Source: Eubacterium ventriosum (GTDB taxonomy: Bacteria; Bacillota; Clostridia; Lachnospirales; Lachnospiraceae). Taken from it: 64,000 bases of DNA. Of this stretch, positions 1 through 64,000 are shown piece by piece. The DNA lies in contig NZ_CP102282.1 in the NCBI RefSeq assembly GCF_025150745.1, positions 507,501 through 571,500 on the forward strand, read 5' to 3'. A program made the position numbers and the translations under genes. The notes beneath the pieces are model-generated. The model saw only the letters and a program-made list of their open reading frames with translations, was not told the DNA's origin and did not search any database. Position 1 is the stretch's first letter, and each line of letters opens with the position of its first letter.

Positions 1-141
1 ACCTTTTTCTAATGCTTCCCACATTCTTTTATGGGCTGCATCTCTTGCAGTATATATTGTACCTGTTATATATACATAATCACCGCTTTTTAATTCTTTT
101 GCTACTTCATCTGATAATGGTGCTGTTATGTTTCTATTCAT
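1..141 (-). CDS. Fumarate hydratase class I, beta subunit (5' part only)
   Basis: N-terminal 47 codons of a gene that runs off the left edge. The translation begins MNRNITAPLSDEVAKEL and continues through DYVYITGTIYTARDAAH, typical of the C-terminal-domain (beta) subunit of two-subunit Fe-S fumarases and tartrate dehydratases. The ATG at 141 follows an AAGGAG ribosome site that overlaps the stop codon of the alpha subunit, so the two are translated as a pair. The beta subunit joins the alpha subunit to interconvert fumarate and malate. L-tartrate dehydratase cannot be excluded from this fragment. Confidence 0.85.
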   Translation of the reverse strand, partial: MNRNITAPLSDEVAKELKSGDYVYITGTIYTARDAAHKRMWEALEKG

Positions 142-152
142 TATGGTTCTCC

Positions 153-995
153 TTATAGTGTTCTGCTTATATGTCTGTTAACATGACAACAAATGTTTAT
201 TGCTACAGGTAAGCCTGCTATATGCGTAGGATATGTTTCTACATTAACGGATAATGCTGTCTGTGTTCCGCCTAAGCCTCCCGGTCCTATTCCTAATTTA
301 TTTATTTTAGTTAAAAGTTCTTTCTCTAATTCTTTTACATATGGAATTTCTGAATTGCTGTCTGCAGGCCTTGCCAAAGCTTTTTTTGCAAGTATTGCAC
401 ATTTTTCAAATGTTCCACCTATTCCAACACCTACTACCATTGGAGGGCATGCGTTAGGACCGGCCTCTTTTACTGCTGTTAATACTGCATCTTTTACGCC
501 TTCTATTCCATCTGCAGGTTTTAACATAAATACCTTACTCATATTTTCACTGCCAAATCCTTTTGGAGCTACTGTTATTTTTATATTTTCGCCCGGAACT
601 ATACTATAATGTATTACTGCCGGAGTATTGTCTTTTGTGTTTTCTCTTATTATAGGATCACTTACTACTGACTTTCTAAGGTAGCCGTCAACATATCCCT
701 GACGAACACCTTCGTTTATTGCATCTTCTAAGTTTTCGCCTTCTATATGTACGTCCTGACCTATTTCAATAAAAACTACTGTCATTCCTGTGTCCTGACA
801 AATTGGTATCATATCTTCTGCAGCTATTTTCAAATTTTCATCTAACTGCTCAAGTATCTGGCATCCTAATTTTGACTCTTCATTTTCCTTTGCTTTTTTA
901 AATACTCTTTCCATATCCGGTGCTAGAAAATGATTTGCTTCTATGCACATTTCTTTTATGTTTTTTGTAATCTCACTTGAATCTATGTTTCTCAT
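153..995 (-). CDS. Fumarate hydratase class I, alpha subunit
   Basis: 280 aa, the usual size for the alpha subunit of a heterodimeric [4Fe-4S] fumarase. Candidate cluster ligands are Cys66 in PICQDTG, the Cys in NACPPM and the Cys in FEKCA. The GVGIGG and GPGGLGG glycine-rich stretches are family-typical. It catalyses reversible hydration of fumarate to malate with the beta subunit encoded 11 nt downstream. The start ATG at 995 opens MRNIDSSEITKNIKEMC. Class I two-subunit enzymes are common in anaerobes. The related tartrate dehydratase is the main alternative. Confidence 0.88.
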   Translation of the reverse strand: MRNIDSSEITKNIKEMCIEANHFLAPDMERVFKKAKENEESKLGCQILEQLDENLKIAAEDMIPICQDTGMTVVFIEIGQDVHIEGENLEDAINEGVRQGYVDGYLRKSVVSDPIIRENTKDNTPAVIHYSIVPGENIKITVAPKGFGSENMSKVFMLKPADGIEGVKDAVLTAVKEAGPNACPPMVVGVGIGGTFEKCAILAKKALARPADSNSEIPYVKELEKELLTKINKLGIGPGGLGGTQTALSVNVETYPTHIAGLPVAINICCHVNRHISRTL

Positions 996-1028
996 TTTAC
1001 TTTTATCCTTCCGGCATTTTTATAAAGT

Positions 1029-1054
1029 AAAAGGCGACCATGTAGTCACCTTTT
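1029..1054 (-). terminator. Rho-independent terminator after gyrA
   Basis: A 10-nt arm at 1029-1038 pairs with 1045-1054 (one G-T wobble) around a 6-nt loop. A/T runs on both sides could serve either strand. It lies just downstream of the gyrA stop and before fumarase on the same strand, so it probably separates the two transcription units. Confidence 0.7.
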
Positions 1055-1062
1055 AGTAATTA

Positions 1063-3615
1063 TTAATTATCTTCAGAATCTGAATCTTCTGATAGTTCTT
1101 CACTACCTTCGGCTAATGTTTCATTTTCTTCTGATAATCTTGCTGCTTCTAATGCATCTGCTTCTGTAACACTTTCCTTAACTTTTGTTATACTTGCAAC
1201 AACAATATCATCCTTGTCACCTGTATTCATTAATTTAACACCAAGTGTTACTCTTCCAAGAATTGAGATGTCGTCAACGAACATTCTAATTACAATACCT
1301 TCGTTTGTAATCATCATAATTTCGTTTCCATCATTTACTGCCTTAGCTCCTACAACTTCTCCTGTCTTATCGGATATCTTATAGCATTTTACACCCTTAC
1401 CGCCACGGTTCTGTAACTTAAAGTCTGTAAATGGTGTACGTTTACCCATACCATTAGCTGATACAATAAGAACACATTCGCCCTGTGATTCTAACTGCAT
1501 TGAAATTACTTCATCATCCTGATTTAATTCAATACCTCTAACACCCATTGCTGAACGTCCTGTTTCACGGACATCTGTTTCACGGAACTTAATTCCCTGA
1601 CCTTTCTTTGTAATAAGCATAATATTATCATTGTTATCTGAGATAGTTACATCTATTAGCTCATCGTCTTCACGTAAAGTAATAGCCTGAATACCACTCT
1701 TTCTAATATTTGTATATGCCATTATAGGTGTTTTCTTAATAGTACCTTTCTTTGTTGCCATAATAAGGTACTTGTCTTCTTCAAATTCTTTCATCTGTAC
1801 CATTGCAGAAATCTTTTCGCCAGGCTGCAACTGCAATAAGTTTACAATTGCCATACCTCTTGCTGTTCTTCCTGCTTCAGGTATTTCATAACATTTCAGT
1901 TTGTAGATTCTTCCTGTATTAGTTAAGAAAAGAATATAGTCATGAGTTGAAACCATAAACATATCCTTCATAAAGTCTTTGTCTATAGTCTGCATTCCCT
2001 TTATTCCCTTACCGCCACGGTTCTGTGACTTGAAGTTGTCTACAGTCATTCTCTTTATGTAACCTAAGTTAGTCATTGCTACAACTGTATCTTCTTCAGG
2101 AATTAAATCTTCATCAGATAAATCTCCAACATTTATTCCTATCTTTGTTCTTCTCTCATCGCCAAACTTATCTCTAATAACTTCAATTTCTTCTTTTATT
2201 ACTGTAAGAAGTTTGTTTTCATCTGCAAGAATAGATTTTAAGTAATCAATCTTTGCCATTAAGTCAGCGTATTCTGCTTCAAGGTCTTCTCTTGCCAAAC
2301 CTGTTAACTGACGAAGTCTCATATCAACAATTGCCTGTGACTGTGCATCTGAAAGACCAAATCTTTCGATTAAGTTCTTCTTTGCGTCTGCAGTTGTTCT
2401 TGAACCTCTGATTATTTTTATTACTTCATCAATGTTATCAAGGGCAATTAATAAACCTTTAATAATGTGTGCTCTTTCTTCTGCCTTGTTTAATTCGAAC
2501 TTTGTTCTTCTTGTTACAACATCCTTCTGATGTTTCAAATATTCATCTAACATCTGAAGAAGGTTTAATACTTTTGGTTCTCCGTCAACTAATGCTAACA
2601 TAATTACACCAAAAGAATCCTGTAACTGTGTATGTTTATAAAGCTGATTTAAAATAACATTAGCATTGGCATCACGTCTTACTTCAATTACAACACGTGT
2701 TCCTTCCTGATCTGACTCATCTCTTAAGTCTGTTATTCCATCAACTTTCTTTTCTTTTACAAGACTTGCAATCTTTTCTACTAACTTGGCTTTGTTAACC
2801 ATGTATGGAAGTTCAGTTACAATAATTCTGCTCTTTCCATTGTCCATTGTTTCAATTTCAGAAACTGCACGTGTTTTAATTTTTCCACGTCCTGTTCTGT
2901 AAGCCTGCTCAATATCTTTTCTACCTAAGATTGTAGCACCTGTAGGGAAATCAGGTCCCTTAATAATTTCCATAATTTCTTCTATGGTTGTGTCTCTGTT
3001 TTCCTCTACTTTATTGTCAATTATTTTTACAATTGCATTTATTGTTTCTGTTAAGTTATGTGGTGGTATATTTGTTGCCATACCTACGGCAATACCACTT
3101 GTTCCATTAACCAAAAGGTTAGGATATCTTGATGGAAGTACTGATGGTTCTTTTTCTGTTTCATCAAAGTTTGGTGTAAATTCAACAGTGTCCTTGTTAA
3201 TATCTGCAACCATTTCCATTGATATTTTGCTAAGACGTGCTTCAGTGTAACGCATTGCGGCAGCACCATCACCATCTTCTGAACCAAAGTTACCATGGCC
3301 ATCAACTAAAGGATATCTTGTATTCCATTCCTGAGCCATGTTAACCAATGCTCCGTAAATAGAACTATCACCATGTGGATGGAATTTACCCATTGTATCA
3401 CCAACGATACGGGCACATTTTCTGTGTGGCTTGTCGGGTCCGTTATTAAGTTCAACCATTGAGTAAAGTACTCTACGCTGAACCGGCTTTAAACCATCTC
3501 TTACATCAGGTAATGCTCTTGATGCAATTACGCTCATGGCATAATCTATATAAGAGGTTTCCATGGTTTCTTTTAAGTCTACTTCATGAATCTTGTCAAA
3601 TATCTTATCGTCCAC
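1063..3615 (-). CDS. gyrA: DNA gyrase subunit A
   Basis: 850 aa, full length. The breakage-reunion domain has the catalytic tyrosine in RYTEARLSK. The quinolone-determining region reads HPHGDSSIYGALVNMAQ. GyrA-box-like QNRGGKGIKGMQT lies in the C-terminal beta-pinwheel, with a second NRGGKGVKC. The tail is acidic (SEDSDSEDN). It forms A2B2 gyrase with GyrB encoded 13 nt upstream and introduces negative supercoils. The start is GTG at 3615, preceded by AGGAGG 8 nt away. At the position equivalent to E. coli Asp87 there is Gly; I believe this is normal for related Lachnospiraceae. Confidence 0.98.
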   Translation of the reverse strand: MDDKIFDKIHEVDLKETMETSYIDYAMSVIASRALPDVRDGLKPVQRRVLYSMVELNNGPDKPHRKCARIVGDTMGKFHPHGDSSIYGALVNMAQEWNTRYPLVDGHGNFGSEDGDGAAAMRYTEARLSKISMEMVADINKDTVEFTPNFDETEKEPSVLPSRYPNLLVNGTSGIAVGMATNIPPHNLTETINAIVKIIDNKVEENRDTTIEEIMEIIKGPDFPTGATILGRKDIEQAYRTGRGKIKTRAVSEIETMDNGKSRIIVTELPYMVNKAKLVEKIASLVKEKKVDGITDLRDESDQEGTRVVIEVRRDANANVILNQLYKHTQLQDSFGVIMLALVDGEPKVLNLLQMLDEYLKHQKDVVTRRTKFELNKAEERAHIIKGLLIALDNIDEVIKIIRGSRTTADAKKNLIERFGLSDAQSQAIVDMRLRQLTGLAREDLEAEYADLMAKIDYLKSILADENKLLTVIKEEIEVIRDKFGDERRTKIGINVGDLSDEDLIPEEDTVVAMTNLGYIKRMTVDNFKSQNRGGKGIKGMQTIDKDFMKDMFMVSTHDYILFLTNTGRIYKLKCYEIPEAGRTARGMAIVNLLQLQPGEKISAMVQMKEFEEDKYLIMATKKGTIKKTPIMAYTNIRKSGIQAITLREDDELIDVTISDNNDNIMLITKKGQGIKFRETDVRETGRSAMGVRGIELNQDDEVISMQLESQGECVLIVSANGMGKRTPFTDFKLQNRGGKGVKCYKISDKTGEVVGAKAVNDGNEIMMITNEGIVIRMFVDDISILGRVTLGVKLMNTGDKDDIVVASITKVKESVTEADALEAARLSEENETLAEGSEELSEDSDSEDN

Positions 3616-3628
3616 TTATATTTTCCTC

Positions 3629-5572
<1,944 letters not shown>

Positions 5573-5611
5573 TCAGTATTTGCAATAACGGATTATATTT
5601 TTTATTGCTTT

Positions 5612-6700
5612 TTAAACAGTTCTTTCTTCAATTTTGCCTTTTGTTACCTGGAAAACTTTATTTATACTAAATCGATTTTCAATAAATTCATCTAAACCTG
5701 TACATGTTATTACAGTTTGAATTTCATCTAAACTTTTTAGTAAGTGATTCTGTCTGTCCGAATCAAGTTCTGACAAAACATCATCTAATAATAACACTGG
5801 TGTGTCATTAATCAAAGACTTGACCAACTCTATTTCCGCCAACTTAAGCGACAGAGCAACAGTTCTTTTCTGTCCCTGACTTCCATAGGTTCTAATATTA
5901 ATATCTTTGTTAAAAAATAAAATATCATCTCTATGTGGACCTGCTGACGTACTTTTCAGCTTAATGTCTTTCTTTCTGTTTTCTATAATTTTGTTATAAA
6001 GCTCATCTTCATTGCAACTCTTTTTGTAAACAACTTCTATTTCTTCGCTGTTCTCTGTAAGTTTTCTGTGAATTGGCTTTATAATCTTGTTAATATCTTT
6101 TATAAACTGTTCTCTTCTCTTAATAACCTTACTTCCATACTCTGCAAGCTGCATATCCCATACATCCAGAGTATCTTCAAGTTCCGGTTTCATATATATG
6201 TCTTTTAATAACTGATTTCTTTGTCCCAAAACCTTATTGTAGTTAATTAAATTATAAACATATATTTTATCTAGTTGACATAACTCCATATCCACAAACC
6301 TTCTTCTTTCAGCTGGTCCGTTTTTTATAATATCCAAATCCTCCGGGGAAAAAAATATTACATTAAATATTCCAAAAAGCTCACTGGCTTTCTTAATTGG
6401 TATTCCATTTATCGCTATTCCTTTTGACTTATTTTTTCTCAAATGAATGTCTATTCTATACTCTCTGCCTTTTTTGTTAATAAAAAGTTTTATGTGACCT
6501 TCATTATTTTCAAACTTTATAAGTTCTGCATCTTTGCTACTTCTATGTGATTTAGTTGTGCTGCAAAGATAAATAGCCTCTAACACATTTGTCTTTCCCT
6601 GAGCGTTTTTGCCATATAAAATATTAGTTTTATCATCTAATTCCAAACTAAGAGAATCGTAATTTCTAAAATTGCTAAGTTCTATCTTTGTTACAATCAT
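5612..6700 (-). CDS. recF: DNA replication/repair protein RecF
   Basis: 362 aa SMC-like ATPase. Walker A is YGKNAQGKTNVLEA near residues 29-42. The signature region is YGSQGQKRTVALSLKLAE and Walker B is VLLLDDVLSELD. With RecO and RecR it loads RecA at ssDNA gaps. The ATG overlaps the stop of the upstream yaaA gene by one base (TAATG), indicating translational coupling. About 50 nt separate it from gyrB. Confidence 0.97.
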   Translation of the reverse strand: MIVTKIELSNFRNYDSLSLELDDKTNILYGKNAQGKTNVLEAIYLCSTTKSHRSSKDAELIKFENNEGHIKLFINKKGREYRIDIHLRKNKSKGIAINGIPIKKASELFGIFNVIFFSPEDLDIIKNGPAERRRFVDMELCQLDKIYVYNLINYNKVLGQRNQLLKDIYMKPELEDTLDVWDMQLAEYGSKVIKRREQFIKDINKIIKPIHRKLTENSEEIEVVYKKSCNEDELYNKIIENRKKDIKLKSTSAGPHRDDILFFNKDINIRTYGSQGQKRTVALSLKLAEIELVKSLINDTPVLLLDDVLSELDSDRQNHLLKSLDEIQTVITCTGLDEFIENRFSINKVFQVTKGKIEERTV

Positions 6701-6903
6701 TATTTTACAGTTACCACTGTTCCTTCAAACTCAAATGTATCTCCAGCATAAAGTTTTTTTCCACGTCTTGTGTCAACTTCTCCGTTGACTTTAACCTGAC
6801 CATCCTGGATAACAAACTTAGCATCCACACCTGAGTCAACAAGACCGGCAAGTTTTAATGCCTGACCTAATTTTATAAAATCATCTTTTATAGTTATTTC
6901 CAT
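6700..6903 (-). CDS. yaaA: S4-domain RNA-binding protein YaaA (RlbA-like)
   Basis: 67 aa, essentially a single S4 RNA-binding domain: KLGQALKLAGLVDSG followed by VKVNGEVDTRRGKKL. It sits between dnaN and recF exactly as in Bacillus and most Clostridia. The family probably binds ribosomal RNA; its precise role is not settled. It overlaps the recF start by one base. No other domain is present. Confidence 0.93.
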   Translation of the reverse strand: MEITIKDDFIKLGQALKLAGLVDSGVDAKFVIQDGQVKVNGEVDTRRGKKLYAGDTFEFEGTVVTVK

Positions 6904-6963
6904 TTTTATCCAAATTAATACAAACGAAAAATATTATTTGTACTATCTCCTCTCTAAACTATT

Positions 6964-8064
6964 TTACTGTACAACAGGAAGCACTACATAAATGTAACTG
7001 TTTTCATCATCTCTGATAAAACAAGGTGCCTTAGGATTAGTGAAATAAATGTTTACTTCTTCACTATCTAAAACTCTTAAAATGTCAATAAGGAATTTTG
7101 GATTAAAGCTAATCATCATGTCAGAACCTTCTCTTACAATAGGGATACTTTCATCCATTGAACCAATAAATGTATTAATTGACAATTCCATTTCTGTATC
7201 CTTAATAGTTAAGAATACAGGTTTCTTGTCTCCTTCTTTTATTAAAAGAGTTGCTCTGTCAATACAGTTAGCCATTTCTTTTTTGTTAATAGTAATCTTA
7301 GTCTTATAATCATTACTAATCATCTTATCAGTATCAAAATAATTACTGCATTCAATTAATCTTGAAACAACTTTTGTTTCATCAAATTCAAATAAGATAT
7401 GGTTAGATGTGAAATAAATATTTACCTCATCATCAACACCACCATTTAAGATTTTGCTAATTTCATTTAATGACTTACCGGGAACTAAAACTTTAAAGTT
7501 ACCATAGTCCTCTTTTAATTCCATGTTTCTAATGGCAATTCTAAACTTATCAAGAGCAACAACTTTAAGCCTGTTACCCATAACTTCAAACAATTCACCT
7601 GTTAAAATCTTATTCTTATCTGCATCATTAACAGTGAAAATAGTCTGTCTTATTAATTCCTTTAAAGCAAACTGTGAAAGAGTAATCTTATCTTTCTTTT
7701 CAATTTCAGGTAAATAAGAAAAATCATCTGCTGATTTTACAAGAATATTAAATTTTGAATTTTCACAGGTAATATTAGCCTTTGTTTCATCGTTAACTTC
7801 AATAACAACATCATTATCAGGAAGTTTACGAACAATTTCTGAAAAAATCTTAGCATCAATGGCAATACTACCAGCTTCAATAATTTCACCTTCAACTTTA
7901 GTTTCTATTCCCAATTCCATATCGTTAGCAGTAAATTTAATTTCTCCTTCAGTTGCATCAATAAGAATGCATTCAAGAATTGACATTGTAGTTTTTGATG
8001 ATACAGCTTTCATTACAATATTAATACCTGTAATCAAATCTGATTTTTTACAAACTAGTTTCAT
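6964..8064 (-). CDS. dnaN: DNA polymerase III beta sliding clamp
   Basis: 366 aa with the three tandem clamp folds. It starts MKLVCKKSDLITGINIVMKAV and ends YVVLPVVQ, a variant of the usual C-terminal pocket residues. It forms a ring dimer that tethers DNA polymerase III and partners such as MutS and ligase. ATG at 8064 follows AAAGGAG. The spacer towards dnaA is full of DnaA-box-like repeats. Confidence 0.97.
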   Translation of the reverse strand: MKLVCKKSDLITGINIVMKAVSSKTTMSILECILIDATEGEIKFTANDMELGIETKVEGEIIEAGSIAIDAKIFSEIVRKLPDNDVVIEVNDETKANITCENSKFNILVKSADDFSYLPEIEKKDKITLSQFALKELIRQTIFTVNDADKNKILTGELFEVMGNRLKVVALDKFRIAIRNMELKEDYGNFKVLVPGKSLNEISKILNGGVDDEVNIYFTSNHILFEFDETKVVSRLIECSNYFDTDKMISNDYKTKITINKKEMANCIDRATLLIKEGDKKPVFLTIKDTEMELSINTFIGSMDESIPIVREGSDMMISFNPKFLIDILRVLDSEEVNIYFTNPKAPCFIRDDENSYIYVVLPVVQ

Positions 8065-8139
8065 TATAAATCTCCTTTATCGTAAAAATAACGGTACGTA
8101 AGTACGCATAAATAAATATATATATATATTAGATAATAA

Positions 8140-8405
8140 TAATAATAAGCAACGTTAATATGTTAATAAGTAGTCGAATTCCTTGTTAATAAAGGAAGTT
8201 TGAAAAATAATAACTTGTTAATAACTTACAAATAATTAACCCAAAAATGTCAGTTACTAACTTTTGAGTTTTCAACAATTAACATCAAATTATGACAAAT
8301 TGTTAACAAAAACAAAGGCTATCAACAAGTTATTAACACAAAAACTGTAAGTTATTAACTGAATTATCAACCAAATGTTAATAACTCTATTAAAAATGTT
8401 AATAA
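8140..8405. other. oriC sub-region between dnaA and dnaN (DnaA-box cluster)
   Basis: The 340-nt dnaA-dnaN spacer carries at least eight 9-mers close to TTATTAACA/TTATCAACM in both orientations: 8161, 8184, 8216 (reverse), 8330, 8352, 8364 (forward), and 8376, 8397 (reverse). The Bacillus consensus is TTATCCACA, so these are AT-shifted variants. An AT-only tract (ATATATATATATT and AATAATAATAATAA) near 8115-8145 could be the unwinding element. The dnaN promoter must also lie here. Confidence 0.75.
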
Positions 8406-9794
8406 CTAGTTAGGATTAATCTTCTTTTTAAGAACATCTATAAGATCTCTTGTCTTAGAGTCTGTTTCGATTTCTGATTTGATTTTGTCATAGCCATAGC
8501 TAACAGTTGCGTGATTAGTTTTCTTCAAGGCAGCACCAATAGTTTCTAATTTTTCATCTGTAAATACTCTACATAAGTACATACAAATCTGACGTGGATA
8601 TGCAAACTCACGACTCTTCTTTTTTGAACATATATCAGTAGGAGATATCTGGAAATGATCTGCTACTATATTAATAATGTATTCACATGTAATGGCATTC
8701 TCCTGATTAGGTGCCACAAGCTCCTGAAGTACACCTGATGCAAAATCAACTGTAATTGGAGAGTGACTAATCTTTGAAAATGTAATAACACGTGTAAGAG
8801 AACCTTCAAGTTCCCTGACGTTAGAAACAAAGTGGTTAGCAATATACTGCAATACACCTTCATCTATGTTATAGCCTGAAGTTTCAGCCTTCTTCTTTAA
8901 GATAGCCATACGTGTTTCATAGTCAGGGTTCTGAATATCAACAGTAAGTCCCTGCTCAAAACGGCTAATAAGTCTTTCGGCAATACCTTCCATATCTTTA
9001 GGCTTCTTATCGGAAGTTAAAACAATCTGCTTATGTTTCATAAATAAATCATTGAAAATATTGAAAATTTCTTCTTGTGTTCTGTCTCTACCGGAAATAA
9101 ACTGAATATCGTCTATAAGTAAAACATCAACACTTCGGTATTTCTTACGAAATTCAATAATCTCTTCCTGATTAGTTTTCTTTTTTCTAAGTAAATCAAT
9201 AACTTCGTTGGTAAATGACTCACTAGTAGTATACAAAACCTTAGCTGAAGGGTTGTTTTTTAATACAAAGTTACCAATGGACTGAATAAGATGAGTCTTT
9301 CCAAGTCCAACACCACCGTAAATAAACAATGGGTTATAAACATCGCCGGGAGACTCAGCTACAGCTAAAGACGTAACCTGAGCAATATTATTGTTTGATC
9401 CTACTACAAAGGAATCAAAAGTATATTTTTTATTAAGATTTGCATCTAATATTCTATTTTCTAAAGAAATATCTTCCTGACTAACAGATGAAATCTTAGA
9501 TGACTCATCTTCAATCTTAGACACTGTCTCGTTTGGAAGTATAATCTGAAGTTCAAGTTCCTGATTCAAAGTTTCTTCAATAGAAATCTTAAGTAATGCA
9601 AGATATTTTTTGTTAATATACTGAAGACCGGTCTTTCCACTTTCACCCGGGAAAACCAAAGTAATCATGTTATTCTCAAAGGATTCCACTTCTAAGGGCA
9701 AAATCCAAGTTTTGAACGAAACATCAGCAATATCATATTCCTGTTTGAAAAAATCGAGAATTTCAGGCCATTTTTCTTTTAAATCGTCTAACAT
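8406..9794 (-). CDS. dnaA: Chromosomal replication initiator DnaA
   Basis: 462 aa. The N-terminal domain I (EKWPEILDFFKQE) is followed by a variable linker and the AAA+ domain with Walker A GGVGLGKTHL and Walker B VDVLLIDDIQF. Domain IV has the DnaA signature region (SREFAYPRQICMYLCR ... TNHATVSYGYDKI). It binds DnaA boxes and opens oriC. ATG at 9794 follows GAGGGAA. Clusters of box-like repeats occur on both its upstream and downstream sides. Confidence 0.98.
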   Translation of the reverse strand: MLDDLKEKWPEILDFFKQEYDIADVSFKTWILPLEVESFENNMITLVFPGESGKTGLQYINKKYLALLKISIEETLNQELELQIILPNETVSKIEDESSKISSVSQEDISLENRILDANLNKKYTFDSFVVGSNNNIAQVTSLAVAESPGDVYNPLFIYGGVGLGKTHLIQSIGNFVLKNNPSAKVLYTTSESFTNEVIDLLRKKKTNQEEIIEFRKKYRSVDVLLIDDIQFISGRDRTQEEIFNIFNDLFMKHKQIVLTSDKKPKDMEGIAERLISRFEQGLTVDIQNPDYETRMAILKKKAETSGYNIDEGVLQYIANHFVSNVRELEGSLTRVITFSKISHSPITVDFASGVLQELVAPNQENAITCEYIINIVADHFQISPTDICSKKKSREFAYPRQICMYLCRVFTDEKLETIGAALKKTNHATVSYGYDKIKSEIETDSKTRDLIDVLKKKINPN

Positions 9795-9976
9795 AATTCC
9801 CTCCTAAATATTCTAAAAGGTATAAAAGCCCATTCAAATAATATAATACATCAAATAAGGCGGATTTTCAATATATTTAGTAATATACTTTTTAATAGGA
9901 AGAAAGACATAACATAAAAGTTTATGAATAAAAAATAAAAAAAATAAAAAATAATAAAAAAACAAAAAAATACTTG

Positions 9977-10176
9977 TTTACATAAAATTAAAAAATTAGG
10001 AGATTTGATTTACATAAATTCGACATTTATCAACAAAAAGTATCAAATGTTATTAACAAAAAAAAGTTAAAAAAGTTAAAAAGTGTTAAAAAAGGACATT
10101 AAAAAATAAAAGTTATTAACAAGTTATTAACATTTGGTTGATAACTTTATGTAAATCAGCAAAAATTTTATGTAAA
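9977..10176. other. oriC core upstream of dnaA
   Basis: This is the divergent dnaA-rpmH spacer (9795-10323). Five DnaA-box-like 9-mers are seen: TTATCAACA at 10027, TTATTAACA at 10050, 10113 and 10124, and the reverse of TTATCAACC at 10137. They are flanked by two outward copies of TTTACATAAA (9977, 10009) and two of TTTATGTAAA (10146, 10167). A nearly pure A/T tract at 9930-9975 is a plausible unwinding region. Gene orientation switches from minus to plus here, as expected for an origin. Confidence 0.85.
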
Positions 10177-10250
10177 TCAAAAAAGAGGGATAAAATTATT
10201 ATTTTTTCAAAAAAGTTGAAAATATATTTAAAATATGGTTTAATTAATGC

Positions 10251-10279
10251 TTGACTACGCATATTCTTACATTTATAAT
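10251..10279 (+). promoter_or_regulatory. Sigma-A-type promoter of rpmH
   Basis: A TTGACT -35 element (10251-10256) and a TATAAT -10 element (10274-10279) are separated by 17 nt. It lies 45 nt before the rpmH start, which is preceded by a strong GGAGG site. It likely drives rpmH-rnpA. Confidence 0.9.
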
Positions 10280-10323
10280 AATAACGATGTTTTACTATGA
10301 AGCAGAAAAGGAGGTGCCTTATT

Positions 10324-10458
10324 ATGAAGATGACATTTCAGCCAAAGAAAAGACAGAGATCAAAAGTTCATGGATTTAGAAAAAGAATGAGCACTGCAGG
10401 TGGTAGAAAAGTTTTAGCTAGCAGAAGAGCAAAAGGAAGAAAGAAATTATCAGCTTAG
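10324..10458 (+). CDS. rpmH: 50S ribosomal protein bL34
   Basis: 44 aa, too short for most ORF lists. It starts [20 protein letters not shown] and ends GRKKLSA, the classic L34 sequence. A strong AAAGGAGG ribosome site precedes ATG at 10324. It is a component of the large ribosomal subunit. First gene of the plus-strand origin operon. A hairpin follows immediately and may reduce read-through to rnpA. Confidence 0.98.
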
Positions 10459-10486
10459 GTCGCATTCAAATGTGACCTTTTTTCTT
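10457..10486 (+). terminator. Terminator/attenuator between rpmH and rnpA
   Basis: A 9-bp stem (10457-10465 with 10470-10478, one G-T pair) and a 4-nt loop are followed by TTTTTTCTTTTT. The left arm overlaps the rpmH stop. It probably lowers rnpA expression relative to rpmH. Confidence 0.8.
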
Positions 10487-10536
10487 TTTGTAACATTCTA
10501 TGAGGTAAAAGATTACTTAATAGGAGAACTGGCAAA

Positions 10537-10887
10537 ATGGAAATTAAGAAAAATTATGATTCATTAAAGAAGAACAGTGATTTTCAAAACGTTTACGTTA
10601 AAGGAAAATCAAAAGCAAACAGATATTTAGTTATGTATGTTGCTCAAAATAATTTAAGCATTAATAGATTAGGAATTTCAGTAAGTAAAAAAGTAGGAAA
10701 TAGTGTAGTGAGACATCACCTAACCCGCTTAATAAGAGAAGCCTACAGACTAAATTCAAATATGTTCAATAGTAGTTTGGACATAGTCGTAATAGCACGT
10801 AACACTGCTAAGGACAAAACTTACAAAGAAGTTGAAAGTGCATTATTGCATTTGGCAAAGCTTCATAATATTTTGGATGAAAACTAG
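10537..10887 (+). CDS. rnpA: Ribonuclease P protein component
   Basis: 116 aa, usual length. Family motifs are the KNSDFQNVYVKGKS start region, NRLGISVSKKVGNSVVRH and the basic HLTRLIREAYR helix. It binds M1-type RNA and assists 5' maturation of tRNAs. ATG at 10537 follows AGGAGA. A short GTG-started frame of 38 codons follows directly (10888-11004), but it has no clear support. Confidence 0.96.
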   Translation: MEIKKNYDSLKKNSDFQNVYVKGKSKANRYLVMYVAQNNLSINRLGISVSKKVGNSVVRHHLTRLIREAYRLNSNMFNSSLDIVVIARNTAKDKTYKEVESALLHLAKLHNILDEN

Positions 10888-11039
10888 GTGGTAGTTTTTA
10901 TATCTGAAATATTTATGGGAATTAGTTATATTTACACTTATAATTATAATTATTCTCACTTATTTATTATTGTAACTAATTGGAAAGATAAGCTTTCATT
11001 GTAAAGAAGTATTTTCACTGGGAAAAGGTGGTGAATGGA

Positions 11040-11294
11040 ATGAAGGTTTTTAATAATATTGTAAAAGGGTTTGGAAAGGCACTGAATTTTATTTTAATTG
11101 GAATGGTAAAGTTTTACAGAATCTTTCTTTCACCTTTAAAGGGACAGCCCTGTTGCAGATATATACCTACATGTTCACAATATGCGTTGGAAGCTTTACA
11201 GAAATATGGGCCCTTAAAAGGTTCTTATCTTGCAATAAGAAGAATTTTAAGGTGTAATCACTTTCACAAAGGTGGTTATGATCCCGTCCCTTAA
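11040..11294 (+). CDS. yidD: Membrane protein insertion efficiency factor YidD
   Basis: About 84 aa from the chosen ATG at 11040 (MKVFNNIVKGF); two in-frame GTG codons at 11028 and 11031 are alternatives. The family core is clear: YRIFLSPLKGQPCCRYIPTCSQYALEAL and IRRILRCNHFHKGGYDPVP. The conserved cysteines are CC, C and C. An amphipathic membrane-associated protein that helps YidC/Sec insert membrane proteins. It sits 10 nt before yidC in the usual operon position. Confidence 0.93.
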   Translation: MKVFNNIVKGFGKALNFILIGMVKFYRIFLSPLKGQPCCRYIPTCSQYALEALQKYGPLKGSYLAIRRILRCNHFHKGGYDPVP

Positions 11295-11304
11295 GGAGGA
11301 CTAA

Positions 11305-12558
11305 GTGGAAAATTTTATATTAGCAACACAGACAGGTGGAATTTTAGGACCATTTGCATGGATTTTAGGTAAAATCTTAGAATTTATTTATGATGGTTTT
11401 GCTGCACTTGGAATATACAACATTGGTTTCTGTATTATCCTTTTTACTATTGTAGTAAGAATGTTAATGCTTCCAATGACTATTAAACAGCAGAAGTTCA
11501 CAAAACTTAATGCTGCAATGAACCCTGAAATTCAGGAGATTCAGAAGAAGTATAAGGACAAGAAAAATCAGCAGTCACAGTTGGCAATGCAGGAAGAAAT
11601 TAAGTCTGTATATGATAAGTATGGTACATCTCCTACAGGTAGTTGTTTACAGCTTATTATTCAGATGCCTATCTTATTTGCTTTGTACAGAGTAATTATG
11701 AATGTACCTGCATATGTTAAGCCTGTTAAAGAATTATATTTAAATGTTCTTTATGGATTAGATTTAAGTCAGATGAAAGAGTTTTTCGGTTTAAACAAGC
11801 TTGCAAAGAATCTTTCAACAGCAGATTTAAACAGTTGTATTGATGCAATGTCAGGTTATACTCGTGGAAACAGCAGTATAAAATTACAGAGTGGCATTAA
11901 GTTACAGGATATTCTTAATGTATCAGATAAGGCAGTAGCATCAAAAATCGAACAGTTTAACAACTTTTTCGGATTAAACCTTAGTATGTCACCTAGCACA
12001 ATGTTTAATGCAGGAATGGTAACCATAGTAGTTGCATTAATTATTCCTATTTTGGCAGGTTTATTCCAGTTATTAAGTGTTCAGTTAACAACAAAAATTA
12101 ACTCAGCAGCTAGTTCAGCAAACATGGCTGACAATCCTATGGCAGGTTCAATGAAAGCAATGAACATTATGATGCCACTTATGTCAGTATATATGTGTTG
12201 GATTTTATCAGCAGGTATCGGTTTGTACTGGATGGCAGGTTCGCTGGTTATGATTTTACAGCAGATATTTATTAATCTTGTTCTTAAGAATGAAGACATA
12301 GATGAAATCATCGAAAAGAACAAAGATAAGGCTGCAGCAAAGGCAGCTAAGAGAAAAGAAAAAGAAGGTATTTATAGAGAAAAAGTTCTTGAGGCATCAA
12401 AAGTTAATGCTAAGAATATATCTTCAAACTCAGGTATGAGTGCTGCTGAAAAAGAAGAAAAAATCAGAAAAGCTAAAGAAGCAATGAGCAAGAAAGAAGG
12501 TTCACTTGCATCAAAGGTTAATATGGTTAGTGAATTTAACAAACGTAATGAAAAATAA
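11305..12558 (+). CDS. yidC: Membrane protein insertase YidC/OxaA
   Basis: 417 aa, longer than typical Gram-positive YidC. The extra length is a central loop (about residues 140-215) and a basic, Ala/Lys-rich C-terminal tail. The insertase core is seen in FCIILFTIVVRMLMLPMT, where the hydrophilic-groove Arg sits in the first core helix, and LQLIIQMPILFALYRVI. Later helices carry GLYWMAGSLVMILQQ. The start is GTG at 11305 after AAGGAGGA. No lipobox is seen at the N-terminus, unlike SpoIIIJ of Bacillus. Confidence 0.95.
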   Translation: MENFILATQTGGILGPFAWILGKILEFIYDGFAALGIYNIGFCIILFTIVVRMLMLPMTIKQQKFTKLNAAMNPEIQEIQKKYKDKKNQQSQLAMQEEIKSVYDKYGTSPTGSCLQLIIQMPILFALYRVIMNVPAYVKPVKELYLNVLYGLDLSQMKEFFGLNKLAKNLSTADLNSCIDAMSGYTRGNSSIKLQSGIKLQDILNVSDKAVASKIEQFNNFFGLNLSMSPSTMFNAGMVTIVVALIIPILAGLFQLLSVQLTTKINSAASSANMADNPMAGSMKAMNIMMPLMSVYMCWILSAGIGLYWMAGSLVMILQQIFINLVLKNEDIDEIIEKNKDKAAAKAAKRKEKEGIYREKVLEASKVNAKNISSNSGMSAAEKEEKIRKAKEAMSKKEGSLASKVNMVSEFNKRNEK

Positions 12559-12577
12559 TAAAGATTGAGGCAAAATT

Positions 12578-13216
12578 ATGGAATTCAAAGAATATAAAGG
12601 TAAAAATGTTGATGAAGCCATAACTAATGCATGTATCGACCTTGGTATTGAGGCTGCAAAATTAGAATATGAAGTAATTGAAAAAGGTTCAAATGGATTC
12701 TTAGGAATCGGTAGCAAACCTGCAATTATTAAGGCTAAGAAAAATCAGTCTGTAGAAGATATTGCAAGAGAATTTTTAAACAAAGTATTCACAGCAATGG
12801 AACTTACAGTTAAGATTGATATTAAAATTGTTGAAAATGAAAAAGAAAACATTGTCAACATTAATATTATTGGAGAAGACATGGGAATACTTATTGGAAA
12901 GAGAGGACAGACTCTTGATTCATTACAGTATCTTGTAAGTCTTGTAATCAACAAAGAATGTGAAAAGTTTAATAGAGTTAAACTTGACACAGAAAACTAC
13001 AGAGAACGTAGAAAAGCTACACTTGAAAATCTTGCACGTAATATCTCTTTAAAGGTTAAGAGAATTAAAAAACCGGTAGCTCTTGAGCCAATGAATCCTT
13101 ATGAAAGAAGAATTATTCATTCAGCTCTTCAGAACGATAAGTTCTGTACAACAAAGAGTGAAGGTGATGAACCATACAGACATGTTGTAGTTATGTTAAA
13201 GAAAGATGCCAGATAA
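12578..13216 (+). CDS. jag: RNA-binding protein Jag/KhpB
   Basis: 212 aa with three domains in order. Jag-N at 1-50 includes EKGSNGFLGIGSKPA. The KH domain has ILIGKRGQTLDSLQYL. The R3H domain at about 140-210 includes RERRKATLENLA. It is usually paired with yidC and binds RNA with KhpA, influencing cell-division and envelope genes. ATG at 12578 follows GAGG. A strong terminator ends the operon 16 nt downstream. Confidence 0.95.
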   Translation: MEFKEYKGKNVDEAITNACIDLGIEAAKLEYEVIEKGSNGFLGIGSKPAIIKAKKNQSVEDIAREFLNKVFTAMELTVKIDIKIVENEKENIVNINIIGEDMGILIGKRGQTLDSLQYLVSLVINKECEKFNRVKLDTENYRERRKATLENLARNISLKVKRIKKPVALEPMNPYERRIIHSALQNDKFCTTKSEGDEPYRHVVVMLKKDAR

Positions 13217-13231
13217 TTAAAGTATCTTATT

Positions 13232-13270
13232 AAAGACTCAGGGAAAAAATGCCCTGAGTCTTATTTTTTG
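13232..13270 (+). terminator. Rho-independent terminator of the rpmH-jag operon
   Basis: A perfect 11-bp stem (AAGACTCAGGG at 13233-13243 with 13252-13262) and an 8-nt A-rich loop are followed by ATTTTTT. Confidence 0.92.
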
Positions 13271-13408
13271 GCAGGATTGTGTAAACACGTAACAATCCGT
13301 GCAAATAAGATTTTTTTCTTTATAAAAAAGATGTTGTGTGCTATACTAGTTTAGATATATTAAGGTGGATTTTTATGTTTATTTGAAGAATAAACAGATT
13401 GGAGTTAT

Positions 13409-14788
13409 ATGAAAATTACGGATACAATAGCTGCTATTTCATCAGCGGCAGGTAATTCAGGAATAGGAATAATAAGAGTAAGTGGCGATGAAGCGATAGA
13501 AGTGGTAGATAAGATTTTCAGACCAGCTAACAAAAATAAAAAATTAGCAAATGTTGAAAGTCATACTGTTCATTATGGACATATAATGGATGGTGATAAA
13601 ACATTAGACCAGGTTCTTGTTATTGTAATGAAAAATCCACATTCTTATACAGGAGAAGATACAGTTGAAATTGATTGTCATGGAGGTATGCTAATACTTA
13701 AAAAAGTATTGGATTTAGTTTTGAAAAACGGTGCAAGAACTGCAGAGCCGGGAGAATTTACAAAGAGAGCTTTCTTAAATGGAAGAATAGATTTGTCTCA
13801 GGCTGAGGCGGTAATGGATTTGATTAATTCAAAGAATGATTTTGCACTTAACAGCTCAATTGAACAGCTTAAAGGTGGAGTTTCGGATGCAATCAAGGAT
13901 ATTAGGAAAGATATAATTTATCATATTGCATTTATTGAGTCAGCATTAGATGATCCTGAACATATAAGTTTAGACGGTTATGACGAAGAAATCACAGAAA
14001 TGCTTAATGAGAATATTAATAAGATAAGCAAGCTTGTAAACTCTTTTGATAACGGTAGAATTATGAAAGAGGGCATAAAAACTGTAATTTTAGGTAAGCC
14101 AAATGCAGGAAAATCTTCACTTCTTAACTTAATGTTAGGAGAAGACAGAGCAATTGTTACGGATATTGAGGGGACAACAAGAGATACATTAGAGGAAAAT
14201 ATTAACTTTAATGGTTTAAGTCTTAAGATTATAGATACTGCAGGAATCAGAGATACAGAAGATTTGGTTGAGCGGATTGGTGTTAATAAGGCTAAAGAGA
14301 TAGCTAAAGAAGGAGATCTTATTATATACGTTGTTGACGGTTCAAGAGAGCTTGATGATAATGATAGAGAGATAATAAAGTTAATAAATGACAAGCAGGC
14401 AATAATTCTTGTTAATAAGTCTGACATGGATACTGTTATAAATATTGATGATTTAAAGAAAGATTCTAACAGAGATGTAATTCTTTTTTCTGTAAAAAAT
14501 GGAGAAGGAATGGACCAGCTTGAAGAAGAAATAAGAAATATGTTCTATTCAGGTAAGGTAACATATAACGATCAGGTTTATATAACAAACGCAAGACATA
14601 AAGAAGCGTTGGAAAATGCATTGGAAAGTTTAAAACAGGTTAAAAATTCTGTTGATGCAGGAATGCCTGAGGACTTTTATTCGATAGATTTAATGGATGC
14701 TTATACAGATTTAGGTTTAATAATTGGTGAAAGTGTTGAAGATGATCTTGTTAATGAGATTTTTTCAAAATTCTGTATGGGTAAATAA
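13409..14788 (+). CDS. mnmE: tRNA modification GTPase MnmE
   Basis: 459 aa. The N-terminal tetrahydrofolate-binding domain (IAAISSAAGNSGIGIIRVSG ... TGEDTVEIDCHGG) is followed by a helical domain. The inserted G domain has GKPNAGKSSLLN, the DTAGIRDTED switch and NKSD. The C-terminus FCMGK carries the conserved cysteine. With MnmG it makes 5-carboxymethylaminomethyl-uridine at tRNA wobble positions. The only ATG near the start is 13409 after TTGGAG. Confidence 0.98.
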   Translation: MKITDTIAAISSAAGNSGIGIIRVSGDEAIEVVDKIFRPANKNKKLANVESHTVHYGHIMDGDKTLDQVLVIVMKNPHSYTGEDTVEIDCHGGMLILKKVLDLVLKNGARTAEPGEFTKRAFLNGRIDLSQAEAVMDLINSKNDFALNSSIEQLKGGVSDAIKDIRKDIIYHIAFIESALDDPEHISLDGYDEEITEMLNENINKISKLVNSFDNGRIMKEGIKTVILGKPNAGKSSLLNLMLGEDRAIVTDIEGTTRDTLEENINFNGLSLKIIDTAGIRDTEDLVERIGVNKAKEIAKEGDLIIYVVDGSRELDDNDREIIKLINDKQAIILVNKSDMDTVINIDDLKKDSNRDVILFSVKNGEGMDQLEEEIRNMFYSGKVTYNDQVYITNARHKEALENALESLKQVKNSVDAGMPEDFYSIDLMDAYTDLGLIIGESVEDDLVNEIFSKFCMGK

Positions 14789-14816
14789 TTTACTTAGTGG
14801 CTTTTAGGAGGCAGAG

Positions 14817-16697
14817 ATGGCTAATTTAGTTGAAAATTACGATGTAGTAATAGTTGGAGCAGGACATGCAGGTTGTGAAGCAGCACTTGCTTCAGCACGT
14901 TTAGGATTAAATACAATAGTTTTTACTGTAAGTGTGGATAGCATTGCGTTAATGCCATGTAATCCTAACATTGGTGGTACATCAAAGGGACATTTAGTAA
15001 GAGAATTAGATGCTTTAGGCGGAGAAATGGGAAAAAATATTGATAAAACATTTATTCAGTCAAAAATGCTCAACAAATCTAAAGGTCCGGCAGTTCATTC
15101 TTTGCGTGCTCAGGCTGACAAGCAGGATTATACACGTGAAATGCGTAAAACATTAGAAAACACTGAAAATCTTACAATAAGACAAGCGGAAGTTGCAAAA
15201 CTTTTGGTTGAAGATGGCGTTATAAAAGGTGTTGAAACTGTTTCAGGTGCAACATATTATGCAAAATCTGTTGTCCTTGCCACAGGAGTTTATCTAAAAG
15301 CTAAATGTATTTACGGAGATGTTTGCCAGTATACAGGCCCTAACGGACTTATGGCTGCTAATAATTTAACAGCATCTTTAATAGAAAACGGAATAAAGGT
15401 TAGAAGATTTAAAACAGGGACACCTGCAAGAGTAGATAAAAAATCAATTGATTTTTCTAAGATGGAAGAACAGTTTGGTGACGAAAGAGTAGTACCTTTT
15501 TCTTTTTCAACTGATCCTGAAAGTGTGCAGAAAGACCAGATTTCATGTTGGTTAACTTATACTAATGAGAAAACACATGAAATAATCAGAGAAAATATTA
15601 ACAGATCACCATTATTTTCAGGAATGATTGAAGGAACAGGACCAAGATATTGTCCTTCTATTGAAGATAAGGTGGTTAAGTTTGCAGATAAGAACCGTCA
15701 TCAGGTATTTATAGAGCCGGAAGGTTTGTTTACAAATGAAATGTATCTTGGTGGAATGTCATCATCATTACCTGAAGATGTTCAGTATGCAATGTATAAA
15801 ACAGTTCCCGGACTTGAAAATGTAAAAATAGTACGTAATGCTTATGCAATTGAATATGATTGTATTGAATACGGACAGCTTTTGCCTAACTTGGAGTTTA
15901 AAAAGATTAAAGGATTGTTCAGTGCAGGACAGTTTAACGGAAGTTCAGGTTATGAAGAAGCTGCAGCTCAGGGAATTATTGCTGGAATAAATGCAGCAAG
16001 ATATGTTCAAAATAAGGAATCAATTGTTTTAGACCGTTCACAGGCATACATTGGAGTGCTTATTGATGATCTTGTAACTAAGGAAAGTCATGAACCATAT
16101 AGAATGATGACATCAAGAGCCGAATATAGATTGCTTCTCAGACAAGATAACGCTGACCTTAGACTAACAAAAATAGGTTACGAGGTAGGATTAGTGCCTC
16201 AGGAGCGCTATAATTATGTGTGCGAAAAAGAAAAAATGATTGAAAAAGAGATAGAACGTCTTGAAAATTATAAAGTTGGAGCAAATAAAGAGGTTCAATC
16301 AGTGTTAGAAAGCCTTGGAAGTACTACATTAAAGACTGCAACAACACTGGCTGAGTTGATTAGACGTCCTGAACTGGATTATGACAAGATTAAACCACTT
16401 GATAAGGAAAGACAGCCACTTAATTATGATGTTATCGAACAGGTTAACATAAATATTAAATATAGTGGTTATATTTCAAGACAGAAGAAGCAGGTTGAAA
16501 ACTTTAAAAAGATAGAAAACAAAAAAATACCTGAAGGTTTTGATTATACAAAGGTAAATAGCTTAAGAAAAGAAGCTGTACAGAAGCTTGAATTTTATAG
16601 ACCTATTAATATAGGTCAGGCTTCCAGAATATCAGGGGTTTCACCGGCAGATATATCAGTATTGCTTATTTATATGGAACAACATAAAAATAATTAA
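14817..16697 (+). CDS. mnmG: tRNA uridine 5-carboxymethylaminomethyl modification enzyme MnmG
   Basis: 626 aa FAD-dependent partner of MnmE. The N-terminal Rossmann motif is [17 protein letters not shown]. Family signatures are [34 protein letters not shown] and [21 protein letters not shown]. The C-terminal helical domain binds MnmE and tRNA. ATG at 14817 follows AGGAGG. It is co-transcribed with mnmE (28 nt gap). Confidence 0.98.
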
Positions 16698-16852
16698 AAC
16701 AATATGTAACAAAAAATAACATATATTAAATAATAGATAATAAATAAGTAATAGATAGTAAATAAAGATAACAATAATTTGAGTATATAATTTGAGTAAA
16801 TAATTGTCATTGAATATTTACTTAAATTATGTAAACCAATAATAGGAGCTTT

Positions 16853-17569
16853 ATGGATAAAGAAAATTTATTAGTTAAAGGATTAAGTGAATTAGGACTG
16901 ACTATAACTGAAGAACAGATTGAAAAGTTTGATAAATATTATGAAATGTTAATTGAAACAAATAAAGTTATGAATTTAACATCAATAACAGAATATGATG
17001 AAGTTATTATCAAACATTTTATAGATAGTTTGTTAGTTGTTAATATCTTTGATATAAATCAGTCAAAAAAGATGATAGATGTTGGAACAGGGGCAGGTTT
17101 TCCAGGTATTCCAATAAAAATAATGTTTCCACACTTACAAATAACATTATTAGACTCATTAAATAAAAGATTAAAGTTTTTAAATAATGTTATTGATGAA
17201 TTAGGGCTTGAAAGTATTGAAACTGTTCATGGAAGAGCTGAGGACATAGCAAGAAAAGAAGAATTTCGTGAACAATATGACCTGTGTGTATCAAGAGCAG
17301 TTGCAAATCTTTCAACGTTAAGTGAATATTGTATTCCTTTTATAGCAAAGAATGGAAAATTTATAAGCTATAAGTCTTCTATAAGCTCAGAAGAAATACA
17401 AAATGCTAAAAGTGCAATAAAAATACTTGGCGGAGCAGTTGTAGAAGAAAAAACAGTACATTTGCCTTGCTCAGATATGGATAGAACTTTTGTAGTAGTT
17501 AATAAAACAAATAATACGGGAAAAAAATATCCAAGAAAGGCAGGAACACCTTCTAAAGAACCATTATAA
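16853..17569 (+). CDS. rsmG: 16S rRNA (guanine-N7) methyltransferase RsmG
   Basis: 238 aa with the SAM-binding motif DVGTGAGFPGIPIKI, plus DSLNKRLKFLN and VSRAVANLSTLSEY. It methylates N7 of G527 (E. coli numbering) in 16S rRNA; loss gives low-level streptomycin resistance in other bacteria. ATG at 16853 follows AGGAGC. The 155-nt upstream spacer is A/T-rich with ATAGATAATAAATAAG-like repeats and one TTATGTAAACC motif at about 16832. Confidence 0.96.
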   Translation: MDKENLLVKGLSELGLTITEEQIEKFDKYYEMLIETNKVMNLTSITEYDEVIIKHFIDSLLVVNIFDINQSKKMIDVGTGAGFPGIPIKIMFPHLQITLLDSLNKRLKFLNNVIDELGLESIETVHGRAEDIARKEEFREQYDLCVSRAVANLSTLSEYCIPFIAKNGKFISYKSSISSEEIQNAKSAIKILGGAVVEEKTVHLPCSDMDRTFVVVNKTNNTGKKYPRKAGTPSKEPL

Positions 17570-17580
17570 GTAGACAACAA

Positions 17581-17925
17581 ATGGAGAAAAAAATGATTGA
17601 AAAGTATTTAATTGAAAGAAAAGATATTGTTTCAAAGCAAATAGAAAAAATAAATTTAAAAATAGAACATAATAGCAATGTTGTGGAAGAAAACACCAAA
17701 AAAATTAAAGAACTTGAATATATAGACGATGAAGCAGCCAATATTTTCTCTGTAAAAGTTAGAAAAGAAGAATTTTATAAACAAAAAGAAGCTTCTAGTC
17801 TAAAAGAACAGTCAAATTCAATAAAAGAACAAAATACATTATTGAAAGATAATGTAAAAGAACTAAAAAAAGAACTTAATAAGATAAACAAAGCTTTGGA
17901 AGAATACAAAAAGCTTAAAAAGTAA
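17581..17925 (+). CDS. Coiled-coil protein of unknown function
   Basis: 114 aa, very rich in Lys/Glu/Asn and predicted almost entirely helical with heptad-like spacing (IEKINLKIEHNSNVVEEN ... LKELKKELNKINKALEEY). No signal peptide or membrane segment. It starts 12 nt after rsmG and ends right before the first parS palindrome, in the slot where bacilli carry noc. It lacks the ParB/Noc motifs, so it is not Noc. Start choices are ATG at 17581 or 17593. Function is unknown. Confidence 0.65.
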   Translation: MEKKMIEKYLIERKDIVSKQIEKINLKIEHNSNVVEENTKKIKELEYIDDEAANIFSVKVRKEEFYKQKEASSLKEQSNSIKEQNTLLKDNVKELKKELNKINKALEEYKKLKK

Positions 17926-17936
17926 TCAAAAAAGGA

Positions 17937-17952
17937 TGTTTCACGTGAAACA
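17937..17952. other. parS: parS site 1, inside a 38-bp perfect palindrome
   Basis: TGTTTCACGTGAAACA, a perfect match to the ParB-binding consensus. The symmetry extends to 17926-17963 (19 bp per arm, ending in a T6 run). The element can therefore also fold as a terminator hairpin at the end of the rsmG operon. Confidence 0.95.
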
Positions 17953-18107
17953 TCCTTTTTTGATACCTAAATATGTGAATAAGATGGATGAATAAGAGAA
18001 AAGTCTAATATTAAAAAATAAAAAAAGTATTGTTTATATACATTTATGAAAAAAGTTGAAATAATAGTTTAAACATACAATTAATCGAATTTGTTCTGAT
18101 ATTATGA

Positions 18108-18123
18108 TGTTTCACGTGAAACA
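18108..18123. other. parS: parS site 2
   Basis: TGTTTCACGTGAAACA, perfect consensus. Flanking symmetry extends over 18099-18132 (34 bp). 171 nt from site 1. Confidence 0.95.
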
Positions 18124-18222
18124 TCATAATATATTGTAAAATTATTTGAAATATTTGCAATATATAATAAAAAATGACGAGTTTTTCTAATGTATTATAA
18201 GATAAAAGTTAATTATAAGTAA

Positions 18223-18238
18223 TGTTTCACGTGAAACA
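18223..18238. other. parS: parS site 3
   Basis: TGTTTCACGTGAAACA, perfect consensus, 115 nt from site 2. The surrounding sequence is gene-free, A/T-rich DNA. Confidence 0.95.
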
Positions 18239-18339
18239 TTCAAATATGCACTGAAAATCTATTATAAATAATAATGTATACAAAGATGAAATATAATAAA
18301 CTGCAAAATGTGTAAATACATACGAAAAATAAAAAGTAA

Positions 18340-18355
18340 TGTTTCACGTGAAACA
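18340..18355. other. parS: parS site 4
   Basis: TGTTTCACGTGAAACA, perfect consensus, 117 nt from site 3 and 160 nt before parA. The four sites plus spacers fill the 590-nt gap 17926-18514, which shows no other gene. Confidence 0.95.
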
Positions 18356-18514
18356 TTAGACTATATCATATAGAAATCTAGCTATTATTGTGGTAAAATA
18401 TAAAAACGGGGAAATTCTATTCAAAAGTGAAAGAATAAGCAAGAAAGGATTAAAGCAAACAGTACTTTCACTTTTTTGTTTGTAGTCTAATTTATTTTAG
18501 ATTTGGTTTAAAAA

Positions 18515-19279
18515 ATGGGAAAAATAATAGCAATAGCCAACCAAAAAGGTGGCGTAGGAAAAACAACAACAGCAATTAATTTATCTTCATGTTTAGCAGA
18601 TGCAGGTAAAAAAGTATTATTAGTAGATATAGATCCACAGGGAAATGCAACAAGTGGTGTTGGAATTATGAAACAGACGCTTGAAAACACTGTTTATGAG
18701 CTTTTTATTGGAGAATGTACATTTTCAGAGTGTTTAACAGACAGTGCAGTTGATAATTTAAATGTAATACCATCAAATGTTAACCTTTCCGGTGCTGAGA
18801 TTGACCTGATTGGCGTTGAAAATAGAGAATATATTTTGAAAAATATATTAGATACAATTAAAGATTTATATGAATACATTATTATAGACTGTCCACCATC
18901 ACTAAATGTGTTAACAGTTAATGCCATGGTAGCTGCAGATTCCGTAATTGTACCAATTCAGTGTGAATATTATGCATTGGAAGGATTATCACAGTTAATT
19001 CATACAATTAACTTAATTCAGGATAGATTAAATAAAAATCTTGAAATAGATGGTATTGTATTCACAATGTATGATTCAAGAACAAACTTATCAACAGAAG
19101 TTGTTGAAAATGTTAAAGAAAATATCCATTTACATATTTATAAGACATTAATTCCAAGAAATGTTAGATTAGCAGAGGCACCAAGCTATGGAATACCAAT
19201 TCATATGTATGATGGAAAGTCAGCAGGTGCAATTGCATACAAAAATTTGGCACAGGAAGTAATTGAAAAAAATAATTAA
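18515..19279 (+). CDS. parA: Chromosome-partitioning ATPase ParA/Soj
   Basis: 254 aa deviant-Walker ATPase: [18 protein letters not shown] at the N-terminus with the signature Lys, [14 protein letters not shown], and [15 protein letters not shown] (Walker B). It binds DNA non-specifically when ATP-bound and is stimulated by ParB at parS; in Bacillus Soj also regulates DnaA. No strong ribosome site precedes ATG 18515. A long imperfect hairpin (AAAGTGAAAG near 18424 with CTTTCACTTTTTT near 18463) in the leader might attenuate expression. Confidence 0.97.
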
Positions 19280-19461
19280 GATAAAAAAATACAAGTAAAA
19301 GTATTAAAATATAAAAGTACAAAAATATCTTTATTAACAAAAATACTGAAAATAATGTTAATAAACAACAATTTTTTAAAAATTTACAGTTATTTATGCT
19401 AATAAAAGTAAAATTTAAAAAAATTAATGCAAAAAAACAAATATATAACAAAAAAGTACAC

Positions 19462-19499
19462 AGATTAGTTTACATAATATTACTTATGTAAACTAATCT
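19462..19499. promoter_or_regulatory. 38-bp interrupted palindrome upstream of parB
   Basis: Two perfect 16-nt arms (19462-19477 and 19484-19499) with a 6-nt spacer. The arm core TTTACATAA/TTATGTAAA repeats the motif found four times in oriC. No U-run follows, so it is not a typical terminator. It sits about 45 nt before the parB start and could be an operator. Confidence 0.7.
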
Positions 19500-19545
19500 A
19501 AGAAATAAGATAGTAATATATAATTGTAAAAAGATTGGAGGCAGT

Positions 19546-20481
19546 ATGGCAGCTAAGAAAAAAGTGCTTGGCAGAGGATTAGATTTACTTATTCCGGAAG
19601 GAAATAATACAAAACAGAGTAAAACTGAAAAAGAAAGCAAGCCTATAATTAAAGAAGTTGTAAAAGAGGTAGTTAAGGAAGTAAAGGTTCCGGCAGAAAC
19701 TTTTCTTAAATTATCAGACATAGAACCTAATAGAGAACAGCCAAGAAAGAATTTTGACAAGGAAGCATTGGAAGAATTGGCTGATTCAATTAAGCAGTAT
19801 GGTTTAATTCAACCTATTGTTGTACAAAAAAAGGATGATTATTATGAAATAATTGCAGGTGAACGCAGATGGCGTGCAGCAAAAATAGCAAAATTAAAGG
19901 AAGTTCCTGTAATTATAAAGGAATATTCTCCACAGGAAGTCATGGAAATAGCTTTAATTGAAAATATTCAGAGACGTGACCTTAATCCGATAGAAGAAGC
20001 ATTGGCTTACAAGAGTCTTATTGATGAATATAATTTGAAGCAGGAAGAAGTGGCTGACAGAGTTTCTAAGTCAAGAACAGCGGTTACAAACTCTATGAGA
20101 CTATTAAAACTAGCTGAACAGGTTCAGACTATGCTTATAAACGAAGAACTGTCAATGGGACATGCCAGAGCTTTGCTTTCAATTGAAAAAGAAGAAGTTC
20201 AGGTTGAGACAGCAAAGGCAATAGTGGAAAGAAAGTTAAGCGTAAGAGAAACAGAAAAATTAGTGAAAGCTATTTTGAATCCAAAACAGGCAAAACTTCC
20301 AATTCCATCAACAAATGATGTTGTTTATGAAAAATTATCAGATAAATTAAAGGAAATTATGGGAACAAAGGTTAACATAAATCATAAAAAAGGCGGAAAA
20401 GGTAAAATTGAGATAGAATATTACTCTCAGGATGAGCTTGAACGACTTTTGGAATTATTTGATAGTATACAAAATCAATAA
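19546..20481 (+). CDS. parB: Chromosome-partitioning protein ParB/Spo0J
   Basis: 311 aa. The N-terminal Lys-rich segment precedes the CTPase/ParB core with IEPNREQPRKNFD (box I region) and AGERRWRAAK (box II). A helix-turn-helix follows (KQEEVADRVSKSRTAVTNS), then a C-terminal dimer domain. It loads at parS and spreads as a CTP-dependent clamp. ATG 19546 follows TTGGAGG. The 266-nt gap after parA suggests its own promoter. Confidence 0.97.
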   Translation: MAAKKKVLGRGLDLLIPEGNNTKQSKTEKESKPIIKEVVKEVVKEVKVPAETFLKLSDIEPNREQPRKNFDKEALEELADSIKQYGLIQPIVVQKKDDYYEIIAGERRWRAAKIAKLKEVPVIIKEYSPQEVMEIALIENIQRRDLNPIEEALAYKSLIDEYNLKQEEVADRVSKSRTAVTNSMRLLKLAEQVQTMLINEELSMGHARALLSIEKEEVQVETAKAIVERKLSVRETEKLVKAILNPKQAKLPIPSTNDVVYEKLSDKLKEIMGTKVNINHKKGGKGKIEIEYYSQDELERLLELFDSIQNQ

Positions 20482-20609
20482 TTTAATGTAAATTATTATT
20501 GAATACATAAAAATGTAACAATATTATGTTAAACTTTTGAAAGTGATTAGAACACAACACTTTAAAATAACATTATAATAAGTATAAACAGGTGAAAAGG
20601 AGTAAGAAA

Positions 20610-21089
20610 ATGAAAGATTACATTTATATAGGAATAATTGCAGCACTATTTTTAGTATTTTTTATGTTACATATTATACAGAGCAGTAGAATATCAAAGT
20701 TAATGAAGAGATATGAAGCATTTATGGAAGGAAAAGATGCAACAAACCTTGCAGATGCCATTGAAGAAAACTTTCAGCAAATGGAAAAGTTAGAAAGCAG
20801 TTACCAGGATGCAGAAGTCAAAATGGACAAGGCATTAAGTGGAATCACATCAACATTTCATAAACTTGGTATTGTAAAATATGATGCATTTAAAGAAATG
20901 GGTGGAAATTTAAGCTTTGCATTATGCTTGTTAGATGACAATAATAACGGATTTATTTTAAACACAATGCATGGTAGAGAAAGCAGTTACACTTATATAA
21001 AAGAAATAGAAAACGGAACAGCTTATTCAACACTTGGTGAAGAAGAAAAGCAGGCATTGCAGAAAGCAATAAGTTCAGACGAAGACTAA
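20610..21089 (+). CDS. DUF4446-family membrane-anchored protein
   Basis: 159 aa from ATG 20610, which follows AAAAGGAG; a GTG at 20592 is an alternative. One N-terminal membrane helix (YIGIIAALFLVFFMLHII) is followed by a coiled-coil stretch, then the conserved region KLGIVKYDAFKEMGGNLSFALCLLDDNNNGFIL. The family sits next to parB in many Clostridia. Function is unknown. Confidence 0.85.
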   Translation: MKDYIYIGIIAALFLVFFMLHIIQSSRISKLMKRYEAFMEGKDATNLADAIEENFQQMEKLESSYQDAEVKMDKALSGITSTFHKLGIVKYDAFKEMGGNLSFALCLLDDNNNGFILNTMHGRESSYTYIKEIENGTAYSTLGEEEKQALQKAISSDED

Positions 21090-21101
21090 TAAATTAAGAA
21101 A

Positions 21102-21144
21102 AAGCAGGAGCTACTAATAATTCAGTAGCTCTTGCTTTTATTAT
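21102..21144. terminator. Bidirectional terminator between converging genes
   Basis: An imperfect stem (AGCAGGAGCTACT with AGTAGCTCTTGCT, one mismatch) is flanked by AAAAA and TTTTATTATTTTA. It sits between the plus-strand DUF4446 gene and the minus-strand kinase gene. Confidence 0.85.
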
Positions 21145-21149
21145 TTTAT

Positions 21150-21899
21150 TTAGTATTCCATTACTGAAATTAATCCGTTGAGAATTTTTACTTCTTCCGG
21201 AATGTTTTTTGCACATCTTGCTGCGGCAACAATTGGAATCCAGTTATGAACATACTTTGAACTTGTATTTGTTTCATTACAGAATCGTTCAAGGTAGTTT
21301 TCTGCATAATCAGGCATGTTAATAAGCATCCATAAATATGTACGGGCAACATCAGCACTGGCATTACCCTGTGATGCATGGTTCCAATCAGTTACATAAA
21401 TATTGTCATCTTTTATGATGATGTTATGTGGTGTAAGATTGCCGTGACATAATTTCTTATGTTTAGGTGAACTGTTAAGCATATCAAGAAGATCAAGCTT
21501 TAAGTATCTATCCAAATGTGCAGAATTAATATAATCAGTTAATTTCTGCTTCTGAATTGGAAGATAAGGGCATTTCTTACTATGAATATTAGTCTGAATT
21601 TTTATAAGCTTATCCATATATTCATCTAATTTGTCAGGATTATTCATCATAAGAGTGTAAAGTGATTCACCATAAATGTCAGGATACATAAAAGCCCACT
21701 GACCGTTAATGGTAGTAACCTGCTCAATTGATGGAGCACCGACCTTTAATCCTTCAATCTTTGAAGTAAAAAAAGCCTCGGCGAAAACATCTTCCTTAGA
21801 ATATCCTTCGTTAAATACTTTATAAACAGCATCATTGTGCTTTATGATGCGATTATTTCTTCGGGTGTTAATAACATTTTCATTAATATTAGTATTCAT
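21150..21899 (-). CDS. Phosphotransferase/kinase-fold protein (APH/choline kinase type)
   Basis: 249 aa from ATG 21899, which has GGGAGG 10 nt upstream; longer frames lack a ribosome site. Kinase features are the N-terminal KVFNEGYSKEDVFAEA segment, the catalytic-loop-like CHGNLTPHNIII and the metal-binding-like VTDWNHASQGN. In both motifs the usual Asp (HGDxxxxN) is Asn, so activity may be altered. Related Clostridial proteins include CotS-like and aminoglycoside phosphotransferase-fold proteins. Substrate unknown. Confidence 0.7.
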   Translation of the reverse strand: MNTNINENVINTRRNNRIIKHNDAVYKVFNEGYSKEDVFAEAFFTSKIEGLKVGAPSIEQVTTINGQWAFMYPDIYGESLYTLMMNNPDKLDEYMDKLIKIQTNIHSKKCPYLPIQKQKLTDYINSAHLDRYLKLDLLDMLNSSPKHKKLCHGNLTPHNIIIKDDNIYVTDWNHASQGNASADVARTYLWMLINMPDYAENYLERFCNETNTSSKYVHNWIPIVAAARCAKNIPEEVKILNGLISVMEY

Positions 21900-22083
21900 C
21901 TGTATCATTCCTCCCAAGTATATTACTAAAAAGGTTAAATTATTATAATTGTTAACATAAGTATACCATAAGTGGATAATGTTTGCCACAATCCTTGCAA
22001 AAATAAGGTGTTAGGGTTATAATCTATATACTGAAGATAAGATAAAAAGGGTTTAATAAAAAATATGAAAGGATGAAATTCAG

Positions 22084-22149
22084 ATGCTTAATGCCCGAAG
22101 TATCTGAGCCTGAATATGAAAGTATGATTTTGTGCTAATAATATTCGGG
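22084..22149 (+). promoter_or_regulatory. serS leader: possible 7-codon leader peptide and hairpin
   Basis: ATG at 22084, 10 nt after AAAGGA, opens a 7-codon frame MLNARSI ending at 22107. It is followed by a 9-bp stem (22109-22117 with 22141-22149, one G-T pair) whose 3' arm ends 15 nt before serS. No T-box core (GGTGGNACC) is visible. The function is inferred only. Confidence 0.35.
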
Positions 22150-22164
22150 ATAGGTAGAAAAATA

Positions 22165-23448
22165 ATGTTAGATATTAAATTACTAAGAAATAATTTTGAA
22201 GAAGTTGAAAAAGCACTTTCTACAAGAAATGAAGAATTTGATTTAAGCTTATTTAAAGATTTAGATGAAAAGAGAAGAAATCTTTTAGGTGAAGTTGAAG
22301 CATTAAAGGCTGAACAGAATGCAACATCTAAGCTTATTCCACAGTATAAGAAAGAAGGAAAAGATGTAGCTCCAATTATGGCTGAAATGAAAGAAATTTC
22401 AGAAAAAGTTAAGACTTTAAACGGAGAATTAAGCAAGGCAGAAGAAGACTTAAATAATTATATGCTTACACTTCCTAATATTCCTAATCCAACAGTTCCT
22501 CAGGGAATGACGGATGAAGATAATGTTGAAATCAGAAAGTTTGGAGAACCTACTAAGTTTGATTTTGAACCAAAGGCACATTGGGACCTTGGTGCAGATT
22601 TAGGAATCCTTGATCCTGAAACAGCAGCAAAGATTAGTGGTTCAAGATTTACAGTATACAGAGATTTAGGTGCAAAGCTTGAAAGAGCAATCGTTAACTT
22701 TTTCCTTGATACTCATACTACAAAGCACGGATATACAGAAGTATTCCCACCATTTATGGTTAGCCGTGAAAGTATGACAGGAACAGGTCAGTTACCTAAG
22801 TTTGAAGAAGATGCATATAAGGTTCAGGGTGATGGTAAGGAATATTTCTTAGTTCCAACAGCAGAAGTTCCTGTAACTAATATGTACAGAAACCAGATTT
22901 TAGATGGATCAAAACTTCCTATTATGCATTGTGCATACACAGCTTGTTTCCGTGCAGAAGCAGGTTCAGCAGGTAGAGATACAAGAGGTCTTATCAGACA
23001 GCATCAGTTCAACAAGGTAGAATTAGTTAAGTTCTGTAAGCCTGAAACATCTTATGATGAATTGGAAAAGCTTACAAGAGATGCTGAAGATGTTCTTCAG
23101 ATGTTAGGACTTCCTTACAGAGTTGTTAAGATTTGTATTGGTGATCTTGGATTTACAGCAGCAATGAAATACGATATTGAAGTTTGGATGCCAAGTTATG
23201 GTAGATATGTTGAAATTTCAAGTTGTAGTAACTTTGAAACATTCCAGGCAAGACGTGCTAACATTAAGTACAAAGATAATGCAGGCGATAAAGCTGAATT
23301 TGTACACACATTAAATGGTAGTGGTGTTGCTGCAGGTAGAACAACAGCAGCTATTCTTGAAAACTATCAGCAGGCTGATGGAAGCATCGTAATTCCTGAA
23401 GTTTTAAGACCATATATGGGTGGACTTGAAAAGATTGAAGCAAAATAA
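22165..23448 (+). CDS. serS: Seryl-tRNA synthetase
   Basis: 427 aa from ATG 22165 ([18 protein letters not shown], the conserved SerRS start); longer in-frame starts add non-conserved residues. The N-terminal coiled-coil tRNA-binding arm covers about 30-100. Class II motif 2 includes [22 protein letters not shown], and motif 3 is [17 protein letters not shown]. It charges tRNA-Ser. A structured leader precedes it. Confidence 0.97.
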
Positions 23449-23473
23449 TAATTATAGAAAATAAAGATTTACG

Positions 23474-23515
23474 GAAGAGTAAAGCCTTACAATGTAGGGC
23501 TTACTTTTCTGTAAA
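23474..23515 (+). terminator. Probable serS terminator
   Basis: An imperfect hairpin (GTAAAGCC near 23478 with GGGCTTAC near 23498) is followed by TTTTCTG. It lies between serS and tRNA-Arg. The stem has a bulge, so the call is moderate. Confidence 0.5.
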
Positions 23516-23520
23516 CATTT

Positions 23521-23594
23521 GCATCTGTGGCTCAGCAGGATAGAGCAACCGCCTCCTAAGCGGTAGGTCGCTGGTTCGAATCCAGTCAGGTGCG
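23521..23594 (+). tRNA. tRNA-Arg (anticodon CCT)
   Basis: 74 nt cloverleaf. The acceptor arm GCATCTG pairs with CAGGTGC (one G-T). The anticodon arm ACCGC-CTCCTAA-GCGGT has anticodon CCT reading AGG. The T arm is GCTGG-TTCGAAT-CCAGT. The CCA end is not encoded. No repeat of its 3' end is seen in the window. Confidence 0.95.
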
Positions 23595-23631
23595 TTAGCA
23601 TGCTATGCATGTAATTTAATATTGGAGAAAA

Positions 23632-24636
23632 ATGATGGATTATATTGTAATGGATTTGGAGTGGAATCAGAATCCTTACGGAAAAAGTCATTGTCATACG
23701 GATTTAACTTTTGAAATAATAGAAATTGGAGCTGTTAGGGTAAGTGATGATAGAAAGACCATTGTGGATTCTTTTCAACAGGTCATAAAGCCCAGAGTTT
23801 TCAAAAAACTTCACTATAAGATTCAGGAAATTACCCATTTCACTGAAGAAGAGTTAAATGATGGAAAAGATTTCAGAAAAGTAATAAGAGATTTTCTGGA
23901 ATGGTGCGGTGATGATTATATTTTCTGTACATGGGGGTCAATGGATTTGACTGAATTGCAGAAGAATATGAAACATTATAATCTGGAAAGAGTATTGGAT
24001 TTTCCGTTATTCTATGTTGATTTACAGAAAATGTTCAGCTTAAGATATGATGACGGACATATGAAAAGAAATTTGACCAGTGCTGTTGAGTATTTAAACA
24101 TTCAGGAAGAGCATGAGTTCCACAGGGCTTTAAGCGATGCTTATTATACAGCCAGAATTTTACAATCTATGGACTACGATAAATATAAAGATCGTTTATC
24201 AATTGACACATTTTATTCCCCTAGAATTAAAGAAGAAGAAATATTCGTTAGATTTGATGAATATACTAAACTTGTTACCCGTGAGTTTTTGACTAAGGAC
24301 GAATTGTTTGCAGACAAAGACGTAAGACTAATGTTATGTAACAAGTGTGATAAGCCGTTAAAGAAGCACCTTGACTGGTTTTCCGATTGTGGAAAAACAT
24401 ATTATTGTCTTGGAGAATGTAAGGAACATGGATATGTTAGGGGCAAAATAAAAATAAAAAAATGTGAAGAAGATAGTTTTTATGCTATCAAGATTATGAA
24501 GTCTACAGATAAGGCGGGGGCCGACAGTATCTATGAAAAACAAGAGTCAATAAGAGAGAAGAGACGAGAGAGAAGACAGAAATATTTAAATAGGGAAATC
24601 GTCATAGAAGAATGGGAAGACGAAGATGACGATTAA
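23632..24636 (+). CDS. DnaQ-like 3'-5' exonuclease (DEDDh type)
   Basis: 334 aa (ATG 23632 or 23635, after TTGGAGAA). The N-terminal exonuclease has Exo I VMDLEWNQNP (Asp and Glu ligands), Exo II around FCTWGSMDLTELQ and Exo III HRALSDAYYTAR. The C-terminal third has a Cys-containing segment (LCNKCDKPL ... YYCLGEC) that could bind zinc, and a basic tail. It resembles KapD-like exonucleases of Firmicutes. Substrate (RNA or DNA) is not evident. Confidence 0.85.
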   Translation: MMDYIVMDLEWNQNPYGKSHCHTDLTFEIIEIGAVRVSDDRKTIVDSFQQVIKPRVFKKLHYKIQEITHFTEEELNDGKDFRKVIRDFLEWCGDDYIFCTWGSMDLTELQKNMKHYNLERVLDFPLFYVDLQKMFSLRYDDGHMKRNLTSAVEYLNIQEEHEFHRALSDAYYTARILQSMDYDKYKDRLSIDTFYSPRIKEEEIFVRFDEYTKLVTREFLTKDELFADKDVRLMLCNKCDKPLKKHLDWFSDCGKTYYCLGECKEHGYVRGKIKIKKCEEDSFYAIKIMKSTDKAGADSIYEKQESIREKRRERRQKYLNREIVIEEWEDEDDD

Positions 24637-24639
24637 ATT

Positions 24640-24677
24640 AAAAGAGCTGCAAATCATTGTTGATTAGCAGCTCTTTT
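24640..24677. terminator. Bidirectional terminator
   Basis: A stem AAAGAGCTGC with GCAGCTCTTT and a 16-nt loop are followed by TTTAA. It separates the exonuclease from the converging recombinase-like gene. Confidence 0.88.
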
Positions 24678-24727
24678 TAAATTATGTTAATAAAATACAT
24701 TAAAAACCAACCGTGTGTTGATAATTT

Positions 24728-25465
24728 TTATTTTGTATTTTCGTAGTTTTCCATTAATGCTTCTAATTCCTGTAAAAGACAATCAACCTTTCCGTAGAAA
24801 GCGTCATTGTTTGCAGGACTATCAAAGTTATCTCTAATACCTGTTAAAATATCAATAATCTTGTTAAGTTTCTTTTTACCGTTGTCATTTAAGTAAAGTA
24901 AGTAACGGCTACGTTCATTTTCCTGTGGTGTCATTTTCTTTAAGAAAACTTCAATGTTTGGCTTCTCTCCGATAAATCTATATGTAATAGATGGAGAAGC
25001 ATGGTTGAAAAGTTTCTGAAGATGATAAATGTCACCTGTTTCTTTGTAATAGTTCCATGCATACGTTTTTCTCATAGTCTGAGCACCGATTGAATTTAAA
25101 CCAATCTTATGTCCTGCACTTCTAAGTACTCTGTAAGCCTGTTCTCTTGATACAGGTTTGTTTGATGAACTATGTCCAAGAATAAGATATGCTTCAGGAT
25201 CTTTACCCTTAGTATACTCATTAATAATCTGCTGTAATTCTTCAGGAACTGTAAATACATTTTTCATATTCCTTGTTCCAATAGTAACTTCGATTTCTTT
25301 CTTTCCGGTTACATCTTTGTTCTTGAATGCAAGAATGTCCTGGAGCTGGAGTCCTGTTCCAACACCTAATTCGAACATAATATAGTACTTGTAATCAACC
25401 TGCTTTAATGTTTCACCGAAATTTTTTAATGTTTCCTGATCTTTAATAGGTGCAACCCAATTCAT
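24728..25465 (-). CDS. Tyrosine-recombinase-fold protein lacking the nucleophile
   Basis: 245 aa; ATG 25465 follows AGGAGG. The catalytic-domain fold is recognisable in order: GVGTGLQLQDILAF, QTMRKTYAWNYY, LFNHASPSITYRFIG. The expected first Arg is Gln40, the H of HxxR is Gln129 (Arg132 kept) and the nucleophilic Tyr is Phe164, nine residues after His155. The core-binding N-terminal domain is much reduced and the C-terminal 70 aa are an added helical tail. It is therefore probably a DNA-binding protein without recombinase activity. Role unknown. Confidence 0.8.
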   Translation of the reverse strand: MNWVAPIKDQETLKNFGETLKQVDYKYYIMFELGVGTGLQLQDILAFKNKDVTGKKEIEVTIGTRNMKNVFTVPEELQQIINEYTKGKDPEAYLILGHSSSNKPVSREQAYRVLRSAGHKIGLNSIGAQTMRKTYAWNYYKETGDIYHLQKLFNHASPSITYRFIGEKPNIEVFLKKMTPQENERSRYLLYLNDNGKKKLNKIIDILTGIRDNFDSPANNDAFYGKVDCLLQELEALMENYENTK

Positions 25466-25497
25466 AAAAGTACCTCCTGATAATACATTGAAAAAAT

Positions 25498-26949
25498 TTA
25501 ATATCTTCTATTTCTCTTAGATTCTCTTATCTGATTAAGACGTTTGTTAGTCAGAATAAGAACTAAAACAACAACTACAATAATGATGATAACAATCACC
25601 AAAGGAACAAAAAATCCCGGAAGTTTAAATGAAGACTTCTTAGAGTTTTTATTAGAAACTGTGGTTGAAGATTCCTTATTTGAAGAATCTTTGCCTGAAT
25701 TGTTCTTTGCCACTGCAGTTTCGCTATTTTTATTGTTGCCTGTATTATTTGCCGCAGTTGTAGTCTGCTGTGAAGCTGTTGTTGACGCCACGGTTACAGT
25801 TGAGTCAGTCTTGCCTGAATCAGATGAATAAACTACTTTTGCAGTACCAACGGATTTGTCGCCATACTTGTAGGTAATGGTAGCAAATGAATCTTTAGTG
25901 TAGTTAAATTTTACATCAGATGTTAATTGTGAAAATTTAGCTGTTTTAGGTAAAACAATGTTTGATGTTTTATCTATATATATTGAATCTGTTGTGTTAC
26001 AGAAAGGTGACTGTAAAGTAACCTTATTGTCAGAATCAAATCTTTGGTCATTGTTAGAAACATTTTGTAAACCAAAATTATTAAAACCATAATCTAATAA
26101 TTCCTTAGTATCCTTGTATACATTAGTGCCATTAGAGTGCAAAACAACAGCTATAAGAGTCATACCGTTTCGTTTTGCATATGTAACAAGTGTTGTTCCT
26201 GACTGGTCTGTAAAACCTGTTTTTCCACCGATAATACCATCATAGTAGTAACCGCTTGTAGGCCAAACCATCTTGTGACGCTGGATTGCAGTGGCGTCGG
26301 TTTTACGTTTGTTATTGTGCTTAATGGTATATGTAGTTGTATTAACAATATCATTAAATACAGAATACTTAGATGCTGCTCTTGTAATCATTGCCATGTC
26401 ATAAGCTGTTACATAATGGTTTGGATCATGTAAACCGTTAGCGTTGGCAAAATGAGTGTTAAGGGCACCGGCTTCCTTAGCTCTTTTGTTCATCATTTCA
26501 GCAAAATTCTTAGTAGATCCTGCAATGTGTTCACCAAGTGCTGTGGCAACTTCGTTGGCTGACTGTAACATTAATGCATAAAGACAATCCTTTACAGTCA
26601 TTTTTTCACCTACAGAACACCCCATATTGGCATCTCCATATTGTATGCTGTGAATAGTTGCGTCAGAAAATGTTACCATTTCATCCATCTTACAATTCTC
26701 AATTGTAAGCAAAGCAGTCATAATCTTTGTAATACTTGCAGGGTACATCTTCTTATTACATTTCTTATCATATAAAACAGTACCCGTTGAAGCTTCGATT
26801 AAAACGCCTGTCTGACCATAGATTGAAGGCCCTTTAGGCCAGTTAGTCTTTGTTGCTGCGTTTACAGTTACAGGTTCTACATTTATAGTTCCAATACAGG
26901 AACTTATTAACAAAATAACTATAAGTATTTTAGATATAATTTTTTTCAT
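25498..26949 (-). CDS. D-alanyl-D-alanine carboxypeptidase (PBP5/DacF type, S11)
   Basis: 483 aa from ATG 26949 (MKKIISKILIVILL), giving a proper signal peptide ending near VNAA; an upstream frame adds MELCIRSERDQ without support. Catalytic motifs are SITK in YPASITKIMTALL, SAN in LQSANEVATALG and KTG in GGKTGFTDQSGTT. A Ser/Thr/Asn-rich spacer leads to a C-terminal membrane helix (FFVPLVIVIIIIVVVVLVL) and a basic tail. It trims the terminal D-Ala of peptidoglycan stem peptides. The 275-nt region before the V-ATPase genes is A/T-rich and holds a TATAAGCAGTA hairpin near 27147. Confidence 0.93.
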   Translation of the reverse strand: MKKIISKILIVILLISSCIGTINVEPVTVNAATKTNWPKGPSIYGQTGVLIEASTGTVLYDKKCNKKMYPASITKIMTALLTIENCKMDEMVTFSDATIHSIQYGDANMGCSVGEKMTVKDCLYALMLQSANEVATALGEHIAGSTKNFAEMMNKRAKEAGALNTHFANANGLHDPNHYVTAYDMAMITRAASKYSVFNDIVNTTTYTIKHNNKRKTDATAIQRHKMVWPTSGYYYDGIIGGKTGFTDQSGTTLVTYAKRNGMTLIAVVLHSNGTNVYKDTKELLDYGFNNFGLQNVSNNDQRFDSDNKVTLQSPFCNTTDSIYIDKTSNIVLPKTAKFSQLTSDVKFNYTKDSFATITYKYGDKSVGTAKVVYSSDSGKTDSTVTVASTTASQQTTTAANNTGNNKNSETAVAKNNSGKDSSNKESSTTVSNKNSKKSSFKLPGFFVPLVIVIIIIVVVVLVLILTNKRLNQIRESKRNRRY

Positions 26950-27225
26950 TTGATCCCTTTCTGATCTTATACATAATTCCATTGTAATTTTAATATAAGT
27001 TTATTTATAATTAAATTTTATATAATCTAATTTAGTAAAATATACTACTAAAATCATTACAGATAATTTTACAAAAAAAATAGATAAAAATCAATATAAT
27101 AAACTTAATAATTTAAAAATATCATATTTTGAATAAACAAAAATATAAGCAGTACCACAATAATAGTACTGCTTATAAATATAGTAAGATGTGAGAAACA
27201 TTTTGTAAAGTTATAATAAATGTAC

Positions 27226-27840
27226 TTAGCTAACTCTGGATTTTATAACCTTTAATCTTGTAAATTCTTCTCTTTCTTTTTCTTCCAAAGCATTTTCAAT
27301 AGTTTTTACAAGAGCTTCATAATTTGGTATGGTTATGTTCTTTAAAGCATTGGCACGTTTCTGTGTTTTCTTAATATTGTAAGCAAGGCGGTAAGCTGAA
27401 TTTTCAATCATTGAAAGCTTAATTGTCAAATCTTTAACCTTTTCAAAGCTTGCCTTAGCCTGATCAAGTGATTCAGTAGTGCCAAAGAAAGAATAAACAG
27501 GATTACGTTTTTCTTCTTTATATTTTACAAGAGGAATTTCTGTACCCATAATACTTCTTGTCTTTATTCTTATATCATTTTCAGGGGTAACGTTAAATGC
27601 AAAAGTCTCAACATTTTTTATACCCAATTCAATGTTTGCTTTTTCCAAAGCAATATATGCAGACTTAAAAGTTTCATCAATCTCTGACTGAATGGCTTTA
27701 GCCTGATCATTTAAATCCATAATTTCACGGACCAAAATATTTCGTTTTTTGTCCATAAGTTCATAGCCCTGTCTTGCAAGAGCAAGGGAACTTTTGGCAG
27801 ACATTAGGTTTCCTTTTGTAGGAACAGTATTTAAATTCAT
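27226..27840 (-). CDS. V-type ATPase subunit D
   Basis: 204 aa, central-stalk coiled-coil subunit. Signature start TVPTKGNLMSAKSSLALARQGYELMDKKRNIL and C-terminal TQKRANALKNITIPNYE are typical. It rotates inside the A3B3 head. Last gene of the operon; ATG 27840 follows AGGAGG. Confidence 0.96.
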   Translation of the reverse strand: MNLNTVPTKGNLMSAKSSLALARQGYELMDKKRNILVREIMDLNDQAKAIQSEIDETFKSAYIALEKANIELGIKNVETFAFNVTPENDIRIKTRSIMGTEIPLVKYKEEKRNPVYSFFGTTESLDQAKASFEKVKDLTIKLSMIENSAYRLAYNIKKTQKRANALKNITIPNYEALVKTIENALEEKEREEFTRLKVIKSRVS

Positions 27841-27876
27841 ATAAACCTCCTACGTTTCTGATAATATTTATAAAAA

Positions 27877-29256
27877 CTATGCCATTGAATCATAATATTT
27901 ATCAAGTATTTTTGTATCAATTCGGTCAAGTTCTTCTTTTGGAAGAATGTGAAGAAGCTTCCAACCTAAATTCAAAGTTTCAAAAATATTTCTGTTAACA
28001 CCAAGACCCTGACCAACAAATTCTTTCTCAAAAGCCTTACCAAATTCAAGATATTTCTTGTCTGTAGATGAAAGTTCATCTTCACCGATTACGGAAGCTA
28101 ATGCTCTTGCGTCACCTACTTTTGCATAAGCAGAGAATAACTGGTTAGCTACATCCTGATGATCTTCTCTTGTAAAGCCTTCACCGATACCGTCTTTCAT
28201 AAGACGTGAAAGAGAAGGTAAAACATTAATTGGAGGATATATGCCCTGACCATTTAAACTACGGTCCAAGGTAATCTGTCCTTCAGTGATATATCCTGTT
28301 AAGTCAGGAATAGGATGAGTAATATCATCATTAGGCATTGTAAGAATAGGAATCTGTGTCACGGAACCTTTTGATCCTTTTACAATACCGGCACGTTCAT
28401 AAATTGTTGCAAGTTCACTGTACAAATAGCCCGGATAACCTTTTCTTGAAGGAATTTCACCTTTAGAAGAAGAAACTTCTCTCATGGCTTCTGCATATGT
28501 TGTCATATCAGTTAAAATAACAAGGATATGCATATCTTTTTCATAAGCAAGGTATTCAGCTACAGTAAGGGCAACTTTAGGTGTTATAAGACGTTCTACA
28601 ACAGGATCATTAGCCATGTTAAGGAACATTACCGTATGTTCCAAAGCACCTGATTCTTCAAATGATCGTTTGAAGAAATCAGCAACGTCATTTTTAACAC
28701 CCATTGCCGCAAAAACAACAGCAAATTTTTCGTCTGTGTCATCTCCAAGAGAAGACTGGTTAACCAATTGAGCAGCCAATTGGTCGTGTGGAAGTCCATT
28801 TCCGGAGAAGATAGGTAATTTCTGACCACGGATAAGTGTTGTAAGTCCATCTATTGCGGAAATACCTGTTCTAATATAGTTTCTTGGATATTCACGGCTT
28901 ACCGGATTAAGAGGCTTGCCGTTAACGTCTCTTTTTTCTCCAACAATAGGAGCAAGTCCGTCAATAGGTTTTCCAATACCATTAAAAGTACGTCCAAGTA
29001 TTTCAGGAGACAAAGCTACCTCCATGGGATGACCTGTTAACTTAGTATGGGTATTTGTAAGGGACATACCTTCAGAACCCTCAAAAACCTGAATAATCGC
29101 TTTGTCTTCATATATTTCAATAATACGACCGAGACGCTTTTCGGCGCCATCGTTAATTGAAAATTCAACAATTTCATCAAAGGCTGCATCTTTAACGCCT
29201 TCAAGGGCTATCAAAGGTCCGTTGATTTCGCTTAATCCTAAATATTCAATTGCCAT
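27877..29256 (-). CDS. V-type ATPase subunit B
   Basis: 459 aa from ATG 29256 ([15 protein letters not shown]), which follows AGGAGGTG; a longer frame would overlap subunit A without need. It is the non-catalytic nucleotide-binding subunit: [12 protein letters not shown] replaces a canonical P-loop, and the Arg-finger region [19 protein letters not shown] is present. It forms the A3B3 hexamer with subunit A. 13 nt separate it from A. Confidence 0.96.
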
Positions 29257-29269
29257 AAATAGCACCTCC

Positions 29270-31036
29270 TTAAGCGTTTTCTTCCATAACTTTATTATAG
29301 AAATTGTCAATTGCTAATTTATAATCGTCAAACATACTTAGCTTATTGTTAGGAACATCATATTTAATTGAAATTATTTTTTCAAAAATATTATGCTTTT
29401 TAAGAACAGACATAGGCATGCCCATTGAGATAAGTTTGCCTGCTTTTTCCTGTAAATACAAAATAGTCTGCATCATAAGAAGCTGTTTCTTTAAAGGAAC
29501 GCAGGTATCCTCACTGTGGAATGCGTTCTGCTGTAAAAATCCCAGACGAATAACTCTGGCTATTTCAAGGGTTAATTTCTGGTCGTCAGGCAAAACATCG
29601 CTACCGATAAGTTTTACGATTTCCATTAATGAACTTTCCTGATTTAAAATGGCAAGAATCTGAGTTCTGCATGAAATAAAATCAGGACCTACGTTAGTGT
29701 TGTACCAGTTGGCAAGTTCATCTACGTATTCACTGTAACTTGTAAGCCAGTGAATGGCAGGAAAATGTCTTGCATAAGCTAATGATTTATCAAGTCCCCA
29801 GAAGCAACGGACGAAACGTTTAGTATTCTGAGTAACCGGTTCAGAAAAGTCACCACCCTGAGGTGAAACTGCACCGATAATTGATATGGAACCTTCTGTA
29901 CCATTTAAATTCTCTATATATCCGGCTCTTTCGTAAAAAGCTGAAAGTCTGCTGGCAAGATAAGCCGGGAAGCCTTCTTCCGCAGGCATTTCTTCCAGAC
30001 GACCGGATAATTCACGAAGAGCTTCAGCCCATCTTGAAGTGGAATCTGCCATAATGGCTACGTGATAGCCCATATCTCTATAATATTCTGCCAAAGTAAT
30101 ACCTGTGTAAATACTTGCCTCACGGGCTGCAACAGGCATATTACTTGTGTTGGCAATAAGTGTTGTTCTATCCATAAGAGGATTGCCTGATTTTGGGTCA
30201 ATAAGTTCTGAAAATTCATCCAAAACCTGTGTCATTTCATTTCCACGTTCACCACAGCCAATATAAATAATAATGTCAGCGTCTGCCCATTTTGCAATCT
30301 GGTGCTGGTTCATTGTTTTTCCTGTACCAAATCCACCGGGAATTGCAGCAGTACCGCCTTTTGCAAGAGGAAAGAGAGTATCCATAATTCTCTGACCTGT
30401 AACCAAAGGCTGTGTGGCTCCAAATCTTTTAGTAATTGGACGTGGTTGTCGGATTGGCCATTTCTGTGTTAATGAAAGGTTCATAGTTGAACCGTCATCC
30501 TTCTTGATTGTTACGATTGTATCGTTAATGGTATATTCGCCATCAGGAGCAGTCTTAATTACAGTACCTGACACTGTAGGCGGAACCATGGATTTATGCA
30601 TTATGGCTCTTGTTTCCTGAGTTTCGGCAATAATTGTACCGCCTGAGATGTAATCACCTTCAGAAACGGTAATATGCACATTCCATTTCTTATTAATATC
30701 AAGTGAATTAACATTTACACCTCTTGAAATAAAAGCACCTGACTGCTTTTGTATCTCACTTAAAGGTCTTTCTATACCATCAAATATATTATTTAAAATT
30801 CCAGGGGCTAAAGTTACAAATATGGCACTATCTGTACCATAAACAAGTTCCCCCGGTTTAAGTCCACTAGTTTCTTCATAAACCTGTATGGTAGTCATTT
30901 CGGAAGTAAGGCTAATTACTTCACCAACTAACCTTTCAGAACTAACATAAACCATTTCACCCATTTTAAAGTCTGTCTTTCCTTTAATATAGATAACAGG
31001 TCCGTTAATTCCATAAATCTTACCTGTTTTTTCCAA
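29270..31036 (-). CDS. V-type ATPase catalytic subunit A
   Basis: 588 aa. P-loop [18 protein letters not shown], Walker B region [17 protein letters not shown] and the non-homologous insertion around [11 protein letters not shown] are family-typical. It hydrolyses or makes ATP coupled to ion movement. The start is TTG at 31036 with GGAGG 8 nt upstream; no ATG fits. Co-transcribed after subunit E. Confidence 0.96.
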
Positions 31037-31047
31037 TTTAGTGCCTC

Positions 31048-31620
31048 CTACAATGTTATTGCAAATAAATCCTGTTGGTCAGCAAGTCGTGTTTTAAAAG
31101 AATTGTCAATAAGAATGTTTTTTTCAGGAACAATGGTACGTGTTCCACCTAAAAATTCTTTATTGTAAATTTCAATATTTCCTCCAGTCTTGCTTTTTAA
31201 TTCATCAAGCAAAGATGAATCATTAGGATCAATGTATATAGTAATATCTATATCAGAATATTCGCTCATTATATTTTTTATCTGATTTTCAAGATACACT
31301 AAGTAATCGTTAGTTTTTCTATATTCAAGTAATTTTTCACGAACTCTATCAAAAACTTCAATTTTAATAGCTGATTGTTTTTGAGTAAGTTCTTTTTTGA
31401 TTTTCATTTGTTCGGAAGAAAGTTTCTTCTTAGAGTTAGCTCTAACCTGATTCATTAGAGCTTTCTTTGATTCTTCAGCCAATTGAGATGCAGTTTCCTT
31501 GTGAAGTTCTAAGTCATCGTCCAAGGACTGCTTGTAACTACTGAGAGATTCAGCACTTTTTGAACTGGCGCTTTCAAGAGAAAGGCTTCTAAAGTGGTCC
31601 ATTTTTTCTTCTATAGTCAT
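31048..31620 (-). CDS. V-type ATPase subunit E
   Basis: 190 aa from ATG 31620 (MTIEEKMDHF), which is 10 nt after AAAGGA; a GTG nine bases upstream is too close to the ribosome site. The N-terminal two-thirds is coiled coil (peripheral stalk) and the C-terminal globular part includes GGTRTIVPEKNILIDNSFKTRL. Pairs with the small coiled-coil subunit encoded at 35.4 kb. Confidence 0.9.
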   Translation of the reverse strand: MTIEEKMDHFRSLSLESASSKSAESLSSYKQSLDDDLELHKETASQLAEESKKALMNQVRANSKKKLSSEQMKIKKELTQKQSAIKIEVFDRVREKLLEYRKTNDYLVYLENQIKNIMSEYSDIDITIYIDPNDSSLLDELKSKTGGNIEIYNKEFLGGTRTIVPEKNILIDNSFKTRLADQQDLFAITL

Positions 31621-31636
31621 AAGTCTCACATCCTTT

Positions 31637-31945
31637 CTATATTTTTATGCCAATTGCTTCATTAATGTAATTAGTAATGAAATTTGGTTGACGTCCTGAA
31701 CCGTGGCGGTCAGGAATCTCTACAAGAAGAGGTTGCTTCCTGTTAAGTTTAATATCATCTACAAGTTCAGGAATTTCAAAACTTAGCTTTTCAGTTAAAA
31801 GTAAAATTCCTAAATCCTTGTCTTCAAGAATTTTTTCAACTGCCTGTTTTGCTTCGCGACGACCATGAACAACTTCACCTTCCACACCTGCAAGTCGCAT
31901 GCCGGTAAGAGTATCAATATTGTCGCTTATTAAATACATTTTCAT
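31637..31945 (-). CDS. V-type ATPase subunit F
   Basis: 102 aa from ATG 31945 (MKMYLISDNIDTLTGMRLAG), a standard F-subunit start; the longer frame overlapping subunit K is rejected. Core motifs GILLLTEKLSFEI and LVEIPDRHGSG are typical. Central-stalk regulator that binds subunit D. Confidence 0.94.
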   Translation of the reverse strand: MKMYLISDNIDTLTGMRLAGVEGEVVHGRREAKQAVEKILEDKDLGILLLTEKLSFEIPELVDDIKLNRKQPLLVEIPDRHGSGRQPNFITNYINEAIGIKI

Positions 31946-31968
31946 AATAAAATCCTGCTTAAAATAGA

Positions 31969-32391
31969 TTATGCAACGTGTGTTAAAATAAGGAATGCAA
32001 CTATGAATCCCCAAAGAGCAATACCTTCTGCAAGAGCTACGAAAATAAGTGCTTTACCGAAAACGCTTGAGTCTTCACTTAATGCACCAAGAGCAGCACT
32101 GGCAGAACTTGCAACGGCATAACCACTACCAATACATGAAAGACCTATTGCAAGACCTGCAGCAATAAGCCCTAAACCACTTGAAATTGTTGCAGTATCA
32201 GCAACAGCAGCATTAGCTGTACTTGTAAAGATAAATACAGTTCCTAAAAGGAAAACACCAAAGAATGCTACAACATTTCCAATAACTGTTCTCTTAAAAC
32301 GACCTTTAGTCTGTTCACCTACAAAATATCCGATAATAGGTAAAATAATTGTAAGTAATAAAGCAACTGTAAATAAAATACTAATAAACAT
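31969..32391 (-). CDS. V-type ATPase membrane rotor subunit K
   Basis: 140 aa with four membrane helices. The first hairpin (ISILFTVALLLTIILPIIGYF, VIGNVVAFFGVFLLGTVFIF) has no ion-binding carboxylate. The second has GLAIGLSCIGSGYAVASSASAAL and the carboxylate Glu in VALAEGIALWGFIVAFLIL. Whether the coupling ion is Na+ or H+ cannot be decided by eye. Confidence 0.95.
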   Translation of the reverse strand: MFISILFTVALLLTIILPIIGYFVGEQTKGRFKRTVIGNVVAFFGVFLLGTVFIFTSTANAAVADTATISSGLGLIAAGLAIGLSCIGSGYAVASSASAALGALSEDSSVFGKALIFVALAEGIALWGFIVAFLILTHVA

Positions 32392-32425
32392 AATAAAATC
32401 CTCCTCGTTTTTAAAAAATTAAAGT

Positions 32426-34351
32426 TTATTTTTTATATTTTTTTCTATAAGGTACAAATTCACGTCCTGATCCTTCATAGAAACGACCAAACATTTCATA
32501 ATATTCAAGACGAAGAACCTGAATTCCAACAACTAAACCTTCCATTGCCATTACGATAATATTTCCAATAATGACAACAACAATATTGGCTGAACCACCA
32601 TTCTCAGCACCTGCAAGTGTCATAACAACCTGCATCATAGCTGCATGGCTTATGGCAAAAACACCAATACGCAGGAAAGAAAGAGCGTTGGATAAATAAG
32701 TTATTAAATAGTCAAATAATTCAAAAAATGCAGTTGCGGCAAAAATGCCTTTTGAATCTTCTATTAAAGGCTGCTTCTTTGAAACAAGGTTTTTAAGTGG
32801 TTCCTCAAGGAAAATAAGAATAAGAGGAACACCAAACATTATTACCGCCAAAATAGTTCCCGGAAGTGGTTTGCCTGTCATATATAAAATAATAACGGCA
32901 ATAATACTTGCGTAAAATACAAGTCCGGTAACGGCGTTTGGTCCAAAAAGAGCCTTGCCTAAATTCTTTTGCTTAATGGCATTGGCAATATTTATAATCA
33001 TTGTAGAAATAATTACAAAAGAGCCAAATAAAAATGCTGCAACCAAAACAATATTAATACTGCCAAGGAAAGGCAAGGTAATCATTGAATTAAGAGGACT
33101 TATAAACGACTCAAATTCAAATCCAAAGAAGCTTCCGAATAAAGCACCGAAAATACAGGAAAAAACTCCTGCGGCACAAATTATTCCGGCAAGATCCATT
33201 TTTTTAGTTTTGTAAACAATAAGACCACCAATAAGTAAGCATAAGCCCTGACCTAAATCTCCAAACATAATACCAAATATGAAAGCATAGGTAATTGTAA
33301 GGAATAAAGTAGGGTCAATTTCGTTATATGCAGGTAAACCGTACATTTTAACAAATAACTCAAAAGGTCTTATAAAACGGTTATTTTTAAGCTTTGTAGG
33401 CGGTATGGATTTATGGTCGTCAACATCATCGCTAACAATACAAACAACGTTAGGATCGTCATCTGTCTCCTTAAGAAGTTTCTTGGCTTCCTTAGTAGTC
33501 ATCCAACCACATAAAACCTGAAATGTTACACCGGAATCCCTTGTTACGGCAGCTAACTTTCGAACATCAAAATTACTGAAAGCAATCTCAATTCTTCTGC
33601 AGGCTGAAACAAGTTTGTCACGGTTAGTTTCTACAACTGTGGAAATTTCAGCATTTTTGGATTTTATTTTTTCGTCTAACTCAGCTTTGTTCTTTGCAAT
33701 GTTTAAACATTCATCGTTAGGAAATCCCTTGTATTGTTTTGGAATAGGAATTTCATCAAAATGAATATTTCTAAAATCCTTTGCAACTTCATTAAATTTA
33801 TCTATTGGTGCAAAAAATACACCGTACACATATTCTGACTCCACAAGACAAGTTAAAAATATTTCATCCATGTCAGGATCTAAGTAAGATTCAAACTTAT
33901 CGAATTCCGACCTTGGAATTTTTCCGAATCTGTACTTAAAAAATTCCATGTCATAAATTCCTTTTAATGAATAATTTAACGTTTTAAAAGGAGCAAGAAC
34001 TGCATAATCCTGATTTAAGGCATCCATCTGCTTTTCAAGATTAGTTACTTCAGTACGAATATCGTCGATTTGCTCGTCAATTTTGTCGATAAATTTCTGA
34101 GCCTTGTTTACGTTAATCTTGGAAATGGTACCCTTTTCAGGATTCTTTACAAGTAACATTAATTCACGGCTTTTGGTTAACATAGCCTTAAAAGGATTCT
34201 CTTCCGTAAAAGTAGTAAACTGTTCTGCAGAACTTAGTTCTGAAAGAGCATTTTCAAGGTGAATGTCGTGTTTACTAAGATAATGATCAACAAGATAATC
34301 AATCTCAGTTTTAGGCCCTGCTAATGTTACGAAACTCATTTTTTCAATCAT
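32426..34351 (-). CDS. V-type ATPase subunit I (a-subunit)
   Basis: 641 aa. The N-terminal half is cytoplasmic with coiled coils (KFIDKIDEQIDDIRTEVTNLEKQ). The C-terminal half has about seven to eight membrane helices, including FGIMFGDLGQGL and a late helix segment YLSNALSFLRIGVFAISHAAMM carrying the essential Arg. It forms the ion half-channels against the K ring. Overlaps the end of subunit C by one base. Confidence 0.95.
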   Translation of the reverse strand: MIEKMSFVTLAGPKTEIDYLVDHYLSKHDIHLENALSELSSAEQFTTFTEENPFKAMLTKSRELMLLVKNPEKGTISKINVNKAQKFIDKIDEQIDDIRTEVTNLEKQMDALNQDYAVLAPFKTLNYSLKGIYDMEFFKYRFGKIPRSEFDKFESYLDPDMDEIFLTCLVESEYVYGVFFAPIDKFNEVAKDFRNIHFDEIPIPKQYKGFPNDECLNIAKNKAELDEKIKSKNAEISTVVETNRDKLVSACRRIEIAFSNFDVRKLAAVTRDSGVTFQVLCGWMTTKEAKKLLKETDDDPNVVCIVSDDVDDHKSIPPTKLKNNRFIRPFELFVKMYGLPAYNEIDPTLFLTITYAFIFGIMFGDLGQGLCLLIGGLIVYKTKKMDLAGIICAAGVFSCIFGALFGSFFGFEFESFISPLNSMITLPFLGSINIVLVAAFLFGSFVIISTMIINIANAIKQKNLGKALFGPNAVTGLVFYASIIAVIILYMTGKPLPGTILAVIMFGVPLILIFLEEPLKNLVSKKQPLIEDSKGIFAATAFFELFDYLITYLSNALSFLRIGVFAISHAAMMQVVMTLAGAENGGSANIVVVIIGNIIVMAMEGLVVGIQVLRLEYYEMFGRFYEGSGREFVPYRKKYKK

Positions 34352-35406
34352 TACAGAACACCTCTCTTTTGATTAATATATTGGGAGATGGCTTCCGGTT
34401 TGTATCCGTATCGAATACATTCAAGTGCTGTTACAACGCGGGCAACTTCCATATTTTTCAAATGGAAGTAGGCATTAATAGCAGCCAGTGAATATGGAGC
34501 ATCTTTAAAATCCTTCATATTAATAGCATCTAAAATATCACTAAATTGAGCCTCCATATTCTTGGTAGAATCGAAACCATAAGTCTTGCCATAATAGCTG
34601 TTGCTTATTATTTCATATAGGACTGTGTTGTTTTCGGCTTCAACCATGCGCTTAATTTCGTTTTTGTCCAGATAATAATTAACAGGAATAAGAAATGAAT
34701 AAATCTGTGCATCAGATAAAACATAATAATTCTTGCATCGATAAATCCATAACATATTAAGCAAATCAATGTGAGGTCCAAAAGACTTCTTAAAATACGG
34801 TCGTTCTCCTTTTGGAACAAAATAATCCGGATGATTCCAAATATATGAAAAGAAGAACAAATCCAGGTTCATTTCAAAATCAAATAAAACGGGATTGTCT
34901 AATTTAAGAACTTCTCTTAAAGGTTTCTCGTATAAAGTACCTGAAAGATTGTCAACGAACTCTTCAATGGTATTAGACAATACCAGCTTATCAATATTAA
35001 TCTTCGTGTGTCGCTTAAAGTGCTTGTCAGTTAAAACAGGATTAGCATTAGAACGGCTATCCATAATATTTCTCATACATGCTTTCAAAATAGAAATCTC
35101 ATATTTCATAAAGTAGTATTCCAAATATTTCTTCTGACTATTTCCTGCAAAATGATATATCTTAGAAAAATCACTATAAGTTGAGAATGTCATTCTGCTT
35201 TCAACTTCACCACGGTGTGCAAGTGCCGGGTCCATACTGGCAAGTACTTCTCCGTATGCAGGAGTGGTCTGTAGAAAACTAATTAATTCTGCAACAGTTG
35301 TAAAGTGAGTGATTTCTTCATATTGCTCAGGAGAAAGTAATTTATTCTTCATGGCTCTAATTTTTGTAGTCATGCCACTGTAAGCAACCAGATTGCCTTT
35401 CAGCAT
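34351..35406 (-). CDS. V-type ATPase subunit C
   Basis: 351 aa helical protein of the V-ATPase C/A-ATPase AhaC (yeast d-like) family. It begins LVAYSGMTTKIRAMKNKLLSPEQYEEI and has EVESRMTFSTYSDFSKIY. It links the central stalk to the K ring. ATG 35406 follows GGAGTG and lies 4 nt after the preceding small subunit. Confidence 0.9.
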   Translation of the reverse strand: MLKGNLVAYSGMTTKIRAMKNKLLSPEQYEEITHFTTVAELISFLQTTPAYGEVLASMDPALAHRGEVESRMTFSTYSDFSKIYHFAGNSQKKYLEYYFMKYEISILKACMRNIMDSRSNANPVLTDKHFKRHTKINIDKLVLSNTIEEFVDNLSGTLYEKPLREVLKLDNPVLFDFEMNLDLFFFSYIWNHPDYFVPKGERPYFKKSFGPHIDLLNMLWIYRCKNYYVLSDAQIYSFLIPVNYYLDKNEIKRMVEAENNTVLYEIISNSYYGKTYGFDSTKNMEAQFSDILDAINMKDFKDAPYSLAAINAYFHLKNMEVARVVTALECIRYGYKPEAISQYINQKRGVL

Positions 35407-35410
35407 AAAA

Positions 35411-35734
35411 TCACTCCTTTATTATTTCATTAAATATATCATTTACCCATTTAGCAGAGTTTTCATTATAAATACGGTTAAGCTTTTCAATGTCATTATC
35501 ACAGTCTATACGGCATTGTTTTAAAGCATTCTCGTTTTCGGCATCTAATGCTAATTGGAATTGACTTACTTCGTAATCGTTCTTTTTCTGAAGATCTTCA
35601 TCAAAAGCTCTCTTTTGTTGTTTAATCATCTCGGCATACTGAGCTTTCTCATCCTGAGTCTTTTGTAAAATCTTAGCAGAAGCAGAATCAATTTCGGCTA
35701 GTTGCTTAATAATGCTGTTAATGTCCTGACTCAT
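35411..35734 (-). CDS. V-type ATPase G/H-like peripheral-stalk subunit
   Basis: 107 aa, charged and almost wholly coiled coil (QKTQDEKAQYAEMIKQQKRAFDEDLQKK). It is the first gene of the operon, where the G/H stalk subunit usually sits, and would pair with subunit E. Sequence similarity in this family is weak, so the call rests on position, length and helical character. ATG 35734 follows AGGAGG. Confidence 0.75.
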   Translation of the reverse strand: MSQDINSIIKQLAEIDSASAKILQKTQDEKAQYAEMIKQQKRAFDEDLQKKNDYEVSQFQLALDAENENALKQCRIDCDNDIEKLNRIYNENSAKWVNDIFNEIIKE

Positions 35735-36056
35735 ACAAACCTCCTTGTTATTATTATATTATTACAGTGTAAAAAGGTATTATTCCATCTGTGCCAGAAC
35801 AATGGGGATAACGACCTTGGAACACACATATTTTAAAAAGCAAAAAATCCCCGATAAAAAATATCGAGGAACAAAAGAAAAACGAATCTTTGAGGAACTT
35901 ATAAGAACCTCAAAATACTTATGAATTCACTTTAGCACTTTTGAGAAAAATTGCAACAAAAACTTGAAAAAAACTCCATTAAAAAGTAAAATTTTAAATG
36001 ATTTAAAAAAAGCCAGAACAAACAAAAAATTACCATTAAAAAAGGAGACGCAAATA

Positions 36057-36695
36057 ATGAGATTACGAAATGTGCCGGGCTCAAGAGAAGCCATTGCAGA
36101 TAGCCCGTTAGCAATAAACGAACCAAAGGAATTAAAGGGAAAATGGAACGAAGAATTTGGAAACAACAACCCTATTAGAATTGAAATCGGAATGGGAAAA
36201 GGCAAGTTTATAACACAGCTTGCAATGGAAAATCCTGATATCAACTATGTAGGAATAGAAAAATATTCAAGTGTACTGATCAGAGCTATTGAAAAGTGTG
36301 AAGACATAGAAATAAAAAACTTACGTTTCATTAGAATGGAAGCAGAATACATTCAGGATGTTTTTGAAAAAGACGAAGTAGACAGAATATACTTAAACTT
36401 CTCCGATCCATGGCCTAAGGACAGACATGCCAAGAGAAGACTTACATCAAAGCAGTTCTTTGAAAGATATGATGGCATACTAAAGAAAGATGGAATTGTA
36501 GAATTTAAAACAGACAATGACCTTCTATTCCAGTTCTCATTAGAACAGGTGCCGGAAGCAGGCTGGAACTTAGATAAATTCACTTGGGATCTTCACAATG
36601 ATGAAGAAATGGTAAAAGGAAATGTAATGACAGAATATGAAAGTAAATTCTCAGCAATGGGAAATCCAATTCATAAGCTGATAGCATCAAGATAA
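36057..36695 (+). CDS. trmB: tRNA (guanine-N7)-methyltransferase TrmB
   Basis: 212 aa from ATG 36057 (MRLRNVPGSREAI), which follows AAAGGAG; the upstream in-frame extension to 35964 is Lys-rich and unsupported. The SAM motif is IEIGMGKGKFITQLA and the catalytic motif is YLNFSDPWPKDRHAKRRLT. It makes m7G46 in tRNA. A gene-free 320-nt spacer separates it from the divergent V-ATPase operon. Confidence 0.96.
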   Translation: MRLRNVPGSREAIADSPLAINEPKELKGKWNEEFGNNNPIRIEIGMGKGKFITQLAMENPDINYVGIEKYSSVLIRAIEKCEDIEIKNLRFIRMEAEYIQDVFEKDEVDRIYLNFSDPWPKDRHAKRRLTSKQFFERYDGILKKDGIVEFKTDNDLLFQFSLEQVPEAGWNLDKFTWDLHNDEEMVKGNVMTEYESKFSAMGNPIHKLIASR

Positions 36696-36698
36696 AAT

Positions 36699-36732
36699 GA
36701 AAGATACCCTGCCAAAACAGGGTATCTTTATA
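36699..36732. terminator. Bidirectional terminator trmB / transporter
   Basis: A 12-bp stem (AAAGATACCCTG with CAGGGTATCTTT) and a CCAAAA loop lie between converging genes. Confidence 0.92.
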
Positions 36733-36740
36733 AGATATAA

Positions 36741-37988
36741 TTATTTACTTTCTTCTTTTTCTTTCATTTCTTCCTTTGCCTCACGAACTTTTTCATTCTT
36801 TACAATAGGCATGTCAATATTCTTAGCTTCCAGTCGTTCGTTAACCCAATCTTCAAGCAAACCTGCAATAACGGCTACGCATGGAACACCAAGAAGCATT
36901 CCCGGTATGCCGGCAATCCAGCCACCAAGTGTAATGGCAAAGATAATCCACAAAGGTCGGAGCCCTGTAGAGTTGCCTAGAATCTTAGGTCCGATAAGGT
37001 TACCGTCAAGCTGTTGAATGATAATAATCAAAATAGCAAAAATAAGAGCGCTGTTCAAAGAATAAATGCACAAAAGCAAAATACTTGGAATACCGCCAAG
37101 GAACGGACCGAAGTAAGGAATCATATTAGTAATTCCCACAACAATTCCAACCAGCAAAGCACAGTTAGAAAATCCAGGAACGCCAAAGAGGCTAATAATC
37201 ATCATACTTACAAAAGTCAGCGCACCAATAATCAAAGAGTCAATCATCTTTCCGTCAAAGAAATTACTGAAAATATGAATTGAACGCTTGATAACAGCGC
37301 AAATTTTGTCAGCACGTTCTTCGTCAAAAATAGCATAAATAGTACGTTTAATTCCACGAGACTGCATTTTCTTATCAATCAAAAGATAAATAGAAACGAT
37401 AATGGCAACGATGAAATTAAAAACAAACTTAATAATACTAACACCGGTTACAACAATAGTAGTAGTTAATTTTGAAATAAACCCACCTAAAAATTCCTGA
37501 ATGGTAGAATCGGCATTACTAATAGATTTAATCAGATAATCCAACTGAAGTTCAGGATGTTTAGCTGCAATAGTATTAATATAACTAATAAGGGCATCTC
37601 CCCATTCAGGAAGCTTGTCCAGCAACTGAGTCAGGCTATCGATAATTTCGGGAACAATATAAATAATACCCACAACCAAAAAAACAATAACCAAAACATA
37701 AGAAAAAGTAATGGCAAGCAAATGAGCCAAAACATTATTCTTCACATAAAGCCACTTTTCGAAAACGGTATGATGTAGCCAACTAACCAAAGGGTTAATA
37801 AGAAAGGCAATCAAAATACCAATCAAAAAAGGTGACATAGTAGCAAGCAGATTATTAATAACTGAGAGAGTAGAGTCCCAGAAAAAAACTGCTCTGGCAA
37901 TAATACAAATAACAAGTACAGTCAAAATAGTATAAATAGAAATAGTAAAATACCTGCTATCTGCTTTAAACTGATTCTTCTTCTGCAT
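36741..37988 (-). CDS. AI-2E family transporter (PerM/TqsA-like membrane protein)
   Basis: 415 aa with about eight membrane helices. Family features are LLATMSPFLIGILIAFLINPLV near the N-terminus, the long soluble segment, and IPYFGPFLGGIPSILL and PKILGNSTGLRPLWIIFAITLGGWIAGIPGMLLGVP near the C-terminus. The charged tail is KEEMKEKEESK. Substrates are unproven for most members. The AI-2 link is from one E. coli protein, so no specific role is assigned. Confidence 0.9.
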   Translation of the reverse strand: MQKKNQFKADSRYFTISIYTILTVLVICIIARAVFFWDSTLSVINNLLATMSPFLIGILIAFLINPLVSWLHHTVFEKWLYVKNNVLAHLLAITFSYVLVIVFLVVGIIYIVPEIIDSLTQLLDKLPEWGDALISYINTIAAKHPELQLDYLIKSISNADSTIQEFLGGFISKLTTTIVVTGVSIIKFVFNFIVAIIVSIYLLIDKKMQSRGIKRTIYAIFDEERADKICAVIKRSIHIFSNFFDGKMIDSLIIGALTFVSMMIISLFGVPGFSNCALLVGIVVGITNMIPYFGPFLGGIPSILLLCIYSLNSALIFAILIIIIQQLDGNLIGPKILGNSTGLRPLWIIFAITLGGWIAGIPGMLLGVPCVAVIAGLLEDWVNERLEAKNIDMPIVKNEKVREAKEEMKEKEESK

Positions 37989-38237
37989 AAATAAGAACCC
38001 CCTAAAATAAAAGTCATAAAGATAGTATAATTATAAAACAAAGTATAAACAAGGGTAAATATGCAAATAATAAAAATAAAAAAATCAAAACTGAAAAAAG
38101 CGTATTATAATAAGAAAAGAGTCATAATAAAAGCAAAAAAGATAAAATAAAAAACGTCGGGAACCCTTATAAAATGGGGGAAAAATACCATACAAAAATA
38201 AATATTACAAAAAATTAAAAAAAAATTAAAAAAGTGG

Positions 38238-38266
38238 TTGCATTTTTCTACAAGTAGTACTATAAT
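38238..38266 (+). promoter_or_regulatory. Promoter of tRNA-Lys
   Basis: TTGCAT -35 (38238-38243) and TATAAT -10 (38261-38266) with 17-nt spacing, 37 nt before the mature tRNA 5' end. The 250 nt before it is A/T-rich without a gene. Confidence 0.88.
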
Positions 38267-38303
38267 AACCCTTGTCGCTGACGAAGAGACAAAAACAAAA
38301 CAA

Positions 38304-38376
38304 GCGCCTCTAGCTCATTTGGTAGAGCACCTGACTCTTAATCAGGGTGTGCAGGGTTCGAGCCCCTGGAGGCGCA
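38304..38376 (+). tRNA. tRNA-Lys (anticodon CTT)
   Basis: 73 nt cloverleaf: acceptor GCGCCTC/GAGGCGC, anticodon arm CCTGA-CTCTTAA-TCAGG with CTT reading AAG, T arm CAGGG-TTCGAGC-CCCTG. It sits directly before the accessory island, yet I see no second copy of its 3' end. It is probably not the attachment site itself. Confidence 0.96.
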
Positions 38377-38449
38377 CTTGCGGGTACCGTTTCGGACATT
38401 AAATTGCCTGGGGTGGTACTTTTCTTTGTGCGTAAGCAATGAGTCACAT

Positions 38450-38513
38450 AAAAAAAGAGAGAATGTTCAGAGAGAAATGTTTACATTTCGAAAAGAACAT
38501 TCTCTCTTTTTTT
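38450..38513 (+). terminator. Strong terminator after tRNA-Lys
   Basis: A perfect 19-bp stem (38450-38468 with 38495-38513), A7/T7 at its ends, and a 26-nt loop. The island border repeat starts inside the loop at 38485, so only the 3' arm recurs at 58.2 kb. Confidence 0.9.
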
Positions 38514-38571
38514 AATGCGGCGAATGCCGCATCAGCGAGATGAAACGAAGTGCAATCGAGCTGTGCACTGC
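38485..38571 (+). repeat. Left copy of the 87-bp island-border direct repeat
   Basis: 87 bp that match 58200-58286 with five substitutions, all transitions in its right half. It begins ATTTCGAAAAGAACATTC, includes TGCGGCGAATGCCGCATCA (a small inverted repeat) and ends GAGCTGTGCACTGC. It could be an attachment repeat or two copies of a dispersed genomic repeat. Confidence 0.85.
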
Positions 38572-38800
38572 CTTATTTAAAGGCACATTCCGCAAAATCA
38601 CTTATAAAACCAGAAACTTATCTGAAACATAAAAGTAACTTGTTTTCCCCTGAAAAATACAATCTTAAAATAACTACCAATCTACATATTTAAGTTTTAA
38701 AATCATTATTAAAAAATTAATGTGACAACAACATCAACATTAAAAAACATCAATAAAAATTAGACTAAATTAGAAGGAAAAAGGTTCGAAAAAATCGACG

Positions 38801-38856
38801 TTATGTAAACCTTTCCCACAAATCTTCCCACAACTTGTGGGAAGGATGTTATTTTC
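38801..38856 (+). repeat. Element left-end unit, copy 1
   Basis: Starts TTATGTAAACC, followed by CCCACAAATC and an inverted repeat of two 10-nt arms (38824-38844, CTTCCCACAA and TTGTGGGAAG) around one base. A near-identical unit occurs at 40298-40354, in the same position downstream of the second integrase. It is likely part of an attachment or integrase-binding region. Confidence 0.75.
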
Positions 38857-38917
38857 GATTATATTTTCTTATATCTATTCATAAATTATTTTGTAAAAAA
38901 TCTTATCTCATCTTATC

Positions 38918-39640
38918 CTATCCTATCTTATCAGAAATAGCATTCTCAAATATATTGACAGCTTTCTTTCTGGATTTTTCAGTAACATGAGAATAAGTAT
39001 TCAGAGTAATCTTTATATCTGAATGTCCAAGTAGTGACTGTACATCTTTAATGTTAGCACCATTTAATACTAATGTAGAAGCGTAAGTATGTCTTAAACA
39101 GTGAAAATGAAAGTGACTGATTTCAGGCAAATTCTTCTGAACTACTTTGTTACACCATTTGAGAGTTTGAGTTGTAAGTAATTCTCCATCAGGCTTTGTA
39201 CATACAAAAGTTAAAGGAGATAGTGAAACGTTGGAATCAATATCATCCACATGAATTCCATGACAAAAACGTGTGGAATTCTTAATATAAGATTCGTTAT
39301 AGTCCGTATAAATCTGACAATGTGATTTACCTCTTATTTCGGTTGTATGATAAAACTGATTCTGATACAAATCGCCATAGATTTTTTTGTTTCGTTGTTG
39401 CTCGTGTTTTGCAATTGATAAAATATGGGCAAGACTATCTCCAAAATCTATAGCTCGTGGCTTGCCATTTTTAGGAACTTTCAGCTCCCAAGTTTTCAAA
39501 TCCTTGTCATAATACATCGAACGTCTAACATATAAAACCTGATTTTCAAAATCAATATCATCCCAAGTTAGTCCACATACTTCTCCGGCTCTCATACCTG
39601 TATGGTAAGCAATTTGAATTGGTAATGCCAAATAACAATA
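38918..39640 (-). pseudogene. Tyrosine integrase, C-terminal fragment
   Basis: Encodes only the catalytic domain: HTGMRAGEVCGL (Arg), KVPKNGKPRA (Lys), HCLRHTYAS (His-x-x-Arg), LGHSDI, and LNTYSHV with the nucleophilic Tyr. It is highly similar to the second integrase at 40.4-41.8 kb but loses homology at about 39,640, where it is fused to unrelated DNA, so the N-terminal DNA-binding half is deleted. The open frame continues to 39733 without meaning. The stop falls in a CTTATC-type tandem repeat (38900-38935). Confidence 0.88.
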
Positions 39641-39819
39641 AATATGTTGCAAAGGCCTGTGCAATAATATATAGTATGAGTGAAGAAATAAAGTCAGCAA
39701 ATGAGATGAAGAAAATACTATTAGATGCAGCATCTAAAAATAAATGCCTAAAAGGGAAAATAAAAGATAATAATCAGCTAAATATTTTGAACATAATCCC
39801 AAAATTGAAGGAGGAGTAA
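39625..39819 (+). pseudogene. Probable C-terminal remnant of an S8 (subtilisin-like) protease
   Basis: 64 codons starting at the integrase deletion junction. The segment NNKYVAKACAIIYSMSEEIKS followed by EMKKILLDAASK resembles the helix and tail that follow the catalytic GTS motif of subtilases (compare VAALLL..., VKKILLDTA patterns). The catalytic residues themselves are absent. It occupies the same place before the right-end repeat as the intact S8 gene in the second element. Identification is by pattern only. Confidence 0.4.
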
Positions 39820-39823
39820 AATA

Positions 39824-40009
39824 ATGAAAGTTGAAAAGAAAAAAATCGTTATCCTTTTGATAATGATAATATCAATTTTAATTTGTTTGTTTAATTTTAT
39901 GAGTATTATAATGGATGATTTCTTTTGGAAAACACAATATACAGTAATTATGTTTTTTATTGATACAATATTAATTCTATTATTAATATTTTCTAGAAAA
40001 AGAAGTTAG
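39824..40009 (+). CDS. Small membrane protein
   Basis: 61 aa with two hydrophobic helices (IVILLIMIISILICLFNFM and YTVIMFFIDTILILLLIF) and a basic C-terminus RKRS. ATG 39824 follows GGAGGAG, and the gene starts 4 nt after the protease remnant, so it was probably part of the same cassette. No family recognised. Confidence 0.6.
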   Translation: MKVEKKKIVILLIMIISILICLFNFMSIIMDDFFWKTQYTVIMFFIDTILILLLIFSRKRS

Positions 40010-40161
40010 AATTGATGAATGATATTAATAAAATGTTGTAGGATAGGAATTGTAATAGTACTAATTTCATCATTCTTTGCATAGAAGATAGCTATTATTT
40101 GGAATAAAAAGAGAAAAATAGATAACTAATTATTATTACAAATAAATGTATTAATTAAGTA

Positions 40162-40277
40162 TAAAACCTAAAATCCTTCCCACAAACACTTGAACTTTTT
40201 ACATTTTATTATAAAATACCATAATGTTTTATATTGCCCGCAATGCCCGATAAACAAAGGAATTGCGGGCATTTTTA
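40162..40277 (+). repeat. Element right-end unit, copy 1, with terminator
   Basis: Begins AAACCTAAAATCCTTCCCACAA at 40165 (written here as the shared block) and ends with a terminator hairpin GCCCGCAAT/ATTGCGGGC (40237-40245 with 40262-40270) plus ATTTTTA. The same arrangement recurs at 47517-47635. It closes element 1. Confidence 0.78.
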
Positions 40278-40297
40278 TAACACAAAAAAATGCATAA

Positions 40298-40354
40298 TTA
40301 TGTAAACCTTACCACAAATCTTCCCACAAGTTGTGGGAAGACTGCTATTTTTCA
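40298..40354 (+). repeat. Element left-end unit, copy 2
   Basis: Matches 38801-38856: TTATGTAAACC, CCACAAATC, then the CTTCCCACAA/TTGTGGGAAG inverted repeat at 40320-40340. The centre base differs (G instead of C). It lies downstream of the second integrase gene. Confidence 0.75.
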
Positions 40355-40419
40355 TCTTATAATTTTATATTAATTTATAACCTATTTTATAATTTTTGAA
40401 TTTATTCCATATCAAAGAA

Positions 40420-41788
40420 TCAACTTGAAATAGCATTCTCAAATATATTGATTGCTTTCTTTCTTGATTTCTCTGTTACATGAGAGTAAGTATTTAATGT
40501 AATTTTTACATCTGAATGTCCAAGTAGAGCCTGTACGTCTTTAACGTTGGCACCATTTAATACTAAAGTTGAAGCATAAGTATGTCTCAAGCAGTGAAAA
40601 TGAAAATGGCTAATATCCGGTAGATTTTTTTTGCACGACTTTGTTACACCATTTTAGAGTCTGAGTGGTCGTCAATTCTCCATCCTGTTTTGTGCAAATA
40701 AAATGTAAAGGCTGCAATGCAGAGTTATCTGATAACTCATCTATATGAATCCCATGACAGAAGCGGGTCGTATTCTTGATATAAGCCTGATTATAGTTTG
40801 TATAAATCTGGCAGTGTGTTTTTCCACGCACTTCTTTATTGCAATAAAAATGAGTTTGATATAGTTCTCCATATAGAGTTTTAAGTTTCTCCTGATTGCG
40901 TTTCGCCATAATAAGAATAGTAGCAAGACTGTCTCCGAAATCAATTGTTCGTGACTTACCGTTTTTTGGAACCTTTAATTCCCAAGTTTTCAAATCCTTA
41001 TCGTAGTACATGGAACGTCTAACATAGAGAACTTGATTTTCAAAATCTATATCTTTCCAAGTAAGTCCACATACTTCTCCGGCACGCATTCCGGTATGAT
41101 AAGCAATCTGAATGGGTAAAGTCAGATAACAGTAATCTTCGACAGAGGATAAATAACTAGTAATACGTAAGTATTCCCCATGAGTGATTGTCTGTATTTT
41201 ATTGCCTGTATTTTCACCGAATAAAGAGTTTTCTTTTGTAAATTTTCTCTTTTTAACATACTGCATTAAATTTTCTCTAAGAAGTTTCTTAGGGTAAACT
41301 GCAAACTTAAACATGTTATTGAGAACCAGAAAGAATTTTCTCATAGTCGCTTTGGCATAGGGCTTAGCGATTTGATTACCATCTTCATCATAGAAGCCAA
41401 AGTATAGCCCGTCTACATATTGTTGAATAGCCTCAATAGTTAAATCTGATAATTTGATTTCAGAAAATGGATTATTATGGATGTTATTAATTGTATTCTT
41501 ATATCCGTATTTTCCATTTGTTGTTAAATCGCTGTTGGCAATCTCAGCATCATACCACATATCTGCTAATTGCCCAACAGTAAGTGATCCTGAATAAAAT
41601 ACAGAACCATCCTTACGATATTCCGCTAATGCTTGGTTAAGCATAAATTTTGTTTCGGCTTTTGTTTTTCCACCTTTAAATTCATGCATTTTCCAAGTGC
41701 CATCTTGCTCTTTAATTCTAAAGCGGTAGTACCACTGTGATCCTTTCTGTCTTATACTTCCTGTTTGTAAAGATTCAAAATTATTCAT
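40420..41788 (-). pseudogene. int: Tyrosine integrase (ICE/Tn916-like), one-base frameshift
   Basis: Would encode about 455 aa: N-terminal arm-binding domain (QWYYRFRIKEQDGTWK), core-binding domain, and a catalytic domain with Arg235 in HTGMRAGEV. Translation in frame stops at 40610 after KVVQKKSTGY. Reading one base less in an 8-A run near 40624-40631 restores NLPDISHFHFHCLRHTYAS, LGHSDVKITLNTYSHV and a stop at 40420, matching copy 1. The Tyr nucleophile lies in the shifted part, so the gene is inactive unless slippage or sequencing error explains it. ATG 41788 follows GGAAGGA. Confidence 0.88.
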
Positions 41789-41905
41789 ATTCCTTCCAAG
41801 TTAAGAACTTGGGAAAAGGATTTTAGGTTTAAATATCATTTCATCAAGTTTTTAATTTTATTTTATTTGTTCATGAGACACACCTCCTTAAAAATATTAT
41901 TTACA

Positions 41906-42187
41906 TTATGAATGAAGTTTTAATAAAGCATCCAATCTGTTATTTGCAACATCAGGATTCTTGGAATAAGATCTGATGATATCGCTTATTTCATTAAAGG
42001 TATTGATTGTATGCGTTATCTCTCTTAAAAACATTACTTCATTGAATTCACTGGATGAACTAAAACCAATTGTTTCAGCAAAAGAATTGTTTTCATCATC
42101 AGTATATTTGGAAAGTGCTATTCCAAAAGACTCATTGAAGTCAGCATACTCCTTTAATAAAAGTAGAAGAATGTTTTTAGAAAACAA
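41906..42187 (-). pseudogene. 3'-terminal gene fragment of unknown function
   Basis: About 93 codons from a TTG, with the frame open and start-less up to about 42,270, which suggests the 5' end was lost at the relaxase junction. Helical, no membrane segment (EFNEVMFLREITHTINTFNEISDIIRS). No family recognised. Just beyond it at 41,861-41,873 a strong AAGGAGG site leads only to a 3-codon MNK frame, possibly the scar of an excisionase gene. Confidence 0.4.
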
Positions 42188-42214
42188 TGAGGCATTTTCT
42201 TCTAAATCATTAGG

Positions 42215-43460
42215 AACAGATTTTAAAGCTGTATTGAATGAATCTTTTACAAGTAAAGGAATGATTGCCGATTGGGCACTTCATGATAAAGGAGACGGAA
42301 ATCCACATACCCACATCTTGTTAACTGTTAGAGAAGTCGATTCTAAGAAACATTGGATGAGTAAACAGAAATCTGTTTTTGCAAACAGTAGGGATAAAGA
42401 AGGCAGACCAATCTATAATCCAGAATTGCCATCATATAATCCTAAAGACAAAGAAGCAACATCAAAATATCGAATACCAAAACTTGATGAATATGGAAAT
42501 CAGAAAGCGAGAATCAGAGAAGGGAAAGGAACAGAATATCTTTGGGAGAAAGTCACAATTCCCTCTAATGATTGGAATGATAGAAAGAATGCAGAAGTTT
42601 GGAGAGAGTCTTGGACAAGGCATTGTAATAAATATTTAGATAAAGAAAATCAGATAGATCACAGAAGTTATGAAAGACAGGGTAAGGATATTATACCATC
42701 AATTCATGAAGGCGTTACTGCCAGGAAGATGGAAGCAAATGGTAAAATAGCAGACCGTTGTCAGATTAATCGAAATATAAAAGAACTAAATCAAATCAGA
42801 GAGCAATTGAAAGAAATTGTCAGAGAAATAACAGAATTAATTACCGAGAAAGCGAGGGCTATATATGACAGATTTAAAGAATTTAGAAGAAGTGTTAGAG
42901 ATACTGAACGCACAGGAACAGATGATAGAGATACTGGAAAGTCAGCAGACGGAAATAGAAACACTGATAACCGAGAATCAGAAATTGAAAGAAGAACTGG
43001 ACGAATCAATGAAATTGAACGAGCAGTTAACAATTCAATTAAAGAAACAGAACTCACAGATAGAGAAATTAAAGAAACAGATAGCAGATTATCAGAGCTT
43101 AAACAATTAATTAAGGATAAGGAGGAACGAAGAAATGAACGATTTAGAAAACTTAAAGAGAGAAGACGAACTTCTAACAATGCTGGAGGAAATGCAGGAT
43201 CAGATCGACAATCTACAAAAGAATCTGGAAACAGAGACTTACAAAAACTTAGAGAACAGCAGGGAGATATCAGAGCTTTCATCAGAGAACTCAGTGATGA
43301 AGAGCGAACTTCAAAAGAAAAGCGAGACAATAAAATCCTTGAACGACACGATAGGGAAGCTGAGCGAAAGCGACTTGATTCTGAAAGAAAACGAAGAGTT
43401 GAAGAAACAGAATATGATATTAGAGATAAGCGAGTTAAGTGCAAGGAAAGAAGCCGATGA
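42215..43460 (+). pseudogene. MobA/MobL-family relaxase, 5'-truncated
   Basis: Relaxase sequence is clear from GMIADWALHDKGDGNPHTHILLTVRE, which carries the His-x-His metal motif, through WRESWTRHCNKYL and the ERQGKDIIPSIHEGVTARKME region. The N-terminal catalytic-Tyr motif is missing, and the frame upstream of about 42,215 (open to 41,976) reads as non-relaxase sequence antisense to another fragment. The C-terminal 200 residues are low-complexity Arg/Glu/Asp/Thr sequence overlapped by two other genes. It nicks oriT in intact relatives; here it is probably non-functional. Confidence 0.8.
42865..43110 (+). CDS. Coiled-coil protein nested in the relaxase 3' region
   Basis: 81 aa, a continuous heptad-type coiled coil (VLEILNAQEQMIEILESQQTE ... 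KLKKQIADY). It lies entirely inside the relaxase reading frame, in another frame. The ribosome site is weak (GCGAGGG). Its stop is 25 nt before the next gene in the same frame, suggesting a two-gene overprinted operon. No family recognised. Confidence 0.5.
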   Translation: MTDLKNLEEVLEILNAQEQMIEILESQQTEIETLITENQKLKEELDESMKLNEQLTIQLKKQNSQIEKLKKQIADYQSLNN

Positions 43461-44136
43461 TAAATTAAAAGAATTAGAAACCAGAGAGCAGAAAGTCGTA
43501 TCTCAGGAAAAGGAACTTGCAGACAGGCAAAAACATCAAAGAACAGAAGTAAACAAAAAGGTTGAAAAGAAACTTGAGGAAAAGGAAAGAGAGTTACTGT
43601 TTTCATATAATAGATATGAAAGCAGCTTAGAGACGAAGAATAGAATTCTTGAAACAAAATATATGGCAGGATTTATTTTAACTTTGGTTTATGGAATAGT
43701 CGTTACTTTAATTCAGATGTTTAAAAGCGATGTATTTAAAACAGACTTGGTGGATTTTGGGAAAAAGATAGTAAATACTGGCGCGTGGGTTACGTGCCAA
43801 TTTATCGATGTGATTGATATGATTTATGGAATGAAGTTAACAGAAAATGAGATAGGAAATAAGGCTATAAATATTTCTTTAATTGCGGTAGTTCTTTTTT
43901 TACTGATTCTATTTATAAAACATTTATGGAAAAAAAATAAGCGGTGTATGCTGTTTATTAAAGGTATAGCAGATAGATATTTGTTAGAAATGTTTTTGAT
44001 AATACTAATAGGAAATATATTATTCGGCAATGGGATAAAATCAATTACATCAATCAATCTTATCGTATTAATAATATGTGAGTATGTCATTGTATTAGTA
44101 ATACGACGGTTAATTAAGGGAAAGAGTAACAGATAG
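43135..44136 (+). CDS. Coiled-coil membrane protein overlapping the relaxase
   Basis: 333 aa; ATG 43135 follows AAGGAGG by 9 nt. Residues 1-170 are coiled coil (ELLTMLEEMQDQIDNLQKNLE ... KKLEEKERELLFSYNRYESS). About four membrane helices follow: GFILTLVYGIVVTLIQMF, ISLIAVVLFLLILFIKHLW, LLEMFLIILIGNILFG and INLIVLIICEYVIVLVI. The first 326 nt overlap the relaxase gene. Similar coiled-coil membrane proteins are found beside mobilisation genes, but the role is unknown. Confidence 0.75.
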   Translation: MNDLENLKREDELLTMLEEMQDQIDNLQKNLETETYKNLENSREISELSSENSVMKSELQKKSETIKSLNDTIGKLSESDLILKENEELKKQNMILEISELSARKEADDKLKELETREQKVVSQEKELADRQKHQRTEVNKKVEKKLEEKERELLFSYNRYESSLETKNRILETKYMAGFILTLVYGIVVTLIQMFKSDVFKTDLVDFGKKIVNTGAWVTCQFIDVIDMIYGMKLTENEIGNKAINISLIAVVLFLLILFIKHLWKKNKRCMLFIKGIADRYLLEMFLIILIGNILFGNGIKSITSINLIVLIICEYVIVLVIRRLIKGKSNR

Positions 44137-44394
44137 TTAAAAAAGAATTATATCCAGTATTGTTACTTGTAGAAATTGACGCTGTAGGATTGTATTGCGT
44201 TGTAAGAGAGATAAAAAAATAGTAAATGTAGTTGGCACGATTCAAACCGTTTCATTTTTGTGTATAAACTAATTAGGAGTAAAGAAAATTACAAAGATTA
44301 ACAGTACTGGATATATTGTAGAAAATAAAGATATTATTTTGGTTTCTGCCTCGATATATAAAAATTTAAAAATAGTTTTATCACATGTTACTTA

Positions 44395-44423
44395 TTGACT
44401 AAAAGAAATATGCATGTTAAAAT
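44395..44423 (+). promoter_or_regulatory. Promoter of the 44.5-47.5 kb cargo cassette
   Basis: TTGACT (44395-44400) and TAAAAT (44418-44423), 17-nt spacing, about 80 nt before the ribosome site of the next gene. The 360-nt spacer 44137-44500 otherwise shows only a 36-codon ATT-initiated frame (about 44291-44398) after AGGAG, not called. Confidence 0.6.
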
Positions 44424-44500
44424 ACCGCAAATGGATAATTTTTACTAGTTGTAAGGGGATTAACCATAAATATATTGCAGTAGAGAAAGGAAAACAAAAA

Positions 44501-45684
44501 ATGAATAAGAAAGGTATGAAAATAAAGAAATAACTGAAGTAAATGTTAAAATAGAAAATGTTGAAAATAATAATGACTTGAAAAAACTAGACAATTCTGT
44601 AGAAACAGTATTGATAGAAGAGAAAAAATTAGAAAAATTTGATAGAGATGAAATTGAAGAAGTTTTAGACGATGGAGTATGTATTATAGCTCTAAAAAGT
44701 GATAATAGTGAAATAAACAATTTTTTTGATGAAGATGTTTGTGAAGACGATGACACAAAGGGTGTAATTGGATATAAAATAGAAAAAAATGGTGAAGATG
44801 TTATTTCTGAACCGATTTCAATTAAGGCTATTGATATAGATGGTGAGGAAGTTGAAAATGGAAAAGAATATGAAGAATTGATTAATAATGCTACGCTAAA
44901 TGCTCAGGATTGTAATGCTCTGTATGAAAACAGCGATGACGAGGAGTACATAGAACAACTTTCTGCTGATGATGTTGCAGTATTACAAGCTTCAAATTCA
45001 ATTGGAAGTTCATATGCAGAAAAGTCTAGAACAACGTATTTTTATGGAAAAAGTGGATTGTCTTGTTCAACTAAGGCATTGGAAAAAGGAAAAAGCCCTG
45101 GAAGTGGTTGGAATAAAATGGGATTTTCAACAATTACTTTAGCTGTATTCAATGTTGGAGGAAAGAGTAAAAAAAGGTATGATTTATTTTTGGGAACTAT
45201 GCAGGTAGGAGCACTTAAGGGTTATAAATTAACAGATTTTACTGGACAAATGAGACTTTACAATCAGAATAAATGTTCAATAATTGACTGTACAACTCTT
45301 AAAGGAGACAGTGATGAAACTGTGTCGACTTCAATTGGTGCAGGTTTAGGAGCGAGCGAGTCAGGACTTTCTGCATCTCTTTCAGCAGGATATTCATACA
45401 CATATAATCCAAATGGTATGAAAATAAAAAATCTTAGTGGTGATAGTGAATTGCAGCCAAATTGGAAATGTTCTAAAAAATTGGAAGATTGTGATTCAAA
45501 TGAAAGATATGTTATAAAACCATCAATTCTGGTGAAAAGTCCGAATGGAAAAACCAAAGAGACGAAAGTGTCTATGAGAGTGAAAAATTTACAATTTCAT
45601 GGAAAATATAAGTACTATGATGTTGCAAATAGTTCAGGTTCTGAATATGTATATTTAGTAGTTCGCAATCACAAGAAAGTATAA
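44501..45684 (+). CDS. Acidic-leader protein of unknown function (5' frameshift likely)
   Basis: The frame is open from 44509 and a TTG at 44578 gives 368 aa. However the good ribosome site (GAGAAAGGA) and ATG are at 44501, one base out of frame. Adding one A to AAGAAAGG near 44507-44514 would give a 394-aa protein starting MNKKRYENKEITEV. The first 150 residues are strongly acidic (DEEYIEQLSADDV); the rest is Ser/Gly/Lys-rich (SIGAGLGASESGLSASLSAGYSYTY) with four or more cysteines. No signal peptide or known domain. First gene before a membrane protein and an S8 protease. Confidence 0.65.
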
Positions 45685-45765
45685 TAGTAATGTAATCTTA
45701 CAAATAAATAGTAGTATGATAATATTTAGATGTTAAATTATATGAACAAAGCAAAGGAGGTTTAT

Positions 45766-46623
45766 ATGAAAAAGAGAGCATTATCAATATATTGGTCTCT
45801 AAATATAGTATTAATATTTTTTATATATTGCAAATTTACGCCTATTTCTAATCAATTTACATCAGCTATATTTGATAATGTAATTATAAATTATTTGATT
45901 ATTATTTTTAATATTCTTATTGGAAAATATGTATATGATAAGATTAATGGTGAATATAGTAAATTAAATTTCGAAATACTATTTAATTGTGTTCTCGCGA
46001 TTATATGTATTTGCTCAGTAGTAGTTGATTATACTATTTCTTTTAGATGGAGTATCGTTCAAGTAGTTATATCTATATGTTTATATTTGATTTGTTATTT
46101 TGTAGTTATGAAAATTAGTATTCAAAAATATTTAATGATTTTATTGATTTTTTCATTATTGAGTACAATTTTAATCGGAGAAGCACAATATATTCAAGCT
46201 TTTAACCAGAGTAGTGAGAAAAAAATATATAGTTTTGAGGATGAAAGCATATATAAACAATATAAAAGACTATATAAGACGTTCGAGGAAATGCCACCCT
46301 ATACAGTTTTAGATTACTCCGAAGATTCTGTTTACGTTCAGGATTTAACAACTGGACAAACTGAGTATTATTCTTTTGATACTAAAAAAGAACAAGAAGA
46401 TTTTATAGGCAATCACACGATGGGGATTGATGTAAAAGTTCCACAACTAGGAACAGATGTTAGTTTTGATGATAATGATAATCAAGTCTTTTACAGGTCA
46501 TCATTTTCAGAAACAGATATAATAGAGAGGATGAAAAAAACGTCAAGCTTTTATTTTTCAGGGTTAATGGGAATGGTGTTAATTATTTCATTGGCAGGTT
46601 ATTTGTATGAAAAAAATAAATAA
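45766..46623 (+). CDS. Polytopic membrane protein with an extracytoplasmic domain
   Basis: 285 aa from ATG 45766, which follows AAAGGAGG. Four to five N-terminal helices (SIYWSLNIVLIFFIYC to YLMILLIFSLLSTILIG) are followed by a roughly 110-aa soluble segment (YKRLYKTFEEMPPYTVLDYSEDSVYVQDLTTGQTEYY) and a last helix SGLMGMVLIISLAGYLY. Overlaps the S8 protease start by 17 nt, so co-translated. No family recognised. Confidence 0.7.
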   Translation: MKKRALSIYWSLNIVLIFFIYCKFTPISNQFTSAIFDNVIINYLIIIFNILIGKYVYDKINGEYSKLNFEILFNCVLAIICICSVVVDYTISFRWSIVQVVISICLYLICYFVVMKISIQKYLMILLIFSLLSTILIGEAQYIQAFNQSSEKKIYSFEDESIYKQYKRLYKTFEEMPPYTVLDYSEDSVYVQDLTTGQTEYYSFDTKKEQEDFIGNHTMGIDVKVPQLGTDVSFDDNDNQVFYRSSFSETDIIERMKKTSSFYFSGLMGMVLIISLAGYLYEKNK

Positions 46624-47500
46624 AATCTTTTTATTAGCAATTATTTTATGTTTATTTGCAAATATGCTAGGTTGTGCAAAAAGAAATGTTAATGTACAAA
46701 AAAATGATGAACATAGGCGTCAAAGTTGGTTGAAATATATTAATTGGGATGCTGAGAGATTGAGTTATTCGGGGAAAAATATAAAAATAGCAGTTATTGA
46801 TTCCGGGATAGATCAAAACATACCTGAATTAAATTGTAAAATTGACATTGAAACATCTGTTGTAAAGAGTAATAAAGAATCAGATGTAAAACACGGAACA
46901 GCAGTTGCAAGTATTATTTCAGCAGAAAATCATTCTGATAATCAGGTAAATGGAATAGCTCATAATGCGAGAATAGTATCAATAGATGTTACAAATCAAA
47001 GCGAAGGTATTGTTGAAGTTGGTGATTTGATTAAAGGAATAGAAAAAGCAATTGAGTATAAAGTTGACATAATTAATATTAGTATTGGTTGTTTGAAAGA
47101 CGACGAGGAACTGAAAAGTGTGATAAAGAAAGCGTGGGATAATAATATAATAATTGTTTCATCTGCAGGTAATTATATGGAGAATAATGTTTTATATCCA
47201 AGTAAATATAAAGAAACATTATCAGTAGGTTCGCTAAATAAAAAAGGAAAAATAATATCACCTCAGGGTGATGTTGATAAGAAGGTTGTTTATTTTATAG
47301 GAGAAAATATAGTTTCTGCCATAGGAAATAATGAATATGCAGGGTGTGAAGGAACATCTTTTTCCACAGCAATATGTACAGGCTTAGTAGCATTGCTTTT
47401 AGAAAAGAAAAATGACAAAAAGTCAGTAAAGGAGTATATAGAAAATTTAGATTACTCAAATGGAATTGATTTTATCGAAATAATAAATAATTATAAATAA
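46607..47500 (+). CDS. Subtilisin-like (S8) serine protease, lipoprotein
   Basis: 297 aa. Lipoprotein signal with lipobox MLGC, Cys23 as lipid site. Catalytic residues are Asp65 in AVIDSGID, His96 in KHGTAVAS, Asn189 in SSAGN and Ser251 in GTSFSTA. There is almost no propeptide (about 35 aa between Cys23 and the catalytic domain), so it may be active without the usual prodomain. Likely tethered outside the membrane to process the neighbouring proteins or a peptide. Last gene before the right-end repeat. Confidence 0.9.
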   Translation: MKKINKIFLLAIILCLFANMLGCAKRNVNVQKNDEHRRQSWLKYINWDAERLSYSGKNIKIAVIDSGIDQNIPELNCKIDIETSVVKSNKESDVKHGTAVASIISAENHSDNQVNGIAHNARIVSIDVTNQSEGIVEVGDLIKGIEKAIEYKVDIINISIGCLKDDEELKSVIKKAWDNNIIIVSSAGNYMENNVLYPSKYKETLSVGSLNKKGKIISPQGDVDKKVVYFIGENIVSAIGNNEYAGCEGTSFSTAICTGLVALLLEKKNDKKSVKEYIENLDYSNGIDFIEIINNYK

Positions 47501-47516
47501 TATAAAAAGATTAGAT

Positions 47517-47635
47517 AAAAACCTAAAATCCTTCCTACAAATTCTTGAACTTTATACATTTTAACATTAATTATTATAAAGTATCATATTGCTCGCAATG
47601 CCCGATAAATAAAGGCGTTGCGGGCATTTTTGTAA
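47517..47635 (+). repeat. Element right-end unit, copy 2, with terminator
   Basis: Matches 40162-40277: AAACCTAAAATCCTTCCTACA, CTTGAAC, then hairpin GCTCGCAA/TTGCGGGC (47591-47598 with 47618-47625) followed by ATTTTTG. It marks the end of element 2 and terminates the protease gene. Confidence 0.78.
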
Positions 47636-47868
47636 CATAAAAAAGACAGTGTGACGGGATTAGAAGGAAAGACTATTGTTTTGGAACAGAGTAAAGAATG
47701 ATTTGGTCGAGTAAAAATTTCTTTTATATCAAAAACCTGTATGTGTATTCATATATGTGAGACAGTAAAAACTTCTCCTTCATATCTTGGAGACATCTTT
47801 GTTACATATTTAACCATGTTGAAATTTATAGGAAAATATGACATACTATTATATAGTAGTTTTTTTGT

Positions 47869-47893
47869 ATTTGCACACAATATGTGTGCAAAT
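47869..47893. promoter_or_regulatory. Inverted repeat upstream of the response regulator
   Basis: Two perfect 10-nt arms (ATTTGCACAC and GTGTGCAAAT) around 5 nt, ending 60 nt before the regulator start. A smaller TACTA/TAGTA hairpin with a T-run lies at about 47846-47867. Either may be a binding site or attenuator. The remainder of 47636-47953 shows no gene. Confidence 0.5.
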
Positions 47894-47953
47894 GCAGTGC
47901 GTTTTAAGTAAAAGCAGACTGCCAATATCATTCCAAAAAATGAGGATGTTATT

Positions 47954-48682
47954 ATGAACCTTATGATATGCGATGACCAAAAAAGTGAACTTGAAAATAT
48001 GGGGCAAATTGTTTCCGAATATGCTCTTACACATTCGGAACTTTCGCTAACCGTGAAATGCTTCTTAAATCCATTCGATATGCTGGATGAGATGGGCAAA
48101 AGCGGTGTTCCCGACATTGTACTGTTGGATATTTGTATGCCCGGTATTTTGGGTACTGAGGTTGCACGGGAGATTCTCAGCAAAAGAGAAGGGGATACTG
48201 ACATTATCTTTCTAACCACAAGCCCCGATTTTGCGGTGGAAGCGTTTGCCCTTCATGCGGGCGATTATCTTACAAAGCCGTACACTAAACAGCGGCTGAC
48301 GGATGCACTTGACAGGCTGATTGAAAAGAGGCGTAACCGTTTATACATTCCTGTTTCGTGCGGAAAGGAAATTCACCGCATAGATTTGTTTAATGTTTTA
48401 TATGCGGAGGCAAAAAATCATAGTGTGGAAATCCATTTGAAATCCAGGAAGTGTTTGAAAACGCACACGACTCTTAAGGAGTTTAAAAATATATTTCAGA
48501 CGGCAAACGGTTTTGTGGCGGTCGGTGCGTCGTACATAGTCAATCTGCGCTGTGTCCAAAGTCTGCTTGAAACAACCCTTGAAATGTCAAATGGGGATCG
48601 CATACCCGTCCCCCGACGGCTGAGGGGAGAACTGAAAAAACAGTATTTTGATTTTTACACAAGGGAGGCAACAGAAAAATGA
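47954..48682 (+). CDS. LytTR-family response regulator (AgrA-like)
   Basis: 242 aa. The receiver domain has acidic pocket CDD near residues 6-8, phosphorylation site Asp59 in VLLDICMPG, and Lys in YLTKPY. The C-terminal LytTR DNA-binding domain has YAEAKNHSVEIHLKSR and IVNLRCVQSLLE. It would activate promoters with paired 9-bp boxes. Overlaps the kinase gene by four bases (ATGA). Codon use is richer in G/C than in the flanking element. Confidence 0.93.
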   Translation: MNLMICDDQKSELENMGQIVSEYALTHSELSLTVKCFLNPFDMLDEMGKSGVPDIVLLDICMPGILGTEVAREILSKREGDTDIIFLTTSPDFAVEAFALHAGDYLTKPYTKQRLTDALDRLIEKRRNRLYIPVSCGKEIHRIDLFNVLYAEAKNHSVEIHLKSRKCLKTHTTLKEFKNIFQTANGFVAVGASYIVNLRCVQSLLETTLEMSNGDRIPVPRRLRGELKKQYFDFYTREATEK

Positions 48683-49956
48683 CACGACAGCTTGTGGCGT
48701 TAACACTTACAGTCCTGATGCATATTGTTTGCTTTGCTATTATGACCGAACGGAAATATTCTGTAAAAAAAACAGTTTCAATTTATTTCGCATTTTTAAC
48801 CGTCTTTGTCTGTTTTGCAATGCTCGCTTCACGGGTATTGTTTGACATTCATTCTTTTTATGCTACTTCTCTTACGTTTTTAGGTACAATGCTTGTGTCG
48901 TTTATTATTTTCATGGTGACGTCGGCAGACCCTGCCTGTAAAAAGGTGTTTTTGTTTCTTAGCTATTCGTCGATGTTCTGCATTTTTTTCTGCAGTTCAG
49001 CTATGATAAGCAGCGTCTGGTTTAAAGACGGCTTCGGTATCGCTGCCGTATATGTGAAAATAATCATAAGAACCCTGCTGTATCTGCCGGTAATATGGTC
49101 ATATATCGTCTTTTTGCGTCCGGCGATACGTGAGGTTTCGGGTTCAAATAAAAAAATCTGGCACTCTATTTCGCTGGTTTCTGTACAGTTTTTAAGTGTA
49201 TTTTCTATATTTTGCTTCATTTATACTATGAAAAATGACTTCAGGGCATGGTATAGTCTTTTGTTTGCAGCCACTGTTCTGATTTATTTTTCGGTATTGT
49301 TGATTAGTTTTGGTATGATCCGTTATATGATAAAGGAAAGTCGAATGGAGTTGATTGAAGAAAACATGAAGCATCTGCAAGACCGGCTTAAAACTGCAAA
49401 AGAAAACGAGATGTCTGCCAAAACCGTCCGGCATGATTTCCGACATCACAACCAAAATATTGCCACAATGATCCAAAAGGGAGAAACCAATGAAGCTCTG
49501 CACTACATAGAACAGTACAATGAAAGTCTGGACGCTGCAAGAACGAAAGAATTTTGTTCCCATGTGACGGTAAATGCAATACTTAGCAGTTTTTATATCA
49601 AAGCGCAAAATGACGGAATTTGTATTTCAATTGAAGCGGACACGCAGGAAGGCACCAACATTAGTGATATGGATTTTGTCGCTATACTCTCAAATATTTT
49701 GGAAAACGCTGTCAATGGCTGCAAGGAATGTGGTGCTCATGGTAAGATAAATGTCAACATCCGAACTGTTTCGGATAAAACGGTTATTGTGTGTAGCAAC
49801 TCCTGTAAACCGGGGCTTGTTATCGAAAATAATATGATAAAGCATAGGGGAATCGGCATAGAGAGTATGCTGACAGCGGCGAGAAAATACGACGGCGATA
49901 TAAGTTATCGTTTAGAGAATGATGTACTCACCCTATGTGTTATTCTGAAAAAATGA
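48679..49956 (+). CDS. GHKL-type sensor histidine kinase (AgrC-like)
   Basis: 425 aa. About six N-terminal membrane helices are followed by a linker coiled coil and the HisKA-like segment TVRHDFRHHNQNIATM, whose His is the likely phosphorylation site. The N-box is ILENAVNGCKE and the G-box region GIGIESML. Partner of the LytTR regulator. No AgrB or AgrD gene is found nearby, so the signal is unknown. Convincing terminator 45 nt downstream. Confidence 0.92.
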   Translation: MTRQLVALTLTVLMHIVCFAIMTERKYSVKKTVSIYFAFLTVFVCFAMLASRVLFDIHSFYATSLTFLGTMLVSFIIFMVTSADPACKKVFLFLSYSSMFCIFFCSSAMISSVWFKDGFGIAAVYVKIIIRTLLYLPVIWSYIVFLRPAIREVSGSNKKIWHSISLVSVQFLSVFSIFCFIYTMKNDFRAWYSLLFAATVLIYFSVLLISFGMIRYMIKESRMELIEENMKHLQDRLKTAKENEMSAKTVRHDFRHHNQNIATMIQKGETNEALHYIEQYNESLDAARTKEFCSHVTVNAILSSFYIKAQNDGICISIEADTQEGTNISDMDFVAILSNILENAVNGCKECGAHGKINVNIRTVSDKTVIVCSNSCKPGLVIENNMIKHRGIGIESMLTAARKYDGDISYRLENDVLTLCVILKK

Positions 49957-50000
49957 TTTTGAAAACCAATTGCGTTCAAAAAACGACCAATTACGAAGAA

Positions 50001-50026
50001 AACCATCCGTAAGGATGGTTTTTTGT
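50001..50026 (+). terminator. Terminator after the two-component genes
   Basis: Stem AACCATCC/GGATGGTT with GTAA loop and TTTTTT. It separates regulation genes from the surface cluster. Confidence 0.88.
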
Positions 50027-50064
50027 TATACTTTATTAAATTTAATGTGTCAGGAGGTTAGAAT

Positions 50065-50214
50065 ACGAGCGTTTTTAGTAAGAAGAAGCTGACCTTTGGC
50101 AAGGCGGTAAAATTTAATTATGAACGAGGGCATGAAAAACTGAAAACAGATCAAAAACTCTTAAAAACATATAAACAGACAGGCTTATGGGAAGGGGAAT
50201 GGAACGAATTATGA
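50065..50214 (+). CDS. Possible 49-aa basic ORF with non-canonical ACG start
   Basis: A frame opens right after the stop at 50059 and runs to a TGA (50212-50214) that overlaps the ATG of the large surface gene. AGGAGG at 50052-50057 is ideally spaced for codon 50065, but that codon is ACG. Translation after it reads SVFSKKKLTFGKAVKFNYE and ends GLWEGEWNEL. A single T-to-C change of ATG would explain it. Coupling to the next gene supports a real or recently lost gene. No family recognised. Confidence 0.45.
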   Translation, partial: TSVFSKKKLTFGKAVKFNYERGHEKLKTDQKLLKTYKQTGLWEGEWNEL

Positions 50215-53200
50215 AGGATAAGAAAAAGAGAATAGTAAAACGCCTGGCGGCGGTGACCTTGAGTCTTATTATTGTGCTTTCTCAGATTGGTGGTACAGCA
50301 CCATGGAACAGCGGATTTGCTGTCCGTGGGGCGGAGGTATCTTCACCTATAGTTTTGAAAAGAATTGACGGCAGCGGAGAAGCCTTCATTTACCACAGCT
50401 TTGTGGAAACAAAGTCCTTTACGACAGGTCAGACTTATGCATTTTTAAACGGCATTTTCAATTATGACGATGGTGTGTCCGCGCTTGGAGCAGGAGCAAT
50501 CTTAAAGGCGACGGATGTGACAAACAGATCCGCCCACTACATAAAAAACAAGTATGGAACAAATGCCGAGGTAAAGGTTTATGTGGACGTAGTTACACCG
50601 GGCAAGGATTTTGATAACTGTGTAGTCGGAGGACTTTATGAGGTTCCGAATTCCGGAACTCCTACGGGATACCGTTATTTTTGCGGATATGGCGGAGCAC
50701 AAAACTGCGGGCCATACTACGCTTATAACTATGAGAAGGAAAGTATTACCTCCGGAGATATATCGGCGTCATTGAATGATATTGAAAAGCAAGGTTCGGG
50801 AAATTCAAAGGATTACACAGTAACGATTACATATGACGGAAATAAAAGCAAGATTTTAGACCACGGAAGTTATACAGTTAAGTTTACTACTCCTGACAAG
50901 GTAAAATTTGTTGTTTCAGACAGCGAGGGAAATTCCATTACGGCGAATTTTCAATGTCCGCTGGCTGTACGCTATGATGGAAACAACGAAAATGCAGGTA
51001 ATATTCCTTCCACTCAGGCGACTTGGAAGGGAGAAAGCATCAAAATATCTACCCAAAAACCAACCCGCGCCGGTTATTCGTTTGTAAACTGGAAAGATGC
51101 TGAAACCGGCACGACATATGCGGCAGGACAGAGCTTTACTCCTACGAAATCAACGAGGCTTTTAGCTCAGTGGAAAGATAGCCAGGCACCGAATGTTGGC
51201 TATACGCCTACTCAGGTTATGACGGGAGACTCCGATGAGGCTGTGAAAGACGCGGTGCGGGCTGCGCTCACTATCACGGATAATGAGCCTGCTTCAGAAT
51301 GTACGGTTACTGTGACTTTACCAGCAGACTTTACTAAAACACCGGGGAATAAAAATGCTACGGTAAAAGTCACGGATAAGGCAGGAAATACCACTACAAA
51401 GATCTGCTCAGTTTACGTTTCTTCTTATGTGGATATTTCGACACCGGTTTTCACGAAAGATACAAAAAATCTCACCTCTACGTTGAACAATCCCGGCACT
51501 GATGCAGTTACAGAAAGTGGCTTTGTTTGGGGCGTTATGAACTCACCGAGCCTTACCGTAAATAACGGAAAAGCAACAACGACGACCATAGCAGGTAAGG
51601 CGGGAGACAAAATTTCCGTTACGGCGAATAATCTGCAAAAGGGTGTAAAATATTATGCAAGAGCGTATATTACCGCAGGCGGAGTTACTTATTACAGCGA
51701 GGAGATCACAATAGGGCTGGGCCTACCCGCATACGGTACTTTTACAATAAAAAACAATGGTAGCAATACCTTTACGGTGACAAGAAGCGGCGGCAGCGAG
51801 GGCAGCCAGACTGTCTATTTCCGCACGGTAAATGGTTCGGCGGTAGGCGGCACGCACTTTACACACAAAAATGGCACATTGACCTTTAAAGAAGGAGAAA
51901 CATCAAAAACCATAACAATAAGCGAAAAGACAACAAACGCACCGTATAGTGGCAAGCCAGCCACTGCTTATAGTAACGCAGACCGTACCTATTCGGTGGA
52001 AATCTACCGCATAACGGGTGGCGGAGCCCTTGGAAGTCCTGCAAATGCAACGAGGACATTGAAAAAAGTTAGCGGATATACGGTGGACAGAACTGTGTAC
52101 AATGAGACGGAAAGAGCCGTAACCATTACAGACAGCAACAAGTGGGTTGCTGACCAGTCAGGTACCGGAGACTGGAAAATATATTTTCAAAATAGCAGAG
52201 GAAAAAATACCAATCAGATAAATTTCAATGTAAACAAAGCCATTGACTCATCCTATTTAAAGGCGACGGCATCCGGATTTTATTACAGAGCATACTTTAA
52301 TTTTAAAGAAAAAGAAAATGGATACCAGCTTGCGTGGATGGGAAATCACGCCCCGAATAGTTGTGGTCCTTCTACGATCAGAAGCAAGTCGGCAATACCG
52401 ATAGACGACAGCAAGTTTGGCAGTGCTTACTTTACCGCCACATGGGAGACGGGTTCAGGTACAACTAAGCCTGATGGCGCATTGAATCTTCCGGCTATGA
52501 CCGGAACACAGATTTCTGCGGTAAACGGAACGAATGCAGCAAGCGGTAGAAGAGTCGAAAACAACAAATACATATTGTTTGACATTAACGATACCGCTCA
52601 TGTCTGGTTCTCGTCAGCCGGTAGTGGCGAAGATATCTGGTACATGAACAGCTATAACGATTACACTATGATTTACGACCCTATTGAACCCCAGCTTGTG
52701 GCAGTTGCTCCTATGGCAGGAGGTACTTACAAGATTGGAGATTCATTTATAGTTTCGTTAATTTTTGACGAAATTGTAGATAGCACGAACAGTGGCACTC
52801 TTTCAAGTGTTAAGGTGAACACATCATGGGGAACGGCCTCTTATGTTGGAGGAGCGAATACAAACGTTCTCTATTTTAAGGGGACTGTAGCGAATAACGC
52901 AAGTGGAAAACTCACTGTAAACGGATTTACAAATCCAAGTTATATCAAGGATATGTGCGACGTTACAACTACAAAGGCGACAACAAGCGGCACGGGTACC
53001 ACAACTGCAACCGTTAACACATCCGTTCCGAAATTCACCGTTACGAGAAACGGAATTACCAATGGCACGGGCAAAGCAACGATTAAAGTTGATGCGAATC
53101 AGACAAAAACCACGGGAATGAGTTACGCATGGTCGGATTCAACGACTGCACCGACAACAGGTTGGGTGGAACTTTCATCATCAGAGCTTACCACCGCAAA

Positions 53201-55109
53201 AAATTCAGGGCTTTCGCTATCCATTCGTAAAGAACCGGGTAGTGGCACAAGCAATGGCAAGTGGTATCTTCATGTAAAAGCAGTTTATGCTACAACGGGA
53301 GCTTCGGATTACAAAAACGTTTGTCTTGATTTCGGCACGGCGTCAACCCCCGCAACGGGAAGCACACCACCAACGCTCACTGTTACGGCTAATAATACGA
53401 ATTGGGCTACAAGCAGAAGCATAAAAATTTCGACAACCGGTGCAGAAACTCTGAAATACCGCAAGTCGGATGCAACCACGTGGACAACATTAAGTTCAAC
53501 TGCAACAAGCGTTACAGTTACAAATAACGGTTATTATACATTCCTATTGACAGCGGGAGATGTTACTGTTTCCAAAACTGTTCAGGTTGAAAAAATTGAT
53601 CGGGAAGCCCCTACGGCTTCTGTCGGAGAGTTGACAAGCGGAACCGTTGAATCACCAAAAAGTGGTGTTTATACAAAAATTGTTTTACCTATAACCTATG
53701 CCGATGCACATTCGGGAGTAAAAACCGTGCAATACAGTTGGACGAACAGCACTGTAACACCGACTTCGTGGAGTACACTTCGGACAGGTGCAAAAACAGT
53801 TGCTTATACGGCGACCGAAAGTGTGCTGACAACTAAATATCTGCATATTAAGGTTTTTGATAATCTTAGTCACACTTGCACAGCCTATTCGCAGGCTTAT
53901 ACGGTGATTTCCCAAACGGCGGTTGAGAATCATGCACCGACGATTACCATAGAAGGTGCACTGACAGCATGGACAAACGATATGGCGACATTAACCTGGA
54001 GGCTTTCAAATTACACCGGAAAAAATTACGAAGTTATTTTACCGGATGGCAAAACAAGCATAGAGCCAAATGGTCAGGTCTGGGCAAGGCAGAATGGCGA
54101 CTATACGGTGACTGTCCGAGATCTTGACTACGGCGGAAAGAACAGTGCAACTATAAAGGTTGATAAACTTGACTTTGACCCACCGACTGTAACCGTAAGC
54201 GGTGGTTCAAACAGCTGGTCGAAAGATGATCAGGTCATTACTATAACCGCAAGCGATAGTCAAAGTGGCGTTGGCGAAAAATGGTACAAAGTAGTTTCAA
54301 ATACCGAGGAAATTCCAACCGAGGGTCTGACGAAGCTTACCGGGAATACAATTACCGTAAGTGATGAAGGTAAGTATTACATTTATTACAAGATTTACGA
54401 TAATGCAGGGGACACGGAGACAGGCAGAGAAGCCAATAAAACAGAGGGCTTTAAGCTTGTTCAAATAGACAAGACACCTCCTGAAATTACCTTTGGTGAG
54501 TATTCCGCAGGATCGGGAATGACTGTGACTGTAAAGGACGGTGAGGATGGTACAGGTTTGTCGGGGCTTGCTTCGGTTACATATAAGATAGAAAACAGCG
54601 AGGAAACTCTGAAAACAGAAAACATTTCGGTAAGCGGGAAAACCAATGTTAGCTTTACACTGACGGAAATCCCCGCAGGAGATATAAGGATAACTGTAAC
54701 AGCCGTTGATAATGCGGGAAACAGTTTTGTAAGTTACAAGGACATTCATGTTGACATTGTCAGCGTGGATATCACATGGGGAGACATGGAATTTACTTAC
54801 TCGGATGGAACATGGAACGCAGAAACTCATACCTACGAGGGTGTCGGCTGGAGTCCGGATAAAACGGATGGAAATAAAATTACCGTACAAAACAGTGGCG
54901 ATGTTGAGGTCAGCGTATCCTATCGATACACGCAGACAAAGAGTCAGGTGTCCGGTGGCTTTACCGATGGGGAAGCAGTTATTACCGCACCGGTTGTCCT
55001 TCCGGCAGCAGAAAAGAAATCTGCGTGGTTGAGTTTAAACGGAAAACCGACAGAATCAATGGAAAAATCGGTACTCGGTTCGGTAACAGTAACAGTTGGA
55101 GGTGATTAA
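50211..55109 (+). CDS. Giant secreted multidomain surface protein
   Basis: 1632 aa from ATG 50211 (MKDKKKRIVKRLAAVTL); upstream ATGs at 50187 and 50199 lack proper spacing. A signal peptide (LAAVTLSLIIVLSQIGGTAPW) is followed by an InlB/Flg_new-type repeat near 250-322 (GYSFVNWKDAETG), a Calx-beta-like domain near 505-620 (VGGTHFTHKNGTLTFKEGE), and several Ig-like Thr/Ser-rich domains with DxxPP boundaries (DREAPTASV, DFDPPTVTV, DKTPPEITF). The last 114 aa (VDITWGDMEFTYSDGTWN) are the domain shared with the two small secreted proteins downstream. No LPxTG or C-terminal helix. Likely an adhesin or matrix protein. Confidence 0.85.
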   Translation: MKDKKKRIVKRLAAVTLSLIIVLSQIGGTAPWNSGFAVRGAEVSSPIVLKRIDGSGEAFIYHSFVETKSFTTGQTYAFLNGIFNYDDGVSALGAGAILKATDVTNRSAHYIKNKYGTNAEVKVYVDVVTPGKDFDNCVVGGLYEVPNSGTPTGYRYFCGYGGAQNCGPYYAYNYEKESITSGDISASLNDIEKQGSGNSKDYTVTITYDGNKSKILDHGSYTVKFTTPDKVKFVVSDSEGNSITANFQCPLAVRYDGNNENAGNIPSTQATWKGESIKISTQKPTRAGYSFVNWKDAETGTTYAAGQSFTPTKSTRLLAQWKDSQAPNVGYTPTQVMTGDSDEAVKDAVRAALTITDNEPASECTVTVTLPADFTKTPGNKNATVKVTDKAGNTTTKICSVYVSSYVDISTPVFTKDTKNLTSTLNNPGTDAVTESGFVWGVMNSPSLTVNNGKATTTTIAGKAGDKISVTANNLQKGVKYYARAYITAGGVTYYSEEITIGLGLPAYGTFTIKNNGSNTFTVTRSGGSEGSQTVYFRTVNGSAVGGTHFTHKNGTLTFKEGETSKTITISEKTTNAPYSGKPATAYSNADRTYSVEIYRITGGGALGSPANATRTLKKVSGYTVDRTVYNETERAVTITDSNKWVADQSGTGDWKIYFQNSRGKNTNQINFNVNKAIDSSYLKATASGFYYRAYFNFKEKENGYQLAWMGNHAPNSCGPSTIRSKSAIPIDDSKFGSAYFTATWETGSGTTKPDGALNLPAMTGTQISAVNGTNAASGRRVENNKYILFDINDTAHVWFSSAGSGEDIWYMNSYNDYTMIYDPIEPQLVAVAPMAGGTYKIGDSFIVSLIFDEIVDSTNSGTLSSVKVNTSWGTASYVGGANTNVLYFKGTVANNASGKLTVNGFTNPSYIKDMCDVTTTKATTSGTGTTTATVNTSVPKFTVTRNGITNGTGKATIKVDANQTKTTGMSYAWSDSTTAPTTGWVELSSSELTTAKNSGLSLSIRKEPGSGTSNGKWYLHVKAVYATTGASDYKNVCLDFGTASTPATGSTPPTLTVTANNTNWATSRSIKISTTGAETLKYRKSDATTWTTLSSTATSVTVTNNGYYTFLLTAGDVTVSKTVQVEKIDREAPTASVGELTSGTVESPKSGVYTKIVLPITYADAHSGVKTVQYSWTNSTVTPTSWSTLRTGAKTVAYTATESVLTTKYLHIKVFDNLSHTCTAYSQAYTVISQTAVENHAPTITIEGALTAWTNDMATLTWRLSNYTGKNYEVILPDGKTSIEPNGQVWARQNGDYTVTVRDLDYGGKNSATIKVDKLDFDPPTVTVSGGSNSWSKDDQVITITASDSQSGVGEKWYKVVSNTEEIPTEGLTKLTGNTITVSDEGKYYIYYKIYDNAGDTETGREANKTEGFKLVQIDKTPPEITFGEYSAGSGMTVTVKDGEDGTGLSGLASVTYKIENSEETLKTENISVSGKTNVSFTLTEIPAGDIRITVTAVDNAGNSFVSYKDIHVDIVSVDITWGDMEFTYSDGTWNAETHTYEGVGWSPDKTDGNKITVQNSGDVEVSVSYRYTQTKSQVSGGFTDGEAVITAPVVLPAAEKKSAWLSLNGKPTESMEKSVLGSVTVTVGGD

Positions 55110-55111
55110 GT

Positions 55112-55648
55112 ATGACCGATGACAAGAAAGAAAACAAAAAAAAGTGGCTACTACTTTTGCTTTTGCTACTTATTACAATTGCCGCGGTGGGATTAAGCGT
55201 TTGGGCGATATGGTTTCGTGATGGTGATGCCATCCTTGCTCCAGATTATGCACCACAGCAGGTTGAGGAAAACGCCGAACCAATCGGTGACGATGGGGAG
55301 AAAAAACTCTCACAGCCAGAGGGCGGCGGAGCAGTAGGTCTTACCTATGCAAAAGAGGTAGATATCAGCCTTTCGGATAAGAAGGCAACACTTTTGTTTG
55401 CCAATCCGACAAAATCCAATCAGGATATGGTACTTCAGCTTGTAATAGATGACGTTGTTATCCTGCAATCGGGTAGATTGGAGCCTGGCAACAGGGTTTC
55501 CGCACTGAACCTTTTGGACGGTGCCGAAAAGAAGCTTGCTGCAGGAGGCTATGACGGAAAAATCGTTGTCCTGTATTATGACCGCACAAGCGCAGAAAAA
55601 GCTATGGTCAATACGGAAATTCCCGTAACTGTGACGGTGACGGAGTAG
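55112..55648 (+). CDS. Membrane-anchored beta-domain surface protein, paralogue 1
   Basis: 178 aa. Charged N-terminus, one membrane helix (WLLLLLLLLITIAAVGLSVWAIW), a Pro/Glu-rich linker (PDYAPQQVEENAEP), then a beta-rich domain (ATLLFANPTKSNQDMVLQLVIDD, ILQSGRLEPGNRVSALNL, VNTEIPVTVTV). The same layout recurs in the 56.9-kb gene. ATG 55112 follows GGAGG inside the end of the giant gene. It may anchor the assembly to the membrane. No named family recognised. Confidence 0.75.
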   Translation: MTDDKKENKKKWLLLLLLLLITIAAVGLSVWAIWFRDGDAILAPDYAPQQVEENAEPIGDDGEKKLSQPEGGGAVGLTYAKEVDISLSDKKATLLFANPTKSNQDMVLQLVIDDVVILQSGRLEPGNRVSALNLLDGAEKKLAAGGYDGKIVVLYYDRTSAEKAMVNTEIPVTVTVTE

Positions 55649-55705
55649 TACTTTTTCGCCTGCAAGGGCGTGAAATATATAAACATAAAGAAAGGAATTT
55701 TTAAT

Positions 55706-56224
55706 ATGAAAAAATTATTTGTTATGCTTTTAACTCTTACGATTTTGGCAGTACCGGTTACCGCCTATGGGGGAGAAGATACCATAGGCAAAAACGAAAA
55801 CCGAAGCATTGATGTGCAGGCAAAGTATGCAAACGGTACGGACACACCAGATGTTTACAGTGTAAACGTTGCATGGGGAGCAATGCAATTTACCTATTCT
55901 GCCGCAGGTACCAGAGTGTGGGATCCTTCTAAACATCAATATACCGACAACATCACAACAAATTGGACTGCAGACGGAGATACGGTCACCGTAACTAATC
56001 ATTCCAACAAGGATGTGAATGTGAGTTTTGCTTATGCAAAAGCTTCCGGTTTTGAAGATGTAAACGGTGCATTCAGTGTGGAGTCTAAAACGCTGAACGC
56101 AGGTACTGTAGATGATGTGGCGGGGGCTGACGGCGTAAGTACTAAACTAACGCTTTCCGGAACCCTTGCAAGTAATATTACCAATTTTACAAAAGTCGGT
56201 TCTATTACAGTTTCCCTGAATTAA
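55706..56224 (+). CDS. Small secreted surface protein with W-G-x-M-x-F-T-Y domain (1)
   Basis: 172 aa from ATG 55706 after AAAGGA. Sec signal peptide (KLFVMLLTLTILAVPVTAYG), short linker, then a single domain: VNVAWGAMQFTYSAAGTRVW, H-x-Y, VTVTNHSNKDVNVSFAY, ending KVGSITVSLN. It is homologous to the C-terminus of the giant protein and to the next gene. No anchor of its own, so it may bind the wall or its partners. Confidence 0.8.
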   Translation: MKKLFVMLLTLTILAVPVTAYGGEDTIGKNENRSIDVQAKYANGTDTPDVYSVNVAWGAMQFTYSAAGTRVWDPSKHQYTDNITTNWTADGDTVTVTNHSNKDVNVSFAYAKASGFEDVNGAFSVESKTLNAGTVDDVAGADGVSTKLTLSGTLASNITNFTKVGSITVSLN

Positions 56225-56257
56225 TTTGTATTTTATATCAGAAAGGAATATAGAGAA

Positions 56258-56794
56258 ATGAAAAAAATATTTGCAATTATTATTTCTTTGGCGCTACTTT
56301 CTACGGCGTCTGTAACTGCCTTTGCGGCAAGTCCTATCACAGCTAAAGATGGAAGTGACTCCGCAGTGGTTAAGGGTACTTATGTTGCGGGCGATGCTTC
56401 AGCAACAGTTTACAGTGTAGATATTGCCTGGGGAAGTATGGAATTTACTTATACAGACGCTTCAAAAGGAACATGGAATCCGGATACGCACGGCTATGAC
56501 GGTGCCAAGGCTGCTACATGGAGTTGCGCGACAGACGCAAACAAAATCGAAGTCACAAATCATTCTAATGCCAATGTAACTGCACAGCTCAGCTATGCAC
56601 CTGAGTCAGGATACAACGGAATTAGCGGAAGTTTCTCTGATGGTGGAACACTGAATCTCAATAGCGCTGTAGATACTAGATATTCAGCCGCACCTTCGGG
56701 TAGCGCAACTCTCAGCCTGACCGGAGATCTTGCTTCCGATACTTCTGCAAAAACAAAAATCGGTGTAGTAACAGTGACCCTCGTAAACGAATAA
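56258..56794 (+). CDS. Small secreted surface protein with W-G-x-M-x-F-T-Y domain (2)
   Basis: 178 aa. Sec signal peptide (KIFAIIISLALLSTASVTAFA), then VDIAWGSMEFTYTDASKGTW, the NPDTHGYDG stretch, EVTNHSNANVTAQLSY, and the end KIGVVTVTLVNE. Its tandem neighbour differs but keeps the Trp-Gly, Phe-Thr-Tyr, Trp-Asn/Asp and Asn-His-Ser positions. ATG 56258 follows AAAGGA. Confidence 0.82.
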   Translation: MKKIFAIIISLALLSTASVTAFAASPITAKDGSDSAVVKGTYVAGDASATVYSVDIAWGSMEFTYTDASKGTWNPDTHGYDGAKAATWSCATDANKIEVTNHSNANVTAQLSYAPESGYNGISGSFSDGGTLNLNSAVDTRYSAAPSGSATLSLTGDLASDTSAKTKIGVVTVTLVNE

Positions 56795-56925
56795 TATCAT
56801 CGGAATTTAGGATGCGTGCTAACATGCAGCCTGTGTTATGATGGAGATTATCCCTGATTTCTGCTTATCAAGATAATGGGGAGAGGATATGAGGGATGGT
56901 AAAAAATGTACAGGAGTCTAAAAAT

Positions 56926-57411
56926 ATGAAGTGTAAAGCCATTTATTTCTCTGCTGCCATTTGCTTTCTTGCTGTTCTCGGAATGGTCCTGTCTTTTGTT
57001 CTGACAGGTGGAAGAACTGAGCAACCAAAGTTTACACCGCCGCCATTTGAGGAAACAGCACAAAGTGGTATGCCAGATGTGGCGGACGAAAGCTGGACGC
57101 AGATTTATAAGGATGGAATGAATTTCTCAACCCATGTATGCGGCAAAGTCGTTTTGAATGGTAACTCCGCGGATGTGTACTTAACCAATGATGAAGGCAA
57201 CAAGGTCTGGTTAAAGTTGCGCATTCTTGATGAAGAGGACAATATTCTTGCCGAAACAGGACTTTTAAAGCCGAATGAATATGTCAAGACGGTTACATTT
57301 GACAAAATTCCTAAAAGCGGAGCAAACATAAAACTTAAAATAATGGCGTACGAGCCGGATACTTATTATAGCGCCGGAGCTGTAACGCTGAATACCACTG
57401 TGGGAGGATGA
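56926..57411 (+). CDS. Membrane-anchored beta-domain surface protein, paralogue 2
   Basis: 161 aa from ATG 56926 (AGGAG 9 nt upstream); an earlier ATG at 56896 is possible. One N-terminal membrane helix (FSAAICFLAVLGMVLSFVL), a Pro-rich linker (PKFTPPPFEE), then a beta domain similar to the 55.1-kb gene (KVWLKLRILDEEDNILAETGLLKPNEYV, ... TLNTTVGG). Shares layout with paralogue 1. Confidence 0.72.
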   Translation: MKCKAIYFSAAICFLAVLGMVLSFVLTGGRTEQPKFTPPPFEETAQSGMPDVADESWTQIYKDGMNFSTHVCGKVVLNGNSADVYLTNDEGNKVWLKLRILDEEDNILAETGLLKPNEYVKTVTFDKIPKSGANIKLKIMAYEPDTYYSAGAVTLNTTVGG

Positions 57412-57415
57412 AAAT

Positions 57416-58105
57416 ATGAAAAAAACAGCTGTTCTCATTGCCAGCGTTATATTGTCCATTTTTTGTTCTTTGCCGGTTTTCGCCACCGGGAACAATCTGC
57501 CGGAAGAAAAGACGATCGGCGTGTTTGCAAAAGCGGTTTATACGCTTCCTGATGGCTGTTACGGTGCAAAAAAAGACAATGACGGACATTATGTTGTAGA
57601 ATTACCTGACGGCATTAAGATTACATTGACATCGAAATCCGATGTTACTTCCTTACGAATGGTGATTTTTCCAATTACCAAACAGGATAAACGGGCTTAT
57701 CAGTGGATTTCAGACTGTACAACTAATCTCGGAACCAATATTTTGTTTTATGAAATTTATTTTATAGATGAGTACGGAACTCGTGTTGACGTGAATAAGA
57801 CGCTTCAGGTGAACATTACCTTGCCAAAGGGTTATGGTGTGCCTAAAGTAGCTAAGATTTCCACAAACGGAAGTCTATCACAGCTTGTTTCAAAAAGCGA
57901 TAGCAATAAAATATCCTTTACCATTGATAAAGGAGGATACTATGCCGTTGTATCAGCGAGGGCTGGTAGTACCGTTACACATATTTTTCCTAAAACCGGC
58001 GAAAAAAGCATGATAAATATTTGGATTGCTTTGTTTTTTGTCTCCGGAATAGGCGTAGCGGGAACCGCAGTCTATGGAAGAAAGAAAAAATATTCTGCAA
58101 AATAA
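57416..58105 (+). CDS. Cell-wall-anchored surface protein with FPKTG sorting signal
   Basis: 229 aa. Signal peptide (TAVLIASVILSIFCSLPVFA), a beta-rich body, then the C-terminal sorting signal FPKTGEKS, a membrane helix (IWIALFFVSGIGVAGTAVYG) and RKKK. FPKTG is a variant of LPxTG used in pilin-type sortase substrates. No sortase gene is in the island, so a housekeeping sortase elsewhere is implied. Last gene of the cluster. Confidence 0.85.
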   Translation: MKKTAVLIASVILSIFCSLPVFATGNNLPEEKTIGVFAKAVYTLPDGCYGAKKDNDGHYVVELPDGIKITLTSKSDVTSLRMVIFPITKQDKRAYQWISDCTTNLGTNILFYEIYFIDEYGTRVDVNKTLQVNITLPKGYGVPKVAKISTNGSLSQLVSKSDSNKISFTIDKGGYYAVVSARAGSTVTHIFPKTGEKSMINIWIALFFVSGIGVAGTAVYGRKKKYSAK

Positions 58106-58120
58106 TGTGGGTATAATACC

Positions 58121-58160
58121 AAGCCGCAGCGAAAATGAAATTCGCTGCGGCTTGTTTTTA
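58121..58160 (+). terminator. Terminator of the surface cluster
   Basis: A perfect 13-bp stem (AAGCCGCAGCGAA with TTCGCTGCGGCTT), 7-nt loop, then GTTTTTA. Confidence 0.95.
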
Positions 58161-58199
58161 TACGTATATAATTTCAGTGGCTACAATTTCGGTCGTGTT

Positions 58200-58286
58200 A
58201 TTTCGAAAAGAACATTCTCTCTTTTTTTAATGCGGCGAATGCCGCATCAGCGAAATGAAGCGAAGCGTAATTGAGCTGTGCACTGC
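58200..58286 (+). repeat. Right copy of the 87-bp island-border direct repeat
   Basis: Matches 38485-38571 at 82 of 87 positions. Here the 3' arm of the tRNA-Lys terminator lacks its 5' partner, so it cannot form the long hairpin. This fits a duplicated target or a recombination joint. Confidence 0.85.
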
Positions 58287-58477
58287 TCATAGTGAAACAA
58301 AAATTAACAATACAGTTTTATAAAAACGTTTTCTATGCTACAATCACTCACAGGAAGACTATGTTCTGAATTTAGAGTAAATGAAAAACAAGAAATGTAT
58401 TGAAAATCTAATATTATTAATTCTAATTTAAATCCATTTAAGAGTAAAAGAATATTAATTCACGGAGGATAAATTAT

Positions 58478-58645
58478 ATGAGAAGTAAAATTTTTTTAAT
58501 TGCAATAGTCATTTTCCTGGTATGCCTTTTGTTGGAACAGTTGAAAAGAACAAAAAAGGAAGGTTTAGATAAACTGTCAATTGGAGGATTATCAGTAGCA
58601 ATTATAGGAGTAGTGATTGTTTTAATTTCTTCTATTTTTGTATAG
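58478..58645 (+). CDS. Small two-helix membrane protein
   Basis: 55 aa, below usual ORF thresholds. ATG 58478 is preceded by GGAGG. Two helices (IFLIAIVIFLVCLLL and GGLSVAIIGVVIVLISSIFV) are joined by a basic loop QLKRTKKEG. Followed by another small membrane gene. No family recognised. Confidence 0.6.
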   Translation: MRSKIFLIAIVIFLVCLLLEQLKRTKKEGLDKLSIGGLSVAIIGVVIVLISSIFV

Positions 58646-58696
58646 AAAAAGAAAGTAGTTGAAATATAAATAAAATACATTAAAGAGGAATAAAGA

Positions 58697-59068
58697 ATGA
58701 TTAAAATTTTAATAGCAGTTATCCTAGTAATTATAATGTTTTTGGTTAATAAAATGTGTATGAAAAAGAATAAGTACTTTTTTCCAATAATACCTTTTAT
58801 CATATCATGTGTCATTATCGGTATAAGTATTTTTCAGATTGTTCAAAAAGAAAATGAATATGCAGCAGATGAAATACAGCCTGTTGCAATAGAAGAAAGT
58901 GGATTTGAAAGCGATTCTTCTATAAGTGATGAGAATGATTTTAGCAATGATAAAAAAGTATCTACACATAAAAGCTTGTTTGCAATAGATTTGTTAGGAG
59001 ATTTTATAGTGATAAATATACCAACTATTTTATGTACATTGGATATTGCAAAGAAAAAGAGAAATTAA
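58697..59068 (+). CDS. Small membrane protein of unknown function
   Basis: 123 aa. Two N-terminal helices (ILIAVILVIIMFLVNKM and FFPIIPFIISCVIIGISIF), an acidic Ser-rich segment (ESGFESDSSISDENDF), and a weaker C-terminal hydrophobic stretch. ATG 58697 follows GAGGAA. It probably forms an operon with the 58.5-kb gene. Function unknown. Confidence 0.6.
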   Translation: MIKILIAVILVIIMFLVNKMCMKKNKYFFPIIPFIISCVIIGISIFQIVQKENEYAADEIQPVAIEESGFESDSSISDENDFSNDKKVSTHKSLFAIDLLGDFIVINIPTILCTLDIAKKKRN

Positions 59069-59235
59069 TTGGGGTCGAAACGTTCTCGCAAATATAGATG
59101 TAAAGTAATAAGTTAATAGATATTGAGTAAACAACATTAGTTATCAATAAGTATTAACTTATTATTTTTATATTGATATACTTGCTCAATGGAAATTGGA
59201 TGAAGAGTTAAGCAAGTTGGAATTGGAGGCTGCAT

Positions 59236-59361
59236 ATGAATCCTTACATTTTTAAAAGAAAAGATGAACCTATTGCAATAATAAATTTGACTGAGGATGG
59301 TTCAATAGTAAATTACAAACTTAATTCAAAATATGAAAGATATATTTGTGGAATAAAACAA
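59236..59361 (+). pseudogene. Truncated gene start (about 42 codons)
   Basis: A good ribosome site (TTGGAGG) and ATG 59236 open MNPYIFKRKDEPIAIINLTE. The frame soon runs through the terminator hairpin at 59361-59411 and ends at 59493 antisense to a real gene. Only the first part is plausible as coding, so it looks like a 3'-deleted gene. Family uncertain. Confidence 0.35.
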
Positions 59362-59411
59362 AAAAGGATTGTCGCATTGGTGATAAATTTACAAAAGCGA
59401 CAATCCTTTTA
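59361..59411. terminator. Bidirectional terminator
   Basis: A 14-bp stem (AAAAGGATTGTCGC with GCGACAATCCTTTT) and a 21-nt loop, between converging genes. Confidence 0.85.
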
Positions 59412-59424
59412 TTATTTTCGTTTA

Positions 59425-60153
59425 CTAATTAACTTTATAATAAAGTGTTATGGCATTTTTCTGGCACACGGCATCAAGTGTGTATGCCTTTGATTTCCAC
59501 CATGATTCTTTTGAACCGTCAGACCAGCTTCTTGAGAATGAAGCCTGTCCGTATGTGTTTGTAAGCGTGTTGATCATGTTGTTGTACTGGTCCATCCCCA
59601 CTTCGCCATACTGAACTCTTATTTCTGTTAATTCTTTATTCTTAAATACGTATACAAGCATACACGTGTTAGAATCAGTGTTAACAGGAATTCCAAGGAC
59701 TGCTGGGGATTTTTCACCGTTAAACTTGTAAGTCAGGTAAGTGTATGTATCACCCTTGTCACTTGAATCTGCTGAAGCTTCGCTTGGATTGTCCAGTGTT
59801 ATGCTACGTTTTGATTCAAACTTTTTAACCTGGTTAATGTTTTTGTCAAAGATTGAATCTTTGGCAGTAGCTTTCTTAGAAGAATCTCCAAAGAAGTTTA
59901 CATAATTATCAATTGTTTCGTCTTCGCCAATTTCTCCGTCTAATGAGCCATTTGTTTCAACTACGCTTAAAACGGTTGTGCTTGCATTGTTATTTGCAAC
60001 AGCACCGGCGTTGTTAGTGTCATTTTTTGAACTATTGTTTTTGCTGAAAATGAAAACAGCAATGCCTATAACTACCACCACGGTAAAAATAAGAATGTAT
60101 AAAGCATTGTTATCTTTAGCAGTGCCGGGAGTCTTGTTTTTTCTCTCGCTCAT
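59425..60153 (-). CDS. Membrane-anchored extracytoplasmic protein, unknown
   Basis: 242 aa. Short cytoplasmic N-terminus, one membrane helix (ALYILIFTVVVVIGIAVFIF), an Asn/Ser/Thr-rich linker, then a folded domain with Trp-rich SRSWSDGSKESWWKSKAYTLD. ATG 60153 follows GGAGG. No recognised family. Convergent with the truncated gene and divergent from the sugar kinase. Confidence 0.75.
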   Translation of the reverse strand: MSERKNKTPGTAKDNNALYILIFTVVVVIGIAVFIFSKNNSSKNDTNNAGAVANNNASTTVLSVVETNGSLDGEIGEDETIDNYVNFFGDSSKKATAKDSIFDKNINQVKKFESKRSITLDNPSEASADSSDKGDTYTYLTYKFNGEKSPAVLGIPVNTDSNTCMLVYVFKNKELTEIRVQYGEVGMDQYNNMINTLTNTYGQASFSRSWSDGSKESWWKSKAYTLDAVCQKNAITLYYKVN

Positions 60154-60291
60154 AAAAAACCTCCATATTTGTGTTGAAACAATTTTATCACAAATAACAG
60201 CTAATATAAAGACAATAAAGTTACAAAAAGTAAAAAATGTGGTATCATCATATTGAATTATACAAAAGAAAAAACAGGAAGGGATGTAAAA

Positions 60292-61236
60292 ATGAAGAAA
60301 CTTTTAGCTATTGGAGAAGCATTAATAGATTTTATTCCCCGGAATACAGGAGTTCCAATTAAACAGGTGGAATCTTTTAAGCCGGCTGTAGGTGGAGCAC
60401 CTGCCAATGTTTGTGGAGCATTTACTAAACTTGGAGGAGAGTCTAAGTTAATAACTCAGTTAGGTAATGATCCTTTTGGTGACAAAATTGTTGATGAATT
60501 TGAATATTATGGCATTGGATGTGAATATGTTTCAAGAATTAATGATGCCAATACTTCATTAGCTTTTGTTGCGTTAAAAGATGATGGTAACAGAGAGTTT
60601 TCTTTCTACAGAAAACCGGGTGCAGATATGCTTCTTAAGCCTGAAACAATAAAAGAAGATTGGTTTAAGGATGCTTTCGCATTACATTTTTGTTCAGTGT
60701 CAATTGGAGATTTTCCAATGAAGGATGCTCATGAGAAAGCGATTGAATATGCTGCAAACAGTGGAGCAATTATTAGTTTTGATCCTAATGTAAGATTGGC
60801 ACTTTGGGATGACATTGATTTACTTAGAAAGAGAATTAATGAATTTATTCCGAAGGCAGATATTGTTAAGATTTCTGATGAGGAACTTGAATTTATTACA
60901 GGAAAAGATAGCATTGAAGATGCTTTGCCACAGTTATTTACAGGCAGAGTTAAATTAGTTATTTATACTAAAGGTTCTGAAGGGGCAGAGGCATATACTA
61001 AGAGTGTAAGTGCAAGTGCACCGGCAGAAAAGGTTAATGCAATAGACACAACAGGTGCTGGAGATGCCTTTATTGGTTCATTATTATATCAGTTGGCAGA
61101 AGACGGTGTTACAACAGACAGCATTGCTGATTTGACAGAAGATAAATTAGAAGAATACTTAAAGAAATCTAATGGTTATTGCGCAAAAAGTGTACTGGAA
61201 AACGGAGCAATTGCATCTTATCCAACATCACTTTAA
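60292..61236 (+). CDS. PfkB-family sugar kinase (probable fructokinase)
   Basis: 314 aa from ATG 60292 (MKKLLAIGEALIDFIP), which follows GGAAGGG; the upstream extension is unsupported. N-terminal motif GGAPANVCGAFTKLGG, and the second PfkB signature DTTGAGDAFIGSLLYQL with the catalytic Asp. Phosphorylates a sugar, most likely fructose, judging by the overall fit to bacterial fructokinases. No linked transporter. Confidence 0.88.
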   Translation: MKKLLAIGEALIDFIPRNTGVPIKQVESFKPAVGGAPANVCGAFTKLGGESKLITQLGNDPFGDKIVDEFEYYGIGCEYVSRINDANTSLAFVALKDDGNREFSFYRKPGADMLLKPETIKEDWFKDAFALHFCSVSIGDFPMKDAHEKAIEYAANSGAIISFDPNVRLALWDDIDLLRKRINEFIPKADIVKISDEELEFITGKDSIEDALPQLFTGRVKLVIYTKGSEGAEAYTKSVSASAPAEKVNAIDTTGAGDAFIGSLLYQLAEDGVTTDSIADLTEDKLEEYLKKSNGYCAKSVLENGAIASYPTSL

Positions 61237-61412
61237 TGTGTGCAATTTACACAAAAAACATTTAGTGTTGGATAATAAAAAATGAATATTGAATAACTGA
61301 ATATTATTTGTTATAATATAGACGTAGTACCTAATACTTAAATCTTTTAATTTAAATTAAAAGATGAGTCTCTCCTAAGACTCACAAGTATACTAACATA
61401 TTTTTCAGTCCG

Positions 61413-61445
61413 GAACGGTTAATGGCAAGGGGGCCTTAACCGTTC
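61413..61445 (+). promoter_or_regulatory. Leader hairpin before the ATP-grasp gene
   Basis: A 10-bp stem (GAACGGTTAA with TTAACCGTTC) extended by 3 bp after a bulge. It lies 12 nt before GGAGG of the next gene. A smaller GAGTCT/AGACTC hairpin occurs at about 61365-61382. A TATAAT at about 61314 could be the promoter. The 230-nt leader may be regulatory. No riboswitch class recognised. Confidence 0.45.
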
Positions 61446-61466
61446 TTTACGTTATATGGAGGAATT

Positions 61467-62342
61467 ATGAAGACAGGTTGGTTAATAGTAAACGGATATT
61501 TGGAAAGTGAAAAGTTTGATGAAATATATAACTGGTTAATTGAAGCAGCAGAAAAGAGAGATTGCAAGTTAAGAAAGCTTCCAAACGACCAGGTTGATTC
61601 AGTATTGAAAATTAGTTCCGGCAGCACGAACTGGAAGCAGAAGCCTGATTTTGTGTTATTTTGGGATAAGGATGTTAAGCTTGCAAAAACTTTAGAGGCA
61701 GAAGGTTTCAAAGTGTTTAACAGTGCAGAGGCAATAGAAACATGTGATGATAAAGCACTTACTTTTATTAAATTAAAGAACACGGATATTAAGATGCCTG
61801 CAACTTATATGGCACCAATGACTTTCGATAAGGAATACAAAGATTATACATTTGTGCTTCAAATCGAAGGCAGCCTTGGATATCCAATGGTAATTAAGGA
61901 GAACAAAGGCTCTTTCGGTGAACAGGTTTACCTTGTTAATAATTATTATGAAGCTGTTGAAAAAATAAAAGCTATAGGTCATTGTGATTTTATAATGCAG
62001 GAGTATATTGAAAGTTCAAAAGGCAGGGATGTGCGAATCCATATTGTGGGAGACAAGATAGTTACTGCAATGGAACGTGTTAACGAAGATGACTTCCGCG
62101 CTAACATTACAAATGGCGGAAAGATGAAGAAATACACGCCTACAGAGGAACAGTGTGAAATGGCACTTAAGGTCTGCAGAGAGTTAAAGCTTGATTTTGC
62201 CGGAGTGGACATTATGTTTGGAAAGCAGGGTGAACCTGTATTGTGCGAAGTTAATTCTAACGCACATTTTAAGAACATATATGACTGTACGGGAGTAAAT
62301 GTGGCAGATGAAATTATGGAGTATATACTTAATAAAGTTTAG
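61467..62342 (+). CDS. ATP-grasp ligase (RimK-like)
   Basis: 291 aa. N-terminal preATP-grasp domain (KTGWLIVNGYLESEKFDEIY). ATP-grasp core: YPMVIKENKGSFGEQVYLV, IMQEYIESSKGRDVRIHIVGD, and metal-binding LDFAGVDIMFGKQGEPVLCEVNSNAHF. It joins a carboxylate and an amine using ATP. RimK-type proteins include glutamate ligases, but the substrate here is unknown. Sits 227 nt before dltA. Confidence 0.85.
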   Translation: MKTGWLIVNGYLESEKFDEIYNWLIEAAEKRDCKLRKLPNDQVDSVLKISSGSTNWKQKPDFVLFWDKDVKLAKTLEAEGFKVFNSAEAIETCDDKALTFIKLKNTDIKMPATYMAPMTFDKEYKDYTFVLQIEGSLGYPMVIKENKGSFGEQVYLVNNYYEAVEKIKAIGHCDFIMQEYIESSKGRDVRIHIVGDKIVTAMERVNEDDFRANITNGGKMKKYTPTEEQCEMALKVCRELKLDFAGVDIMFGKQGEPVLCEVNSNAHFKNIYDCTGVNVADEIMEYILNKV

Positions 62343-62569
62343 ATAACACAGAAAATATCTGTCAGGCATATAATCTGATGACAAATTACGAAAAGCTTTA
62401 TGAAAAACGAAAGAAATTCTAAAGATAGGGTAAAGAAAAAGTTAATTGTTGAAAATTGTATTGAAAATAAAAATATATGATGATATGATGTGTAGGAAAG
62501 AAAAAACGACAATATTGTATCACAATCAGACATTCAATACAGTTAACGACAAGATAAAGGGGTAAGAGT

Positions 62570-64000
62570 ATGAATATATTAGAAAATATTAAATATTATG
62601 CAGCAACCAGTGAATCTAGGATTGCTATTAAAAGTGGAGATAGTGTTCTAACTTATAAACAGTTGGAGGAATATTCTAACAGGCTTGCTGCGTGGATTAA
62701 TAGGAACCTTAGTAGCAACAAGGTTCCTATTGTTGTATATGGGCATAAGAATCCATATATGGTTGTGTGCTTTTTAGCGTGCGTTAAGTCAGGAAGGGCT
62801 TATTGTCCACAGGACATATCCATACCGGATACAAGAGTTATGGATACGGCAGAGTGTGTTAATCCTGAAGTGATTTTTAAAGTAGAAGGCGATATGGATT
62901 TTGATGGCTATAATGTGAAAAATCTTGACAGCATTAAAAAGATAATAGAAGAGGAACAGGAAGAATATTGTCCGGAATGGGCTACTAAACCGGAAGATAT
63001 ATACTATATTCTGTTTACGTCAGGAAGCACAGGAAAGCCGAAAGGAGTAAAGATTACTTTTGACTGTTTAAACAATTATTTGGATTGGTCAGTTAATTTG
63101 GGAAGTTCAAAGCAGGACAAGGAAGGAAAGAATTTTGTCAATCAGGCACCATTTTCTTTTGATTTGTCGGTGATGGATTTGTATACAAGTCTTGCATGTG
63201 GTGGAACACTTCACACAATGACAAAGAAGATGCAGGAAGATTACAATGCTATGTTTGAACACTTTAAACAGTCAGATATTAATGTGTGGGTATCAACACC
63301 GTCTTTTGCAGATATGTGTTTGTCAGACAGAAAGTTTTCAGGAGAGTTAATTCCTAATTTGGAAGTATTTCTTTTTTGCGGTGAGGTACTTACAACGGCA
63401 ACAGTTTCAAAGCTTCACCAGAGATTCCCGAAAGCTAAGGTTATTAATACATATGGACCAACAGAGTCTACAGTTGCAGTAACAGATGTTGAGATTACAC
63501 CTGAACTACTTGAAAATATAATGAGTCAGGGCAAGTCATTGCCTGTTGGACACGAGAAAAAAGGAACAATTATTGAAATTCACGGTGAGCAGGGTGAAAT
63601 ATTAGAAGAAGGACAACAGGGTGAAATTATTATAATCGGTGACACGGTAAGTACCGGATATTATAAAAGAGATGATTTAACAAAGAAGGCATTCTTTCAG
63701 TGTGAACGTAATGGAATAAAATACAGAGCATACCATACAGGAGATGCAGGATATCTAAAAGAGGGGCAACTTTTCTATAACGGACGAATTGACTTACAGG
63801 TTAAACTTCACGGCTACCGTATTGAAGTGGAGGATATTGAAAATAATATGCTAAGGCTTCCGCAAATAAGTCACGCGGTTGTTTTACCAAATATAAAAGA
63901 CGGAAAGGTGAAAAGTCTTACAGCTTTTGTGACAGGTGATAAAGGTGAAAAGTCTGATTTGGAATTTAGCAGACAAATAAAGACGGAACTTAAGGAAATA
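62570..64000 (+). CDS. dltA: D-alanine--D-alanyl carrier protein ligase DltA (3' end outside window)
   Basis: 477 codons, cut by the right edge. Adenylation-domain motifs are YILFTSGSTGKPKGVKIT (A3), NTYGPTESTVAVTD (A5), YHTGDAGYL (A7) and GRIDLQVKLHGYRIEVEDIE (A8). These match the DltA subfamily. It activates D-Ala for esterification of teichoic acids via DltC. ATG 62570 follows AAAGGGG. A stand-alone amino-acid-adenylating enzyme is the alternative. Confidence 0.9.
   Translation, partial: MNILENIKYYAATSESRIAIKSGDSVLTYKQLEEYSNRLAAWINRNLSSNKVPIVVYGHKNPYMVVCFLACVKSGRAYCPQDISIPDTRVMDTAECVNPEVIFKVEGDMDFDGYNVKNLDSIKKIIEEEQEEYCPEWATKPEDIYYILFTSGSTGKPKGVKITFDCLNNYLDWSVNLGSSKQDKEGKNFVNQAPFSFDLSVMDLYTSLACGGTLHTMTKKMQEDYNAMFEHFKQSDINVWVSTPSFADMCLSDRKFSGELIPNLEVFLFCGEVLTTATVSKLHQRFPKAKVINTYGPTESTVAVTDVEITPELLENIMSQGKSLPVGHEKKGTIIEIHGEQGEILEEGQQGEIIIIGDTVSTGYYKRDDLTKKAFFQCERNGIKYRAYHTGDAGYLKEGQLFYNGRIDLQVKLHGYRIEVEDIENNMLRLPQISHAVVLPNIKDGKVKSLTAFVTGDKGEKSDLEFSRQIKTELKEI

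Follow-up and report, generated by a model that had tools for sequence, protein, structure and literature searches.

The window analysed here, 64,000 nucleotides of Eubacterium ventriosum (NZ_CP102282.1, positions 507,501 to 571,500), raises the question of what is built by a set of neighboring genes whose products share one domain, and how the parts are joined to each other and to the cell wall. A sequence-only reading had described these genes as a six-gene cell-surface assembly cluster at 50065..58105. Our analysis suggests that a gene set recurring in gut clostridia builds a cell-surface complex, in which a short interchangeable protein strand may link the parts and fasten them to the wall.

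The block and its flanks

GC content is 0.39-0.46 in each of the ten 1-kb bins from 47954 and 0.28-0.37 just outside, where the genome reference is 0.353 +/- 0.045 (395 sampled kb). Because GC jumps at 47954, the two-component system at 47954-49956 belongs to the same block (47954-58105) as the operon (Table 1). Thus, the six genes stand as first read from the ORF list, but the left boundary at 50065 does not, and the natural unit starts at 47954. The regulator and sensor kinase genes overlap by 4 bases, homologues of the kinase are present in some other loci of this kind, and the pair probably switches the operon on. The direct repeats that follow the kinase gene have the format of LytTR sites, and we take them, suggestively only, as a candidate site; repeats of similar period occur in loci L038, L041, and L044, and none was found in the scanned stretches of L017, L040, and L032.

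The last gene had been read as carrying an FPKTG sorting signal, and indeed FPKTG is followed in its product by a hydrophobic segment and then a basic tail. The LPXTG models of Pfam and NCBIfam fall just short on this protein (15.6 vs 15.9 bits) or do not list it, and the genome has nine sortase matches.

Table 1. Features of the block, in positions of the window
Feature	Position	Strand	Basis or remark
Response regulator, receiver + LytTR DNA-binding domain	47954..48682	+	Pfam PF00072 9.6e-16, PF04397 8.6e-14; inside GC block
Membrane sensor kinase, GHKL type (HATPase_c_5)	48679..49956	+	Pfam PF14501 3.5e-11
Candidate site for the LytTR regulator: pair of 10-bp direct repeats with one mismatch, starts 21 bp apart	49965..49995	+	
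Short hairpin with T-run, then TATACT -10-like hexamer at 50027	49999..50032	+	Sequence reading
Giant secreted protein, 1640 aa; Calx-beta + OmpL47-type modules; C-terminal large-type W domain	50187..55109	+	
Giant's C-terminal W domain, without N-terminal strand	54738..55106	+	BLAST 3.4e-16; large-type clade
ANC_A, membrane-anchored; N-terminal TM + probable Ig-like domain	55112..55648	+	Clade A of ANC tree
Small secreted single-domain W protein 1	55706..56224	+	ATG within longer ORF starting 55670
Putative N-terminal strand SIDVQAKY of small W protein 1	55805..55828	+	
Small secreted single-domain W protein 2	56258..56794	+	BLAST, three-way alignment
Putative N-terminal strand SAVVKGTY of small W protein 2	56360..56383	+	
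ANC_B, membrane-anchored, ANC_A paralogue	56896..57411	+	Clade B of ANC tree; profile link to ANC_A
Sortase-anchored partner, 229 aa	57416..58105	+	Homologues in other W loci; FPKTG + TM + basic tail
Partner's strand-like mature N-terminus TIGVFAKAVY, weak motif variant	57512..57541	+	Likeness by eye only
FPKTG sorting signal of partner	57986..58000	+	Sequence reading

A phage origin was considered and rejected, since the two matching 'Bacteriophage sp.' records are short, unannotated fecal scaffolds marked UNVERIFIED, one of them with the whole bacterial operon layout. A scan of IMG/VR with a three-sequence alignment of the shared domain found no relative, and a plasmid search gave no match. 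The flanking fructokinase gene had no match at E 1e-50 in 22 other genomes of the genus, and thus these offered no empty insertion site for comparison.

The W domain and its gene neighborhood

We use "W domain" as a working name for the shared domain with the pattern Val-x-Trp-Gly-x-Met-x-Phe-Thr-Tyr. When the protein encoded at 56258-56794 was used in BLAST against its own genome with E up to 1, only itself and two other copies were found, at E 6.5e-28 (38% identity) and 3.4e-16 (44%, the giant's C-terminus). These values are far above chance and confirm that the domain is common to the giant's C-terminus and both small secreted proteins. The three-way alignment has 27 invariant columns, including W58, G59, M61, FTY63-65, W73, H78, Y80, W88, V99, N101, G169, and TV172-173. 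A named family of different function would have spoken against the sequence-only reading, and profile searches of Pfam and NCBIfam gave no match to the W domain at an accepted score; the domain is previously undescribed and absent from both collections. It either makes up a single-domain secreted subunit or ends a large protein, and the N-termini of these large proteins are varied and adhesin-like or enzyme-like (BspA-type LRR, GLUG, MucBP, CBM26, cohesin, metallophosphatase). The large-type W domains form one clade of 24 members, C-terminal in their proteins.

The neighborhood is conserved elsewhere: among 51 loci with a W domain, 43 carry the ANC membrane family, 26 of them with both paralogues, and 8 have no nearby ANC. 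Gene set and gene order are conserved across these loci, and the sorted partner is often present. The two membrane-anchored proteins of the operon are paralogues, since an iterated profile search from either retrieves the other (E 1.2e-39 and 7.8e-49) at a pairwise identity of only 21%. Their TM helix is N-terminal, neither Pfam nor NCBIfam has a family that matches them, and position in the operon predicts whether an ANC protein falls in clade A or clade B of the ANC tree. ANC is found in 24 of 393 genomes of the class vs 4 of 393 for W, the own genome being counted in both.

An N-terminal motif on small subunits and partners

When W domains were scored together with their N-terminal extension, a motif (SIDVTATY) exceeded the shuffled 95% level on 70 of 71 small W subunits vs 1 of the 24 large-type domains, and the median gain from the extension was 26.2 bits vs 6.4 bits. 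The small proteins were scored with five-fold models, and the model of the first fold was used for the large-type and shuffled sequences. The sole large-type domain above the shuffled level is L032_7828, and the giant's own domain lies below it. Outside the large-type clade, five W domains of large proteins (L036, L042, L045, and two in L046) carry the extension (12.7-16.8 bits vs a shuffled level of 10.6), so the statement that the tip has no strand fails there. That large-type domains are without the strand could merely reflect another domain preceding them. A regular-expression test for the strand gave a weaker contrast (59/68 vs 11/37); inspected by eye, those 11 matches include some small-type proteins and some cases in which the final strand of a repeat ahead of the domain was hit.

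The motif is also present on 14 of 19 partners vs 1 of 40 other secreted proteins. The partners were drawn from 28 ANC_B positions, 22 of which have a downstream ORF; five unrelated-looking ones (L024, L033, L036, L043, L048) were dropped to leave 17, and two more (L013, L032), whose contigs have no ANC_B, were included. This selection was not blind, in that the motif had already been noticed by eye; in a subset defined by homology only (15 at E below 1e-20), 11 of 15 pass. Partners with a visible C-terminal anchor pass in 9 of 14 cases (10 if L020 is read further), and the remainder pass in 5 of 5 (L008, L009, L012, L022, L025) but are cut short or without a sorting signal. The window's own partner fails, at 0.9 vs a shuffled 95% level of 6.2. 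Some short partners consist of little beyond the strand motif, a linker, and an anchor (L032, which was scored, and L081, L083, L087, and L089, judged by eye). We rejected the ANC proteins as carriers of the motif, as only 7 of 97 exceed the shuffled 95% level (3/38, 3/28, and 1/31). From these scores, we conclude that the motif is common to the small subunits and most partners and is missing from the large-type clade.

Co-assembly through the shared W domain, as first proposed, is still an inference from sequence, and the N-terminal strand is a candidate joining element that is new relative to that proposal. The reading that we favor, tentatively and with a little less than even confidence, is that the operon encodes a self-assembling surface complex formed by donor-strand assembly on a wall-anchored strand. 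The motif would be a beta-strand, and the W core would be a beta-sandwich whose open edge is filled by the neighbor's N-terminal strand, as in the donor-strand exchange of TasA filaments and chaperone-usher pili, with ANC_A and ANC_B holding or chaperoning subunits at the membrane. The chain would run from the wall-anchored partner (strand only) through the small W subunit or subunits to a tip formed by the large W protein, which would act only as an acceptor; if so, the large proteins would be exchangeable cargo.

Donor-strand assembly in a Gram-positive is known from TasA/TapA, where a second protein starts assembly by strand donation (PMC9674648, PMC10151520). These Bacillus filaments resemble the W proposal in having a secreted beta-sandwich subunit with an N-terminal strand and a strand-donating starter protein, which for W is only proposed, but a sortase-anchored strand and a cargo-bearing large subunit are not mentioned in the available text of the same two reports. 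No TasA/camelysin family is among the Pfam and NCBIfam families listed for W. Chaperone-usher pili, the spore coat U type among them, share donor-strand subunits, a tip adhesin without a strand, and an Ig-like chaperone with the proposal, whereas membrane-tethered partner proteins and sortase wall anchoring are found only in the proposal. The SCPU family, which we take to be chaperone-usher pilins, has no W match among the families listed.

The same observations could be read as WxL-like display without strand exchange, where a wall polymer is the ligand of the W domain itself, the membrane proteins stabilise the domain, and the small-domain fold simply includes the N-terminal segment. A domain that sits C-terminally behind exchangeable cargo is what one would expect of a wall-binding module, and the logic and the small/large split match those of WxL domains, which fall into WxL1 and WxL2 (Siezen 2006, PMC1534035). 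We regard this as unlikely, though a serious rival, because it leaves unexplained why the same motif is on partners without a detected W domain and why some of these are hardly more than segment plus anchor.

Comparison with WxL, TIPA, and SVTVP clusters

That the operon mirrors WxL (Csc) logic with a different motif is borne out by its layout. In the W locus, as in the WxL/Csc clusters of Lactobacillales and Bacillales, one cluster holds a small single-domain protein, a large protein that ends in the domain and bears exchangeable cargo, an Ig-like membrane protein, and a short sortase substrate, and the domain has small and large subtypes. The systems differ in that W has two membrane paralogues with an N-terminal TM, whereas WxL/Csc has one DUF916-DUF3324 protein with a C-terminal TM. 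W is found in Clostridia, from which csc genes are reported absent in the available text of Siezen 2006 (PMC1534035), and the window's partner is longer than CscD, given there as 90-140 aa.

There is no detectable homology behind this likeness. PF13731 (WxL) has no match in the own genome and is absent among the best 25 of 41 families listed for 80 W members, the remaining families having one member each at E of at least 0.05; when the profiles of W and of 12 WxL proteins were compared, P was 0.46. W as a WxL homologue is thus rejected at the sequence level, and ANC as a DUF916/DUF3324 relative is rejected with 0 of 55 members matching in the complete listing of 23 families. The own genome yields nothing for PF06030; one of the 80 W members has a chance-level match to it (E 0.018). 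These results, together with the TM helix at the opposite end, make it improbable that W is a true distant WxL/Csc member whose homology is lost to sequence methods, even though the layout is the same and, judged by eye, W, TIPA, and some WxL proteins have a similar segment and turn ahead of the first core strand.

The short wall peptide of enterococcal WxL clusters resembles the N-terminus of the neighboring small WxL protein in 3 of 5 pairs (at most 1 of 200 shuffles), and 2 of 5 pairs are no better than shuffles. This test cuts at fixed positions and does not include the L144 and L146 pairs of an earlier WxL test, in which the permutations (6 and 3 of 24) did not show cluster specificity of the peptide match. 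That earlier test drew some of its best matches from linkers rich in Pro, and L144, among its four 'CscD' proteins, is without a sorting signal, so the five-pair test is the more trustworthy.

TIPA and SVTVP are working names for small proteins that adjoin other ANC genes. Their loci resemble those of W in the ANC family, in having small secreted proteins, in a similar gene layout at several loci, and sometimes in a short anchored partner (6/20 loci), but the small-protein sequence differs, and of 14 TIPA/SVTVP small proteins scored for the W motif, only 3 pass. Although jackhmmer from a TIPA protein reached W, signal peptides aided this, and as mature sequences gave an hhalign P of 0.11, we do not claim one family. 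The anchored partner resembles the small protein of its own cluster in five ANC clusters that lack W (0/200 shuffles; 3, 4, and 9 of 120 permutations for three word sizes); at word size 6, the within-cluster match is the top one in only 2 of the 5 rows. This shuffle and permutation version replaced an earlier within-cluster strand test that was set aside for signal-peptide bias.

The ANC genes are constant companions, TIPA-type loci included, and the motif, which ANC itself lacks, is found at the N-terminal end of the mature small exported parts, whether or not these are anchored. It could therefore be a handling signal that is read by ANC or another export factor, and not a structural donor strand. 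However, large-type W proteins are exported from the same operon without the motif, and the WxL wall peptide also resembles its small subunit though the membrane proteins there are unrelated, and we give this explanation little credence relative to donor-strand assembly.

A broader possibility, which we consider doubtful but worth stating, is a widespread Gram-positive principle in which a wall-anchored peptide, its only recognisable part a beta-strand, is the base of donor-strand-assembled complexes with Ig-like membrane-tethered chaperones and large acceptor-only cargo tips; W, TIPA, and SVTVP of Clostridia and WxL/CscD of Bacilli would be four versions of it. The short sortase-anchored CscD peptides were left with 'as yet unknown interactions' (Siezen 2006, PMC1534035). 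If true, the principle would give them a function: a motif found on anchored peptides as well as on small subunits, across families that show no detectable homology, is one testable answer to the role of CscD and could explain the puzzling tiny wall proteins of lactic acid bacteria. It would also define a display system of gut Clostridia made from domains outside Pfam and NCBIfam, with cargo that includes carbohydrate-binding, cohesin, and adhesin-type modules.

Among TIPA-type proteins, the single large one seen (L082) does contain a strand-like segment, which counts against the donor-strand proposal. Of 10 TIPA/SVTVP proteins that were scanned, one scores 22.7 bits for SCPU, where the cut-off is 22.4.

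The W domain and its gene neighborhood

The sequence-only reading described a six-gene surface cluster, and its open reading frames are located as it stated. The domain it placed at the C-terminus of the giant protein and in both small secreted proteins (here, the W domain) is real: when one small W protein was used to search its own genome with an E threshold of 1, the matches were the protein itself and the other two copies (E 6.5e-28 and 3.4e-16). The domain spans ~125 residues, with the core VYSVDIxWGxMxFTY ... WNPxTHxY ... W ... ITVTNHSN ... IGTVTVT in the 80-member consensus.

No accepted match in Pfam, NCBIfam, or PHROGs was found for the window's W, membrane, and sorted proteins; ORF 55670-56224 has a weak match (E 1.4e-4) to a PHROG of unknown function, and the last gene scores slightly below the cut-off of the LPXTG anchor model. 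When 80 W and 55 membrane members were scanned singly, no Pfam family occurred in more than two members, and isolated matches of single W members include MBG_2 (8.7e-7) and a CS1 fimbrial family (0.0016). The commonest weak NCBIfam match, ExtJ (in 17 of the 80 W members, with a best E of 2.6e-5), is read as a probable signal-peptide or low-level match because none of the W proteins in the window shows it even with an E threshold of 1. Against the PDB, the W domain gave nothing convincing; the membrane-anchored family (ANC) matched designed immunoglobulin folds (E 0.0024 and 0.011) and FliL (0.012), which weakly suggests an Ig-like domain. The proposed likeness to WxL clusters stands as an analogy and fails as membership.

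Scanning GTDB genomes for the W domain yielded 48 loci, of which 27 can be placed in Oscillospiraceae or Lachnospiraceae from their record titles; the remainder are mostly labelled only Clostridia, Clostridiales, or Eubacteriales, with one 'bacterium', and most are metagenome-assembled. Together with the window, genome locus L057, and fecal scaffold L096, this made 51 loci. The gene neighborhood is conserved elsewhere: ANC adjoins W genes in 43 of the 51. Both paralogues (ANC_A and ANC_B) are present at 26 loci, A alone at 11, and B alone at 6, while 8 loci have no ANC. The gene for the large protein typically comes first, followed by ANC_A, between one and four small W genes, ANC_B, and the sorted partner. 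Among the loci that extend more than 4 kb to the left and more than 3 kb to the right of the cluster (19 in all), 15 have ANC, 11 have both paralogues, and 8 have an identified partner. L096 (MT837052) and L097 (MT838868) are 'Bacteriophage sp.' records of the phage collection, UNVERIFIED, from human fecal material in Mexico, with W domains; L096 is probably misassigned bacterial DNA, because it holds a bacterial surface operon.

Positions of features and of individual observations
Feature	Locus	Position	Strand	Remark
Subtilisin-type protease (named by eye)	window	46607-47500		lipoprotein-like; 28% GC; immediately left of raised-GC block
ANC_A	window	55112-55648
Small W protein	window	55706-56224
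Small W protein	window	56258-56794
ANC_B	window	56896-57411
Partner	window	57416-58105		229 aa, FPKTG
First ANC, fused	L046	8492-9970		Robinsoniella, Agathobacter, or related MAG (L046, L051, L054); fused behind an N-terminal part that is repetitive-looking, GLUG-like by eye; internal TM
First ANC, fused	L051	1-1272		as L046
First ANC, fused	L054	7599-9062		as L046
Flagellin-like gene (by eye)	L050	1946-3232		directly after W/ANC genes; one Lachnospiraceae MAG
Flagellin-like gene (by eye)	L051	2741-4027		as L050, same MAG
Partner	L025	4012-4905		dockerin-like end by eye in place of sorting signal
TIPA-type small secreted protein	L090	6428-6922	-	Clostridia genome
Short LPXTG gene	L147	4655-5007		E. 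mundtii plasmid; beside WxL gene; the short gene itself annotated as two pieces, may be broken

In a tree of 97 ANC proteins, all 28 position-B genes lie on one side of a branch with moderate support (88/93), and 34 of 38 position-A genes fall within a single clade of 37 rows (100/100). The remaining four rows labelled A, each the second ANC gene of a locus of the Robinsoniella type, group with B (100/98). The divergence of A and B therefore probably predates the spread of the clusters.

GC is 0.39-0.46 in all ten 1-kb bins starting at 47954, against 0.28-0.37 in the adjoining kilobases and a genome average of 0.353 (s.d. 0.045, 395 sampled kilobases), and so the block takes in the upstream LytTR regulator and GHKL kinase. 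The raised GC points to foreign origin but does not prove it, because the genome sample holds other long runs of at least 0.38 (20 kb and 9 kb). The W domain was found in its own genome only among 60 related genomes (22 other genus members included), in 4 of 393 genomes of the class, its own included, and in its own only among 398 drawn from the phylum. An iterated search found kinase homologues in 8 W loci besides the window; a one-pass search at E 1e-20 found the regulator in 2 W loci and the kinase in 4 (window counted), and neither in 20 ANC loci without W.

A putative strand motif in small W proteins and partners

The tree of 105 W cores, in which bootstrapping is unsettled and many inner forks are open, contains a 24-row clade (support 96/83), here called large-type, whose members are C-terminal in proteins of 170 to 2332 aa, the 170-aa protein being hardly more than the domain itself. 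In a scan of 16 proteins, in which the L013 entry is the gene preceding the W-bearing one, the N-termini carried BspA-type LRR (L008), GLUG, MucBP, InlB-type repeats, CBM26, cohesin, YDG/MBG, or a purple-acid-phosphatase-like metallophosphatase; the front part of the window's giant has Calx-beta and OmpL47-type modules. The L020 protein gave no family, and the sole match of the first L037 protein and of L044 was below the Pfam cut-off. With a constant C-terminus behind exchangeable front parts, the W C-terminus looks like a docking or anchoring domain. The cohesin of L034 lies within its W protein.

Between signal peptide and core, 70 of 71 small W proteins carry a profile-recognised segment (consensus SIDVTATY, then a turn) that adds a median 26.2 bits in cross-validation, and 70 of 71 exceed the shuffled-segment 95% level of 10.6. 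For the large-type clade the gain from the segment is 6.4 bits, with 1 of 24 domains above that level (Mann-Whitney p 3e-13, a value too small since the sequences are related). Ten further W domains, neither small nor large-type, all exceed the shuffled level (12.7-26.0 bits), and five of these are C-terminal in large proteins (L036, L042, L045, and two in L046), which argues against a strict rule that large proteins lack the segment. The motif is not a feature of the ANC proteins, of which 7 of 97 exceed the shuffled 95% level.

The same motif lies at the mature N-terminus of the partners: scores above the shuffled 95% level were obtained for 14 of 19 partners and for 1 of 40 other secreted proteins from the examined loci; a fifteenth partner, from L020, was missed with a shortened segment and scores 14.0 once read further. 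Of the 19, 14 have a hydrophobic anchor at the C-terminus together with a sorting motif of the TG type (nine xPxTG or xPxTS, five xxTGD by eye), and 9 of these 14 pass the motif test. The other five all pass: L008 is a short ORF close to the end of its contig, L009, L012, and L025 show no membrane anchor, and L022 has a hydrophobic end with the sorting motif absent. The 120-aa partner of Blautia sp. MSJ-19 (L032) is made up of signal peptide, putative strand DVDVVVRY (score 8.3), linker, and VPETG. In the window's partner the corresponding segment is TIGVFAKAVY, with a score of only 0.9. The window genome (G000:C1) has nine sortase-domain matches above the Pfam cut-off, one within a 1646-codon open frame, and only two Gram_pos_anchor matches, that model missing the FPKTG protein.

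Matching pairs and a proposed donor-strand model

An anchored partner is present in 6 of 20 ANC loci without W, four being 84 to 107 aa (L081, L083, L087, and L089, the last with a membrane end and no sorting motif); the putative strands of the short ones were assigned by eye. Five of the six clusters have an anchored protein whose mature N-terminus resembles the small protein of that cluster (TTSVSV/STEVSV; GSTDVY/GNSDVY; GSDLTV/GSEIKV; ATSFSF/GTNFTF; EGSTTV/SGSTEV), and the sixth, L083, has no small protein of that type nearby. The summed likeness is above 200 of 200 shuffles. At word sizes 6, 8, and 10 it is equalled by 3, 4, and 9 of 120 permutations between clusters, and only 2 of 5 rows have their own partner as the best match when words of 6 are used. 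The N-terminal motif of W proteins itself occurs in 3 of 14 small secreted proteins tested (of 22 named) of the TIPA and SVTVP types found at such loci.

For WxL clusters the analysis covered 15 plasmid records, of which some are nearly identical, together with four stretches from a single genome; a script found six distinct short sorted proteins there, five with a small WxL gene nearby. In three of the five pairs at most 1 of 200 shuffles did as well as the true match (RSVETEGTVSFT/RNVTTDGTIEFT; IAQDVRQVETNG/LANEVRDVTTDG; EANYDSNGVTAF/GGNYDSNGVITF), and the other two did not match beyond shuffles (41 and 48 of 200). Four hand-picked pairs from three plasmids were as a group above 300 of 300 shuffles and not clearly better than permutations (6 and 3 of 24). 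Several tested WxL proteins have a long Pro-rich linker between segment and domain.

In AlphaFold models of WxL proteins, an N-terminal strand tethered by a long irregular stretch covers the WxL platform (Hassan and Williamson, PMC9772566), and a DUF916 hairpin inserts beside that strand (Hassan and Williamson, PMC10599100); TasA fibres assemble by donor-strand exchange, with TapA as strand donor (PMC9674648, PMC10151520). Set beside the present data, these make donor-strand assembly the most economical model, though we hold it tentatively, at slightly less than even confidence, and infer every step beyond the sequence facts. The wall-anchored partner would offer a strand, each small W subunit would accept one and offer its own, the large-type protein, as acceptor only, would end the chain, and ANC proteins would hold open subunits at the membrane. 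That a wall-anchored strand is the base of donor-strand-assembled complexes in general (W, TIPA, SVTVP, and WxL with its short sortase-anchored CscD peptides) seems rather doubtful. We place neither higher because of the anchored partners that fall short of the motif test and the five large proteins that carry the extension outside the large-type clade.

The new element is the motif common to small subunit and partner. In a literature search covering few subscription journals, only one review mentions both WxL and donor strand, each once; combinations of donor strand, sortase, and WxL domain gave no paper on point by title among the matches listed, and the W motif as a word gave nothing. With 22.7 bits against a cut-off of 22.4, the L090 protein just qualifies for the Pfam family of spore coat protein U, which belongs to the chaperone-usher pilins.
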